The position numbers and the translations under genes were made by a program. Shown piece after piece: positions 1 to 64,000 of a stretch of 64,000 nt of DNA. The stretch comes from Phallus indusiatus (Eukaryota > Basidiomycota > Agaricomycetes > Phallales > Phallaceae), in contig JAQFWX010000021.1 of NCBI GenBank assembly GCA_027605045.1, positions 186,001-250,000 of the forward strand. Reading direction: 5' to 3'. The notes beneath the pieces are model-generated. The model saw only the letters and a list, made by a program, of their open reading frames with translations. It was not told the DNA's origin and ran no database searches. Position 1 is the stretch's first letter; each line of letters starts with the position of its first letter.

Positions 1-530
1 TCGTCTTTCCCCAAAAATCATTTGCCGCGCTGGGAAATACCGAAAGAAAAAGGAAAATGATATCAGATTTTATGCGACCGGACACGTATTTAATATGGAA
101 AAAACGGACAACTTGACCGCTCTTTTAGGAGCTTCTAGTAACAAAGGTGGAGTTAAACCTGTCAGGAAATAAATTCATGAAAAGAATGTTTCAAGTTCAT
201 CATTCACAGGCTCGCACCTCGATATAGACGTCCAAATCTAGACGAAAAAAAGATTAAACGGACATCTATGTCCAAAATAGAAAATGCATATCATTTACGA
301 ACCCTTCTTGTGCAACGATTGCGCGAAGACTGCCGACTAAACCCAACGAGGTCTTCCCGGTGTCCAGCTGCATCCGGGTTTTGACGACATCTTCGAAATG
401 TGACGAAATAGCAATCTACTTCTCGAATTTGGACATACCGAGCGGATAAAACGTAAGAATTTCGCTGTACATATGTTAAACTAGTTGACGGAGTTGGGTG
501 TTTTTCTTTCTTTCTTACCTGACACCCGCA
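1..530. other. Intergenic, no gene seen
   Basis: No supported coding exon was found. The last 40 bases are pyrimidine-rich, as expected for a fungal promoter or leader ahead of the small reading frame at 531 and SRP9 at 726. Confidence 0.5.
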
Positions 531-688
531 ATGGCACCAGCAGCGAAAGTCGCGACAAATGGTAATGCTATTTAGAAAATATCAGATGAGCTAGTAAATC
601 GAACTTTTGAGCCTTACGTTTTCTTGTTGAAGTAGACGACATCGTGTGGGTTGAAGGCAAAGCTAGGGGTCGAGGGAAAGAAGGGTAA
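531..688 (+). CDS. Possible spliced upstream microprotein ORF ahead of SRP9
   Basis: A short ATG frame (531-561) can be spliced by a GT-AG intron (562-635, 74 nt) to 636-688. This gives a 27-residue product rich in small and basic residues that ends in ARGRGKEG. Unspliced, the ATG frame stops after 14 codons. The stop lies 37 nt before the SRP9 ATG, so in the same transcript this would be an upstream ORF. The product matches no family I recognise. It may be simple leader sequence; the splice is inferred only from signals and phase. Confidence 0.25.
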
Positions 689-725
689 TACACTCATCTC
701 GGCGCCTAATGTTCTTTTCAACATC

Positions 726-1234
726 ATGGTCTATATCGCCAACTGGCAAGAGTTCCAGGAGGCAGCGGAATCTTTGTATAAAACGTCGCCTGCGAAGGTA
801 CGCAAGTTATTTTCTTTGTGAGGACCTTGATGTTAATTATATTTAGACCCGATACTGTGTGAAATGGCGGGCCACGGAAGGACATCTGGTTCTCAAAATT
901 ACTGACGATAACACAGTACTTTTCTCATTTTCTATTGTTCTTGGTGTTCACTTGGTTATCCTAATATTATCTCATCTAATAGTGCATCAAATACAAGACG
1001 CATTCTTCCATCTTCCTTAATCGCTTCGAAGCTCTAAACCTGAGCCTAATGAGGCAAATGCAAAACATACACACGACACCTTTGAATTCACCGTCTACCC
1101 TAAATGGCACAGCTCAAGGTATATCTGCCGTCGTTGCACCAGCACTAGGGAATATTATTGCGCCTGCTGCCGTTACGGGCCCAAGTTCTGCGGCAGTCGG
1201 TGTAAAGAAGAAAAAGCCCAAGAAAAAGAAGTAG
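726..1234 (+). CDS. SRP9: Signal recognition particle 9 kDa subunit (SRP9)
   Basis: SRP9 pairs with SRP14 to bind the Alu domain of SRP RNA and delays translation elongation while ribosomes are targeted to the ER. Exons 726-797, 847-915 and 983-1234 join in frame through GT-AG introns of 49 and 67 nt to give 130 residues. The N-terminal NWQEFQEAAESLY, the strand KWRATEGHLVLKITDD and CIKYKTHSSIFLNRFEALN follow the family's alpha-beta-beta-beta-alpha plan. The tail after residue 80 is Ser/Ala-rich and ends in a lysine run (KKKKPKKKK), typical of fungal SRP9 and longer than the animal protein. The ATG at 726 is chosen because it directly precedes the conserved first helix. Confidence 0.93.
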
Positions 1235-1442
1235 CTGGTCCAGCCTCGCGTTCCGTTCTATTGTGACCTGTCTCATTCCGTCTCTTCTATCCATTTATAT
1301 CAACTTGCTTCCCAATTCCTTTCCGAATAGAATTATTGATATAATTTCGCAGCCTACGGCAGTATAAGGTGTTCTTGGCGGCTACTGCGAAGCGGAGAGT
1401 ATGTCCTAGTTCCTTGGATCTCTCCATGTCTCCACTGACTTT

Positions 1443-2053
1443 CTATTTTAACCCGTTATCTCTCCCCAGCGTGAAAGCCGCAACGTCGTTCAATATATTT
1501 TTTATCGTCACTTGACTGAAACTCTGTGGGTCGTCAGCGGCACCAGATAAGACATGTTGCCTTCGCAGACGGAGCGTTCTGCAAGTTTGAGCGTCACACT
1601 GCAAAATCCGCGTCAAAATACTCCATAAAGCGTTAGTAAATAGTGTAATTGGCTCTAAATCATGTATGGAAAAAACGTTGGCCTTAATCCGACTTTGCAC
1701 TTGGCCTGGTGACAGCGGAGTGGTGTTTGCAGGAGGGGCTTGACGCACGCAGCGCCGCCAACTCTTCTCTGAGAACATTAATCTCGTGTGAAGGTATCCT
1801 AAACGACGCAAAGCCATTAAAACTCAGTGTCATTATGGTGGACAAACTTGCTTACGGGCATTATCCGCATTAGTTCTTGCCCGCATCTCAGCTGATCGTC
1901 TTGCACACGTCCAGCAGCAGCATTTCTTTCCTGGCGGATATCATTCCGTTCCTGCATCAGCTGAGAAAGCCGAAACTCCCATCCCGCCGACCTCGATCGT
2001 TGTGCTGTCAACTTATTGACATTTGTGCGTGCCTCGCGCAGCTCTTGTTGCAA
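1443..2053 (-). CDS. Hypothetical protein, partly coiled coil (exon model uncertain)
   Basis: Two adjoining minus-strand frames look coding. The upstream one (2053 to about 1860) encodes an Arg/Glu/Gln-rich helix beginning MQQELREARTNVNKLTAQ, typical of a coiled coil. A GTAAGC donor follows near 1857, after residues MRIMP. One acceptor choice continues the helix as INVLREELAALRA. The downstream frame to 1443 has no recognised domain. The full intron set and the true start could not be resolved. No function is proposed, and the region could be a decayed gene. Confidence 0.3.
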
Positions 2054-2985
2054 TATGTGGTCGCGTCAGATAACCCTGTCTTGACAATAAGCTTTTGAAT
2101 CCGCTAATATAATAACAGCAAGTGGTGAGACATTGATGCATGGTTGAACAAAGATGAACTGTAAACACACCGATTCCATGGAGTTCTCTTCAACAAGAGT
2201 AGTAGTCTGCTTGTTAGACACTCGATATGTTGTTGTGGGTTTAAAAAGTTGGCGCATCTAATGAGGCTATGCTGACCCATATGTTCCATGTTGCTTAAGC
2301 GGAAAGAACACGCGTCACCACTTTACGACGTACTTGACGGGATAATCCAGCATCCTGCTTTGGGCGTAGGCCTTGTATCTCTGCAACAAGCCTGTCCGAT
2401 TTTTGTTGAACAATAAATCGTGAGACAAAGCTAATTATCGGGCGCAAGAATGAATTAAGACTCACGTGCACTCAGAACAACACAACTTTCGAGCTTTGTT
2501 TTGACACTCTTCTTGCATTCTTGAGACAATCCTCGGACACGACGGGACTGGAAGAACCTGAACTCGGTGCTGGTAGTGAACTTGCCATCATAGTCAAGGC
2601 AGTTTATGACGAAGGAAAAGGTAAATCAGCGGGGTTGAGTACTGAGTCTCAGTAAAAACGGGGGCTGAGAAAAAATCAAAATTAGTCAGAATTAGTAAGA
2701 ATCCGTCAGAAAAAGCTAAAACAATTGCGCTTAAGACGACGAAATGATGTTTGCTGATTTTGGCTGAGAGTGTATTGACCAATCCCAGCGTGAATACAGT
2801 CTGATTGCCGATGGCAAGGAAAATGTTTTGAACAAAATAACAAAAAAAATTAGACACTCCGGGGAGTCGAACTAGCAGTCCAGAGTATTGGACACACCAA
2901 ATGTGTCAAGGAACCAAATGCTGATGCAAAAATTTCGTCAATTGACATATTGATCAAACCATTTGGATTTGCATTGATGAATACA
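2054..2985. other. Intergenic; no supported gene
   Basis: Only short, unsupported frames occur. Around 2850-2925 the minus strand has a vaguely tRNA-like stretch (an AGTTCGACTC block followed by a T-run) that does not fold as a proper tRNA. Confidence 0.4.
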
Positions 2986-3163
2986 TGTCAAGTACCGATA
3001 TCTGGGAACGGCTATAGATACTATAATATACTTTAGTCACTGAATATAACACTATTAACCGTCACTGTTGGATGACGATAGTCAGGACTTGGCCTCAACC
3101 TATAAGAGGTTGTGCCGCGACAGTCTTCTTCAGGATCTGTCCTGACGTTCGTCACGAGTGTTG
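2986..3163 (+). repeat. 178-bp dispersed repeat, copy A (inverted relative to copy B)
   Basis: This begins TGTCAAGTACCGATATC and ends CACGAGTGTTG. Its reverse complement matches 23586-23763 with scattered substitutions over the same 178-bp length. The TGTCA edge resembles an LTR end. A minus-strand TATATAAAC lies further out near 3435-3443, so copy A may be the R-U5 end of an old LTR running leftward. Flanking bases of the two copies differ, so no target duplication is seen. Confidence 0.6.
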
Positions 3164-3600
3164 AGTTCTTCGAGGACGTTTCTGATATGTGTGTTCCGAG
3201 CTTCGAGAGTCGCGAGCTGTATCTCGTACTGAATGATATCAAGCTTGATGATAATGAAGAAAGCTTCAAGATGTAGCTCTCGGCAACGACGGATGGCTTC
3301 CGTCGCTGCAAGTCTCGAGGGATGATCTCGACGTTCAATGGTGAATAGAATAAGAGAAGGAGAGTTGTTATAGAGATATCGAACTACGTTCGATATTAAG
3401 TCTGAAGAACTATCTACGTGTATGCTAGGGTTTATATACATGTCAGATAAATAATTCTAACTCAGTTCGAAATAGATTCCGAACTTGAGAAATACAAACA
3501 AGTCGTGAGATTCGTAAGTAGCATCAATATATGCAGGGTATGATGTCTCATGTGATGAACATGAGGTGCGCAGGGATGAGAGCTGTGCATACATGGACTA
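3164..3600. other. Probable old LTR or retroelement remnant
   Basis: Between copy A of the 178-bp repeat and the TA-flanked element lies a minus-strand open stretch (3441-3130, 103 codons) that runs into the repeat. Because it overlaps the repeat edge and starts next to a TATA-like box, it is more likely LTR or leader sequence than a protein gene. Confidence 0.3.
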
Positions 3601-4333
3601 AGGCTGTTCACGGGTATGGCTATACCCGGGTACCCGTGACAGGTACCTGTCACAAAACCCGCGGGTTCGGGTACCCAAACCCGCGGGTTTAATTTCGCTT
3701 AAAACCCGAGGGTGCAGGTATGGACTCCCTTAAAAATGCAAGGGTGCGGGTTTCAGTCTTGAATTTTTTGCAGGTACCCGCAGGTACCCGGGTTTTATTT
3801 TTGAACCAGAGGAGGCACTTGTGCAAATTTTTTATTTTGCTTCTAGAGAGCTTAATTTTGCTCCAAATCAAAAAAGGAAAAAAATGTACTAAATATTTTA
3901 TTTTTTCCTACATTTTCGATTTTGGCTTACATAAGCACCCACTTAAACAATAGACGCCCAAAGCAATTATCGAGGCATTTGTGCGAATTTTTTATTTTTG
4001 CTCTAGAAAGCTCAATTTTGCTCCAAATCCAAAATGGAAAAAAATGTATTAGATAATTTTTTGATATCTACATTTTCAATTTTTGTTTACATAAGCGGGC
4101 GCTAGGTACTTACCCGCAGGTACCCGTGGGTACCTGCATATTTGAGTAGACCCTCGGGTAAACCCGGGTAAACACCCGGGTTTTGAGAGGTAAAACCCTA
4201 GGGTGCGGGTTTGGCTTTTAAAAGCACGGGTACCCGTGGGAAAAACCCGCGAGGGTGCGGGTCTGGGTCTGAGTAACCAAGGGTACCCGAAAACGGGTAC
4301 CCAAACCCGCGGGTTGGCACCCGTGAACAGCCT
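3601..4333. mobile_element. TA-flanked MITE-like element, copy 1 (733 bp)
   Basis: The ends are inverted: AGGCTGTTCACGGGT at 3601 and ACCCGTGAACAGCCT ending at 4333. They are flanked by TA at 3599-3600 and 4334-4335, the target duplication of Tc1/mariner-type elements. The interior has clusters of GGGTACC/GGTACCC and two AT-rich blocks, with no transposase. A rearranged, partly deleted copy in inverted orientation is at 21911-22359. Assignment to Tc1/mariner rests only on the TA duplication. Confidence 0.75.
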
Positions 4334-4335
4334 TA

Positions 4336-4472
4336 ACATGGACCTACGTTCATCATCTATGATCTCATAACCGGAACGTGCATGGAATATTCTAGAAAGG
4401 CCTTTCCGCGGGTGTTCCAGGAGTTAAGAGAGACGGTTGCGTCTCTATTCGAGTTGCGAGGTTGATGGGGAT
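4336..4472 (-). other. Pre-insertion flank, possibly a piece of a disrupted reading frame
   Basis: This short unique piece is trapped between the TA-flanked element and an LTR. On the minus strand it has an open stretch beginning IPINLATRIETQPSLL and ending at a TAG near 4390. It might contin the frame broken by Gypsy-1, but the intervening LTRs lack clean duplications, so the join cannot be proven. Confidence 0.25.
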
Positions 4473-4872
4473 TGTTAGGGCTACTCAGCTCACACTAGAG
4501 GGAGGGGATCCTAAGTAAATATATTGAGGGAGAAACTAACTACTCACCTAGAGGGAGGGGATCCTAAGAGAACAAGCTTAGGGACCCTCACTCTAGGTAC
4601 AGCTACTATATACATAAAACGACGACGCGGCGTGCGGCCCTGACACAGCTAAGTGCCAGGCGCCCAAGCCGAGCCTAAGCGACGTGATGTCACGGGCATC
4701 ACGCCGGGTATGAGCGCGCAACGCGCACGAGTAAAGAATGTGAAATAGAGACGGAGGGAGCAAACGGAAGGTGGATTTAATGTACGGGAAATGTAAATGA
4801 AATGGAAATGAACATATACCGAGGATAATAAATAAGGAAAAAGGAGGGGACGCGGTAGTGTACCCTGACAGG
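4473..4872 (-). mobile_element. Solo LTR a, Gypsy-1 family
   Basis: This 400-bp copy matches the Gypsy-1 LTRs, running TGTTAGGGCTACTCAG to GTACCCTGACA on the plus strand. It includes the TATATA box and the AAGCTTGTTCT motif on the minus strand. It abuts LTR b head to head at a shared TGACA. No 5-bp duplication flanks it. Confidence 0.85.
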
Positions 4873-5259
4873 TGCGCTACCGCCGTCTCTCATTTTTCTA
4901 TTTATTATCATTGGCATCATTTCATTCCTATTCCATTTACCGTTTCCGTATTTTACTTTTACTTTCCGTTCCCTTGTTCTGTCTCTATTTCACTTTCCTT
5001 ACTCGCACGCGTAGCGCGCTCGTACACGGCATGATGCCCGTGACATCACGTCGCTTAGGTTCGGCTTAGGCGCCTGGCACTTAGCTGTGTCAGGGCCGCA
5101 CGCCACGTCGTCATTTTATGTATATAGTAGCTGTACCTAGAGTGAGGGTCCCTAAGCTTGTTCTCTTAGGATCCCCTCCCTCTAGGTGAGTAGTATAGTT
5201 ATCTTCCAATATATTGCTTAGGATCCCCTCCCTCTAGCCCGAGCTGAGTAGCCCTAACA
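4868..5259 (+). mobile_element. Solo LTR b, Gypsy-1 family, inverted against LTR a
   Basis: This is the same family as LTR a but in plus orientation. It ends GAGTAGCCCTAACA, with a slightly altered start (TGACAGGTGCGC). With LTR a it forms a near-perfect inverted repeat of about 390 bp per arm and no internal sequence. No flanking duplication is visible, which suggests recombination between elements rather than two simple insertions. Confidence 0.85.
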
Positions 5260-5267
5260 AGGGCCCC

Positions 5268-5663
5268 TGTTAGGGCACGACCGTTCAGCGATAAGACTTA
5301 AGGATCGGACTGCTACTATAACCCAGTAACCCAGTCTATAATAGCGCAAGGAACTACACATGCGCGCACGGAAGTATATATACATGTTTACGTTATCTCT
5401 AACCAATAACTAACAGGTGCATTATCTGCCAATAGGAAGAGTCGGCAGTCGAGGACATACGAACGACATAGGGAAGGAGGGAGATGTGACAGAATGAGGC
5501 GAACGGAGAAACGGAGGGAGTTCGGGAGAATACGCGGGGGATGAGTACGGACCGGCATACCGGGTACCGTAAGACCGACGTAGAGCACGTAGGCATCTAA
5601 GTAGGTCGTACTATACTACGCTAATATACTAGAATGACCGTAAACCCGGGACGTACCCTGACA
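5268..5663 (-). mobile_element. Solo LTR c, related but distinct family, target duplication GCCCC
   Basis: The ends TGTTAGGGCACGACC and GGACGTACCCTGACA resemble the Gypsy-1 LTR ends, but the interior differs. It is 396 bp long. GCCCC occurs directly on both sides (5263-5267 and 5664-5668), a clean 5-bp duplication, so this is a solo LTR left by LTR-LTR recombination. A TATATATA stretch lies inside near 5367-5375. Confidence 0.85.
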
Positions 5664-5679
5664 GCCCCGATCAGAGTAT

Positions 5680-6075
5680 TGTTAGGGCTACTCAGCTCAC
5701 ACTAGAGGGAGGGGATCCTAAGAGAATGTATTGGAAGGGAAACTAACTACTCACCTAGAGGGAGGGGATCCTAAGAGAACAAGCTTAGGGACCCTCACTC
5801 TAGGTACAGCTACTATATACATAAAACGACGACGCGGCGTGCGGCCCTGACACAGCTAAGTGCCAGGCGCCCAAGCCGAACCTAAGCGACGTGATGTCAC
5901 GGGCATCACGCCGGGTACGAGCGCGCGACGTGCGCGAGTAGAGAAAGTGAAATAGAGACAGAACAAGGAAACGGAGAGTGAAAGTAAAATATGGAAATGA
6001 TAAATAGAATAGAAAGGAAACGATGCCGATGATAATAAATAGGAAAATGAGAGACGGCGGTAGCGTACCCTGACA
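5680..6075 (-). repeat. Gypsy-1 3' LTR
   Basis: This 396-bp LTR has TG...CA ends. It is preceded, on the element's strand, by the polypurine tract. It differs from the 5' LTR at about three positions. Confidence 0.9.
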
Positions 6076-6088
6076 CCATCCCCCCTTC
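6076..6088 (-). promoter_or_regulatory. Gypsy-1 polypurine tract
   Basis: On the minus strand GAAGGGGGGATGG directly precedes the 3' LTR (TGTCAGGG) and overlaps the integrase stop codon. This is the expected primer for plus-strand DNA synthesis. Confidence 0.8.
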
Positions 6089-7612
6089 AACGAGGCGGCG
6101 TCCCGACGCCTGTAGCTTCGACTAATGACGCCTGTAACTTTGAGAAATCGAACCGAGGGCGACGATGGAAAAGAAGGCCATTTATCGAGCGTGGCGCACT
6201 CGGATGTTCGCGGTGGAATTCCTTAATGAGATCCGGGGCTGCAATATTTGACTCGGGTTCCCACTGATCGTGCTCGGGACCATAGCCTTCCCAACGCACC
6301 TTATACTCGAGTCGTCTCCGGAAGACACGACTGTCTAAGATCCGTTCCACGACATAGTGTTCACCATCATCTCTGACCTCAGGAGGGGGGGGGGCCTTAA
6401 CGCGACGACCCGGGATTGTATCTTCAACCTTTGGACGCAACTTCCCGACGTGGAACACTGGATGAAGCCTTGACATCGACAGTGGTAAACGCAGCTTGTA
6501 TGCGTGTGATCCGACCTTGCTGACTATCGGAAAAGGCCCCAAGTACCGATGCGATAACTTGGCGGAGGGCCTGGTGGTACGGATATCGCTCGAATCAAGG
6601 TATACCTTGTCGCCAACCTTGTATTCAGGTGCCGGGATGTGTTTCCGATCGTAGTACTTGGCCATCTCGTCTTTCGACCTGGCTATAGCGGCCTTGGCTT
6701 CCTCTATTGTCGACTCCATACGCGTCTTGAACTCGTTGACAGATTCGATCTTTGAGTCGGCAACCAGCGGTTCGAATCCCATACGAGGATGTCGTCCAGT
6801 GTCGAGTTCAAAGGGTGTTGAACGCGTGGCTGAGTGTACGTGGTTGTTATATGCGAACTCAGCCAAGGGCAGTATCTGGTCCCAGTCGTCCTGTCGCTCA
6901 GAGGTGAAAAGTCGAAGGTACTGTTCGACTTCTGCGTTGACACGCTCTGTCTGACCATCGGTTTGAGGATGATATGCCGTAGAGGGTGCAAGCCGTATGC
7001 CAAGGAGCCTAGAAAGCTCCTGTGTGAAGCGGGACGCGAACTGGGGGCCCCTGTCAGAGATCACCTTCATGGGGAGACCGTGGAGCTTCCAGACGTGTTG
7101 AAGGTACAGACGGGCTAGACCTGTCGCGTCAAGTGTCGTAAATGTCGGCACGAAATGAACCCGCTTGGTGAGAGAGTCGACGACAGAGAGGATAGCGTCG
7201 AAACCGTTGGATTCTGGTAGCTCCACGATGAAGTCGACTGAGATGTGTTCCCAAGGTCGACTTGGCACTTCTGTGGGTCGGAGAAGGCCATAGGGAGCAT
7301 GACGAGACGGTTTCGTACGTAGACACATGTCGCAGGCCTCGACATAGCGTTGGACATACCTAGAGACACCCGGCCACCAGAAGGTGCGCGAAACGAGCTC
7401 GAGAGTCTTGAAACGACCCGGGTGACCACCGAGTTTGGTGTCGTGGTGTCTGGAAAGGATTTTCCGACGCAACTCGTCGACGTTTGGCACGTAAACCTTG
7501 CCGTGATAATAGAGGAGGTCCTGGTCTTCAAACCATTCCGACGAGTGAGCTGAACGACCACCCAGTGCACGAAGTGTTGCAACGGCTTTGGAAACGCTAT
7601 CTTCGACCTTGC
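6087..7612 (-). pseudogene. Gypsy-1 pol, 3' part: integrase and chromodomain (separated from RT by an LTR)
   Basis: The C-terminal part of Gypsy-1 pol inserts element cDNA into the genome. It has a zinc-binding HHCC region (GGHPGRFKTLELV to CDMCLRTK). The catalytic core has Asp in SVDFIVELP, Asp in ISDRGPQFASRF and Glu in TDGQTERVNAEVEQ. A GPY-like region follows, then a chromodomain with YKVRWEGYGPEHDQWEPESN that is thought to steer insertion to modified chromatin. The frame is open across 7490-7612 up to the LTR. Deleting the LTR and one CTTGC rejoins it in frame with the RT part at 8012. As it stands it has no promoter or start of its own. Confidence 0.9.
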
Positions 7613-8011
7613 TGTCAGGGTACGCTACCGCGTCCCCTCATTTTTCCTCATTTATTATCATCGGTATATATTCCCCTCTACTTTATTTATATTTCCCATA
7701 TATTATCTCCACCCTCCGTTTGCTCCCTCTGTCTCTATTCCACTTTCTCTACTTGCGCGCGTCGCGCGTTCGCACCCGGCGTGACGCCGTAGGCGTCACG
7801 TCGCTTATGTTCGGTTTGGGCGTCTGGCACTTAGCTGTGTCAGGGCCGCACGCCGCGCTATCGTTTTTCATGTATATAGTCGCTGTCCCTAGAGTGAGGG
7901 TCCCTAAGCTTGTTCTCTTAGGATCCCCTCCCTCTAGGTGAGTAGTTAGTTCTCCCCAATATATTTATCTTAGGATCCCCTCCCTCTAGTGTGAGCTGAG
8001 TAGCCCTAACA
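7613..8011 (+). mobile_element. Solo LTR e (Gypsy-1 family) inserted in Gypsy-1 pol
   Basis: This 399-bp LTR in plus orientation runs TGTCAGGGTACGCTACC to GAGTAGCCCTAACA. It is flanked by CTTGC at 7608-7612 and 8012-8016. It has the TATATA box and AAGCTTGTTCT (7906-7916). The host element is of the same family, so this insertion shows continued activity after Gypsy-1 arrived. Confidence 0.92.
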
Positions 8012-10435
8012 CTTGCCTTCCCGATTGGCCTTGCGAATCTGGCGTAGCAAGTCCTCCTCCTCCCCTTTAAGGCGGAATGTTTGCAGAGCATTGATTGCAA
8101 ACATTTCGGGTCAGATTAGGGTGACGCCACGATTGTCGTCCTTTCCCGAGCCATGATCTGGGTGGCGGGATAGGCCATCAGGTTTCCCCATCGACTTACC
8201 CGGTATATGCTGTAGGGTGAAGTCGAATCGCGAGAGATATACTGACCATCTAGCTTGACGACGATTGAGGTTTCGCGCGGACATGAAATACTCGAGATTC
8301 TTGTGATCAGTCCGTATGTCGATAGGGTGAGATGCGCCTTCGAGAAAGTGTCGCCATTCCTCTAAAGATCGTATGATAGCGAGCATCTCCTTGTCGTGAA
8401 TCTCATAGTTGCGTTCGACAGGGCTGAGGGCCTTCGAGAAGAACGCAACTGGGTGCCATTTACCGTCCTCGTTCGACAACTGTGAGAGAACCGCGCCTGT
8501 TGCAAAGTCGGAGCTGTCTGCTTCAACCCGGTAAGGATTAGCGGGGTTGGGAATGAGAAGAATGGGGGCAGAGGTGATCGACGACTTCAGAGTATCGAAA
8601 GCATGCTGACAAGTGTCGGACCAGACGAAAGGCGTATCTTTCTTGGTTAACCCGAACATGGGATTGGCAATACGCGCGAAATCCTTGATAAACCGACGGT
8701 AGAAGTTGGCGAAGCCCAAGAAGGACTGAACCTCAGTGACGTTCTTCGGGATGGGCCAGTCTCTGACACCCGAGACTTTCGCGGGATCCATCTCGACGGT
8801 GTTCTCGGAAATGACAACACCCAAGTACTCGATCTTAGTCCGGCAGAATTCGCACTTCTCTGCCTTGAGATACAGCTTGTGCTCGCGGAGACGTTCGAGA
8901 ACGCGTCGTGTTACCTGGTCATGTTGTTCCCGATCCCGAGTATAGATGAGAATGTCGTCGATGTAGACGGCAACGACACCTTCCGAGATCATGTCCTCGA
9001 AGATCTCGTTCATCATTGTCTGGAAGGTCGCAGGGCTATTTGTGAGACCAAAGAACATTACCAGAGGTTCGAAAAGGCCGCGGTTGGTGCGGAAAGCAGC
9101 CTTCCACTCGTCTCCTTCCTTTATCCGCACATTGTTGTAACCCCAGCGCACGTCCAGCTTGGTAAAGTACCGGGCACCTTGCAATTTGTTGATGAGCTCT
9201 GAGATCAGGGGCAGCGGGTAACGGTTCTTAATCGTCATAGCATTCAATGCCCGATAGTCCTGGATGAGACGAAGAGAGCCATCTTTCTTCTTAATGAAGA
9301 ATACCGGGGACGCCATGGGCGACTTGGAGGGTCGGATTCGTCCAGACGCAAGGTTTTCTTCTAGAAACGCATCTAACTCGGCCTGCTCGTTGGGTGACAA
9401 CGGGTAGATCTTGCACGACTTGGGCTCAGAACCTGGCACAAGCTCTATCGGGTGATCCCACTTCTTCGATTGCGGCAACGAGTCGAACGACTCCTTCGAG
9501 AAAATGTCGGCAAAGTCGTGGAACCTCTCTGGCACGATATCCCGAAAACCCTTGGGAGCTGGTACGTCTGCGTTGTTGGCGTGGGCCTGCGCCAGTCGCT
9601 GGGAGATGGTCTCGGTGGCATATATGCGGTGAGTGTCGGGCTCGTCGGGTAGCATTGATATCGCGAACAGTCGATCACCCTCTTCAATCTCAGACTCGAC
9701 GTCGACCAGGTCTGGTATGTCAGGATCATCGGCCTCAGTGTCGTCGAGCTCTGGCAGAGGTGCGCATCGGATCTGTTGGAACGCGCGCTTAGAGAGCTTA
9801 CCCGCTGGCCAGCGTGGGGCACAAGACCGACAGCTGGGGCTGCAGCGCATGAACTCTACTTGACCAGTTGTGTAGTCTATAACGGGATTGTGAGCCTTGA
9901 ACCACGGCAGTCCAAACAGGACGGGATACTTGAGTGAGGTAACGGCGAACAAGGTGCGTTCAGAGTGATCCCGAAAGCGAACAACGAGGTCGACAATGTG
10001 GGTGATAGAGCCAGCGTGGTTGGGCGTACCGTCGACGTTAAACACGGGAATGGGTTTAGCAAGGCGTACGGAGGGAAGCCGATGTTTCTCGACAAAGTCG
10101 CGATCGAGGAACATACCGCTAGCCCCGGTGTCCAGCATGGCCTTGCTGTGCAGCAGGGCTCCGGTGTCAACACTCTGTAGCTCTACTGGAATCTCTAGCT
10201 TCTGTGTGCCTGCGGTAGCTGCGAGTCGGTATTCCTTTGGCAATGCACGACGTTGAGAAGGCGACAGCATACATGGGGTAGAAACAGAACGTGTGGCAGG
10301 TGGAGGCGATTCTTTGGGTTTGTCAGGGGATGCAACAGGGGTAGTTAGATTCGAATCAGAAGTGTCATTTTGTTCGCGATCTATGTACAAAATGTCGAAT
10401 CTATTAGATGTCGGCAACGAGGGTGCATCTGTCAC
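8012..10435 (-). pseudogene. Gypsy-1 pol, 5' part: protease, reverse transcriptase, RNase H
   Basis: Starting in the -1 frame relative to gag at 10435, this part has an aspartic protease (MLDTGASGMFLDRDF) and a reverse transcriptase (FIKKKDGSLRLIQDYRALN, YIDD catalytic box). RNase H follows (VEADSSDFATGAVLSQL) and the frame runs to a TGA at 8111-8113. The same frame stays open past that stop (PEMFAINALQTFRLKG) until the inserted LTR, so the TGA is premature and probably a C-to-T change of a CGA codon. Gag and pol overlap by 4 nt. No canonical slippery heptamer is seen in the overlap, so the frameshift mechanism is unclear. Confidence 0.9.
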
Positions 10436-11730
10436 TCGTCGCCGTTTTGAAAATCCTCTACCTCTGTCGCAGCCACAGTCTCGCCCTGGGTCAGAGCAGA
10501 GTCACCACGCGCCTGGGCTTCCAACGCGTCTTTCTGGGCCAACAAATGTGCGATATTGTCGTCCAATTCGTCGGGCTGGAGATACCGAATGTCGTACGCG
10601 CGAGGGCATTCACGAGCCCAATGGCCTGTTGCTCCACAACGATGACATCTGGTCGATTCTGGGCCTAAGCGTCGACGAGCAGCGTCAACGTCCATCGGGT
10701 CATGTCTAACCTGGGATGTAGGAGCAGAAGCCGCAGGTCTAGGAGGCAACGCGGGCGCGAGTTGAGGTGCTGGCCTGGGAGGTGGGTAAGAGGGAGCTTG
10801 ATAGGAAGGGGCAGGGGGCCTCCTCTGGATCTGGAGGGTCTGATACGACGGAAAAGGGTTGGGACGGGGTCGATTAGTGGGGACAATCGCGGGATTCGTC
10901 TGAACCGTTCCAGAGCCTACGAGTCGGCGACGAGCAGCAGTGAAAGCCTCGTTGGCACGCCTGTCCATGTCAAACATGCGTGCTTGCCTGATCCAGCCCT
11001 CGTAGTCGTGAAGTGCGGGTCGGTCCTTCATCGTCGCTACCAGAGATGCAATTGTCGGGTCCAAACCGTTACGAAAGTACGTGTTAATGGCGAGTCCTTC
11101 CGTAAAGCCAGCGTGCTCAATGAGCACGCGGAAGGCATCCACATACTCTTCTACAGTCCTGTTGCCTTGGACATAGCGGTTGGAATAGAGGGTGTTGATG
11201 GCATCCTCTTGCTCGGATTGTGGAAAGAAATCAGCCTTGAATCGTTCCCGAAAGGCATTCCAGTCTGCGAAGGGCTTCTCTCCTCTTTGATACTTTTTCA
11301 GCATAGATTCGCTGAAGGTAAGGGCGCGGCCTTCATTCATGTACGACATTGCCCAGCCGATTTTGAGTTCATCAGTCTCGAAATCGCGACTGCATATACT
11401 CATGTAAAACTCGACGGTGTTCCAGAAGGCATGACCCTTGGAGCGATCTCCGTCGAACGAAGGAGGTACAGCAGGTCGGGTATTTCGGGAAGAGCGTGAA
11501 CTGGCTTGATGCTCAGGAGCCGGTGGTTGTCCAGGTGAGGACGCGTCGTCAACAGGGGTGTTTTGGGTAGGAGCAGCTCTAGCCGCGTCTCGGATGCTCC
11601 GTAGGACCTCAATCATCTGTGAGGCCTGGGATTCCTGTCTTGCCATGCGGGCATCCATTTCCGCGAATTGCCGCATGATAATAGTCGCCACATCTTCGAG
11701 GGTGACGATTTGGGGTGCAGAGGGTGGGGG
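10432..11730 (-). pseudogene. Gypsy-1 gag, main part (start codon displaced by Gypsy-2)
   Basis: This is capsid/nucleocapsid protein that assembles the intracellular particle. The central region (FDGDRSKGHAFWNTVEFYM and following) is the retrotransposon gag fold. A CCHC knuckle CHRCGATGHWAREC lies near the C-terminus. The original N-terminus is now at 20125-20136, beyond Gypsy-2: an ATG at 20136 encodes MDSS and rejoins in frame through one copy of the GGGGG/CCCCC duplication. The open frame visible to 11781 runs into the Gypsy-2 LTR and its start there is spurious. Confidence 0.88.
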
Positions 11731-12425
11731 TGTCACGCCCGGCGTGCCCCGTAACCTTTTCCGGAGGGTTACGTAAGTCACACCTCGGTACCCGAGGTTC
11801 TATCCAAGTACGTATCACGTACTTGTCTCGCACTTCCCCCGTACTTTATGCACAGCCCTCCGATCCGTCTATTCCCAAATGGAGCTTGCCTGTCCGACAT
11901 TCCGATTAACCAGGACTCATCCGTCCCGAACTCTGCCTAAATATCTGTCCTAGTTACAACCATTCCTTTCTTATCTCTTTCCCCTTTCAGAATAGTATTT
12001 CCGTACTCGTGTATTTAAACCCCAGCTCTATAGCTGGGAATCCTCAGTCAGAATATAGTATTAGTCTTCCGTTCTTCTCTTCTATCTGTTCCGCCTCTGT
12101 TCTTATCCGTACTCTGCGTACTCTGTCTCGTACTTAGTTGCGGACTTGTGCGTAGTTTAAGTCTAAGTCGTCGTTAGACGTCTAGGACATCTGAAGTCCA
12201 TCGTCGTACTAGACGTCGGACTTGTGCGTACTTGATACGTACTTCTCTCGTTCTCTGAAATCGAGGGATATCTGAAGTTGGGCGAGTGGGCGCAGCATAT
12301 AAGCTGAAGCCAAGTCCCTCACACCCGTACTCTCCGTACTTCCTTTATTCTATCTATATCCGCACGCACGTGTTTCGTACTAGACCGGACTTTGCCGGGA
12401 TAGACGCGGAACACGGCGCTTGACA
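11731..12425 (+). repeat. Gypsy-2 5' LTR
   Basis: The ends are TGTCACGCCCGG and GGCGCTTGACA. A TATTTAAA box lies at 12012-12019. The predicted transcript start at about 12044 is 32 nt downstream and begins the 14-nt motif TCAGTCAGAATATA that is complementary to the priming site. I count 14 GTAC in 695 bp. Confidence 0.95.
12012..12057 (+). promoter_or_regulatory. Gypsy-2 TATA box and predicted mRNA 5' end (self-primer)
   Basis: TATTTAAA (12012-12019) is followed at 12044-12057 by TCAGTCAGAATATA, the exact reverse complement of the sequence one base after the LTR. The 32-nt TATA-to-motif distance fits a transcription start at the motif. Confidence 0.6.
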
Positions 12426-12426
12426 G

Positions 12427-12440
12427 TATATTCTGACTGA
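12427..12440 (+). promoter_or_regulatory. Gypsy-2 primer-binding site, complementary to its own mRNA 5' end
   Basis: TATATTCTGACTGA starts one base after the 5' LTR. It is perfectly complementary over 14 nt to 12044-12057. This is the layout of Tf1/sushi elements, in which the mRNA 5' end folds back and is cut to prime reverse transcription instead of a tRNA. Confidence 0.65.
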
Positions 12441-12485
12441 CTCGCTCACCAGCTTCGTCAGTCAATCGATTTCTCTTCTTCTATC

Positions 12486-14288
12486 ATGTCTTCTACTTCA
12501 ACCACTCGTTCTTCCAAGGTCGGTCAACGCTTCGGACTCCGTGTAGAGGCCAACGACCCCGACTCTCCCGAGGTTATTAGGAATCTCAGGAGTCGAGCAA
12601 TAACACCGATCCCTCTCAATCCCAATGTCCGTCCCTCTACGGTACGGGCAACATCGGAAGACCCAGCCCCTCGAAACCCTACGGAACAACGTGCCGATCG
12701 TGCTGCAACTCCCAATCACAATCAGTCCTCGTACCCGGAGTTGCCCGGACGACACAATTTCCAATCGGCAACCATCGAAGAGGTTGTCGAGGAGCAGGAC
12801 CCCAATGCTTATGATTACCCTTTACCACCCTCTCATTCTTCCAACGCTGACATTGACGAAGTTCTAGTTCCTCGTTCTCAAAACTCTATGCCTGAGGACG
12901 AAGTGCAAGAACCTCCACCATCAGCTCCTCCGGCCGCCGACCCTCCTGGCCAGTCACCCGGCCCACCATCTGACCCGGGCGACGACCAAGACCCCGACGG
13001 CCGTTCATTCCACACTCCATCTCATCACTCTCGATCTCGTGCCCCAAGTCGTTCCGCTGCCCCTGGACCTCCAGGACCTCCCGGACCTCCGGGCCCGCCA
13101 GGTCCTCCAGGTGGTGGTGGCGATGACGGGTCTAATCCCTCTCGCGGAGGTGGCACCCCTCGTTCTCGAACTCCCAGGGCAGCTCCACCCCAGGAGCTCT
13201 CCGGGTCTGAGCAATTATCTCGTGTTTTGGCACAGATGAATGAATTCCTTTTGGCTCAGGCTCGTCTCAATGCCCAGGCTGCTCAAGCTCCGGCTCCACC
13301 TCCACCTCCTCCTCCTGTCAGTACTTCCAAGATCAAAGTACGCCCGCCCGATACCTTCGACGGGTCCTCCCCAGAAAAGCTTCGTATTTTCCAGACTCAG
13401 TGTCTGTTGAATTTCCGGGCGAGGCCCGAGCAGTTCGTTCTTGGTTCTCAGAAGGTCATCTTCGCGATGACCTACCTCTCTGATGCAGCAACCCAGCTCA
13501 TTACTCCCTATGTCGAGACCGGCAAGGAGTATGATTGGCTCAACGACTGGGATGCTTTCACCCGCTTCCTGAGTACCATCTTCGGGTCACATCGTCCCGA
13601 AGAAGAAGCTGAACGCAAGATCCGTGCACTCCGTTTTCCGGACTCTGGCAAGGCGTCAACGTACTTCATTGACTTCGCCAAGTACGCCGTACAAGTCAGC
13701 TGGGATGATCGTGCTTTGTATTCCCTAGCTATAAGCCAACTCCCTGATCGTATCCGAGATCGTATCGAGGATTCTGGACAGAACCCAGCGACTCTCAGCC
13801 AACTACGCGACCTCGTATTCAAGTACGACGCCATTCACTGGGAACGTGTCAACCGGAAGAAGGACGAGAAGCGTCTCCATGACCGGATCGTCTCTGAAAA
13901 CCGAAAGACGCCCAATGCTGGACCCTCTACCTCCAATCAAAATAAGGGTAAGAGTTCTAGCAGCAGCAACAACAACTACCAGAAGTCCGACAAGAAGCCC
14001 GCCTCCGGATCCACCTACCAATCCAAAGCAAACCCCTCACATCTTGGTAAGGACGGTAAGCTCACCCCAGCCGAGAGGCAGCGTCGCATAGATAACAATC
14101 TCTGCCTGATCTGTGCCGACAAGGGCCATATGGCCGCTACCTGCCCCAAAGCCCGTGCTAACCCGTCCTCCTTGCAGTTCCCGTCCAAACCCAAGGCTGC
14201 CCGGGGCGCTAACACCAATGAATCCGGTACTCCCGTCGCTGAGGCCAAGCCCGAGGCGAAGTCCGAGAGTACGGAACCAAAAAATTAG
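12486..14288 (+). CDS. Gypsy-2 gag polyprotein (600 aa)
   Basis: This is a structural protein for virus-like particles in the cytoplasm. The ATG at 12486 is the first after the leader. Residues 1-200 are Pro/Ser-rich and end in a collagen-like Gly-Pro-Pro run (about 13062-13115). The gag core follows (VRPPDTFDGSSPEKLRIFQ onward, about residues 283-460). A basic Ser/Asn/Lys-rich stretch precedes a CCHC zinc knuckle, CLICADKGHMAATC, at residues 540-553. Translation ends at TAG 14286-14288, immediately after the slippery sequence AAAAAAT, so most ribosomes make gag and some shift into pol. Confidence 0.93.
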   Translation: MSSTSTTRSSKVGQRFGLRVEANDPDSPEVIRNLRSRAITPIPLNPNVRPSTVRATSEDPAPRNPTEQRADRAATPNHNQSSYPELPGRHNFQSATIEEVVEEQDPNAYDYPLPPSHSSNADIDEVLVPRSQNSMPEDEVQEPPPSAPPAADPPGQSPGPPSDPGDDQDPDGRSFHTPSHHSRSRAPSRSAAPGPPGPPGPPGPPGPPGGGGDDGSNPSRGGGTPRSRTPRAAPPQELSGSEQLSRVLAQMNEFLLAQARLNAQAAQAPAPPPPPPPVSTSKIKVRPPDTFDGSSPEKLRIFQTQCLLNFRARPEQFVLGSQKVIFAMTYLSDAATQLITPYVETGKEYDWLNDWDAFTRFLSTIFGSHRPEEEAERKIRALRFPDSGKASTYFIDFAKYAVQVSWDDRALYSLAISQLPDRIRDRIEDSGQNPATLSQLRDLVFKYDAIHWERVNRKKDEKRLHDRIVSENRKTPNAGPSTSNQNKGKSSSSSNNNYQKSDKKPASGSTYQSKANPSHLGKDGKLTPAERQRRIDNNLCLICADKGHMAATCPKARANPSSLQFPSKPKAARGANTNESGTPVAEAKPEAKSESTEPKN

Positions 14289-14327
14289 AACGCGTCCCCG
14301 AGGGCCAAGTACGACTCGGGGACGGCG
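14279..14327 (+). promoter_or_regulatory. Gypsy-2 gag-pol -1 ribosomal frameshift signal
   Basis: In the gag frame the heptamer A AAA AAT (14279-14285) fits X XXY YYZ and is followed at once by the TAG stop. The -1 frame is open and leads into the protease. A perfect 9-bp stem GTCCCCGAG/CTCGGGGAC (14294-14302 with 14315-14323) starts 8 nt downstream. Three more pairs (14291-14293 with 14325-14327, around one bulged G) would bring the spacer to 5 nt. Heptamer, spacer and stem all match known -1 sites. Confidence 0.85.
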
Positions 14328-17300
14328 CTATCTCCGAACGTACTATCCTTTTCCGTCATAGTGCCATTCCAACTTCGTCTTTCATTTCTGTTGTGAAATC
14401 TCCCCATGTCTCCTTTCCTTTTAAAGCCCTAATTGATTGTGGCTCATCTGATTGCCTAGTTAGTTCTGAATTTGTCTCAAAAAATAACCTTAAAACAAAA
14501 AATATTTCCCCTATTCCGCTAACTCTAATTGATGGTAGTACAAATTCTTATATTACTCAGTCATTAGAATTACCTGTAATTTTTCCGTGCAATACTTCCC
14601 AGACTCTAACCTTTTTTGTAACTCCGTTAGACCGTACTTCGGACGTAGTCCTCGGATTAAACTGGCTAACCCGCTACAACCCGTCGGTTGATTGGGTACA
14701 ACGCAGTATCACTTTCCGGGACCCCGCGACCTCTCGTACTGGTCTCCCGTCTCCGTACTCAGAACCTCCTTCCGTCCTTGCTTCTTCTGCAACCACTTCC
14801 TTTCCCGATGCTTCTCCTAGAGACACTTCGTGTCTGACGCCAAAGGCTCCCCACATCTCGTTTGTCAATGCCCCGGCCTTCTCCCGGGCTTGCAAACTTT
14901 CTGGTTCTGAAACCTTTAGGGTCTTCCTTGATAGCCCTGAAGTACACGCTCGAGCATCTGCAAGTACGGTTAACCCCGTACTCTCGCCTTTGGAGAACAT
15001 CCCGGAAGAGTACTTGGAGTTCGCTGATGTCTTCAGCGAAGCCAAGGCCAATACCCTCGCTCCTCATCGTCCTTATGATCTGCGAATCAATCTTGATGAT
15101 GGCGCTCTACCCCCTTTGGGACCAATCTACTCTCTCTCTGTTGTGGAACTACAGGCACTCCGGGAATTCCTGGAAGAAAACATCCGTACTGGGTTTATCC
15201 GGCCTGCCCGTAGTCCCTTTGGAGCACCCGTACTTTTCGTGCGCAAGAAGGATGGATCACTTCGTCTTTGTGTGGACTTTCGCGGACTTAACCGTATTAC
15301 CAAAAAAGACAAGTACCCACTCCCTCTCATTTCAGACCTTCTTGACGCTCCTCGTAAAGCCCGGGTTTACTCCAAGATTGATCTCAAGCACGCCTATCAC
15401 CTCGTCCGTATCGCTGAAGGCGACGAATGGAAGACTGCGTTCCGTACTCGGTACGGTTCGTTTGAATGGCTTGTCATGCCCTTCGGTCTTTCCAATGCCC
15501 CGTCTGCCTTTCAGCGTTTTATGAACGACATCTTCTCCGATCTCCTCGACGTTTGTGTAGTCGTCTATCTAGATGATATCCTCATCTATTCCGATGACAT
15601 GTCCCATCACCAGGAACATGTCCGCGAAGTACTGAGACGACTACGCAAGAACGGTCTGTTCGCATCACCCAAGAAATGTGAGTTCCACAAAGACACCGTG
15701 GAATTCCTCGGCTACGTACTCTCGAACGACGGCCTTGCCATGGACAATAGCAAGATCTCTGCTATCATGGATTGGCCCGAACCTCGTAAGGTCAAAGACA
15801 TTCAGTCTTTCTTGGGTTTCGCTAACTTCTATCGCCGTTTCATTGATGGCTACTCCCGTATCACCGTACCTCTCACCCGGCTCACCCGTAAGGACACTTT
15901 GTGGAACTTCGACGACAAGTGTCGCACGGCGTTTGAGTCGCTCAAGAGGGCTTTCACTTCCGCTCCCGTACTTGCTCATTGGCACCCGGAACATCAAATC
16001 ATCATCGAGACTGATGCCTCCGACTATGCCATCTCTGCCATCCTTTCCCAGTACGACATCTCCGGGGAACTTCACCCCGTCGCGTTCTTGTCCCGTACTA
16101 TGACTGCCCCGGAGTTGAACTACGACATCCACGACAAGGAACTTCTCGCTATCCACGAAGCCTTCTCCAAGTGGCGTCACTACTTGGAAGGCTCCGTACT
16201 CCCGGTGCAAGTCTTTACCGACCACAAGAACTTGGAATCCTTCACCAAAACCAAGATCTTGACTCGTAGACAAGCCCGGTGGTCTGAGTTCCTGTCCCAG
16301 TTTAACCTGGAAATCAACTTTCGTCCAGGGAAAATTGGTACTAAACCTGACACTCTGACCCGACGTTTTGACGTCTACCTTAAAGAGGGGAGTAGCGACT
16401 ACGCCAGTGCGAACTCCCATAACATCAAACCCATCTTTAACTCCGAATCCCTGGCGTCGTCCCTCAGGAGTACTCAACTACGGTACGTCCTGGCCCGAGC
16501 TTCGATTCTTCTGGATATCGACAAACTACATCGCGACATCCTCGATGCTCTAAGTACGGACGACACCGCCAAATCCATCCGCGATTCCCTACCCAAACAC
16601 CGCTGGAGTACGAATGACTCCGGACACTTGATGTTTGATGGTAGAATGTACGTACCTGACGTTGATGACTTACGCTTGCGGGTCTTACAGTTCTGTCACG
16701 ACCATCCCGTTTCTGGCCACTTCGGTCAAAACAAAACCTTGGACTTGGTACGCCGAAAATATTCTTGGGCGAACCTCCGTACTTCAGTCCGAGACTACTG
16801 CCAGTCCTGTACTACCTGTATCCGGTCTAAGTCCCAGCGTCACAAACCCTATGGGCTGCTGAAGCCCTTACCAATCCCTGATCGTCCGTGGAAAGACATC
16901 TCCATGGATTTCATCGAACACCTCCCTAAGTCTTCGGATTTTACATCAATCTTGGTGATCGTCGATCGTTTCACCAAACAAGGTATTTTCATTCCTACCT
17001 ATGATGAAATAACCTCCCAGGACTTGGCAAAGTTGTTCGTACTTCACGTATTCTCTAAGCACGGAGTTCCCTCCAACATCACCTCGGATCGTGGCTCGGA
17101 GTTTGTGTCGCACTTCTGGAGATCTCTCGGGAAGTTGCTCAACATGAACCTCCACTTCACCTCCGGCTATCACCCCGAGGCTGACGGTCAAACGGAGAGA
17201 ACTAACCAGACCCTGGAACAATACTTACGCTGTTACTGTAACTACCAACAGGACAACTGGTCCGAGCTTTTACCTCTCGCGGAGTTCGCATACAACAACT

Positions 17301-18013
17301 CCGAGAGTGCGACAACCGGGATATCACCGTTCTTTGCTAATAAGGGTTATCACCCGAGTCTTGTAGTTACACCCACAGACACTACTTCAGTTTTCGCCAC
17401 AGACTACGCTGTCAAGCTGGACGAACTACATGCCGTAGTTCAAGAACAGATCCGCATAGCACAGGTGCGGTACAAAACATCTGCTGACAGGCATCGTCTA
17501 GAGGCTCCAGTGTTTGAAATCGGATCACAAGTCTTTGTGAAGTCCGAGTTCATCCGTACTACAAGACCCGCGAAGAAACTCTCAGAAAGGTACCTCGGAC
17601 CTTACGAAGTCATAGCCCGTCCGGGCTCCCATTCCTATACCGTACGTCTACCTCATGATCTCCGTTCCATTCACCCTGTGTTCCATGTCTCTATGTTGGA
17701 ACCCTTCATTCCGAGTACTATACCCAACCGTACTCCGGATCCTCCGGGCCCGGTAGAAGTCGATGGAGAAGAGGAGTACCAGATCGATTGTATTCTGGAC
17801 TCCAAGATCGACAAACGCCGGAAGACATGCCCACTGCTGTACAAGGTAAAGTGGACGGGGTACGAGAGTACGGACGACTCCGAGTCATGGGTACTCGCCA
17901 ACGAGCTACATGCAGAAGAATCCATCAAAGAATTCCACGCCGCTTATCCAAACAAGCCCGGACCCCTTTCCGTACTTCGTTTTAACCCGGATACACAAAC
18001 TTACATAGTCTAA
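14279..18013 (+). CDS. Gypsy-2 pol: protease, RT, RNase H, integrase, chromodomain
   Basis: This is the replication and integration polyprotein, reached by -1 frameshifting at 14279-14285. The frame is open from there to TAA/TAG at 18011-18013. Domains in order: an aspartic protease with ALIDCGSSDCLV (Asp codon 14435; Cys replaces the usual Ser/Thr after Asp); reverse transcriptase (RKKDGSLRLCVDFRGLN) with YLDD at 15566-15577; RNase H (IETDASDYAISAILSQ); an integrase HHCC region (HPVSGHFGQNKTLDLV to CQSCTTC); the catalytic triad in SMDFIEHL, TSDRGSEFVSHFW and DGQTERTNQTLEQ; and a chromodomain with YKVKWTGYESTDDSESW. No disabling change is visible. A GTG at 14393 is not a start. Confidence 0.95.
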   Translation, partial: KKLERVPEGQVRLGDGAISERTILFRHSAIPTSSFISVVKSPHVSFPFKALIDCGSSDCLVSSEFVSKNNLKTKNISPIPLTLIDGSTNSYITQSLELPVIFPCNTSQTLTFFVTPLDRTSDVVLGLNWLTRYNPSVDWVQRSITFRDPATSRTGLPSPYSEPPSVLASSATTSFPDASPRDTSCLTPKAPHISFVNAPAFSRACKLSGSETFRVFLDSPEVHARASASTVNPVLSPLENIPEEYLEFADVFSEAKANTLAPHRPYDLRINLDDGALPPLGPIYSLSVVELQALREFLEENIRTGFIRPARSPFGAPVLFVRKKDGSLRLCVDFRGLNRITKKDKYPLPLISDLLDAPRKARVYSKIDLKHAYHLVRIAEGDEWKTAFRTRYGSFEWLVMPFGLSNAPSAFQRFMNDIFSDLLDVCVVVYLDDILIYSDDMSHHQEHVREVLRRLRKNGLFASPKKCEFHKDTVEFLGYVLSNDGLAMDNSKISAIMDWPEPRKVKDIQSFLGFANFYRRFIDGYSRITVPLTRLTRKDTLWNFDDKCRTAFESLKRAFTSAPVLAHWHPEHQIIIETDASDYAISAILSQYDISGELHPVAFLSRTMTAPELNYDIHDKELLAIHEAFSKWRHYLEGSVLPVQVFTDHKNLESFTKTKILTRRQARWSEFLSQFNLEINFRPGKIGTKPDTLTRRFDVYLKEGSSDYASANSHNIKPIFNSESLASSLRSTQLRYVLARASILLDIDKLHRDILDALSTDDTAKSIRDSLPKHRWSTNDSGHLMFDGRMYVPDVDDLRLRVLQFCHDHPVSGHFGQNKTLDLVRRKYSWANLRTSVRDYCQSCTTCIRSKSQRHKPYGLLKPLPIPDRPWKDISMDFIEHLPKSSDFTSILVIVDRFTKQGIFIPTYDEITSQDLAKLFVLHVFSKHGVPSNITSDRGSEFVSHFWRSLGKLLNMNLHFTSGYHPEADGQTERTNQTLEQYLRCYCNYQQDNWSELLPLAEFAYNNSESATTGISPFFANKGYHPSLVVTPTDTTSVFATDYAVKLDELHAVVQEQIRIAQVRYKTSADRHRLEAPVFEIGSQVFVKSEFIRTTRPAKKLSERYLGPYEVIARPGSHSYTVRLPHDLRSIHPVFHVSMLEPFIPSTIPNRTPDPPGPVEVDGEEEYQIDCILDSKIDKRRKTCPLLYKVKWTGYESTDDSESWVLANELHAEESIKEFHAAYPNKPGPLSVLRFNPDTQTYIV

Positions 18014-18229
18014 ACTCAGTCAATCTTTCATCTTTTTTCTTATCTCGTAGTTACTACCTTTACGATCCGTACCCCGCACTTAAAGTCCGAGGCTGGAACT
18101 TCCCAGCCCCAAACATTTCTCTCTTTTTTCACACTTCCGTTTCACGCGTATTATTCGACTCTTGTTACAATCTTATTTTCTTTCACTATAGTACATCTGT
18201 CTTTTTTTTTACTTCATCTTCTATTCCGC
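18014..18229. other. Gap between convergent pol and antisense gene
   Basis: About 215 bp of T-rich sequence separates the pol stop from the stop of the antisense gene. It could hold 3' ends for both transcripts. Confidence 0.4.
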
Positions 18230-19299
18230 TCACTCTTCCCCTTCTTCTTCATCATCGCGCAACGAAACCGCGATCCTTTCCAACCACGTCAAGGACCGAC
18301 GTTGAAGCCTATTGGACTCCGCAATCTCTGCCGTAATAGCCTGCAAAGCCTCCAATACTTCCCTGTTCCCAGGTACTACACCATCTCCGTCAGTCCGAGT
18401 ACTGGCGGACTCCTTCCCCTTTCCTTTTTCCTTTCCTTTCCCGCCTCCGCGAGTATGAGGTGCCTGTTGACTGTAACCACAAACATGGTGGCCAGTAGCG
18501 CACTCAGCGCACGCATGCTTCGCCCTCGTACCGACTGGGTTCAGCTGCCGATGGCAACGGTAGTCTTGACCCTTGCAGTGGGGGCAGGGTTCGTCGTACC
18601 TGACAGGATCCACGGTTACGCGCTCAAAGTACTCCCGAAGACGCTTGCTGCCTCGTGCAACCTTGATGTACGGGTCCGTCCAGTCAATCAACGGCTCAAT
18701 GTCCTCCGTATCGTCCTCGGGAACGTCGTCCGGGACAATGAAATCACTCATAGCCTGGAAAACGACTTAAGTAACCAAGTAATCCCAACAATCCGTACTT
18801 ACTTTTCTCGCCCGCTTCGCAGGCTTTGCCTTGGCACCAGAGGTAGAGGCGTGAGCCTCAGCCTCTTCATCCATCTCTCTAACCCGCTTCGTCCCAACGT
18901 TGTTCTACGATCATCAGAAGTGAGAAAAAACAAAGTGGTCAGAACACGTACTTTCATGGGGCTACGCGCCCCTAACGCCTTCTCCCTCTCCGCCACTTGG
19001 CGTTTTAACTCCTTCAACTCTTTCTGTTCGCGTTCTTCTTTCGCCTTCTGCTCCTCCCATTCCTTAATCCTGTCTGCACACTCTTTCCCATAATTAAGTC
19101 GCAACTCGCGTAATATCACGTCCGACATGAAGCGCGTCTTCTCCGGAAAATCAAGATCCGCGCACGCAGGATGCATCATCTTGGTGGAGGGTGGCGACGA
19201 AGGGGGAGGCGTGTTTCTGAGGGTGGGGGATAGTTCAGGGGCGTTGCCTGCAGCATTAGAGGACGACTGGGGTGGAGAAGAGACAGGAGCAACAGACAT
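18230..19299 (-). CDS. Gypsy-2 antisense gene: spliced 324-aa protein with Zn2Cys6-like cluster
   Basis: Minus-strand exons 19299-18952, 18904-18803 and 18754-18230 join in phase 0 through GT-AG introns of 47 nt (GTACGT donor) and 48 nt (GTAAGT donor). The N-terminal third is Pro/Ser-rich. A charged helix (about residues 60-112, e.g. EWEEQKAKEEREQKELKELK) looks like a coiled coil. Exon 2 is basic (AKPAKRARK), a possible nuclear signal. Residues 207-242 have Cys spacing C-x2-C-x6-C-x14-C-x2-C-x6-C, close to the fungal Zn2Cys6 DNA-binding cluster except for a longer linker. The C-terminus is helical and acidic. The gene lies between integrase and 3' LTR, convergent with pol. A regulatory or chromatin role is inference only. 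Confidence 0.75.
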
Positions 19300-19411
19300 A
19301 GTGGTAAGGACGAAGGAACTTAGAGATGAAACACCAGAATTTTCACCTTACATAATCATCAACAAACTCCGACCACTGTCATAAGCGCTGGACCTCACGG
19401 GGTTCGGTCTT

Positions 19412-19424
19412 GAAGGGGGAGTAC
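19412..19424 (+). promoter_or_regulatory. Gypsy-2 polypurine tract
   Basis: GAAGGGGGAGTAC directly precedes the 3' LTR and closely resembles the Gypsy-1 tract. Confidence 0.75.
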
Positions 19425-20119
19425 TGTCACGCCCGGCGTGCCCCGTAACCTTTTCCGGAGGGTTACGTAAGTCACACCTCGGTACCCGAGGTTCTATCCA
19501 AGTACGTATCACGTACTTGTCTCGCACTTCCCCCGTACTTTATGCACAGCCCTCCGATCCGTCTATTCCCAAATGGAGCTTGCCTGTCCGACATTCCGAT
19601 TAACCAGGACTCATCCGTCCCGAACTCTGCCTAAATATCTGTCCTAGTTACAACCATTCCTTTCTTATCTCTTTCCCCTTTCAGAATAGTATTTCCGTAC
19701 TCGTGTATTTAAACCCCAGCTCTATAGCTGGGAATCCTCAGTCAGAATATAGTATTAGTCTTCCGTTCTTCTCTTCTATCTGTTCCGCCTCTGTTCTTAT
19801 CCGTACTCTGCGTACTCTGTCTCGTACTTAGTTGCGGACTTGTGCGTAGTTTAAGTCTAAGTCGTCGTTAGACGTCTAGGACATCTGAAGTCCATCGTCG
19901 TACTAGACGTCGGACTTGTGCGTACTTGATACGTACTTCTCTCGTTCTCTGAAATCGAGGGATATCTGAAGTTGGGCGAGTGGGCGCAGCATATAAGCTG
20001 AAGCCAAGTCCCTCACACCCGTACTCTCCGTACTTCCTTTATTCTATCTATATCCGCACGCACGTGTTTCGTACTAGACCGGACTTTGCCGGGATAGACG
20101 CGGAACACGGCGCTTGACA
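19425..20119 (+). repeat. Gypsy-2 3' LTR
   Basis: This 695-bp copy appears identical to the 5' LTR by eye and is followed by the GGGGG target duplication. Confidence 0.95.
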
Positions 20120-20303
20120 GGGGGTGAGGAATCCATGAGAGAGAGAGAAAGGAAAAAAAGGGGTTTTAGGACAGAGCAGAGGGGTCGATTATAGACGGGA
20201 CTCGAGGGGAAAATACGACGCTGCGATAGTCGGTGTCGAGCGCGATTTTTCAATAGTGAGTGTCGATAGAAACGACCAGTCTGCGAGTAGAAGCTTGTTC
20301 TAC
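20120..20303 (-). other. Gypsy-1 gag start and leader
   Basis: On the minus strand the leader runs from the 5' LTR to the original gag ATG at 20136 (MDSS, then the GGGGG/CCCCC duplication). It is AG-rich on the plus strand. The priming site is at its beginning. Confidence 0.75.
20291..20301 (-). promoter_or_regulatory. Gypsy-1 primer-binding site, complementary to its own mRNA 5' end
   Basis: On the minus strand AGAACAAGCTT begins two bases after the 5' LTR. It is the exact 11-nt reverse complement of AAGCTTGTTCT in the LTR (20410 down to 20400). The neighbouring bases on either side do not extend the pairing. TATATA (20443-20438) begins 33 nt upstream of 20410. The Tf1 self-primer is also 11 nt. 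Confidence 0.65.
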
Positions 20304-20699
20304 TGTTAGGGCTACTCAGCTCACACTAGAGGGAGGGGATCCTAAGAGAATGTATTGGAAGGGAAACTAACTACTCACCTAGAGGGAGGGGATCCTAAGA
20401 GAACAAGCTTAGGGACCCTCACTCTAGGTACAGCTACTATATACATAAAACGACGACGCGGCATGCGGCCCTGACACAGCTAAGTGCCAGGCGCCCAAGC
20501 CGAACCTAAGCGACGTGATGTCACGGGCATCACGCCGGGTACGAGCGCGCGACGCGCGCGAGTAGAGAAAGTGAAATAGAGACAGAACAAGGAAACGGAG
20601 AGTGAAAGTAAAATATGGAAATGATAAATAGAATAGAAAGGAAACGATGCCGATGATAATAAATAAGAAAATGAGAGACGGCGGTAGCGTACCCTGACA
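20304..20699 (-). repeat. Gypsy-1 5' LTR
   Basis: This 396-bp LTR has the TATA box and predicted transcript start described for the priming site. AGTAT follows at 20700-20704, matching 5675-5679. Confidence 0.9.
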
Positions 20700-20704
20700 A
20701 GTAT

Positions 20705-20984
20705 ACGATGCTTGCATAATCGGTATATGAATGTTTTCGTCTACTTTGACTTCATTGGGTAATTGTAGATCGTCGTAAAAATACCGAAACTCGAGTGCTG
20801 GATTGGCGTATCGTGGCCAGGGATTATCTTCTTCCACTTCTACTTCGTCGCTCTCCAATTGGTATTCGCGAACCATAGTCTGAAAGTTATCATGTCTTCT
20901 ATATGGAGGTGGAGAATTAAAATTGGGATAAAAAGGAAATGGAATGATGGAAAGTGTGTGATAGCCAATAGGTTGGATGGACAT
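20705..20984 (-). pseudogene. Truncated reading frame broken by Gypsy-1
   Basis: A minus-strand frame from the ATG at 20984 encodes an acidic segment (ESDEVEVEEDNPWPRYANPA) and is cut off by the Gypsy-1 LTR. Removing Gypsy-1 and one AGTAT adds a few codons (YTLIGAL) from 5679 leftward before LTR b intervenes. The frame has no recognised domain. It may be a later exon of the frame at 21093-21833, or retroelement-derived. Confidence 0.4.
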
Positions 20985-21092
20985 AATGGTGAAAAAGACA
21001 AAGTTGAAAAGAATTTAAGCTCCAAAAACAAGAAGGATATTTTAGGTGAGTGGATAGGTGCGAAACTTCTCTTGTATTATTCCTTTTATTCT

Positions 21093-21833
21093 CTATTGTT
21101 CTCCTGATTCTGATCGGGTTCGTTCCAGGAAGCCAGAACAGACTCGTTGAAGAGTGTGAAGGGTTTGTTGATATCGGGGAGGTAGTATGGTTATTTCGGA
21201 AGTAGTTGGAGATTGAGGAGGGGAGGAATCATGAAAAGAAGGGTTTAGTGGTTCTTTAGGAATGGGATTGGGTGATCGATAAAATCCTAGAGCAGGTTGG
21301 TGATTACATGCTGATAGGATCCATCGGCTGGGAACATCCAGGACCATTATCATGTAATCTAATCCGACTTGTGCTGTTAACCAAACACGATATGAATCTT
21401 GTAGGGCTGATTCTGGAGTAGAATAAACATGAGTGACTGTGAACCATCTTAGTTCCTTCTCGATATAGACTTCTTTTCCGAAAGCCAAGAAGGGGTGTAT
21501 GATATCTGAACTTCTACACTTATCAATAGATCGAGGGACCTTGTGCGAATAAACTGGGAGTAAGGTCTTGGAGTCCATTTCGAGAATAGGAGTGGGCGAA
21601 TAATACGTAAATAGAGTTGTCTCGATATCCAAATCATGAGTGCGAGGACTATCATGAGTATAACGAAAGACCGGGGGAAAAACATCTTCTTCTGGGGATG
21701 GTTCTCGGGAATTGGAAGAAGGAGAGGGGTGTTTGAAAGAAATGGAAGAAGAGAGTCGAAGATTGAACATTTTATTGTTCATTGATTTTTGGGTGAACTG
21801 GGGTGTCAAACAAGCTGGAAGTGAGTTGTTCAA
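21093..21833 (-). CDS. Hypothetical protein, 246 codons, possible first exon of the disrupted gene
   Basis: This open minus-strand frame has Ser/Pro-rich ends and a folded-looking core (KELRWFTVTHVYSTPESALQ, YRVWLTAQVGLDYMIMVLDV). No family is recognised. It lies just upstream of the truncated frame at 20984 and downstream of a TA-flanked element copy, so the locus may already be dead. No clear splice pair joins the two frames. Confidence 0.4.
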   Translation of the reverse strand: MNNSLPACLTPQFTQKSMNNKMFNLRLSSSISFKHPSPSSNSREPSPEEDVFPPVFRYTHDSPRTHDLDIETTLFTYYSPTPILEMDSKTLLPVYSHKVPRSIDKCRSSDIIHPFLAFGKEVYIEKELRWFTVTHVYSTPESALQDSYRVWLTAQVGLDYMIMVLDVPSRWILSACNHQPALGFYRSPNPIPKEPLNPSFHDSSPPQSPTTSEITILPPRYQQTLHTLQRVCSGFLERTRSESGEQ

Positions 21834-21910
21834 GAAGTGTAGATTTAGAAGTCCGCTTTAGGAAGAACCATCCCTATTACCAAATAAGGAAGATTTTGGT
21901 GCATGACACC

Positions 21911-22359
21911 GCTTATGTAAACAAAAATTGAAAATGTAGATATCAAAAAATTATCTAATACATTTTTTTCCATTTTGGATTTGGAGCAAAATTGAGCTTT
22001 CTAGAGCAAAAATAAAAAATTCGCACAAATACCTCGATAATTGCTTTGGGCGTCTATTGTTTAAGTGGGTGCTTATGTAAGCCAAAATCGAAAATGTAGG
22101 AAAAAATAAAATATTTAGTACATTTTTTTCCTTTTTTGATTTGGAGCAAAATTAAGCTCTCTAGAAGCAAAATAAAAAATTTGCACAAGTGCCTCCTCTG
22201 GTTCAAAAATAAAACCTGGGTACCTGCGGGTACCTGCAAAAAATTCAAGACTGAAACCTGCACCCTTGCATTTTTAAGGGAGTCCATACCTGCACCCTTG
22301 AGTTTTGTGACAGGTACCTGTCACGGGTACCCGGGTATAGCCATACCCGTGAACAGCCT
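21911..22359. mobile_element. TA-flanked MITE-like element, copy 2 (truncated, inverted)
   Basis: This is the reverse complement of 3601-4096 of copy 1, with much of the GGGTACC-rich part missing. The intact end is ACCCGTGAACAGCCT, followed by TA (22360-22361). The other end breaks at GCTTATGTAAAC without the terminal repeat. Confidence 0.75.
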
Positions 22360-22361
22360 TA

Positions 22362-22687
22362 ACCCACGAGCCTTAACTCTATATGAACGAACTAACATCA
22401 ATGTCATGCACAAGTCATATGAGTTTGTCGGGTTCCTAACTGCTCAACGGGATGGAATAGTCATATGGAGATTAGTTTTTCGCCATTGGTTCTATGGTTA
22501 CATACAGTTCTTATTTGTTGATGCCCCTTTTTCTGCCATGCCACCTCCCCCAGACTTTTCTGAAGCTCGTACACACCCTTTACCCACTTATCAAGAAGTG
22601 GAAAGTGATCTATTCGAAGATCTGAGGCGACCATTGATTCCTAGTCCTATCATCATTCTTCCACTGCCACAGAAAAGCCGATCCTAA
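22362..22687 (+). pseudogene. Reading-frame remnant next to the MITE copy
   Basis: A plus-strand frame ends at TAA 22685-22687 and encodes an aromatic stretch (VIWRLVFRHWFYGYIQFLF) followed by an acidic/Pro tail. Its upstream continuation lies inside the transposon copy, so the true N-terminus is lost. The stop is about 70 bp before an LTR-like sequence, so it could be the end of a retroelement ORF. No family is recognised. Confidence 0.3.
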
Positions 22688-22757
22688 CAGCCGGGGCCAG
22701 ATCAGTCAGAAGAATAAGATGGAAAGGTATGGTACAGGATAGAGGCAGCGTGGGAAG

Positions 22758-23585
22758 TGTCAGGTGTTGAGTCAGGCAAGGGCTGTGTCTCAAGCCGGTT
22801 TTGTTCTTCCTAATTGATCTCCTTCTGTTTTCTTTTGTTTTCCTGTTTTGGTTTCATCAATTTCTCCTATCTATGTTTGTGATTCTTTTTGTTGTAATTG
22901 TATCCCCTTCATTCTCTCGCGATCCCCCTATCTTCCATATTTCTTTTGTTCTTTGTTTCTTCCTGTTTGTTATCTCGGTGAACGATAAGTGATCGTCTCA
23001 CCAAAGTCATGTACTCTGAAAGGTATAAATACTGCATGTAAATACTTGTAACAGCAGCAATCTATCGAATGGGTTGTCTCACAGTTAAGTTCAGTCAAGT
23101 CAAGTTTAAGTCAAGCTCAAGTCTAGTGTTTCATCTCACATCTATTTCTACGCTCACGTCTTTATCTTTGGAATACTCTGAGTGAGGTCTCGGAGTCTAA
23201 ACTAGCAATTATCATTTCAATTTTATTGTTGCTTCACTAACTCGCACAAGGAATACAGTCATCATTGATTGCAGGTCCTCCGATTTCCAGTCCCCCTCCT
23301 AGTTGCATTTCAAGTTCATTGCAGACTATCAGTTCATTCCCTCACTTGCACACTTGCATACAACATCTCTCAGTTGTTACATTTGTTGTTTGTGTTTTGT
23401 TTGTATTGGTTCCACATCAGCACATACATACTGCTCCCCATCTACACATTCTCTTTCTCACCTTCTATCCGAAACCAGCACCAGGACCCACTCCACGGTA
23501 GACTAACGACCTCATAAATAAAAATCTTTGTAGTTTTTCCGATCATTTATAGCCGGTACATTTAGCTATTCATATAGGATCGTTA
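22758..23585 (+). mobile_element. LTR-like sequence (limits approximate)
   Basis: It starts TGTCAGGTGTTGAG after a purine-rich stretch (GGCAGCGTGGGAAG). It has TATAAAT at 23024-23030 and then repeated TCAAGTCAAG/TCAGTCAAG runs like an R/U5 region. The right end is uncertain; TTACAACA near 23592 is one candidate. No target duplication was found. Confidence 0.4.
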
Positions 23586-23763
23586 CAACACTCGTGACGA
23601 ACATCAGGACAAATCCTGAAGAAGACTGTCGCGGCACAACCTCTTATAGGTTGAGGCCAAGTCCTGACTATCGTCGACCAACGGTGACAGTTAATAGTAT
23701 TCTATTCAGCAACTAAAGTACATTATAGTATTTATAACCATTCCCGGATATCGGTACTTGACA
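23586..23763 (-). repeat. 178-bp dispersed repeat, copy B
   Basis: This matches copy A (2986-3163) in inverted orientation over the same length, ending GGTACTTGACA. Confidence 0.6.
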
Positions 23764-23901
23764 GTGATAAGATAATGGAGATGAATGGTAAATGATCAGA
23801 TATGGACTATATAATGTTACCAGAAGTAATGCCATGAATCGGATCATGACAACTTGACAATTAGATGAAAAGTATTTAGTATTAAAATTATATGAGGATA
23901 T

Positions 23902-25038
23902 TCAAATACTTGTTTGTTTCTTATAATTATTATATATTTTATTAATTTCATGATCAAAGTCTTCATATTCTTTTTGAAGATGAGAAGAAGTAGGATGAGA
24001 AGAAGTAACCTGTGCTGAAGATGATGAGGATCTGATATGATTAGAAGGATATATCTTATAATACTTTATATCATTTGAATTAGAGAGCATAATAAATACT
24101 TACCTTAAGAAGATTATTCACAGGAGTTTGTAAAATTAGTTTACAATTGTGTATTTTTCTAATAGCTAAAAAAAAGATTAAAATTTATATCAGTGAGTAA
24201 TAAAATAATTACCATCATCATATCTGAAATAAATATTATGATCTGAGATTTTCTTTGGTAAATTAGGAAATCTTTTTTTCATATATGAAAGCTTTGATGG
24301 TTTTGTTTCATATCTATGAAAAGTAAGTTTTACTAGTTAGAGAAATTTAAAATACATACATTGCATAAAAATTCAATTTAGGTTCATGAAACCTCATTTT
24401 TGAAGGTCTTTTTAAGTAAATAGGGTCTGGTAAAAAGGACCCTGTTTCCTGTTCTGATAAATGGTAAAATTGGATTGTGATGTGCCCAAGGAGAGCAGGA
24501 TCATAAAACCAATGTTCTTCATGATATAGCTGGCAAGCTTTTGATAGTGAGTTATGCAAGTAAAAATGTCAAAAAAATGAGACATACATTCAATATGTGA
24601 AAACCTGTATTTAAATACTTCCATGCCATTTTTCTGCCAACCATATGATGTTGCCCATTGTTCACCAGCTGGGATATAGAAATGATCCATCTACATCCTG
24701 ATTAGAAGCTAATAACCTCAAAACTAAAAGAGTTACTTACCAAAACTTCATCAAAATAAAGTGCTATGTATGTGGGGTGAGGGTCATGAACTCTCTGCAG
24801 TTTGATATGAAACTATATAATATAATATCAGCTAAAAGAGTAGTTACTGATCAAAGGTAGCTGAAATTACTGTGGTTTGAATTGCCCCAATGTCAAAGAT
24901 CTCACTGATCTCTAGGTGATCATACTTGATCAGTTCATGATCAGTGTAGCATCTTCCAGTGTGGAGAGGACCTGATGAGGATGCTGGATCTGGGATGATG
25001 TAGGCTCTCCAGGGTGAGGGAAGATAAGATGAAGACAT
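23902..25038 (-). CDS. Hypothetical protein, seven exons, 278 aa, AT-rich
   Basis: Minus-strand exons 25038-24871, 24812-24741, 24690-24588, 24537-24360, 24313-24213, 24165-24104 and 24054-23902 join without a stop. The six GT-AG introns are 46-58 nt, with donors such as GTAAGT and GTATGT. All phases agree, which strongly supports a real or recently live gene. The product starts MSSSYLPSPWRAYIIPDPA, has an aromatic middle (IALYFDEVLMDHFYIPAGE) and a Ser-rich, charged tail. No signal peptide or known domain is visible. It is more AT-rich than its neighbours and sits at the edge of the transposon nest, so it may be lineage-specific. Confidence 0.65.
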
Positions 25039-25268
25039 TCAGTTTGGTGTGTTTGATAGTGGGGTGTTGGGAAAGTATAATGTGTGGAGGTCTGCCGGTG
25101 AATGAATCTTTTACATAATTATTTGTTTGGCCTGCCTCATATCAAGATGGATCTGCATGTCGCGCAATAAAACTCATTTACATTAGTGCATTGTCTACAT
25201 GAAATCAATAGCTAAAAATATTTTCTTTATTCAAGAAGAAAAAGGCAAGGCATGCTAAACAATGTTGC
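25039..25268. other. Short intergenic space
   Basis: No feature is seen. It holds the promoter of the hypothetical gene and the 3' end of the MT-A70 gene. Confidence 0.4.
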
Positions 25269-27849
25269 TCAGTAACCCCAGCCACCACCACCACTAGTAC
25301 GATGCATGTTCATCTGCGAAGCGCCACCAAAACCAGGTTGTCCGGCGAATCCGTTTTGAAATCCATTTGTATCTCCAAACCCATTCAACCCCGCATTCAT
25401 ACCCATACCCATACCCATTGACCCTCCTCCCATCGGTCCCATCGCACTCGGCATTCCCGTGCCTATAAACCCACCCCCCATACCGTTCATCCCCATGTTC
25501 CCACCCATCCCCATCCCCATCCCCATATTTATGCCCATCCCCATGCCAGCCATCTGCGGAAACAATCCCATCCCCATCCCCGTCTGCCCCGTCTGCCCCA
25601 TCTGCCCCATCTGTCCCATCTGCGAGACCATCATATTCGACAACGGTAGCGCCATCGCGGGATTTGAGATTCCCATTTGACCCATCTGCAATGTCATTTG
25701 GTTGTTCATTATACCTGGATTCATAACACCATGTCCGATTCTCATGGGCGGCGACATCATCGGAAAGTGGCCTTGATTGAGAGGGACAGATTGAGGTAAG
25801 ACAGGGCCGGGACCTCTGAATGATGGTTGTAAAGGAACGGTGCGTGCTAGACCCATGTTCGCCATTGGATTTAAAGCGGTGGGAAATGCTGGTCCAGCCA
25901 TGGACATGCCTCCAGCCCCCGAAGCGTTCATATTGAGGTTGTTGTTCGTCGTGTTTCTTGTAGGCGATTTAGGACGTAGAACATCGATCTCTAAAAACAT
26001 GGGTCACCGGTCACCCTCAAAAGAACCCAACAAACACGGTGAAAACAAAAGCAAAAAAGCTATCTCACCCGTTGTTGAAGGAACGACGACGACTCGTGAT
26101 CCCACTGGTGCCTGACACGCTTCTCTAACCTCCCTTTCCCACCTTTCTCTCCGCCACAACACTGCACCTTCCAAACCCTCCAAAGCTTTCGCCTGTTCTG
26201 CGGTTGCTCCATTTACAGCCGCACTATCCTCCACATCGGCCATACCATCTTCCTCATCACCGTCGCCGGCCACACTACTAGCCCGGGAATCGACTTCCTT
26301 CTCTTCAGGTTTAGCTTTATCAATGGCACCCATATCACCATCGTCGTCCAACAGAACGGTAACCCAACCGCGTCTGAGAGGATGAGCAGGCCGTCGTCTC
26401 CCAAATATCTCCAGTCTTCGCGCGCCCAAGCAAAACGACTCTATCAAAGCGTACATCTCCGGTGGCTTACGAGTCGGATCTAATATGAAAACAAATGCGT
26501 AAGATAGAAACTCAATGAAAACGCATACGACACACGAACCTTCTGGATCGCCTTCCCATATGATGACATCAGTATCTGCAGATGCCCAAGTTTAGACCAA
26601 ACCGTCGGCAAAAAGGACAGAGAAATAGAGTGGACGAACCGATGTTGCAATGGACGAACCAGTGATCCGTTGAGCGACGGACAGTTCCTCGGATGCCCAT
26701 TAGGCAGTGCTGCTTTGTCCGTGTGAGGAGTGAAGAAGTAGGAGGGTCTGTCTGATGAAAAAAGGAAAAAAAAGATGTCATACTAATGTACTACAGAGGC
26801 CATTTTTTGGAAGTAACATCTCTCCATAGATAGAGAAAGAAACAGAGAAAAAGAAGAAAGAAAGACAGGAGACCATCGTTTGAATAAAGATAGTGCGATA
26901 AAGTCATATGCAGCAAAATCTCGAATAATAGAAAAAAGTTCATAGATAACGAGACAATTACGACAAAAAAATAGCCATATAATGCAACTGAAAGAAAGGT
27001 TACGAACCCCTGGTCCTTTATTAATCGTCTTGTTGGTTTTAACCCAGACAACGTCTTCACATCTTCGATAACCCCACTGCGATAACACTTCACGTCCGCG
27101 TTCTAGGCCATCGCCTGCACCGCTTCCGACCCACATGAAGACGAAGCTCGGGTCAGATGCTAAAAGTGGAATAGGAAATTTCGATAAAGCTTCCCACGAA
27201 AATGAGGGCGAATGGTATGGTGGATCGAGGAGTATGACGTCAAATTTGGAGGGTGGCATAGTGCGAAGGTTGTTCAGGGGAAGATAATGTGCTGGAAGAG
27301 ATGATGATTCGACGGCTGCTTTCTTGAGGTGAGATAGTCTTTGCTGTTTTGGATATCTAGGAGACGGCAGTCAATATAATGTTTTTAGAAGAAAAGATCG
27401 GGGGCGTTGGGCCAAACCCACTCTTCAAAACGTCTTTCCAAGTCAGCGCCGAGAACCCAGTTTTGAGGCCAATCGCCACAATCAACATATCTCTGACAAA
27501 AGTTATTTCGAAACGTTTCTTCTTCGGGGATATAATGTGCATATCGGGCAAGACGAACGCGTTTCTCGGGTGGAAGGTCGGTCCGAACCCTAGGGTTTTG
27601 TGAGGGAACCGAAGCTGCCGGTGTTGGGGTATGAGAATGTGATTGTGATTGTCGGGTGTAGGGCGATGGAGGTGGCGATGGTGATGGAGTTCTTATTAGA
27701 GGTAACTGAAGCAGTGTTTCGGGCGGACTGGGTAATGCTCTGAGATCATCTCTGTGAGCCCGTTGAGTATTTCTGACACGTCTGACAAGGGTGCTGTGTA
27801 CTGATAGTAAATGATTTATGTCCGAAAGTGTTTCTGTGGTACTTGACAT
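25269..27849 (-). CDS. METTL14-type MT-A70 family protein (685 aa)
   Basis: This is homologous to METTL14/Kar4, the partner of the METTL3-type enzyme in nuclear mRNA N6-adenosine methylation. Exons 27849-27422, 27356-27008, 26751-26640, 26575-26540, 26479-26069 and 25990-25269 are phase-consistent; one intron is 256 nt, the rest 60-78. Hallmarks are [51 protein letters not shown]-like [34 protein letters not shown] and [15 protein letters not shown]. Animal METTL14 has EPPL where this has DPPY. The last about 240 residues are Met/Gly/Asn-rich low-complexity sequence, possibly equivalent to the RGG tail that binds RNA. The donor of the 256-nt intron (GTTCGT) is weak. Confidence 0.88.
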
Positions 27850-28805
27850 TCTACAATGATGTTAAGACTTGTAATTCAAGAGGTGTCGTATAACTTACCT
27901 GAGCTGAGCTTTGGGGGCTAATTACTTTCTGAGCTATGAGCTCTGGAAGGCAAGATGACGGTCGTAAGGTAAATAATGTCCTGAATGGATGTGCTCTTAT
28001 AAATGGAAGGGGTAGATTTGATATTTATTGAAATAACGCTGCGTCCTGTGGTCCAGGATCGAAGGCACGGCGGGACTGGGTCAGTGACATATTGTGACCG
28101 TGACCAATTGCTTACGTAGAAATTGGTCGTCATGCCCGTTCTTTAGATACAGTGACTGTCGCTCGTGGCAGAACTTGGGCGATTCAAGTTATCTCATTTC
28201 TATCCATGTGCGTAAACTTTCACCTAGGAAGCTAAAAGGAATCCGGCTCGCGACTAACGCTCAACTCCCATGCACATTTCACTTCTTAACCCTAAGGCCT
28301 AAAGGCTAAATCCGTTTGGATGCTTCAACGGAATGCATTTACTCTCCTATGTATCTTACATATTTCGGAGGAATATTCATACTAATGCATAAAAATCGAA
28401 ATAATTTTAACAGAGACGAATTCCTATCAACACTGACAATGATTTTGGCGAACCTCCGGACGATCAAATAGCCGTGCTCCGTGCAAGCCTCCTATCCCGG
28501 ACGCATATAATTTTAACAAAACCAGAACGAGATCTCATGAAAAATCTCGATTCATTTATGGAGTGCTTTCGCCGTACATTTCGATCAGAGCTTTTCAAAC
28601 AATACGAATGTTTCCCTCAATAGGTGGAATCTGAGCTGACTCGCACTCCTACTGCGATGATAGTTATTCAACAATCAAATGTCAAATCCAAATTTCAAAT
28701 ATCCCATTTTACACAATCATTGTCAATATCACATGGTAATAACCTTTTCTGTTGCGTTTGTCCAAATTTATCAACACCTTTGGGTATTGATATTATCCTC
28801 AATTT
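27850..28805. other. Intergenic between MT-A70 gene and transporter 3' end
   Basis: There is no convincing gene. The first part is the promoter of the MT-A70 gene; the rest is AT-rich without structure I recognise. Confidence 0.4.
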
Positions 28806-30891
28806 CTAAACTAACCATATTTTTCTTCGTTTTAAAAGCAACGCGCGAGAGAGAAAAAGAAGCAAAACGCCAACCAAAATGATTATCTACAAAATAAATC
28901 AGCTGCTTTCCCCAGAAATATTATCGCGAAACGTACGCTGACGACAACTGTAGTCTTGTTCCACTTGTATTCTGGAGCATCCAGGATTTCCCCTGCAACA
29001 GGCCCGGCAATAAGATTGAAAAAACTTTGAATAAATGATGAGTAACCAAACGCAAATCTAATATTTTCGTTCTTGACGTGAGACAGGTTTGTCAGTCATG
29101 GTCCAATGCCTACCCAAGATCACTAATGTTGTCTACATATGCAGAAACCGTAGATGCCCCCAAGGAAACGCCTGTAAAAAGAGAAAAAAAATATTGTCAA
29201 GCAATCGATATTTGAGGAATCTTATTAGAATAACATACATCCTCCCGAAAGAATTCCATAGAAAATTGCAAAAGTAACCAATCCCTGCGAGTCCGTTGCT
29301 TTGGTCATTGTAAAGCTGACGATTCCTAAAAGAAAGGATCCTCCAGTAACCGCTTTTTTGTAGATATTCAGTACATTTTGATGAAAATAACCCCCAAAAA
29401 TGAAATCTTACTGTTCAACACACCAAATTTATCGGCCATAAATCCCATCATAATTCGTCCTATAATAGTTGCGCCGTTCAAAATGGTTATCTTTCAGAAG
29501 TAAATTCAATGAGTTTTGTTTCGACAAGATACGAACTCACCGAAACGCAAGATTGGTTGAAATTCCGTGGAGGACCGCAAACAGCTGAACATAAAAAACT
29601 GTACAAATGCGACGGGGGAAATGAGAGCATATCGCTAGAATCAAAGACTAAAACACAAACTCGGGAAGTACACGGCAAAGATTAGAAGGGAAGCTCTTGA
29701 CACAACGAGTTTGAGATTCGAATTCAAGATAACATAACAGAAAAGAACCGGCAACACACCCTAATATAGCTACGAGAAAAGGAACGTCCGTGGCTACTTT
29801 TTTGATATTGGGCTTTGGAACGTTATCTCTCCTCAGCCGCCTGGGAGGAAGTCGAGGTCGCATTGAAACATTCGCGGCAACCAGGATAACTAGAAATATG
29901 AGGCAGAAAATTCTACAACCCATGTGAGTAAGAATAAGGAGACGAATCAAACGGACATGTACCTGATTGCCCAGGCAAAACCTACTCCTCCGTTTAACAA
30001 ATGATTGAAACTGATAGCTTGAACTATTGCGCCAACGGCTCCGCCTAAGGAAATTCACTCAGATAAACTAGTAAGTGAGCAATGTGTGAGCACCTAGTGT
30101 TGCGATTCCTATTGCCAGGGCTCTTCGACGCTTGAAGTAATGAAAACATTGATATAGAAGGCACGTAGATCAATCCCATCCCTAATCCAACACCCAAACC
30201 TTGTGCGAGAAATACCTGATAAAATTGATGTGGTTTGGCAAAGGAAAGCATAAAATATCTATGTCATCATTAGAAATATACCATTGATAATTCGGGTCTA
30301 CTGACGAGAAAATGTAGATTGTGGAACCAATGAGCATTAGGGGCCTTAGGTATCCTTCATCAAAAAGCTTTCCGGTGGGAAGACCAAGAAAAAAAATGAG
30401 GAAGACTTGTACGCTCCCAATCCATGCTATCTTAGACGGACTGTTGTTGTTAAGGAATATCCTCTTCAACATCTTCATTAATGTACGATAGTATTTATGA
30501 AGAATAATCAAGCTCACTGTGTAATAATCTTGGAAAAAACCAAAGCAATAAATGGATCCTTGGGTTAGGAGTGATACGCAGAAACTAACAAGCCATTTTT
30601 CAATCGACATATATCATGACGATGAAATTCTCACCTAGCAAAAACAGTTACCCAAGCCTGCCGACCGCCTTCTGGAAACTTGTCCGAACTTGAGTAATCC
30701 AAATGCGGCGTTTCATCCAATTCAGAAATTAAATCATGGCTCAGTTCTTTGGCCTCTGGCATTACTGCTAACGATATGGTCATATATGTACGAGCTTCCG
30801 AGGAGTTGACCGGTGGGCTTAAAAGGGGTACCATTGGTAGGGATTCACAACGGAAGGCTGCGCTTTCATTTGGCGGGAGTACGTAGTCCAT
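28806..30891 (-). CDS. MCT-like major facilitator transporter with an apparent frame break
   Basis: This is a membrane carrier resembling fungal monocarboxylate-transporter-like (MCH/MCT) proteins; the substrate is unknown. Exon 1 (30891-30635) encodes an acidic N-terminus ending EGGRQAWVTVFA, the usual motif before helix 1. Exons 30584-30518, 30463-30306 and 30258-30094 follow, with SPSKIAWIGSVQVFLIFFLG and GLGVGLGMGLIYVPSIS. Later exons, to the stop at 28806-28808, include SFNHLLNGGVGFAWAIR, FYVQLFAVLHGISTN, GRIMMGFMADKFG and the last helix IIILVGVLLLFLS. Near 30140 the frame must shift (around ATGTTTTCATTAC) to reach the conserved HYFKRRRALAIGIATL, with no room for an intron. The gene is therefore probably inactive, or the base is wrong. 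Confidence 0.8.
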
Positions 30892-31832
30892 ATTACACGC
30901 AAAATGTCGACGCGATATTGAGAACTGAGAGTCGAAGGTGATGAGTACAGCCGTGGGCAGCCCGAACGAGCCCGCGTCGGGCTGTAGTGGCCTGAAATTC
31001 CTTAAGAGCTAATTGCGTGCTGGGCAGTCCGACTCATAGCAAGAACGAAACTGCATAAATAATAAGATTGAGCTTGTACACTAATAATCAAAAGTGGTCA
31101 AAAACACGAAGTACGATTCCTGCAGAAACAGGCCCAAAATGGTTAGCGCCCTTGTAGGATGAAAGCCGAAATGATCTGTTAGTTTTTACTAACTTTCCAT
31201 AAAACCACAAACTTAATGGTAAACCACATAATTGTTCATCGACGAGAGATGTCTTCCAAAGTCAAAGTCTGGCCGTCAGCCAGAGTGTCTCAAATGAGTT
31301 TTGTTCAGAAGGTCAACGGCTCGGATCTTAGCTAGCATACTCAAATGGAAAAGAAAAGTAGGATATCGGTGGGCTGCTCAAACTTGAATCCAAAATTTAA
31401 TCGAGAGTTCTGAACAAATCTGTCAATATTGCATGGTAGAAGTACAAGTGAACAACCAGTGAAATCGAAGTCTAGGGAGGAAAGCTTAAATATGATGTTA
31501 GAAAAACTAACCTTTCAGTAAAGCGAATAGTATGAAGTTGCGAAGAAAGATATAAAGGAGAGGTTACCACTAAGCCTAAGGAGCTAGAAGATCTTTTACC
31601 CCCTTCGTCTCGTAATAATGCTGTGTCTATTATTCTCCGAGCCAATCATAATTTATATCATCTTTCTGGTGTGCTTATTTCACTCTGCGATAATATAAAT
31701 GAGATGAAAGTATGTTTTGCTTTGTAAAACCTGGATTTGGATTCGAATCAATAAAACGACATGAGATTTGTGATGAGGCATTCTGATACTTACGCTACAT
31801 TACAAACAGGGTTTTTAATTGGTATATCGTAT
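30892..31832. other. Intergenic between transporter promoter and prefoldin 3' end
   Basis: About 940 bp without a supported gene or recognisable repeat. Confidence 0.4.
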
Positions 31833-32734
31833 TTATCCTTTGGTCTGCTCTGACTCTCCACGCTGCCGTCGTTCTCTACGTCGTTTAACGTCCCAATTAT
31901 ATACTCTCGCGGTATTAACTTCCATGACTGTTATTTGTTCGCGGAGGAACTCGAGATCCTAACAAGTATGACGTGAAATACAATCAGCCGATGAATAAAA
32001 CAAACAACAAGTAAAACAAGCCAACCTCAATGACATTTTCAAGATTACGCTCGGCAGCGGATTGTTTGGACGATAGTAAATCTATAGCCTCTTGCAACGA
32101 ATACGAAAGCATTACGTTTGCCTGACGATATATGTGATATCTGAAAAGCATAACGACCTAAATGAGACACGTACTCCTAGCCATAGGTAAACGACGTCTG
32201 TATCTTCGAGGGTCGCTTCGGCGTACAGGGTAGCGTTCAGCTCAAATGTGGTAGTTAGCGGCTTTGAGGTTTCATTAGATTCATCATCTAGATCGTCTTC
32301 ATCATTTGCTTTCATTTTTCCTTGCTAAAAAAATCATATAAACGACGTTCAGATAAACATTCTGACAATAACGTACTCGTCTTTCTTGTAGAAACTGAAC
32401 CATCGCTAGTGTCTTCTTTATGTCCGGAATCTTCTCCTCTAACCCCTTCCGCCGCTGTGTCAAGTTGAGCTCCATATATCGATATTTTCTAGATGTAGTT
32501 GTTAATCAGTTGTAACTTGGACGGACAAAGAAGACATACGCGATAGCTTCCTGGAATTGTTTAAGTGTACTCTCGATTTCCGCCTCAGGGCCTCCGATAT
32601 GTTCAACAACATCACTCTAAATTCAAAAGAAATAAAAACGTTTTTAGTTACACGAAAATCGACAATATCAAACTTACAACAAACGGTGCTTGTGGTATTC
32701 CCCTCGGATTCGTTTTTATCTCAGGAGGAGACAT
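31833..32734 (-). CDS. PAC10: Prefoldin subunit 3 (205 aa)
   Basis: This is an alpha-class subunit of the hexameric prefoldin that hands nascent actin and tubulin to the CCT chaperonin in the cytosol. Exons 32734-32678, 32616-32540, 32488-32377, 32324-32175, 32121-32026 and 31958-31833 join in phase through introns of 50-67 nt. Markers are an N-terminal coiled coil ([19 protein letters not shown]), the hairpin region [19 protein letters not shown] with [17 protein letters not shown], and the C-terminal coil [20 protein letters not shown] typical of subunit 3. Length is normal. It is divergent from MRD1, with 131 bp between the two ATGs. Confidence 0.93.
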
Positions 32735-32865
32735 GGCGATTGCCAGGAAGCTTAGTAGGCGATCGGGCGCCTATAAAAGGCAAAAAAAAGTTAAACGCCT
32801 GTTCTTCTCCAACTCCATCCACCGCGACCACTTTTTTTCTCTCCAACTCGTCTTATATTGTATGA
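32735..32865. promoter_or_regulatory. Short divergent promoter between prefoldin 3 and MRD1
   Basis: The two start codons are only 131 bp apart on opposite strands, so the genes must share this region for transcription initiation. It contains A-rich and T/C-rich tracts and a TATAAAAG-like sequence near 32772. Core elements were not resolved further. Confidence 0.5.
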
Positions 32866-35607
32866 ATGAGTAGATTGTTGATCAAGAATCTTCCAGTCAA
32901 CGCCTCCAATGACTCACTCAGAACGCATTTCTCCTCAGTAAAACATCTTTCCCCAGTCATCACAGACGTTCATGTCGCTCGTAAAGCTGACGGAACTCCT
33001 CGTCGTTTCGCCTTTGTAGGGTTCAAGACCGAAGAGCAGGCTGCTGCTATTGCTAAATATTTTGACAAGACTTACTGGGGTAGCCAAAAAATAGTTGTTG
33101 AGGTTGTGCAAGTAGGCCATATTTTTCTCGGTGGGATACTTGATTAACAGACACAAGGGTGTTAAAAATGCTCCAACTCCAAGGCCCAACAAGCGACCTC
33201 GAGCGGAGAATACGACCAAGGATACTACTACAGCCGCCCCTTCCATGGGAGAGGAGAGCGTTGATCAACCACAACCCGCCGATATTTCGGACATGGATTG
33301 GCTGAAAGCTAAACTCCATCGGGGTCTCCAAGAAACGGAAACGGACACCAGAGTCTTCGAGCAATCCGACGACGAAGATAAGGCTCCAGACGACAAAGAC
33401 AAAACCTCCGAAGACAAACCTCCAGCTGTTACGTCTGCCGAGTTGTCACCGGATCCGACAGCCAGTACCAAACAGACCATCCTTTCAACTCGACGGTTAT
33501 TTGTCAGAAATTTGACCTTCTCATGTAGCAGTGAGGAATTGAAAGAGTTGTTTGGCCAATATGGCGCAATTGAACAGGTAAGATGACAGTTTTTAATCTT
33601 CTTGATCTTCTTTCGTTTCGTCTGGCTATGATTGTAAATCACATAGGGACATCAGATTCCGTCAGGAATATGATGATTACCGGGATAGATAGTAGATATT
33701 ATTCTGAGCCTTTTCTTTTGAATTTATTCGCTTTGGTCCATGGTACTCATTCCTTCTTTTATTTAGGTGATTAAATATCCTTCTCTGCTCGAATGATGTA
33801 TCCAACCATAGGGACATCAGACCGTCTTCCCAAAGTGGAAGCGGGTTGCTGATTAACCGGGAACAGATAGTAGATTTTTCTCTGATTCATCGTTCTTTTC
33901 TCCGTCTTCAAGTAATTGCTAATTTATCTGTCTTCTGAAGGTTCACATACCTTTGAAATCGGATCATACATCCAAAGGTCTTGCATTTGTGTTGTTCTCA
34001 AACCCTGAGGACGCTGTGTCAGCGTGGGAGGCTCTAGATGGCACAACTTTCCAGGGTCGTTTACTCCATATTCTAGCAGGTGTGGAACGTCGGACGGGTC
34101 ATTCAGATTCGAATAGCAGCAAGAACTTGAAAGAAGAACGCGCAGAAAAACGGAAAAAGGACTCGGGTAAAGACTTTAACTGGGCGATGCTTTACATGAA
34201 TGTGCAGTGCTTTGCTTAACATTCATCATTGTACCTTCTGGGGCTGATATCATTACTAGAGCGATGCTGTTGCATCTTCGATAGCGGAAAGGCTCAATAT
34301 TCCCAAGGCCGACCTCCTTGGTGCTTCGGGTGATGATGGCTCCAGCTCGCAGAACCCGGCAGTTAAGCTTGCTCTTGCTGAGACCCATATCATTCAAGAA
34401 ACGAGGCGATACTTTGAGGGTGTACGTGCTGTGAATGGTCTGTTAGCTTTGTTGTCTAATCAAAGTCTAGGAAGGAGTCGTCTTGGAGACGTTTGCAAAA
34501 CAATCAATTCCAAGATCGAGGATTACAATTCTTGTCAAGAATATTCCCTACGGGACCACGAGCGATACCTTGAAAACTATTTTCGATCCTCATGGCGCGA
34601 TCTCACGATTGTTGATCCCACCTTCTGGCACGTTGGCATTGGTCGAATATGAACATCCGGAAGACGCAGCTCATGCATTTCGTGCTGTGGCCTATAAGCG
34701 ATTGGGCAATTCCATCATCTACCTCGAATGGGCCCCTGAAGGATTGCTATCCGAGAAATCAGCCAAATCCCATTCAGCAAACGCAAGTGCGGACGGTACA
34801 CCAAAGGTTCTAGCTGAGCGTACAGATGTTGTCTTTAACGGCGCGTCGTCTTCGGAACCGTCAGTCCGCTCCGGAAACACCCTGTATGTCAAGAACTTGT
34901 CATTTAAAACGACATCCGAGCGGTTAGGAGAAGTCTTCAAGAAGCTGCCCGCGTTTACATTTGCTAGGGTTCAAATGAAACCCGGGCCGTCAAACCAGAA
35001 AGGGGCCCAGGAGAAGCTTAGTATGGGATACGGCTTCGTCGGATTCGCGGACAAGGAGTCTGCTCAAAAGGCTCTGGGAAGCATGCAAGGGTTCGTGCTC
35101 GATGGTCATAAGCTGTTTGTTTCTTTTGCTGGACGTGGGGCCGATGAAGAGGAGAGAAAAGAGACCAATATGGCTAAAGCCAAGACTTCGAAGATGATTG
35201 TGAAGAACGTCCCATTCGAAGCTACGAAGAAGGACATTCGGGACCTTTTTGGGTACGTCTGCGAATATAATATCGTTCAATACTTTTCATTAACTACCGT
35301 TATTCATAGCGTATATGGAACGCTCAAATCGGTCCGGCTGCCAAAGAAGTTTGACAAGCGTTCCCGTGGTTTTGCATTCTTGGAGTTCGTTTCTCGCCAG
35401 GAGGCGGAAAACGCGTACGCAGCGTTGCGGCATACACACTTATTGGGCCGTCATCTGGTATTGGACTGGGCCGGTGAGGACGAGCAAGACGTGGAGGAGT
35501 TGAGACGTAAAACTGGAATTGGGTTTGGCGGTGGGGGCGACTTACCAGGTCGTAAAAGGAAGATAGACATGGTGTTGGATGATGAAGACGTCGAAGAAGA
35601 ACACTAG
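32866..35607 (+). CDS. MRD1: MRD1/RBM19 multi-RRM ribosome-biogenesis factor (722 aa)
   Basis: This nucleolar RNA-binding protein is needed for release of 18S precursor by the small-subunit processome. Exons 32866-33111, 33158-33577, 33941-34201, 34260-34421, 34471-35252 and 35310-35607 are in phase. RRM1 begins at the start (MSRLLIKNLPVNASNDSLR). RRM2 starts at RRLFVRNLTFSCSSEELKEL and is interrupted by the 363-nt second intron. The MRD1-specific linker has DFNWAMLYMNSDAVASSIAE. Three further RRMs start at TILVKNIPYGTTSDTLK, TLYVKNLSFKTTSERLG and MIVKNVPFEATKKDIRDLF. The last exon ends in an acidic tail. Five RRMs and length match the fungal family. The long intron holds two snoRNA-like units. 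Confidence 0.93.
33624..33710 (+). ncRNA. Probable intronic box C/D snoRNA, unit 1
   Basis: Inside MRD1 intron 2: a weak C box ATGATTG (33628-33634), a C'-like ATGATGA (33670-33676), and a D box CTGA (33704-33707) followed by GCC, which can pair with GGC at 33624-33626. ATAGGGACA before a CAGA (D'-like) is complementary to TGTCCCTAT of 25S rRNA. TAGATAGTAGATA (33686-33698) is complementary over 13 nt to the adjoining TATCTACTATCTA. The rRNA sequence is recalled, not computed. The second match stops 5 nt before box D, so it may be accessory pairing rather than the methylation guide. Confidence 0.55.
33790..33888 (+). ncRNA. Probable intronic box C/D snoRNA, unit 2 (tandem relative of unit 1)
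   Basis: The layout is as in unit 1, 165 bp downstream. The C box is ATGATGT (33793-33799), then after seven bases the shared CATAGGGACATCAGA (from 33807), a TGATTA C'-like box, AGATAGTAGAT (33865-33875) and the D box CTGA (33882-33885). The guide-like blocks are conserved while the rest has diverged, which is expected of functional snoRNA paralogues rather than random intron duplication. Confidence 0.55.
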
Positions 35608-36457
35608 GACCCTGTCATCGGACGGGGAGATATAATTGTTATTAACAATGTCGAGATCGACATGTTTCTATTCGGACGATGCTACTGGGTGTGGTGCCGA
35701 AGCAAATGCTCTGCCGCGGTAACCAAGCTCATCGCCACAGTCGGCCGCCAGGGCTATCACACGAAGCGATTATTGTTGGCATCAGTATCAGATTTTTTTG
35801 CGCTCTGGCTCGAGTTTCTGTCTTTACCTAACGTGCTCGAATTGAGTTCCTGCACTTGTTGGGATTGTGAACTCGTAGTGGCGGGTGCCTTTCGTGTCAT
35901 GGTTAGTTTCACATGGTCATGTAATTACCCAAAAAAAACCGCCTTTTCGAGAAGTAAATTAAGAGTTTTTATACTCTCCCGCGAATGTTTCAAATGCACC
36001 CTTGAAACAAGCACATAATGCCGTACGGGCGTTAACGAGTCCGGAGCCACGGGCACCATTCGGACTGGTAACATGGAAATATATATGGTTCAGCTCATCT
36101 CAGTCCTTTGTTATTTTGGACAACATGGACCACTTGTTTTTGTTTTTATACTTCATTGCATGCTGCCACTGACATTTCCGAGTCGTCCCGCAAAAAACCC
36201 TCCCAGTAATCGCGGCATTACAGCCCCCCTTCGGAGTCCCAAACTTTCAGCGTCTAAGGTTACTATAAGGGAGCATCCATCAGCGTCGTTTCGTCCCCCA
36301 GCTGTACCGTCGTCAGCTTGGGCAACTTTCAACCGATCTTTTCTTATCCATTTCGAATACTTATTGGGTACCTTCATACTTCCTTCAGCCAATTTTTACC
36401 GTCTTTATTCGACGATTCTTTCACGAGTGCAAGCCTTAGCCGGAAAGGACTGTAACT
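35608..36457. other. Intergenic between MRD1 and the PAK kinase
   Basis: About 850 bp with no supported exon. The right half should contain the PAK promoter and leader. Confidence 0.4.
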
Positions 36458-39281
<2,824 letters not shown>

Positions 39282-42200
39282 GCATTACCTTTTTTTTGAT
39301 CCTATGTTCACCTCTTCGACGGGACGTTCTTTACCCTAATGACACACTTCTTTCTCCAACTCTCTCGTCCTTTTTATTTTTTTTTCATTGTTCCAATATC
39401 TCTCTGAGTCTAAATACTGTCACCCGAATATCAATATTATTCATTTCTTTTTTGGTATCACTATATGTAAATTCTCATAGCTTATCCATAGTATACAAGT
39501 GCTCGAATACTATCTTGAGGAAAGGCTGAACCACGCGTGCGTTCGAACAATAGGAATGTATTTTGTACCCGGATAATAAGGCGTAGAAAACTTCCTGTAA
39601 GATAGCTAGACATATACATAATATTCAAAACAACATATTCTGTTTTTGTTTCCATATTTCCAACTGTTTTAGTTCGCGGCCCTGGACCGGTTTCTAGTAC
39701 TCTTGTTGACACATTGCCTTTCTTTGCCTTCTCGTCAGTTTTAGAACTATGTAGCTATCGAAAGCAGCTTACTATTGTTCTTGCGTATGTGCCTCTTGGC
39801 ATTGGAGGGATTGGTAAACTTTACTCCACTGTTGACGGGAATGAGCTCCAGTAGCGCTAGCTGCTTTTAATCCGTTCGAGTCTCGACTCACCACGAACAC
39901 TTGCAAGTATGGGTTTCCCCACCATGGTGGATCCGGAAATGGACCTCTGCATTCATTTTATTTTTGTTGTTGCGGTGACTGCAGCCCAATACTGCCCAGG
40001 CGCACCGGTACCTCCATCCTTCTCCGTAATGGACTTTGTGGAACATCAACAAGTACTTAAAGGGCTTAGGAATGAGTATGAGTTTATGAAGCATTTCAGA
40101 GGAGCTGGGTGATAGAAGTGAAGTTCGCGTTCAGCCTCTATTTAAGCTCTAACGGCCAGCACTTTTTTAGGTTTTTTTCGAAGACTACGTAACGAAATAA
40201 TTATTTTCTTATCTTAAAAAAGCATTTGGTCTCATGTTTCGCCATGGCATGGAAGGACATAAACTTGGAGTTGCAAGATCGTCGTTATATTCGCGAATCA
40301 GACTCGCGTGATGGCGCCCACTGCATCCGTTATGTCCCCCAATTCCATTTCGTTTACATAAATTAAATCAATGCAAAATATTCGTTTTCACATCACGAGG
40401 AGGGTATCTTGGGTCCAAAGAAAGTGACAGGGATTTGTTATCAAAAGCGGAACGCTCACTGGCGTGCTCAAAGTTCACCGTTTGGCTAATCGAAATAAAT
40501 GTGAAAATACCACCTTATCTGAAGCTATAATCCCACTCCGTGCATATGACATTTTCGAGATTCACCAACTCATATGAAAAAAATTGCTTCGTCGGGCACC
40601 AGCGACTCCAATCATAGAAAGTGCCAAATAGATTGTCAGATACGGGATAATACTAAGTCGAACGTTTGTGAAGACTTGTTGAGTCGAGGCGGTAAGCCGG
40701 GCTTCTCAAGCTTCAGATCTCAGATCTCACGCCTCCAGTGATAATTCTTGCGATTCCGGATATATAGGCGCATTTTCTGACGCAGAATCGCTAAGAATAC
40801 TAAGTACTTAAGTACTTAAGTTCTTGACATTGTATTGTAAAAGGTTTTTCTCTTTACTTCCCTGATATGGTAGTGAACGTGACTCCTTTTTCTTCTGATC
40901 ACCACCGCCTTAAATTTCGCCGCACAAATTTGTGTGATATTCGACATCATTGGTTTTAATGAATTATATGATTGATTATACATATGTACGAGCTATCCTT
41001 TAGGAAGAACGGATGAAATTATCAACGCATATACTTATTTGAGAAACAAATATGACTGTATCTCCTCGAAAAAATGAGCGGCTCTGACTGAATTCTTATT
41101 TTTGTCCTTTCAATATGTATCCTGATCGGACTGCATACCACGATAAAGAGACAGACCGCGCTAACAACATGTTATACATCACGCCGAATAATCGGGTTCA
41201 TTTTTTTTTTGATGATGTAGGCATCGTGATTTGGTTATTTTGAGTCACTTCACAGCTTCGAGATCAAGCAAGGAAGTCTAAAAGGAAGTCTAAGTTGCGC
41301 ACTATGTCGACATTCTCGGCAGTATTTGTTTTGGTTTCATGTAAACAATATTTTGACGCTGTCTTGATTTATTTAAATCAATTTAATCAATATTATCGGA
41401 CAGTGGAAAGTAAAAGTAAGCGATGATGGGGATACAGACGTACAAAACGAGGGGCATAACGAAGGCAATAGAAGAGGGAACGAGTCCGGCATTAATTCCA
41501 TCTGCTATTCCATCTTTTTCTTCTCACTTATTTTGGTGTTTCTGGGACAGGCGGTCAGGATCTAAATTGCATGAGGGCAGCATAGGCAGTAGGTTTCACT
41601 CAGGGCCTAAACGTGAACATGTGAAACTTTACTTGCAATGTTTCCCATCTCAATTTCCTTTTTTTCTTTCCTTAAAATATTCCCTGACATAGCTTGTTTT
41701 GAGTCGACAAAAATTACGAGATTTATGCTTGTACGTACGCAGTGTCATACGACGATTCGTGGACGAATAAGTTAGGAATAACATACGGTACTACTCACAA
41801 AATGCAATTGGTGGAGAAACACAAGAAAACAGAACCATGAATTGAAATATCATCAACGCAATAAGCCTTCTTTTGATTCATGTCCTTAATACAGCCGACA
41901 ATGCGTCTAACTCGCCCGGTGAACATCATGGACGGAGGCCAAAACCTCCAAGGGTTTGTCACGCAAGTCACACGTCACGCAGTAAGTGTTGTCTCGCTCG
42001 GACGTTTTCTCCAGCCCGCTGGTAGACGTTCAGTACCATCATTGTCTTTTGCTACTTTTTATTAAAATCTCCTCGGACACTTAAGCGTAGGAACCTTGAT
42101 ATTTGAAGGACTTTTTATAGATCCTTCCAACTAAATTGAGCTTTTCGAGTTTTTGAAACCCCGAGTCGCAGCCAGTGTTTTTTTTGGCATACACAGAAGC

Positions 42201-42810
42201 TGCTCGTTCACGTCTATTCTCCGAGGCATAGTGAGACCCTTTATATTCTTTCGTTGATTTTCGGAGTTTTGTCTCAATATCTTTTTCAGTACGACAAACG
42301 TCTTTGGGTTGTATTATGTTCCTCGACAATTGAGACCTTGCGCTTGTATTTTATTTCAAATGTCGCGTCGGCGTGACAATGCTGCACTACATGCTCCTCA
42401 TACTTCGTTCATGTCGTAACAATCCGTAAACTGCATAGAATCCCCGAGAGCTTATCAGGAAGGCGACTGTGTGGAAGGGAAAAACCCTTATCAAACCACA
42501 AGACGAATGGTACCAGACACACGGAACAGGATTTACAAGAAGCTTCTATCACAACGACAGGGTGCCATAGTAGAAGAAAGAGTAACGCGAACAAACAAAC
42601 AGCCAAAGTCAAGGTCTGGACGTGTCAGGCGCAGGTCTCAGAAGCTTGCAAGGTTCGCACACACCCTCCATTTATATACATAACCTGCACTTTTTCTCCT
42701 CGGAGATCTTTCTTTCTTCTTCCCCTTTCTTTACTCTAAACTTAAAACAACAATCCAGACCGGTTCTAACAGAAACCAACCATTTAGTGCACCACCTGCA
42801 GCCTTCGAAA
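39282..42810. other. Long gene-poor stretch (3.5 kb)
   Basis: Only short, unsupported frames occur. A small direct repeat AAGTACTT is present near 40800-40820. No transposon ends, tRNA or rRNA were seen. The last 200 bp form the promoter of the next gene. Confidence 0.4.
42671..42680 (+). promoter_or_regulatory. TATA-like box upstream of the small membrane protein gene
   Basis: TTTATATACA lies about 135 bp before the ATG at 42811, followed by a long CT-rich tract, the usual architecture of expressed fungal promoters. Confidence 0.4.
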
Positions 42811-43378
42811 ATGGGCAACCCCTTGTTCAACGTGTTCGCGTTCGCAGTGCTGGTGCTCGTCATTACCACCAGAGGTTATTATCTGCGCATAAAGTAAGTC
42901 CATTTGTATATCATCTGCACAGCAGAGCTGATTTTGTCACGCCGATAGCAGTGCGAATTACAATGCTGAGATTGCTGGAGCTTTTCGGATGTTACCTGTC
43001 CCCGCCAACCAGGACATTTGGTACACAACATTCCATCATTCCTCGGCTAGATTAGTATCATCACGTTTTTCATCGTAAGTCAATCATGATTCATGAGCAT
43101 GGCCAGCTTGTCACTGAACCATTAGCAAAGAGTTTAGTGAAATTCGCACATTTACCAAACACCGACTTATTTTAGAATGGTTCCACACGAGCATGACGGA
43201 CATGAAAAACTACCGACGTTCCTTATCGAACCGTATTCAATCTCCTTCAGAGATATTTTAGCGCCTGGGAGAAGAAGTCGGCCAGGGGCGAGATATCGTA
43301 AGCAAAACAGCCCATCATAAAAAGTACAGTTTTTATTCCTATTCTTTCAATATAGTGTATACTCTTGAAATAGACTGA
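42811..43378 (+). CDS. Small single-pass membrane or secreted protein (117 aa)
   Basis: Exons 42811-42893, 42949-43074, 43176-43297 and 43356-43378 join in frame through GT-AG introns of 55, 101 and 58 nt (three GTAAG donors). Residues 7-20 are strongly hydrophobic (NVFAFAVLVLVITT), a signal anchor or signal peptide. The rest has AGAFRMLPVPANQDIWYTTF, a His-rich piece (MVPHEHDGHEKLP) and a basic segment GRRSRPGARY. No known family. Four consistent exon phases and a good promoter argue for a real gene. The function is unknown. Confidence 0.6.
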
Positions 43379-44359
43379 TTATAATTCTGCAGTAAATTGA
43401 TGTCCACCTTAATAGAATCATTCAACGACGATCCGCCCCGATTTATCTGAACGAAACACTCGCAAGATACCCACGTCGCGGCACCTAAAATCGGCATTGC
43501 CGATACCTCAGTTCACCTCCAGATTATTCAGCTATCAAGTTGCAAGTCATTTTCAGTTCACACACACGTTTTCAAGCTTGGAGATGCTAGAGTCCCGCTG
43601 TTAATCATTCTCCGCGTTTAGCCCTCCCTTGGTCCTTATCTTGCAGGCTCAAAGATCCGGGTACCTTTTCTGCGAATGAGGTCAGCAGTGTAAAGAAGCA
43701 TGTTATTCCTTTTGCGGTAATGTGATTCCACTGGTGACGGAGTAGTTCTGTTGACCCTTTTTAGGCATTTAATGCGATGAATTGTGTCGGGATGGGCAAT
43801 TTTACAAGGCAGTACGTTGGAGTAGAAACACGAGTCCCGACCAAGGTAACCTAGGAGATGGCAAATCATCTACTCAATCGTCCGGCGCAAAATATCTCCT
43901 GAAGTTGAGCAGGAAAGGACATACCGGTGTAATGCGCCATAACTCCATTCATGTAAGTTTCCTCATATCATCTTGGAGGCTATTCTACAGTCAAATAATT
44001 TAAAAATTATCACAGGTTATTGTTCTTTGGTTTTTTTTTTTCGGAATTTGTTCAGATGAAATGGTCCGACATAGGGCAGTTGCTCACAGTAAGACCTCCA
44101 GTCTAATTTAACATCTTGTTTCATCTCTGATTTCCAACCGTGGCGCAGTGTCGATCATACAACATCCCCACAAACGATAGAATTGACGCGCCAGCGCGGG
44201 TATTAATCCCATCCGGAGCATTATAAAATACAAGGATTGAGAGGATTGAGAGGATATAAAGATCGACGCCTTACAGGAGCAAGAGAAAAACAAGACGATC
44301 TCATTGTCTATCTTACACTCATACCGTCTTCTTTGAAAGCCTTACCCAAAACTCACGAT
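43379..44359. other. Intergenic
   Basis: No supported gene. The right end is the promoter of the C2H2 gene. Confidence 0.4.
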
Positions 44360-45421
44360 ATGCACAACCAGAACTATCTCCCAGACGAAGAATATCGGCA
44401 ATTTCTGCTGTACCAACAACAACAGCAGCAACAGCAGCAAGGTGCGTATCTACTGCGTGTTAGATGACATTGAGCACTCAGCTAGTTCAGCAGCCTCGTC
44501 GGGTCAGTATTCTGGCTATTGGCCTGCAGATCAGCAACCAAATACGGCGGGTCATTATCCAAGCCAGCACCAGTATCCAGCCCATCAGCTCGGTATGGCG
44601 AATTGGTTTCTTGTTTTTGACGCGTGCTTAGAATTGGTTAGCAGCTAGTACCCCGGGCTACTCTCAGACCGCAGGTTACGGAGGTACTTTATGTTTTTTC
44701 TTTAATACATGTAACTAGTTTGACTAACTGTTATTGCAGGATATACAGGTATATTTTTCGTAATATACGAAGATTACATATCCTTACCTTGACATTAGGG
44801 TATCCCCAAGGGACGTCGGCGTCTATAGGAGGATACGGGTGGTCTCAGCAGTGGGATCAAAACAATCAATTACCTCCTCAGCCGACTAATCCTTCGGGTG
44901 GTTCCGAGCTGCATGCATATGTTGCTCTGCCATCAACTCCGCAATCCACTATTGACACGTATCTGTCGATAATCCAACTTTCAGAGTCTGAAGATAGCAG
45001 CCAAGGGTCTTCCAAAAGTAAACGGGCGTACCTCTGCAAATGGCCAGGATGTCCCAAAGCCGGAAAAGGAGAATCTTTCAAGTCTAAAGATAACGCTAGG
45101 GTACACGTTCATAAACACTTTGGTACAGAGAAGCTTTTTGAATGTATCATTCCGACGTGGTAAGTCTTACGTGCATTTTCGTGTTACCATTGATTGTTCC
45201 AACTCGTTTATTCATAGTCGGAAACAATTCGCGTCAGAGGACGCGGCTAAACGCCACAGGGACACGACGGACTCAAAGGCCTATACGTGTGCTGTATGGT
45301 ACGTCCAAACAAACATTGGCTACGACATGAACTCATGGATTCAATCCGATTTTTTGTTAGCCTAACTGCTTTTGCGAGGAAGGATTATCGTGACTGGCAT
45401 CAGTCACGATGCCGTAGATAG
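44360..45421 (+). CDS. C2H2-type zinc-finger protein with polyglutamine start (247 aa)
   Basis: This is a likely nuclear DNA-binding regulator. Exons 44360-44441, 44482-44592, 44645-44683, 44740-44748 (only 9 nt), 44799-45159, 45218-45298 and 45361-45421 are all in phase. The first exon ends in a polyGln run. The next exons encode Gln/Tyr/Gly/Ser-rich low complexity. Near the C-terminus are three finger-like units: YLCKWPGCPKAGKGESF with a His-rich helix, FECIIPTCRKQFASEDAAKR with His, and YTCAVCLTAFARKDYRDWH ending in Cys. The last two follow C-x2/4-C with His or Cys partners. The micro-exon adds GYT in a repeat of Gly-Tyr, which supports it. The target genes are unknown. Confidence 0.8.
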
Positions 45422-46459
45422 AAGTCTCAAAGCGCCCGAGCTCCCCATAGACAAATTTTTCTTTTTGGTACATATATGCACTATGAGTTTACATTTTTCT
45501 TGAGATAGAGATCTCGCACTTGAAATACATTTTTTTTTCATGTACATATACTTCCCGTGTTTCAATCAATTTTTGTTTAACTGGTTTTATCCGAGGTGCC
45601 CACATAACGAAATTTTCAGTTTAATCCTAAGCTGCAAACATCGAGTGTCAGAGAGTCAAATTTCTTGAAATTCCTATGAACGCTTTTCAAAAAATCATTG
45701 TATATAAATTTTTTGACATATTCTAGGGTTTTCTGTGATGAGATCACGATTCGGACCATGCTAGGCCTCTCTGGTCCTGCTAGTACTTATATATAAAAGA
45801 AACATATTCACCTCAATGATCAGAGCGGCTTATTCAAGAGAGAAGGTACCAGAAAGAAAAGCCTTACTTAGAATCCGACGAAAAAATTTTCGAGCAAAAA
45901 ATTGAAACGGAGCTAATAGAAGTAATACTCATGTTTGACATTTGTTGATGAATGGAAGAACCACGCGAAGCATCGGTAAACTTGTTACTCGGCGCGTTCC
46001 GCAAGGGTATGGTGCAAGCCAATGACTCATTTAATCTTGAAAGGGCGTCAAAGACTCCATTGTGAGTGAATGACCAATGACAGCGCCCGATCTGAGCATA
46101 TCTATATATCATAGGTTTGGTACCCTATCGCAACTGGAATTTGGAAATTGGAGAACGAATCGTACTGGCATCAATCTACGAGATCTCTATCATTTTTTCG
46201 TTCCAATATAAAGATAGTCGTTTGAAATGATTGTGATTGTCTAAAAAAGTATGTTCAACGTTGGGTCGATTTAAACATGGCAACTGTCCTGATACTTCTC
46301 AATTCGACACACGAGAACTTGCATGATTCAAAAATGTAAAGTTACGACCGCACGTGCAACCTATCTGTCAAGGACATGTTTCATTATTTAAGTTCACAGC
46401 TTATAGTTATCCTTTTCCATCCACCACTACTCCGTATACATCTCTCGGGTCTCAAAATT
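45422..46459. other. Intergenic
   Basis: About 1 kb, AT-rich, without a supported gene. Confidence 0.4.
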
Positions 46460-47461
46460 ATGATGACTTCCACCAGCTCAAGCAACATTAACATTTCAGG
46501 CTCGGACCATTCCGCACTGACACCTTCCAGTCAGTTTATATTGCTCTTTTCTTGGAAGAGTCTGACCTGAATGGCTAAGGCGACTTATTAGCTTTGGAAG
46601 ACTGCAAGTATGCAAATTGGCAGTATTATTCGCCAAATCATTACGTCAAGTTTCAGAGACTAAATGAGGATGAGCGTAAGTTTGCATTCTCGCATTTTCA
46701 ACAGAGAACAGTTTATTTTTCTCATTATAACAGGAAATACTCGTGAAAAATTAGGTTTAAACTCCATCGAGTCCACGCATCTGTTCAAAAATCCGAAACG
46801 CAAGCATCCTTGGAAAAAACTGGTCATAGCAGCGATTTTGGGATCATCTCGACAGGAACTAAGCCTGTCTGAAATAAAATATTCGCTGAGGATTAGGTTC
46901 CCATTTCTTGCGGCGAAAATACAAGATGGTGTGAGTGTCATATTCACTGGTATTTGCACAATCCCGAATAACCGTGATATGGTAAATGTAGAATGGAATA
47001 AGACATATTCTCTCGGCTCAAAAACACTTCGCTGTTGACGTTCGAACAGTTCCTCTTTCTGACGAAGATCATTATATCTGACTAGTTTCAATCCTAGAAT
47101 CATCGGTGGTCTTACACGCCCCAGCCGAAGAAACCCAAACTCAAACTCAACAAAAGTTTCAAGGAAAAAGATCTTGAAGGAACTTCGACGGTATCAGCTT
47201 CGACGATATCAAATTCGACGGTATGTACTTCTATGATTGGCATAACCTTTCGGCGATTCAACCGACATTTTAATCCACCCGAATTCGCAGATGATTTCAG
47301 ACGATTGTATTTCTCTACCTCCGATCAAATTTCAAACACTGATTGGAAATGTTGGTGGCGATACTCCCGTCAAACTCCCGAGCTACCGAGAGCTCAATGC
47401 TGCGATAGAATCTTGGCATGCACGAGAATATAATAATTATGAGACCCCTGTACGACCATAA
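46460..47461 (+). CDS. Divergent forkhead-like protein (about 237 aa)
   Basis: This is a probable small transcription factor. Exons 46460-46529, 46580-46675, 46734-46930, 46992-47048, 47098-47220 and 47291-47461 can be joined in phase. The middle resembles the forkhead fold: KHPWKKLVIAAILGSSRQEL then LSLSEIKYSLRIRFPFL (helices 1-2), and NGIRHILSAQKHFAV (recognition helix; family consensus NSIRHNLS). A wing-like RWSYTPQP and a Lys-rich tail (KKPKLKLNKSFKEK) follow. The usual PPYSY at the domain start is reduced to HPW. The donor before 47098 is uncertain (three GT choices keep phase). The start could be either of two adjacent ATGs. Confidence 0.65.
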
Positions 47462-48749
47462 AAGCTCTATCTCATCTGGAGGACGATCTTTTATACTCAT
47501 ACATCTCTACTAGTAATAAAACTTGTTCAGAAGCGGCATTTACATTGCCAAACACCGGCACCGCCCGATGTGATCTACTCATAGGCTACTCTACGACACT
47601 ATGTAAATAAAGTCGTAAATATAGCATGCCGGCGAAGTTGGAGATTACGGATGTACTGTTATGGATGTGCTGTCAAGAGCAAAAAATATGATAAAAGGTG
47701 GCTCGTCGTCAATGTCCTTAGAGTTGACAGGGCACACAGATTTGTTACTGTGGTTCATCGGGTAATGAGATTGGTATGCGAATGTATTTAGAACTTTCTC
47801 TATCATGATGAAAGACAATATGGGAGGGTCAGTACACACGGGCGACCGTTTTTGGTAATTTTTGCCACATGACTTCTTTCACGTTCTTTGGCTGAATGGA
47901 AAGTAAGCGAACAAAGTCCGATGAACTATAAGCGTGAAACTAAGCGGTAATCCAGATCTCATTCCATGTTCTTATTCAATCTGGAAACCACTTTCGATTA
48001 GAATCGATTTACATTCTTCACAAGTAAAACACTGAAATATTCGGTTACATACGTTATGTAAAATAAAAATCTTAAATTCGGTATTTTATGTTAAAATTAA
48101 ATATGGCTAAGAAAGTTAATATCTCCGTTTTTGGCTGTTACGTCCACGTTTTCCGATTATTATCCGTTTGGGAAATTACTCTACCTTTATGCACCCGTGT
48201 TTGATACAATATAGATCTTACATCTTCAGCCTATACTCAAGCCAATTTATATATTCAAGTCTAGGGCGCTCGCGTGTGCACAGTACGAGGCCCAGCCTCT
48301 GCCAAGTTGTGGATCTGTTTATGTGGGACAGGTATCAATTCAAAGTCTGAGACACTCTCTCAAATATGCGAGCCCAGCTCGAGTTTTGGCAAAGTTGAAG
48401 ATGTTCCACTTTACTGTGATTGTTATTAGCGATCTGTGCAGAAGGGCGTAAATTGACATAGTAATAAAGACACGAATCTGTTAGACCTCGCTCAAAACGA
48501 CAGTTATGTGCATTGATATAAAATTGACGATGGTTACATATGTTGGGAAGGCTGTATTATAGTGTATAGAACAAGGTGATCTCGAAGTCATTGGCGAAAG
48601 CTTGCGATGAGACGGCAATGTGTCATACAATTGGGTGGCACAAATATGAATAAGGGGTGAAAAGAATATCCCACAGACTTCTTGAAATGAGTCTTTGGAC
48701 GGCAAGGGAATGTCCACACAGGCACGAAATGGAGAGGACTCAACTTGAT
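47462..48749. other. Intergenic; weak minus-strand frames only
   Basis: No supported gene. A minus-strand frame at 48481-48753 overlaps the start of the frame below but has no recognisable content. Confidence 0.35.
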
Positions 48750-49139
48750 TCATGCGGCGCTAGTACTCGGGGCTAAACTGGCTTTGCTCCCAACCATGCT
48801 GCACCTGTCACTGCCCATGTGCTTCTGCTTTCTTTTTCTTGAAAACCGGATTATCTCTCCCGGTTTAAGGAGGTGACCGTGCTTCATTGGTCTTACGCCA
48901 TCGCTACACTGCCAGGAAACGTCGTTTTTGGTGAAACGTATACACGTATCGTATGGGGTTTTCCAGCGGCGCCACCTTCCCTCTCGATTTTTCATAAATC
49001 TACTTAAAAAATCACCAGAGAAAAAAATGGAACGATCTCTGTCGCGGCGTCGCATGTCCATCCTATAAGAATGCTCCCTTCTCAGGCTTGACCTTACGCC
49101 CGCATCACTAACGTCCACAAGGATCCGTTCAGATATCAT
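48750..49139 (-). CDS. Hypothetical basic protein, 129 codons
   Basis: A minus-strand ATG frame with coding-like composition is rich in Arg/Lys (RRRDRDRSIFFSGDFLSRF, RWRRWKTPYDTCIRFTKND). No introns, domains or signal peptide are seen. It has no competing gene on the other strand, but nothing beyond length supports it. Confidence 0.28.
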   Translation of the reverse strand: MISERILVDVSDAGVRSSLRREHSYRMDMRRRDRDRSIFFSGDFLSRFMKNREGRWRRWKTPYDTCIRFTKNDVSWQCSDGVRPMKHGHLLKPGEIIRFSRKRKQKHMGSDRCSMVGSKASLAPSTSAA

Positions 49140-49331
49140 TTGGAGCTATTGGGAACTTTCTTTGTCCAAAATGTCCTATATTTCGGGCTACGATGTAGGT
49201 TTTTGTAAGATCGTTTAGGCCAAATTACATGATAATTACTTGAGCTCCAGGTGGTATATGGAAAATCGAAAACTGATAGGCCATGAAGAGCTGTAACTAC
49301 GGTAACTGGGGATAATGATGATGATATTAAT

Positions 49332-49730
49332 ATGGATTTCGGGGGAAGGTGCGTACGCATACTCAAGAGTCGCCCTCGTTAGTCTGGGCCGTCTCTTCGA
49401 TTCTGTCAGCCAAGTCGATCGATCTAACTCTTATTCATCAGTTTTGTTTGGATCGTTCCCGAAGAAACAAGATATAAACACGAGGAATTCGAGGTCAAAA
49501 TCCAAACTACGATGGTCAAACGTTACAAGAATCTGGCTGAAGGTGCCGGTGGTCCTTTCCGCTACCTCATACCGATAATTGATGGGAGCTCCAAGAAGAT
49601 ATTTCAATTGTATCTATATAAAATTAAGGAGCCTGCTTCAAGCCCTCCTCATGGCTTAGATGGAATGAATACGGATATCAATGCGGGGAGGGGTGGTTCT
49701 TACCTGTACCTTGCCTGGAAAAGTGAATAA
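49332..49730 (+). CDS. Small protein with MABP-like beta-prism motif (101 aa)
   Basis: Exon 1 (49332-49348) encodes MDFGG. A GTGCGT-CAG intron (49349-49441, 93 nt) leads to exon 2 (49442-49730). The product continues SFVWIVPEETRYKHEEFEVK and has two Gly-rich signatures, GAGGPFRYLIPIID and TDINAGRGGSYLYLAWK. The second resembles the MABP/beta-prism motif (DLN-GAGG-YIYL). No signal peptide or membrane segment is visible. By analogy this is a compact beta-sheet protein, perhaps a carbohydrate- or lipid-binding module. The role is unknown and the family assignment rests on the motif alone. Confidence 0.6.
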
Positions 49731-52700
49731 CTTGAAGGCGAGGCGGGACACAAGCGGCGTCCAGGAGGTTAAGATAAAACAATTTGTTCTGGAGATGAAA
49801 AGTAAATGTATATTTCGTTTGCAGTTTTACATTAGTACTGCGAGAAGTTTTGAACTGCTACTTCTTGAATGACGTCGTTGAAGGCAGGAGTCAAGATGAG
49901 TAAAACAATGTCTTGAGTCATGTATGAAAATTGCATAAAGAAAAAGTAATTCTTATTGTGCATTTATTCAACTAATGGAGAAACCGAAAACCAAAATGCG
50001 CAACGAGGTGTGAAGTCAACACTATAATTCGTCAGTTGATGTAGCTCGCCGTCATCGCGGTTGACATATAATCTGCTCTATAATGGTTCACAAACAGGTC
50101 AATGAAATTCCAGCAGTTGATATAGTGCCTCCGAAGATGACGCCGCTAGCTACAACTAATGTTCCAAGTTAGGACCGAGGACTCGGACGTAGTCGAGTGT
50201 CAATAGTGGCAACAAATCAGACTAAATGAAGTCCTCAGAGAAAAAGTGTAAGACTGCCCTGATTATTTACTAATCAAATATAAAGCTATGTACACTCGCT
50301 ATTGACAGCGAAACCTGAGTTAACTCCGGGGTAATATAATATCGGTTTTTTTATGCCAAGGGCCCTCTAGTAGGTCACTGAATAAAACGTGATACATTAG
50401 TACACGTGCGTGTCAGCTCATGTGAGCTTTGAAGCAGCGTAAAACTGCCTTTCATTCCCCTCGGACTGAGATTGACCAAGATTAACTCAGAAACGAATGT
50501 AATATCTCGACTGTGCTCGCTCATGTTTTCTAATACTTCATACCTTCATACGCATATCTATGAAAAAAAGAAGTCGATAACATATAAGAAGATGGTGACA
50601 CAATGGGGAAGACCTCCTCTGACATTTGTTCTACAACAAATTGCTCCGCCAAAGCAAAAATGGGAAAATGGTGGCGTAACCTCCGAATGATTTGAGGCTC
50701 TATCTCCACTCAGATTCTTGAAATTTCTGTGGCAACCATCAAAGAAGCGTCTAGCAATTTCCTGAAACAATCTTTCGAAATAGTAATAAAGAAGAGGAAA
50801 AAATCATGATGCTGCTTGACTATTACCATTTCTTTGGAATCAGCCAAATATAGACTAACATTTCTTTTATCACACCGGGGACGTTTGGGGACGTTTTTGG
50901 TCGCCCATGAAGGTAGAACTGGATCATAATAAGTTGAGCGGCGCTACATTGTGAAAGATGGGTGCATTCATGTGACGTATTACCCCTGATATCCCGAATT
51001 ATTTTCATCCCAAAAATTATAAAAGATCCAGGGGAAGCGCGAATTGAACATCGTAGCGGCGGTGTTAGTGTCCTTCTCCAGGATTTGTAAAAAAAAATAT
51101 ATCTCGTAAAAAATTTGGCGTTTCGGGTGCTTTATGCTTGAACTTCATGGCTCCTTTTGGAAACACACCTTTTCTTCCTCTCGTTGCAGTCTGTGTATGG
51201 AAGAATTTTGCACCAAAAATCGAATATGTATGAGGGATAATGACAAACCGACACGCGGATAGTTCTCAGGATTGTGAAAAGTCATTTTACGGCTGGATTC
51301 TATCTACTACTAGTAGTATTTGATGATATTAATCCAAACAAGCAGAAGCATCGATATTGCGGTGCTTAAGGTGTTTGCTGATTCCAATTCATTTATTAAG
51401 TATGGGCGTCGTAAAGACAGGCAATAAGGACAAGAAGTAAGGGGATTTGAGAACAAAGAAGAAGAACAGTGCGGATGTACAGCAAAAAATTGGCCTCGTA
51501 AGCGAGTGCCCTCGGCCCTATTTGCCACGCTGATGGTTTCCCTACTCTTGACGAAGTAAAAACGTTCATTTGTAATGCACAACACAAACTATTCAACCTT
51601 ACATACCGCTGGATATTCATCGATCCTTATTCGCGAGATGGAAGCTTTCTTTTCCGGTGCACGTTGGAGGACGGTCCGTGCCACCCAGATTTCTGGTCTA
51701 ATCCTTGAAACTATAACTAATGACAAGCCCGATCTTCCATATAGGCAAAGTTCTCTCCTCGAAATGAAAAGCAAACCTCACTAATACGTAAAAACAGACG
51801 AACACAAATACAATTACATGCAGTGCGATTCAAGTTCAGTCACAACTTTCGAGGTGAGAGTTGGACAACCTATAAACGTCACCAAAATTGGTAGATATAA
51901 AGAACAAGGTGGAAAAAATATTGGGTAGATCTTTCTCAACGTACTCTAAAAAAAAGAATATGTTCTAAAATGATCGCTGCTTCTTTTAGGCTTTCTTTAC
52001 TACTCCCGGTTGTGGGATTCGGATCCTACGAAACATTAAAACCTAAACCACGGCTATGATCATAGAATTCTCGTGAGAAAACAAACTCTACTCTTAAACA
52101 TACCTATCGAATCGGCTGCAATGTTTTAGAAAAGAGCATATGATCCATCTCAGACGTTAGTGGAACTTTAATCCGTACTTTTATGAAAGATTCCCAAGAC
52201 ACGATTGATCAGATCTCTTAGCAACGTTTACGTTTAATGAAAGCTGCCGATTGGCATTCCTCTTAGCCTGTTGAGTATATCAGTCTTCTTCAATGACAGA
52301 ATCATGATGAACGAAAGCTAATGTTTGAGCATTTTCTCAGGCTTGTCGAATACTTTCCCGTTCAACGTAAGACTCTTTTCTCGATAGTTCTTTGATATAT
52401 TGTTAGAGAAGCTACACTGCAACTAATCCCTCTGTCAACATTTACTCTGGAATTTTACCCGAGCGCACCCGTTCACTAATTGGTTAGACATCCTCTCCTG
52501 CTCAAAGATATCTTTTCAAGATGCTCACAAGACCAACCTTTGTCTAGTGTCATTTTCTTATTTGCGCTGCATATCTAAAGGACACTTCAATCCAAGAATC
52601 TCTGAGACCGTCCGCTTCTATCGTCACCATACATCTCGCTCTCCTTTCAGTCATCCCAATTATGCTCATTTACGGGTCTATAGCTCACATGATACATCCT

Positions 52701-55700
52701 ATTGTTATAAATTCTGCCACAAACCTTTGAGGTTCACGCGTCATTCCTTTCCAGATCCCAATGCCGAGAAAATGTGGGTCTGGGCGTCGTTGATTTACAT
52801 ATACTGGATGAATAACCAGTCATTCAGTGCTGTCTACGTTACTATGCCAATCTTTTCAAATCTTTGTAGTCCGTTCGGAACTTTGCGGGTTTATACACTG
52901 CAGGGCTGCAAGACCCTAGGCATGGGCCGTCCGATCGACGATCACGGGCAGTGGACATTCATCGATTCATCGTTCGGTAACAAACTTTGCTTTTTCAATC
53001 GTCGTCTTACTCACCTCTCAATTATCTTGCAGCAGCCAATACACTTCCTCTCAAAAACTTGACTTCCAAGTCAGCTAAGATCCTTATCTTTTCCTGACTT
53101 CCGTTCGCCAATTGGACACGTCGGGTTGTATTTTCCTCGACGTGCAGGCATTCCACTGGAAAGAATATGAACAACGATCATCCATGCAACAAAATGCTGT
53201 ATTTCACCTTGTCTTATTAACACTCAACACCGTTAAGTTATGTCTTCTATAACACAATTACTGACTGACATGTACACAGCCTCGGCGTGCCACAGATTTA
53301 CCTGTCGGAGTCATAGGCTAGGACAAATGAAAAAAGCAGCGTGTCGAAAAGAATTCCTTTACAACAATCTTCCATCATCTCCCTATCCTCTCTCTGTCAG
53401 ACTTTCAATTGGCGTGCAGACTACTAGCCACTAGTAGATATCTAGGACTGGCATGTCTCTCGTACAAGCCCCACAATCTGAGTCGCTTTCTAATTCCTTT
53501 TAAACCAATAATAAATTATTTTATGTGTTTCGGATGGCATAATGCTTTATATTCTGCGACGCATTCCTAGAGTATTATACATATGTAAATCCGGCGAAGG
53601 AAGTAGCTTGCGGTTGCTATGATCCACAGCTCTGCCTATTGCTTTATAAAGTAGCGCAAGGGAGAGTAAACAAATATAGCACTCTACGGCTCCTTACCCG
53701 TCAGAACTATGTTGCTAATACATAGTCCCTCATCATCCCCGGTCCACAGCCGTTAGTACTGGTACATTTTTTAGAATATGTGGTGGGTTTGCCGATGGAT
53801 GGAGAACTTTAAGCTCGACGTGTGGTGATTGTATTCCCTTTTTATATGATAACCATTATGCCACCAAGAGAAAAGGGAGATGACTTACATACCTGAGAGA
53901 CGTTTAACCAAGTGCTTGTTTCAGCCTCCCCGTCATCGATCACCCGTTCTAGAGCTAGTACCGATTATGTACCAGCTGTTACCTCCAACGTAACCTGCAA
54001 CAATGGTGGAGTAGTAGGTTTCCGGTGCAGTCAATTCACAAGCCTTTTAAGGAGGTGGAAGACTATATTGATTAACGACGTGTATCATTCAGACTGTACC
54101 TGAGTTCATCGCGGTGGCCTTAGCAAGTTGGATTTTCAATAAAAATCGTGGCTATGCCTTCCATCGCCTTTTCCAAACCTCATTCATCATCAAATGGGGA
54201 CCTATCAAGGATCATATAGGGAGTCCGTCTCGAAGGGTCCAATCGACTGAGCTTGGTGTAGTAGACCGTCCAAATGCGTATTATGGAGTATCGCAAAAAC
54301 CTGTAAAATAAACTATGCGTTGAGTGGAGTCACAGAACATATTATACATATGTATATCGGACTTACGAGCTACGGAGCTAATACTTAAGGAGGCTTGATA
54401 AAACTCCAGCACAAGAGCAAAGAAAGAAAATTATCATGTGAGATAGAAGGATACCCAAATAACGGCTTGCGTGGTATGAATGAGAAGGAAAAATGTGTGA
54501 AGTACATGATGAAAAGAAGGGAGGAAAAGCAAGAAACGGATATATAATGTGAAGACATGGTCGTTATTTCTAGATGTCTTAACCGCGCCGCAAGAAACGG
54601 TTCTCTAGTAGATTGGGATCAAGATTCATCGTTTAATGATTCAGAAGCTTGCACGTACCAATTTCCAAGAGCCATGACGTCGTAGTTGGCGTTCGTAGAA
54701 AATCAACTGTTCAAGCTCAGTAAACGTATACAGCTCAAGCTACCGGGTGAACACCAACCTATGAGTATCTCCGTATCCCATTCTGTTTATCTTTATGGGC
54801 GTGTATAACACTGAGTTTGAAGCATAATAGAGCAAACTCACTTCATAATTTTTTGGGTTTCGCAGCATGATTGATATCGTCCTTCTCTTCAAAACTCATT
54901 CTGGTGACCGCCTTTGGACAACGAGATTTTCAGCATTGAACAAGCCTTCATTCAAAACGTCGCATTCACTGATACCTTTAATTTTCTAGGATGGGAAATC
55001 CTGACACAGACATACATTATAATCACCGATTGAGGAATTTTTGATAATTTTGGTAAAATCGGCTACATGTCTCATGACAGCCCCAAATCGCAATCTGGAT
55101 AAAAGTTGGTCAATCCGAGAATTTATGGAGAAAATAGACGAAAAAGCATACCTCGTATTTTTGCCTCATGCATTCGCTCCAGAGCGACGAAAGATATTGT
55201 TGTCAGGTTCGGATTTGAAATTCCGGCAAGTTACGCGGCGTTACGCTCCGAAACTTTTGGCTTTTCTCAGTGACATGTACAGACACGTTATCAAGCTATT
55301 CCCTGCTAACGCGTGAAAAAAAGGGATCTTGAAACTTTGCGTGGTGACCCTTGTAACAACATCGTTATCTCTCGTATGGAATCAGTTTTTCACTAGCCGG
55401 ACTGTGGCATACCTCAAATCGGTTTTCGCGACAAATCCAGCGACGCCTTCTTTCCCCTCCGAAGCTCAGTTCCATGAGATGTGTCAACAACGGGTATAAA
55501 TCCTCTCAATTACAGCCCAAAATCTGAATATGATCCGGTTCCACATGAAAACTGCCGAAACCGATATGAGAAGACAAAGGTATGGATGTGTTTGGTATGA
55601 AACCATATTCTTAATATATGTTTTTATATGGCCGATAGTCGTGGAAAATCAATTCTGTGCATTGGGATGGATATTATAGGTCCCACGTCGAAAGATTAAC

Positions 55701-57973
55701 GAAGCAATAGGGACTGGTTCGATAGTTGTGCCTTCATACCATGCACGAACGTCTCATTTACCGGGAAATCTGCTGATTGACATCCCAAGCGAATCTAAGT
55801 AAGATTTAGAACCGATGACAGCATCTTGATTAACCTAAACTTTAATAATCTAGTGGGCTCTCAGGCCTCAGGCTTGTCGGATTATTTTTCTGATCCAGCA
55901 AACCATGGCTTTCGATAAGAAATCATCCTAAAAATGTCCCCCATCTGCAAATCGTACCTGTTATTCACAGATTATCTTTAACATCCACATTCGTCTATGC
56001 TTAAACAACGATATTTGCGTTTACTAATGCAATATCTCAACCCTACCACTTTATCGACTAGCCTTAGAAAAGAGAATGCCTTTTCTTTCAACATATGGCG
56101 TACTCGTTATCATCTTGCGTCGATAGTTGAAGCTTGAGGCTTGAAGGCCCGAGAAATCTGTCCCCGACCGGCAGAATTCCATTGGGACTGGTTTATATTC
56201 ACACGTCTCCACCCTTCCATCATTCCATCCTCTCTTTTTCTCTCCTCATTTCACATATCTTTTCATGACGCTGTACCATTTCCAGTCTCTGGAGCCCTAG
56301 CTCTAACTTTGAACAAGCCACCAAGGACTAGTAGATCTTCCGCAAAGCAACCTTCTTGAGATCCTGAACGATGGTCAGCGTCAGAGAAGGTAGATTGGTT
56401 GTCTGCATCTCAAGGTCAACACTGAGGCTTATTTTAGACGGTATAACAACGTCAACGCCCCCGGGAATGGTAGATAAGAAACAAAAATTGTTAAGAGAAG
56501 TTCCTGTGAGTTTTTTTGTCCCATTCTTTCAGCGAGATCGGCGTCCACAACTGTATGCATTACAGTGCTGAGGAGATCTGGAAGAGCGTCGTCAAGACCC
56601 TGCCATTCGTCTACTTAAGGAAATTGAAGATGCAGCCGATTGCGTTCCCATAATAATGAAGCTGGTCAATGGTGGCGAAAAGAGTTTAACACGGTGACCT
56701 TCACCAAGCTGTGGTCGTTCGACCAGCATTCAAGCTTAAAACAAACCCACCCTGACCTCTGTACTTCATAGTAAGAGAAGTCTTATGCTCGATTATTGAA
56801 GCTTCTTTACGAACGAAGACTACTACAGAATCCCATGCGTACGGTCAGACGAGTAATAATTTATTGTCTTCCGCACTGTAGCAAGTACTCCATCATCCCA
56901 AAGAAGATCTATCGACTCCGTGTTTGAAAACGAAGCAATATAATACATGTCCATGCACTGTCCTTTCTGGTCCGATCTCGGCATCAAAAAATGCGACGGT
57001 AGGGACCTCTTCTATACTATATTGTTAGAACATCGTTCCATTCACAGTAGCATCTCCACCTTGTCAACCGCCTGAGACGAGAACATTACATCACTATCTT
57101 TATCCATGTCGTTCACTCAAGCTGTTGCTAAGCGCAGCTTCTACATGCCCCAAACCTTTGCCAGTACCTCAACGCTTCAGCAACATGGCCGACTCCTGCA
57201 AGTCATAGAGTAATACGAGCACTCCGACTACTCCAAAATGCACATGCGATATAAATCAGTAGGTGAAGCAATTGTCAAAATTGTAACGGCGTTCACTCAA
57301 TACTACTCAGCTTTCAGCTCGTTCTTCTGGAGGATACATATGAAGCGGCATGCATGATTATTTTATCTTTGTGACTTGGAAACTGAAGAACGGTTTTGAA
57401 CTCGATTAGAGAATAAAGCAAATAAAATTTATATTTAAAAAATGCCTAAGATTATTACATAAAGCTTGTATTTGATCATATGATTACAACACAATGGTTT
57501 CTTCGCCACTTCGCATTCACCGGTGAGAAATGTCCGATAGACTATATATATATACTTCCACCTCAAAGCGCTGAACACGCTTTCTCCCAGAACCTGAAGA
57601 AAAGCAGCTAGCACTCGTGTAAAGCCATGTCTGTCGACTAGAGATCCCTATTTCGCTGACCGTTTGTCGAACCTAGAGCTTTTCGCGTCGCCATGCCGGA
57701 CCCGAAAATGCTAGAGCTCCAAGCCAACTCTATAAACGATGAAGTGAAGTCAATAAACAAACGTAAGTGACAAGATAACCGACACCGACATACCTACGAT
57801 GAATGGGATGAAGAATTGCTCAAGCCTTTAAGTGGACTGAAAGTGAGCTTTCTGCTTTCGCCTATGAGACGCGTATAACTTATGCTTTTCACGAGCCTGA
57901 GTAAACGATTGTAATCAATCCATCGTCGTCCACCTTGACATGCTTCATTATCCACGGCTGATCAGACCGAAAG
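49731..57973. other. Gene-poor 8-kb stretch with scattered coding-like fragments
   Basis: No complete gene could be built. Fragments with protein-like composition include plus-strand frames at 52547-53062, 55041-55316 and a run near 56590-56700 (DPAIRLLKEIEDAADCVPII) in frame with an upstream TGA. A 35-codon frame occurs near 57106. Together they suggest one or more decayed or heavily intron-split genes. No transposon ends, tRNA or rRNA were seen. Confidence 0.35.
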
Positions 57974-58147
57974 ATGTCTTTCGACTTCTCCTATCACCGT
58001 CCCAGCCAAGGACGTCCTTCGCACCAGCCTGACGTTGTATCCAATGAAGATTCTCCATGTTTTAAAGTTTACCCTGAGTCAGTCGACCTTGTCAGAGATG
58101 TCTACAGTGAGGAGGAAACCGACGAATTCACCGCCGGCAATGAATAA
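57974..58147 (+). CDS. Short ORF (57 aa), possible terminal exon
   Basis: An ATG frame encodes MSFDFSYHRPSQGRPSHQ and an acidic end DVYSEEETDEFTAGNE. An AG acceptor (GAAAG) directly precedes the ATG, so it may be the last exon of a gene starting near 57692 (MPDPKMLELQANSINDEV, followed by GTAAGT). The function is unknown. Confidence 0.3.
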   Translation: MSFDFSYHRPSQGRPSHQPDVVSNEDSPCFKVYPESVDLVRDVYSEEETDEFTAGNE

Positions 58148-61100
58148 GAGATCGAATAAAGAAAGGTATCACCCACCGGGATTAAAAGTTGCCAACGGAG
58201 TCCAGGAACCTTAAACACGAGTCGTCCTCAAGCACCAAACACGCACTATCGACTCAAAGCGCCATATTGGTATGATAAGTCCTCCAATGAAAGATTACCC
58301 CTAGAACCCGGCCTTGCAAAATGACGTTAGAAGTTATTACTTTGCATCTATCGGAGACCTGTCAACTTACAGCTGTTTATCTCTCTGGACGTGAAACCAA
58401 AAGTGGGTACTGAAAGTCCAAGTGTCCTCAACGTTAGCTCAGGTAGAAAGTATTACCGCTAGCGTTGTCCCGAACTCAAAAGTTTGTTTCCTCCCGTCAG
58501 GTAGACGTAGTCCATAGCTGAAAGGATGATACGCAATGACCCGAAAGTTGCGCACACTGCATTCAGCTTTCCAAATGTAATGGACACACGTCGCAACACA
58601 ATACCATGTAATCAACGACGGTCGAGAAATAACGAGCGGTCTTGTTTGTTAATGAGAGAGAGAGAAGATGAGTAAGAAAGCATAAAAGCATAAGAAGAGC
58701 TGCACTCGCGTAGTTAATGGAGGAGGAGAGAAGAGGTCATTACGACGGTGCATCGTTCTTCAAATGTCGATTCAGGGTTTAAGATAAATGGGAAGAAGTG
58801 AACGACTCTAGAAATTGCGTAAGTCATAAGGCAAAGTCATAAGGCAAGAAAGGAGTGTTCGAAGGCTTCGATAAGCCTGAACCAAAAAAAGAAAAGAAAG
58901 ATGACAAAGGGAAACGATAGTAGAAGGAAACCAAAAATTCGTGATAGCACGTAACAAAGACCGATGTAGAATGAAAAAGAAAGAACTCAGTGTGCCAACC
59001 TTGGTTCAGGATAGTGAAAGCGCAACCTTGAAATGATCGTCCACACCTTTTTTCTGCCATGACTTGATCTTAAGTAATGCGGTTCAAGTTGATATATTCC
59101 GGGTGACCTAGACAGAGCAATAGCGAGAGGTTATTAAAGCATCGAACGTGTGAATGGAATTGACCTGAGTGGCATTATGGCAAGCTCACTAGTACAGATA
59201 AGTTCGATACCGGTAATATAGCCGTAGCAGTTTATGAAATATCCGATGAGATATCCGATCACGGAGCCTTCCAAGAACATTCACCTGGCTTGTCTTGTTG
59301 ACGGTCTCCATATATCAGCATGGTTTCGAAAGGTATAAAAAGCGGGACCTTGGGAAAGCTCCATTAGCAAAAACACGGATGAAAGGAGGATGGAAGGAAA
59401 TTGAAGACAGGCAAGTCTGAGAAAGCATGGAGAGAAGAGGATAGTTTGAATCATAAAAACGATGGAGCAAAATATATACGAGAAAAGACATTATAGCAGT
59501 GATATCAAAGAACGTGAAAGAAGGGTTGTATGAACAGTCAACTACGCACCGGTACACTGTCTGAACACAAATAAAGCCTGTTGCAGAGTAGCCGGTCTTG
59601 TTCCCAATCTTTTTAGAAAGTGACAATAGTTTTTTTCCTGAGCAGCAGCCTAGCTTGGACGCTTGGGTGTTAGGGCTTGATCATTGGATACGTGGCGTGC
59701 TGACAATGAAACCATGCTGACGAAATAGTGTGTTGTGCGTAATTTGAAGCGTAGTTATGTCGAAGGATTATAGGGATTGGAGGACGGAGAAGAAAAAGAG
59801 GAAGAAAAGGGGGTTGAAATCTCGATACTCGACCATTAGGCTAGCCCTCAAAATTTCAGAGACTTAGCGGACTTAAACACACCTGAAGCGTTAATATTCT
59901 TGCATTCTGTCGCAGGCCATGGTGTTCCCGAAGTAGCCAAAGCCTGAAAAGTTACTGAATAATGTTTTCTGGGATGTCGAAACTCGAAAACGTACCGCCA
60001 CCCGTACTTTCCTTCATCTTTTCAACGTTTCCGGATCAAACACTTGTGGCGATCACGTTTACCTTCTGATCCTACATATGATTCAGATCATTCAAGAATA
60101 ACAGTGAAACTAGAATAGACAAACGGGAGCAGTGCGACAAGCCACAGGATTTGTGGGCATCCTTCCAACAGTTCACTCTTCTGTAACTTGAACCTCCCAG
60201 GTCAAGTAAAGCTGACGTTTCTCCGCGCATATTCTTGGAGCCCTTAGAGCCCAATTCGTGTGTGAAATTTACTAGAAAAAAAAATTGCTGCAGCTATGAA
60301 GAAGGATAATTAACACAAGAACATAGGAAGTGGGAATAGATGCCATACGTAGATTGACACAGCTGAAACATTTTCCAAGGAGAAAAGAGAACAAGAGGTG
60401 ATATGAAAGAGATCCAAAAGGAATATTTGAAGACATAAGCTTTGGATTCTGGGGGGAGGGCCAAAAGGGAGAGCGATGGAAGTTATAGATGTCAATTTGG
60501 TTCCGGATCGTTAACAACAAAGAAGCAGATGAAGAAGGTGTCAATTCAGATTTGTGCTGTGCTGGGAGGAAGCTGTGCGAGCCCATGGGAACACTTGGGC
60601 GACACCAGCAGCATATCCGGCGATGGAGAATCAGAGTATCCCAAATATTCGAACAAACCAAACTCGTTTTGCGATAGCTCGAAATCAAGGGGAAAGAGGA
60701 AACCTTACACGGCGTCTAATAATGGCGGTGACCACTCAATAATGTTGATGAGGTGCTCATTCCCAATGTGGGAATACCATGCATCGCAAATTCGCTATTG
60801 GCTTGTGTCAGAACCGCAACAAAGGTCTAAAGGGAGATTCTTGTCAATGAAGGGAACTTGAATTTTGCAAAGGAAGCGGCGTATGTTTCTTGTTTTCTGT
60901 CATAGTAGATCTGTCGAAGTTGAAGACGCGAAGCTTGGATTAATGCCATTGGGCTGCCAGGATTGGCTAGGTATGCTTTTGAGTACGTTCTCTTGTTTTC
61001 TTGTTCTTTTGTTTTCTTCGAAGTTCTGATATATTTAGATAGCCAATAGCTGTACATCATACGCTCTGATGTTATGTTGTTGACCAGAAGATGTAACAAA

Positions 61101-62723
61101 AATAACAATGTTACTGTTTACAAATGCGGCGAACAACGCACGTGACTTTTTTGCACCGGATCCGCGCGACACCATCTATTCTCAATTCGATACAATCTTT
61201 CTGAGGTTTCCGCAAATTCTGAAGAGAACTATTTTCTGGGATTCGAAACATGAAGAACGTTGACGTTGAACGCTTATGATGCAAGGACGTGTTAGAACTA
61301 CAAATAACAGCCGACCTTCATTAGATAACAGCGTGGCACGTTCCAGTTATCATTACGGTAATTATATCCTTAATTCGTTGAGTTAAGGGTTTATTCAGCA
61401 GTAATTTTCTCCAGATCTCAAAGATCTTAACGTTGAAGAAGGGTCTCGGCTCGGATGATTCCTAGGTCGCCCCGAATGACGACGGGTTACGTTGAGCACA
61501 CTCATGAGATTCTGGACGAAGTCCGCGTGTTTTTGTCAGGTATCGTATATCCTTTATAATAACCGGTTCTATCCTACGGGCGGGAATGAATATACTACAT
61601 GAGAAAAAGAATACGCGCCACGCGCCACCTTCGAATTACATCAAAAAATTTCGTCGCAGGATCCCGAGCGAAATGGGCGGGGCAGCGGCGGCCTCCCTTT
61701 CTAACCATTTTCGGGTTTATTTTGGCTGAACATTGTACATATATATACAAGCATAAGAAGCATGTGATAGCGCCGGTGTCAAGTGGAACACGCGTACCTG
61801 TCATGTGAAAAAAAAACATGGGGCGCCATCGAGTCAGGCATTGTGCGGTGGCATCGGTTTGGCGTCTATTGGAAGTGAACGAGGCGCAGTTTGATAGCCG
61901 ATGGAGTGCTGGCCAATAATATCGTTTTGATTGGAGATCAAAGAGATTTGTCATCTATTTGTCCTCTATTTGGTTGATATCCCGCCTCCTTGTCGGTGTG
62001 CGACCAGGCGGGAACTGCTTGGTGGCCACTGCGGAACAATTAAACGTTTTCCCCAACTCCTATCTGCTTCCATACATTCAATATATCATTTATCGCTTGA
62101 AATCCATTGGTGAAAATGAGAAAAACCATCTTTTTGCCACCTGTAGTTCCCACGTGTATTTGAACTTTCTCCAATACCTTGTTCCTTCAGTAGAGAATAT
62201 CGCTCTTCCCCCTCTGAACTTTCCACCAAGTAAATCCCCTTCAACCTTTCATCCTATCCTCAACATATTATGCGACAAAACGCCCATTTATAATTTTCCA
62301 TTAGGGCTTGAGGGGATTTTCGCTACACAATCCGCTTCCTTCCCCAATTCTCCAGGAAGACATGGGCCTTTCCTCGAGCTCAACAACTCATTCATCACAT
62401 AACTAATATGTCTATGACAAGCGGAACTGTTATTTTTATCTCTCCATGTCGTTATATGCCTCCCATCGTTCTACATGATCGCCCCAGCCACTAACAAATC
62501 CGCTGAGCAATGTATCGACTTCCAAACTCACTTATTCAAAATATTTATCTACTTCCTCGACATCTTCAACATCACCATCTATGGTTCAGCTACCCTATTA
62601 CCCGTTTCATAACTCACCGCTCGCTATGATTATCCTTTCAGTTCGTTCACTGTCGAGCACATACGCCGCCCTCTTCCGAAATTCTTTCGCCCCAGCCGAT
62701 CTCTTGACCAGACGAAAAACCAT
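58148..62723. other. Gene-poor stretch, nothing firmly supported
   Basis: Several frames of 60-147 codons exist on both strands (e.g. plus 60442-60861, plus 61959-62402). None has a domain, consistent introns or clear bias. They are treated as unsupported. Confidence 0.35.
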
Positions 62724-63049
62724 TTATTCCGGAATGTCAGGATATTCGCTCATGCTGTTGTATATTTTCGGCGTCGTAGGAGCCTTCATCATGATCCGTG
62801 CTGTAGTCAATGTCGTACCTTCCCCCTCGTCGTCTTCCACCAGCAACAGCATTTCACCATTATCCGCATGACGCTTCACAATTTGCGTAGTGCTCTCAGC
62901 CGTTCCTAGATAGTCGAGGGTCTTAGGATAATAGTTTGAGAAGACGCATCTTGAAGTTCTCATCCAGCTGGACTTCCGACAGAGCGTGCGTGTCATGTAC
63001 AAACAACGTCCCCTCACTTACGTCTAACTGTTCTTTAGGTCTGTCAGAC
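62724..63049 (-). pseudogene. Possible frameshifted small protein gene
   Basis: From an ATG at about 63049 the minus strand encodes MSDRPKEQLDVSEGTLFVHD and ALSEVQLDENFKMRLLKLLS, then a TAA. An overlapping frame continues with coding-like YYPKTLDYLGTAESTTQIVK and an acidic stretch to 62724. A one-base shift would join them. No intron with GT-AG fits well. It could be a decayed gene or chance. Confidence 0.22.
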
Positions 63050-64000
63050 ATCAGCACTAGTCGCTAGGGAGCTTCTAGTTGGTCTCCTATGGGTGGTGGT
63101 TGGGTGTTTGTTGGCGACCGGAGGGCATATGCAAGAAGGATTATAGTATACTGGGGTCGCAAGCTCATTGACAGAGCGAGTCTCATGCTCTCGCCTCCAG
63201 CGTTATAGACTCAACTCAAAGTTCGTTTATATTTTCACGTAGGGAGGTATTATCATCGTATACATCTTCTCATTGAATCTGTAGTCTGATGTGGTAAAAA
63301 GCAGCTCGTCGTACTGTGCGTTTGCGCGGAAAGACACTTGCTTCTTCAAGGTGTCTCTCATACTTGTACGATCTACTATTTCGGACATCTTTGTTGACAT
63401 TCTATTGAAATATAAACTATCTCCGTTCACAGTTGTGTCATCTCTCTATAGTTTTATTACCCTGTATCCTAAATCAGACGCAAAACTCTTTACAGCTCCT
63501 AACGTTGGTAGCAAGTGTAGCAAAATATCTAATGTAGAATTAGTGAGAGTAGAGGGATTTAGTCATGCAGATTTAGTCATGAGCGGATTTTTTATTTGAA
63601 AATAAAAAATTAATCGAACTCAAAGGCCCAAGACTCAAGCGGTACTCTTACGCATTTCTGCTTGTTCTAGTAGTAAACCCATGATTATTCCCAAACAAGC
63701 CTAGAATTATACGGCGCGGCTTTCAGGGAATTCTTGCCATATAGAGGAGCGTATTTGATAAGTTATAATGCAATGGTTCTTTTCTTTCATATTCGAGAGC
63801 GCCTGTTTTTACGCCGTTTCTTTCGAGGGGGTGATACCAGTCGGCCGCTTTTAGCACCCTAAAGAATGGGTGGCTCGTCGGCAGTCGAAGGTCCCAGATC
63901 TCAGGGGTAAATTGCAAAGCCCTTTTTTCTCCTTCCTCAATTCAGTATTATTTTCCGTAAAAAAACAAAAAGACATCTTTCTTTATCGTCTATCGTCGGC
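63050..64000. other. Window end, no supported gene
   Basis: Only short frames occur, e.g. minus 63227-63430. No repeats or RNA genes are recognised. Confidence 0.35.

Follow-up and report, generated by a model that had tools for sequence, protein, structure and literature searches.

Positions 11731-20119 of the window, the whole 64-kb stretch of DNA analysed, are occupied by a Ty3/Gypsy LTR retrotransposon with gag, pol and, between pol and the 3' LTR, a gene on the opposite strand (Table 1). The LTR pair is identical over 696 aligned bases (695 bp each once the TG..CA ends are set) and, since it is without a difference, the insertion is probably young. The pol product matches the Pfam families RVT_1 (6.8e-42), rve (4.3e-9) and Chromo (5.7e-8), the last with 33.0 bits against a cut-off of 25.1, and the presence of reverse transcriptase, RNase H, integrase and chromodomain identifies the element as a chromovirus. 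It is seemingly nested in another Gypsy element on the minus strand (5000-11730 and 20120-20702), whose gag-pol lies left of the insertion (8111-11730); right of it, 20301-20699 is 99% identical to 5677-6075 and looks like an LTR of this outer element. A direct repeat pair (21911-22035 and 22071-22195, 125 nt, 83% alike) has a further match to its left, around 3.6-4.1 kb.

The first-pass annotation had modelled the antisense gene as three minus-strand exons encoding 324 residues, and its coordinates, intron lengths, phases and cysteine spacing were all reproduced here. The six cysteines (residues 207, 210, 217, 232, 235 and 242) are arranged as C-x2-C-x6-C-x14-C-x2-C-x6-C, a pattern that occurs a single time across the six frames of the window.

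Table 1. Features of the host element and of its antisense gene (positions in the window).
Feature	Position	Strand	Remarks
Left target-site duplication	11726..11730	.	GGGGG
5' LTR	11731..12425	+	695 bp, TG..CA, identical to the 3' LTR
gag ORF	12486..14288	+	600 residues; weak PF16297 match, E 1.5e-5, below cut-off
pol ORF	14393..18013	+	1206 residues: protease, RT, RNase H, integrase, chromodomain
Antisense exon 3	18230..18754	-	525 nt including stop
C-terminal long helix	18236..18373	-	Predicted model; exon 3 residues 128-173, possible dimerisation helix
Six-cysteine cluster	18479..18586	-	Zn2Cys6-like
Intron 2	18755..18802	-	48 nt, GTAAGT..CAG, phase 0; donor common to 7/7 copies, L019 acceptor 3 nt further
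Antisense exon 2	18803..18904	-	102 nt, basic (KRARK) end
Intron 1	18905..18951	-	47 nt, GTACGT..TAG, phase 0; same site, GT..TAG, in 7/7 copies
Antisense exon 1	18952..19299	-	348 nt; ATG, Pro/Ser-rich N-terminus, charged coiled-coil-like stretch (by eye)
GATTATGTAAG, TATA-like, upstream of antisense ATG	19347..19357	-	Varies as GATTAYRTMAG in the 7-copy alignment; putative role
CGGAGTTTG, upstream of antisense ATG	19363..19371	-	Kept in 7/7 aligned copies; putative role
Polypurine tract GAAGGGGGAG	19412..19421	+	Role suggested by sequence
3' LTR	19425..20119	+	13 AGTACG/CGTACT sites, 12 in the same orientation
Right target-site duplication	20120..20124	.	GGGGG

Copies of the antisense gene and their spread

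Separate searches of the genome (a 67.2-Mb assembly of 206 contigs) with exon 3 and with exon 1 led to the identical seven places, here family 1, and all seven have LTRs, pol in sense and the antisense gene ahead of the 3' LTR. The retroelements, together with the style of genes and introns, suggest that the genome is fungal. Six of the antisense copies encode 309-327 residues; in the seventh, L020, the antisense gene is broken and pol is broken as well. The introns of the family are 43-51 nt long, end in TAG or CAG and differ in sequence, save for those of L018 and L020, which are the same. Over exon 3 of the six open copies, the antisense frame contains 0 stops, against totals of 34, 54, 8, 21 and 37 in the remaining five frames. 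A 263-codon ORF on the opposing plus strand was rejected as the real gene, because each of the other five copies interrupts it with 1-2 stops in the exon 3 region. Most of the 15 antisense pairs have saturated Nei-Gojobori distances; over the 15, pN ranges from 0.105 to 0.380 and pS from 0.51 to 0.81. In every pair pN is lower than pS and, therefore, the antisense protein is under purifying selection, with a Ka/Ks of 0.13 in the least saturated pair (window and L015). The introns kept among the copies, pN below pS, the stop-free frame and the unique six-cysteine pattern exclude a chance ORF. The first-pass annotation had tied the reality of the gene to homologous antisense frames under selection in other elements, and had named as contrary evidence copies that lose this frame and keep gag and pol; six other elements of the host genome carry the homologue, the only broken one has a broken pol, and the proposal was not refuted in the seven copies. 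In L017 and L019, pol is interrupted by several hundred bases and the antisense gene is still open.

A search with pol, in which 38 of 693 candidates were scored, returned 42 rows: six of these, at 41% identity, form a separate group, and the other 36 correspond, after joining split rows, to 32 elements, which are a part of the total. Homology searches with four queries gave the antisense loci, which were paired with pol by position and whose counts are lower bounds. An antisense homologue accompanies 31 of the 32 elements, always on the opposite strand and 20 to 1335 nt past the matched pol end, a count based on gene position beyond pol (LTRs were confirmed in the 7/7 family-1 elements). The families that carry the gene differ from each other, with about 65% pol identity. 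The sole scored exception, the C195 element, has sequence of another LTR element in the interval of the antisense gene. The six rows at 41% identity gave 0 matches to the four antisense queries, and the six-cysteine pattern is absent from L032, L045 and L046, the three of them that were read directly. Beyond the antisense-less pol of L032, the minus strand (655-2472) contains two long ORFs, of 313 and 327 codons, that probably belong to a neighbouring element.

An oddity of one element is ruled out by these 31 relatives. The first-pass annotation had called a spliced antisense gene with a putative zinc cluster unusual for a fungal element: the presence of an antisense gene in a fungal Gypsy element is confirmed, it is not peculiar to one element, and brtn of Boty elements had already been reported (Zhao et al. 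2011, as cited in PMC7264820 and PMC8365987). The comparisons show, at the level of sequence, that a lineage of chromodomain Ty3/Gypsy elements has conserved this antisense stretch as a gene with introns.

The six-cysteine domain and the predicted fold

In classical Zn2Cys6 clusters, the central loop has 5-12 residues. Among 15 homologues of the antisense protein (14-31% identity to the first), the six cysteines are the only invariant columns. The two CxxCx6C halves are present in 13 of the 15, including the window protein, with L031 and L042 having 14 and 11 residues in the first half. The central loop comprises 14 residues in six copies of the window family, thus exceeding the classical limit, 13 in L041 and 9-12 in the other eight homologues.

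The profile of the 15 homologues, compared with the PDB, retrieved the Zn2Cys6 domain of LAC9 as top match (E 0.0021), with the six cysteines aligned, the next match being at 0.16, and the best relative, L030, matched the Pfam family Zn_clus (PF00172) with E 0.0014 and 19.2 bits, below the gathering score of 21.0. The window protein itself has no Zn_clus match in Pfam, and the profile of the window family's exon 3 alone found no Zn2Cys6 chain in the PDB. Thus, the Zn2Cys6-like cluster proposed from the window alone is sustained by the cysteine spacing, the relatives and the wider family profile, and is not recovered with the window protein or the exon-3 profile of its own family. AlphaFold modelled the cluster with a pLDDT of 66.5 and predicts two short helices, one at each CxxC; 25 of the 26 Foldseek matches of this model are Zn2Cys6 proteins, some nine distinct ones, each match being weak (best E 0.25). 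In the exon-3 model (mean pLDDT 58), the long C-terminal helix is the confident part, with pLDDT 70-88 over the block of residues 131-170.

The antisense protein is thus marked by six cysteines in a Zn2Cys6-like domain and by a long helix predicted at its C-terminus, and it is probably a DNA-binding protein. It shares with LAC9, Gal4, Leu3 and Ppr1 the six-cysteine cluster, the short predicted helix at each CxxC and a potentially dimerising helix; it differs from them in the longer central loop, the location of the cluster in the C-terminal half and a score under the Pfam cut-off. In L030 (2031-2240), the cluster matches the Pfam Zn_clus profile crosswise, its first half resembling the second half of the profile and its second half the first, as if swapped; since LAC9 aligns collinearly, we take this as a curiosity and claim no permutation.

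Antisense alleles and gag-pol backbones

The antisense gene and the backbone that carries it have diverged to very different extents. In family 1, the gag of L015 and L017 and their pol as far as the integrase core are 96-99% alike to the window element; the two copies reach 94 and 87% in the last part of pol and, ahead of the ATG of the antisense gene, 98 and 88%, as against 49-86% in the antisense exons; the introns of the family, with 40-68% identity to the window, are among the least conserved parts. Ks in gag, pol and antisense gene is, respectively, 0.04, 0.16 and 0.85 between window and L015, 0.06, 0.15 and saturated between window and L017, and 0.05, 0.21 and 2.2 between L016 and L018. 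Overall, antisense Ks goes mostly from 0.5 to saturation and pol Ks from 0.06 to 0.35, leaving aside L019, which is diverged throughout (gag Ks 1.7-1.9, pol 1.0-1.2) and offers no contrast between backbone and antisense gene. Pol distances refer to residues 421 to the end in family 1, and family 2 was compared over the last 500 pol codons and the cluster exon only.

In family 2 (six copies, 15 pairs), pol Ks is 0.06-0.11 in all pairs and antisense Ks 0.48-1.59 in 14 of them; in the remaining pair, the antisense Ks of 0.02 is under its pol Ks of 0.07. The cluster exon has a Ka/Ks of 0.11-0.27 in 14 of the 15 pairs (0.54 in the near-identical C204-C150) and the protein is, therefore, constrained. 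The pol and antisense distances are uncorrelated (r 0.14, with 35% of permutations as high), and nearest neighbours switch along the antisense gene. With the gene only and without C143, the breakpoint signal was unmatched by 500 shuffles in 22 of 30 triplets; with C143 and flanks, this was so in 51 of 60, a count inflated by the C143 triplets. Despite their differing alleles, the family-2 elements (C143 excepted) are 86-99% alike in the LTR for about 1.1 kb past the antisense ATG. In the C143 copy (L037), unrelated sequence takes the place of the start of antisense exon 1 and of the LTR side. Intron 1 of family 2 (L028 and L033-L036) has a mean pairwise identity of 0.89, compared with 0.74 and 0.73-0.80 in the flanking exons.

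These comparisons show that, in both families compared, divergence is mostly much greater between antisense alleles than between the gag-pol backbones carrying them, and that the family-2 alleles are mosaics. As judged from the aligned copies, the antisense gene behaves as a recombining cassette, with old alleles sitting on younger backbones. Positive selection in place was discarded as the main cause of the divergence, given that the introns and intergenic DNA of family 1 diverge too and that pN is lower than pS. A general co-evolution of antisense allele and U3, suggested by family 1, is contradicted by the alike LTRs of family 2. Balancing selection would give such a pattern of old alleles persisting on homogenised backbones; a neutral alternative is reduced gene conversion where sequences had already diverged.

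The motif RAGTACGGA and the possible role of the antisense protein

Zn2Cys6 proteins bind the triplet CGG. The window element contains 56 AGTACG/CGTACT sites (13 in each LTR, 28 in gag-pol and 2 in the antisense gene), whose extended form, RAGTACGGA, includes a CGG. On the sense strand, CGTACT prevails, with 44:12 over the element, 18:10 in gag-pol and 12:1 in the LTR, and the same polarity was observed in two other families; in gag the bias is opposite (4 AGTACG, 1 CGTACT). The density of AGTACG is 18.7 per kb in the LTR, 5.05-5.86 per kb in the six other family-1 loci (9.9-kb stretches), 0.4 in host DNA and 0-0.7 in the stretches scored of other families. Pol has 21 sites, against 3.8 +- 1.7 in synonymously shuffled versions of it (maximum 9 in 300 shuffles); gag has no excess, with 5 sites against 2.1 in shuffled sequences (maximum 5). 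Between the window element and L019, the sites coincide at 3 positions in the LTRs, which are 59% alike (13 and 11 sites, 0.6 expected), at 4 in gag (5 and 7 sites, 0.6 expected) and at 7 in the later pol (13 and 10 sites, 4.2 expected). Judging by these alignments, the motif sites of family 1 are kept and, in the LTR, also re-made.

A de novo scan for such motifs yielded AAATCG in family 3 (C142; score 12.1, maximum 8.2 in 120 shuffles) and, marginally, TCGGAA in family 4 (C112; 9.7 against 8.9), where AGTTCG, scored as a single motif, also exceeds its shuffle maximum (14 sites, maximum 9). The 3' pol of L019 misses the de novo threshold and passes the single-motif one. Nothing exceeded the shuffle maximum in families 2 and 5 (C150 and C131), in which the gene is present, or in any of three antisense-less pol genes, giving 3/5 antisense-bearing families against 0/3, numbers too small for significance. 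The density of AAATCG is raised in families 4 (2.5 per kb) and 2 (1.9 per kb) as well, and that of AGTTCG attains 3.7 per kb in an LTR of family 2, so that AGTACG alone is clearly private. The counts thus show the window's family to be strewn with a private, orientation-biased and CGG-bearing motif, RAGTACGGA. The motifs spread over LTR and coding sequence are CG-centred and differ by family (window element, L048-L049).

Antisense genes of this kind, located between pol and the 3' LTR, are already known, in plants and in the Boty elements of Botrytis. According to PMC7264820, the function of the antisense genes of LTR elements is not known. As described there and in PMC11963269, the aORF-3R genes share with the window gene the position, the orientation, the presence in most copies and a suspected DNA-binding or nuclear product; the window gene differs in that its protein is Zn2Cys6-like, that it has two introns and lies in chromodomain elements of a fungus, and in the exchange of its alleles as a cassette and the private motif array. 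No TRP28 (PF04195) match was found in the Pfam scan of the window protein. Compared by its description, brtn of the Boty-like elements of Botrytis cinerea is, like the window gene, an additional antisense gene of a fungal Ty3/Gypsy element, and the passages cited on it make no mention of a zinc cluster, cassette exchange or motif (PMC7264820; PMC8365987). For such antisense genes, we did not find a zinc cluster, introns, retention across families, cassette exchange or a motif array in the literature searched.

We hypothesized that the antisense gene encodes a DNA-binding regulator that targets its own element, or an anti-silencing factor, with a logic akin to that of VANC, a tentative reading based on sequence and analogy to which we give a probability of about 0.45. 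The antisense transcript would arise from its own promoter, in the conserved stretch between the ATG and the 3' LTR or in that LTR, and would be spliced; the protein would enter the nucleus, dimerise and bind the RAGTACGGA arrays across its own element family. This binding would tune the element, most likely by preventing silencing or switching the LTR on, with repression as the alternative sign. The antisense orientation may also let the introns survive, as the packaged sense RNA would carry them as an unspliceable complement, and the recombining alleles would be a response to antagonism from the host or between elements. VANDALs are DNA transposons and the window element is an LTR retrotransposon. 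Both the VANC system of Arabidopsis VANDALs and the window element pair an element protein with a short, dense, family-specific motif in the same orientation, binding being described for VANC and a candidate property here (PMC5735166; PMC10398659). We favour anti-silencing because this signature, including related proteins that use different motifs, is that of VANC in the accounts cited (PMC5735166; PMC10398659).

Several observations run counter to self-targeting. The alleles of family 1 differ while its motif is constant, and the LTR of family 2 does not vary with the allele; therefore, allele diversity does not track motif specificity. Moreover, no motif was found in families 2 and 5, which have the gene, and many motif sites lie in coding sequence, unlike the VANC21 targets, VANDAL targets being described as noncoding tandem repeats (PMC5735166; PMC10398659). 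Motif and protein are linked by co-occurrence only, and the CGG makes self-targeting more plausible. It is a real possibility that the array is separate from the antisense protein and acts as a DNA or sense-RNA signal for Gag, integrase or a host factor. The sense-strand bias would fit an RNA signal, as would the families with the gene in which no motif was found fit a separate array; the opposite bias of gag is awkward for an RNA signal, and the CGG in the extended core speaks for a zinc-cluster target.

Self-targeting, the reading that we prefer, might be part of a self-recognition system, in which the antisense Zn2Cys6 product would read the private motif, the alleles would be kept diverse by balancing selection and swapped as cassettes, and host copies would act against the system or derive from it. 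We consider this extension, suggested by the sequence patterns, rather unlikely; if true, retrotransposons would have a parallel to the heteroimmunity of phages or to the VANDAL/VANC arms race. The window family offers a likely DNA-binding fold, a candidate target motif, free-standing copies and similar backbones that bear a natural series of alleles; this would make the role of antisense genes for a retrotransposon directly testable, and the family suggests how a retrotransposon can keep introns.

HBZ of HTLV-1, from a human retrovirus, is likewise encoded antisense beside the 3' LTR, and it is a regulator. It is spliced, and it is a bZIP protein rather than a zinc cluster. An HBZ-like product would modulate host or element transcription in trans through host factors, without binding motifs of its own element. 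The layout is the same (antisense, beside the 3' LTR, with introns, a basic region and a helix) and HBZ is described as nuclear (PMC11963269); however, the conserved core of the antisense protein resembles a DNA-binding cluster and the element bears a dense private motif, so we regard this role as unlikely.

Less probable still, the antisense transcript would act as RNA, pairing with genomic RNA, feeding RNA silencing and limiting copy number, with diverged cassettes escaping resident small RNAs. Small-RNA roles of antisense transcripts are discussed in PMC7264820; the hypervariable block between the pol end and the antisense ATG makes up much of the would-be double-stranded stretch, most family-1 pairs come close to saturation at synonymous sites, and the poorly conserved introns of that family are allowed by such a role. 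Purifying selection on the protein, open frames and kept introns argue against it, and the family-2 intron 1, better conserved (0.89) than the exons in five copies, is the opposite of escape at every base.

Seventeen of the 48 antisense loci have no pol in the scored table, and five of these 17 form the free-standing set examined (L039 in C34, L040 in C162, L041 in C173, L042 in C140 and L043 in C44). In each of the five, an N-domain exon and a cluster exon are present and open, and the fetched stretches of 3.7-4.0 kb have no match to the window gag/pol, the LTR or the other element sequence compared. Going by their sequence, the element gene may derive from such copies, or they may be its domesticated descendants. 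A host branch may thus exist, but the most doubtful explanation is that the element captured a host gene that does nothing for it or, conversely, that the host adopted genes of the element, as retention in 31 of the 32 scored elements at about 65% pol identity and purifying selection argue against a passenger. Concerning the motif, the genome contains 43 occurrences of the tandem pair AGTACGGAGAGTACGG, against 0 of the control, and 35 of these 43 pairs lie outside the seven elements, perhaps in solo LTRs or other copies.
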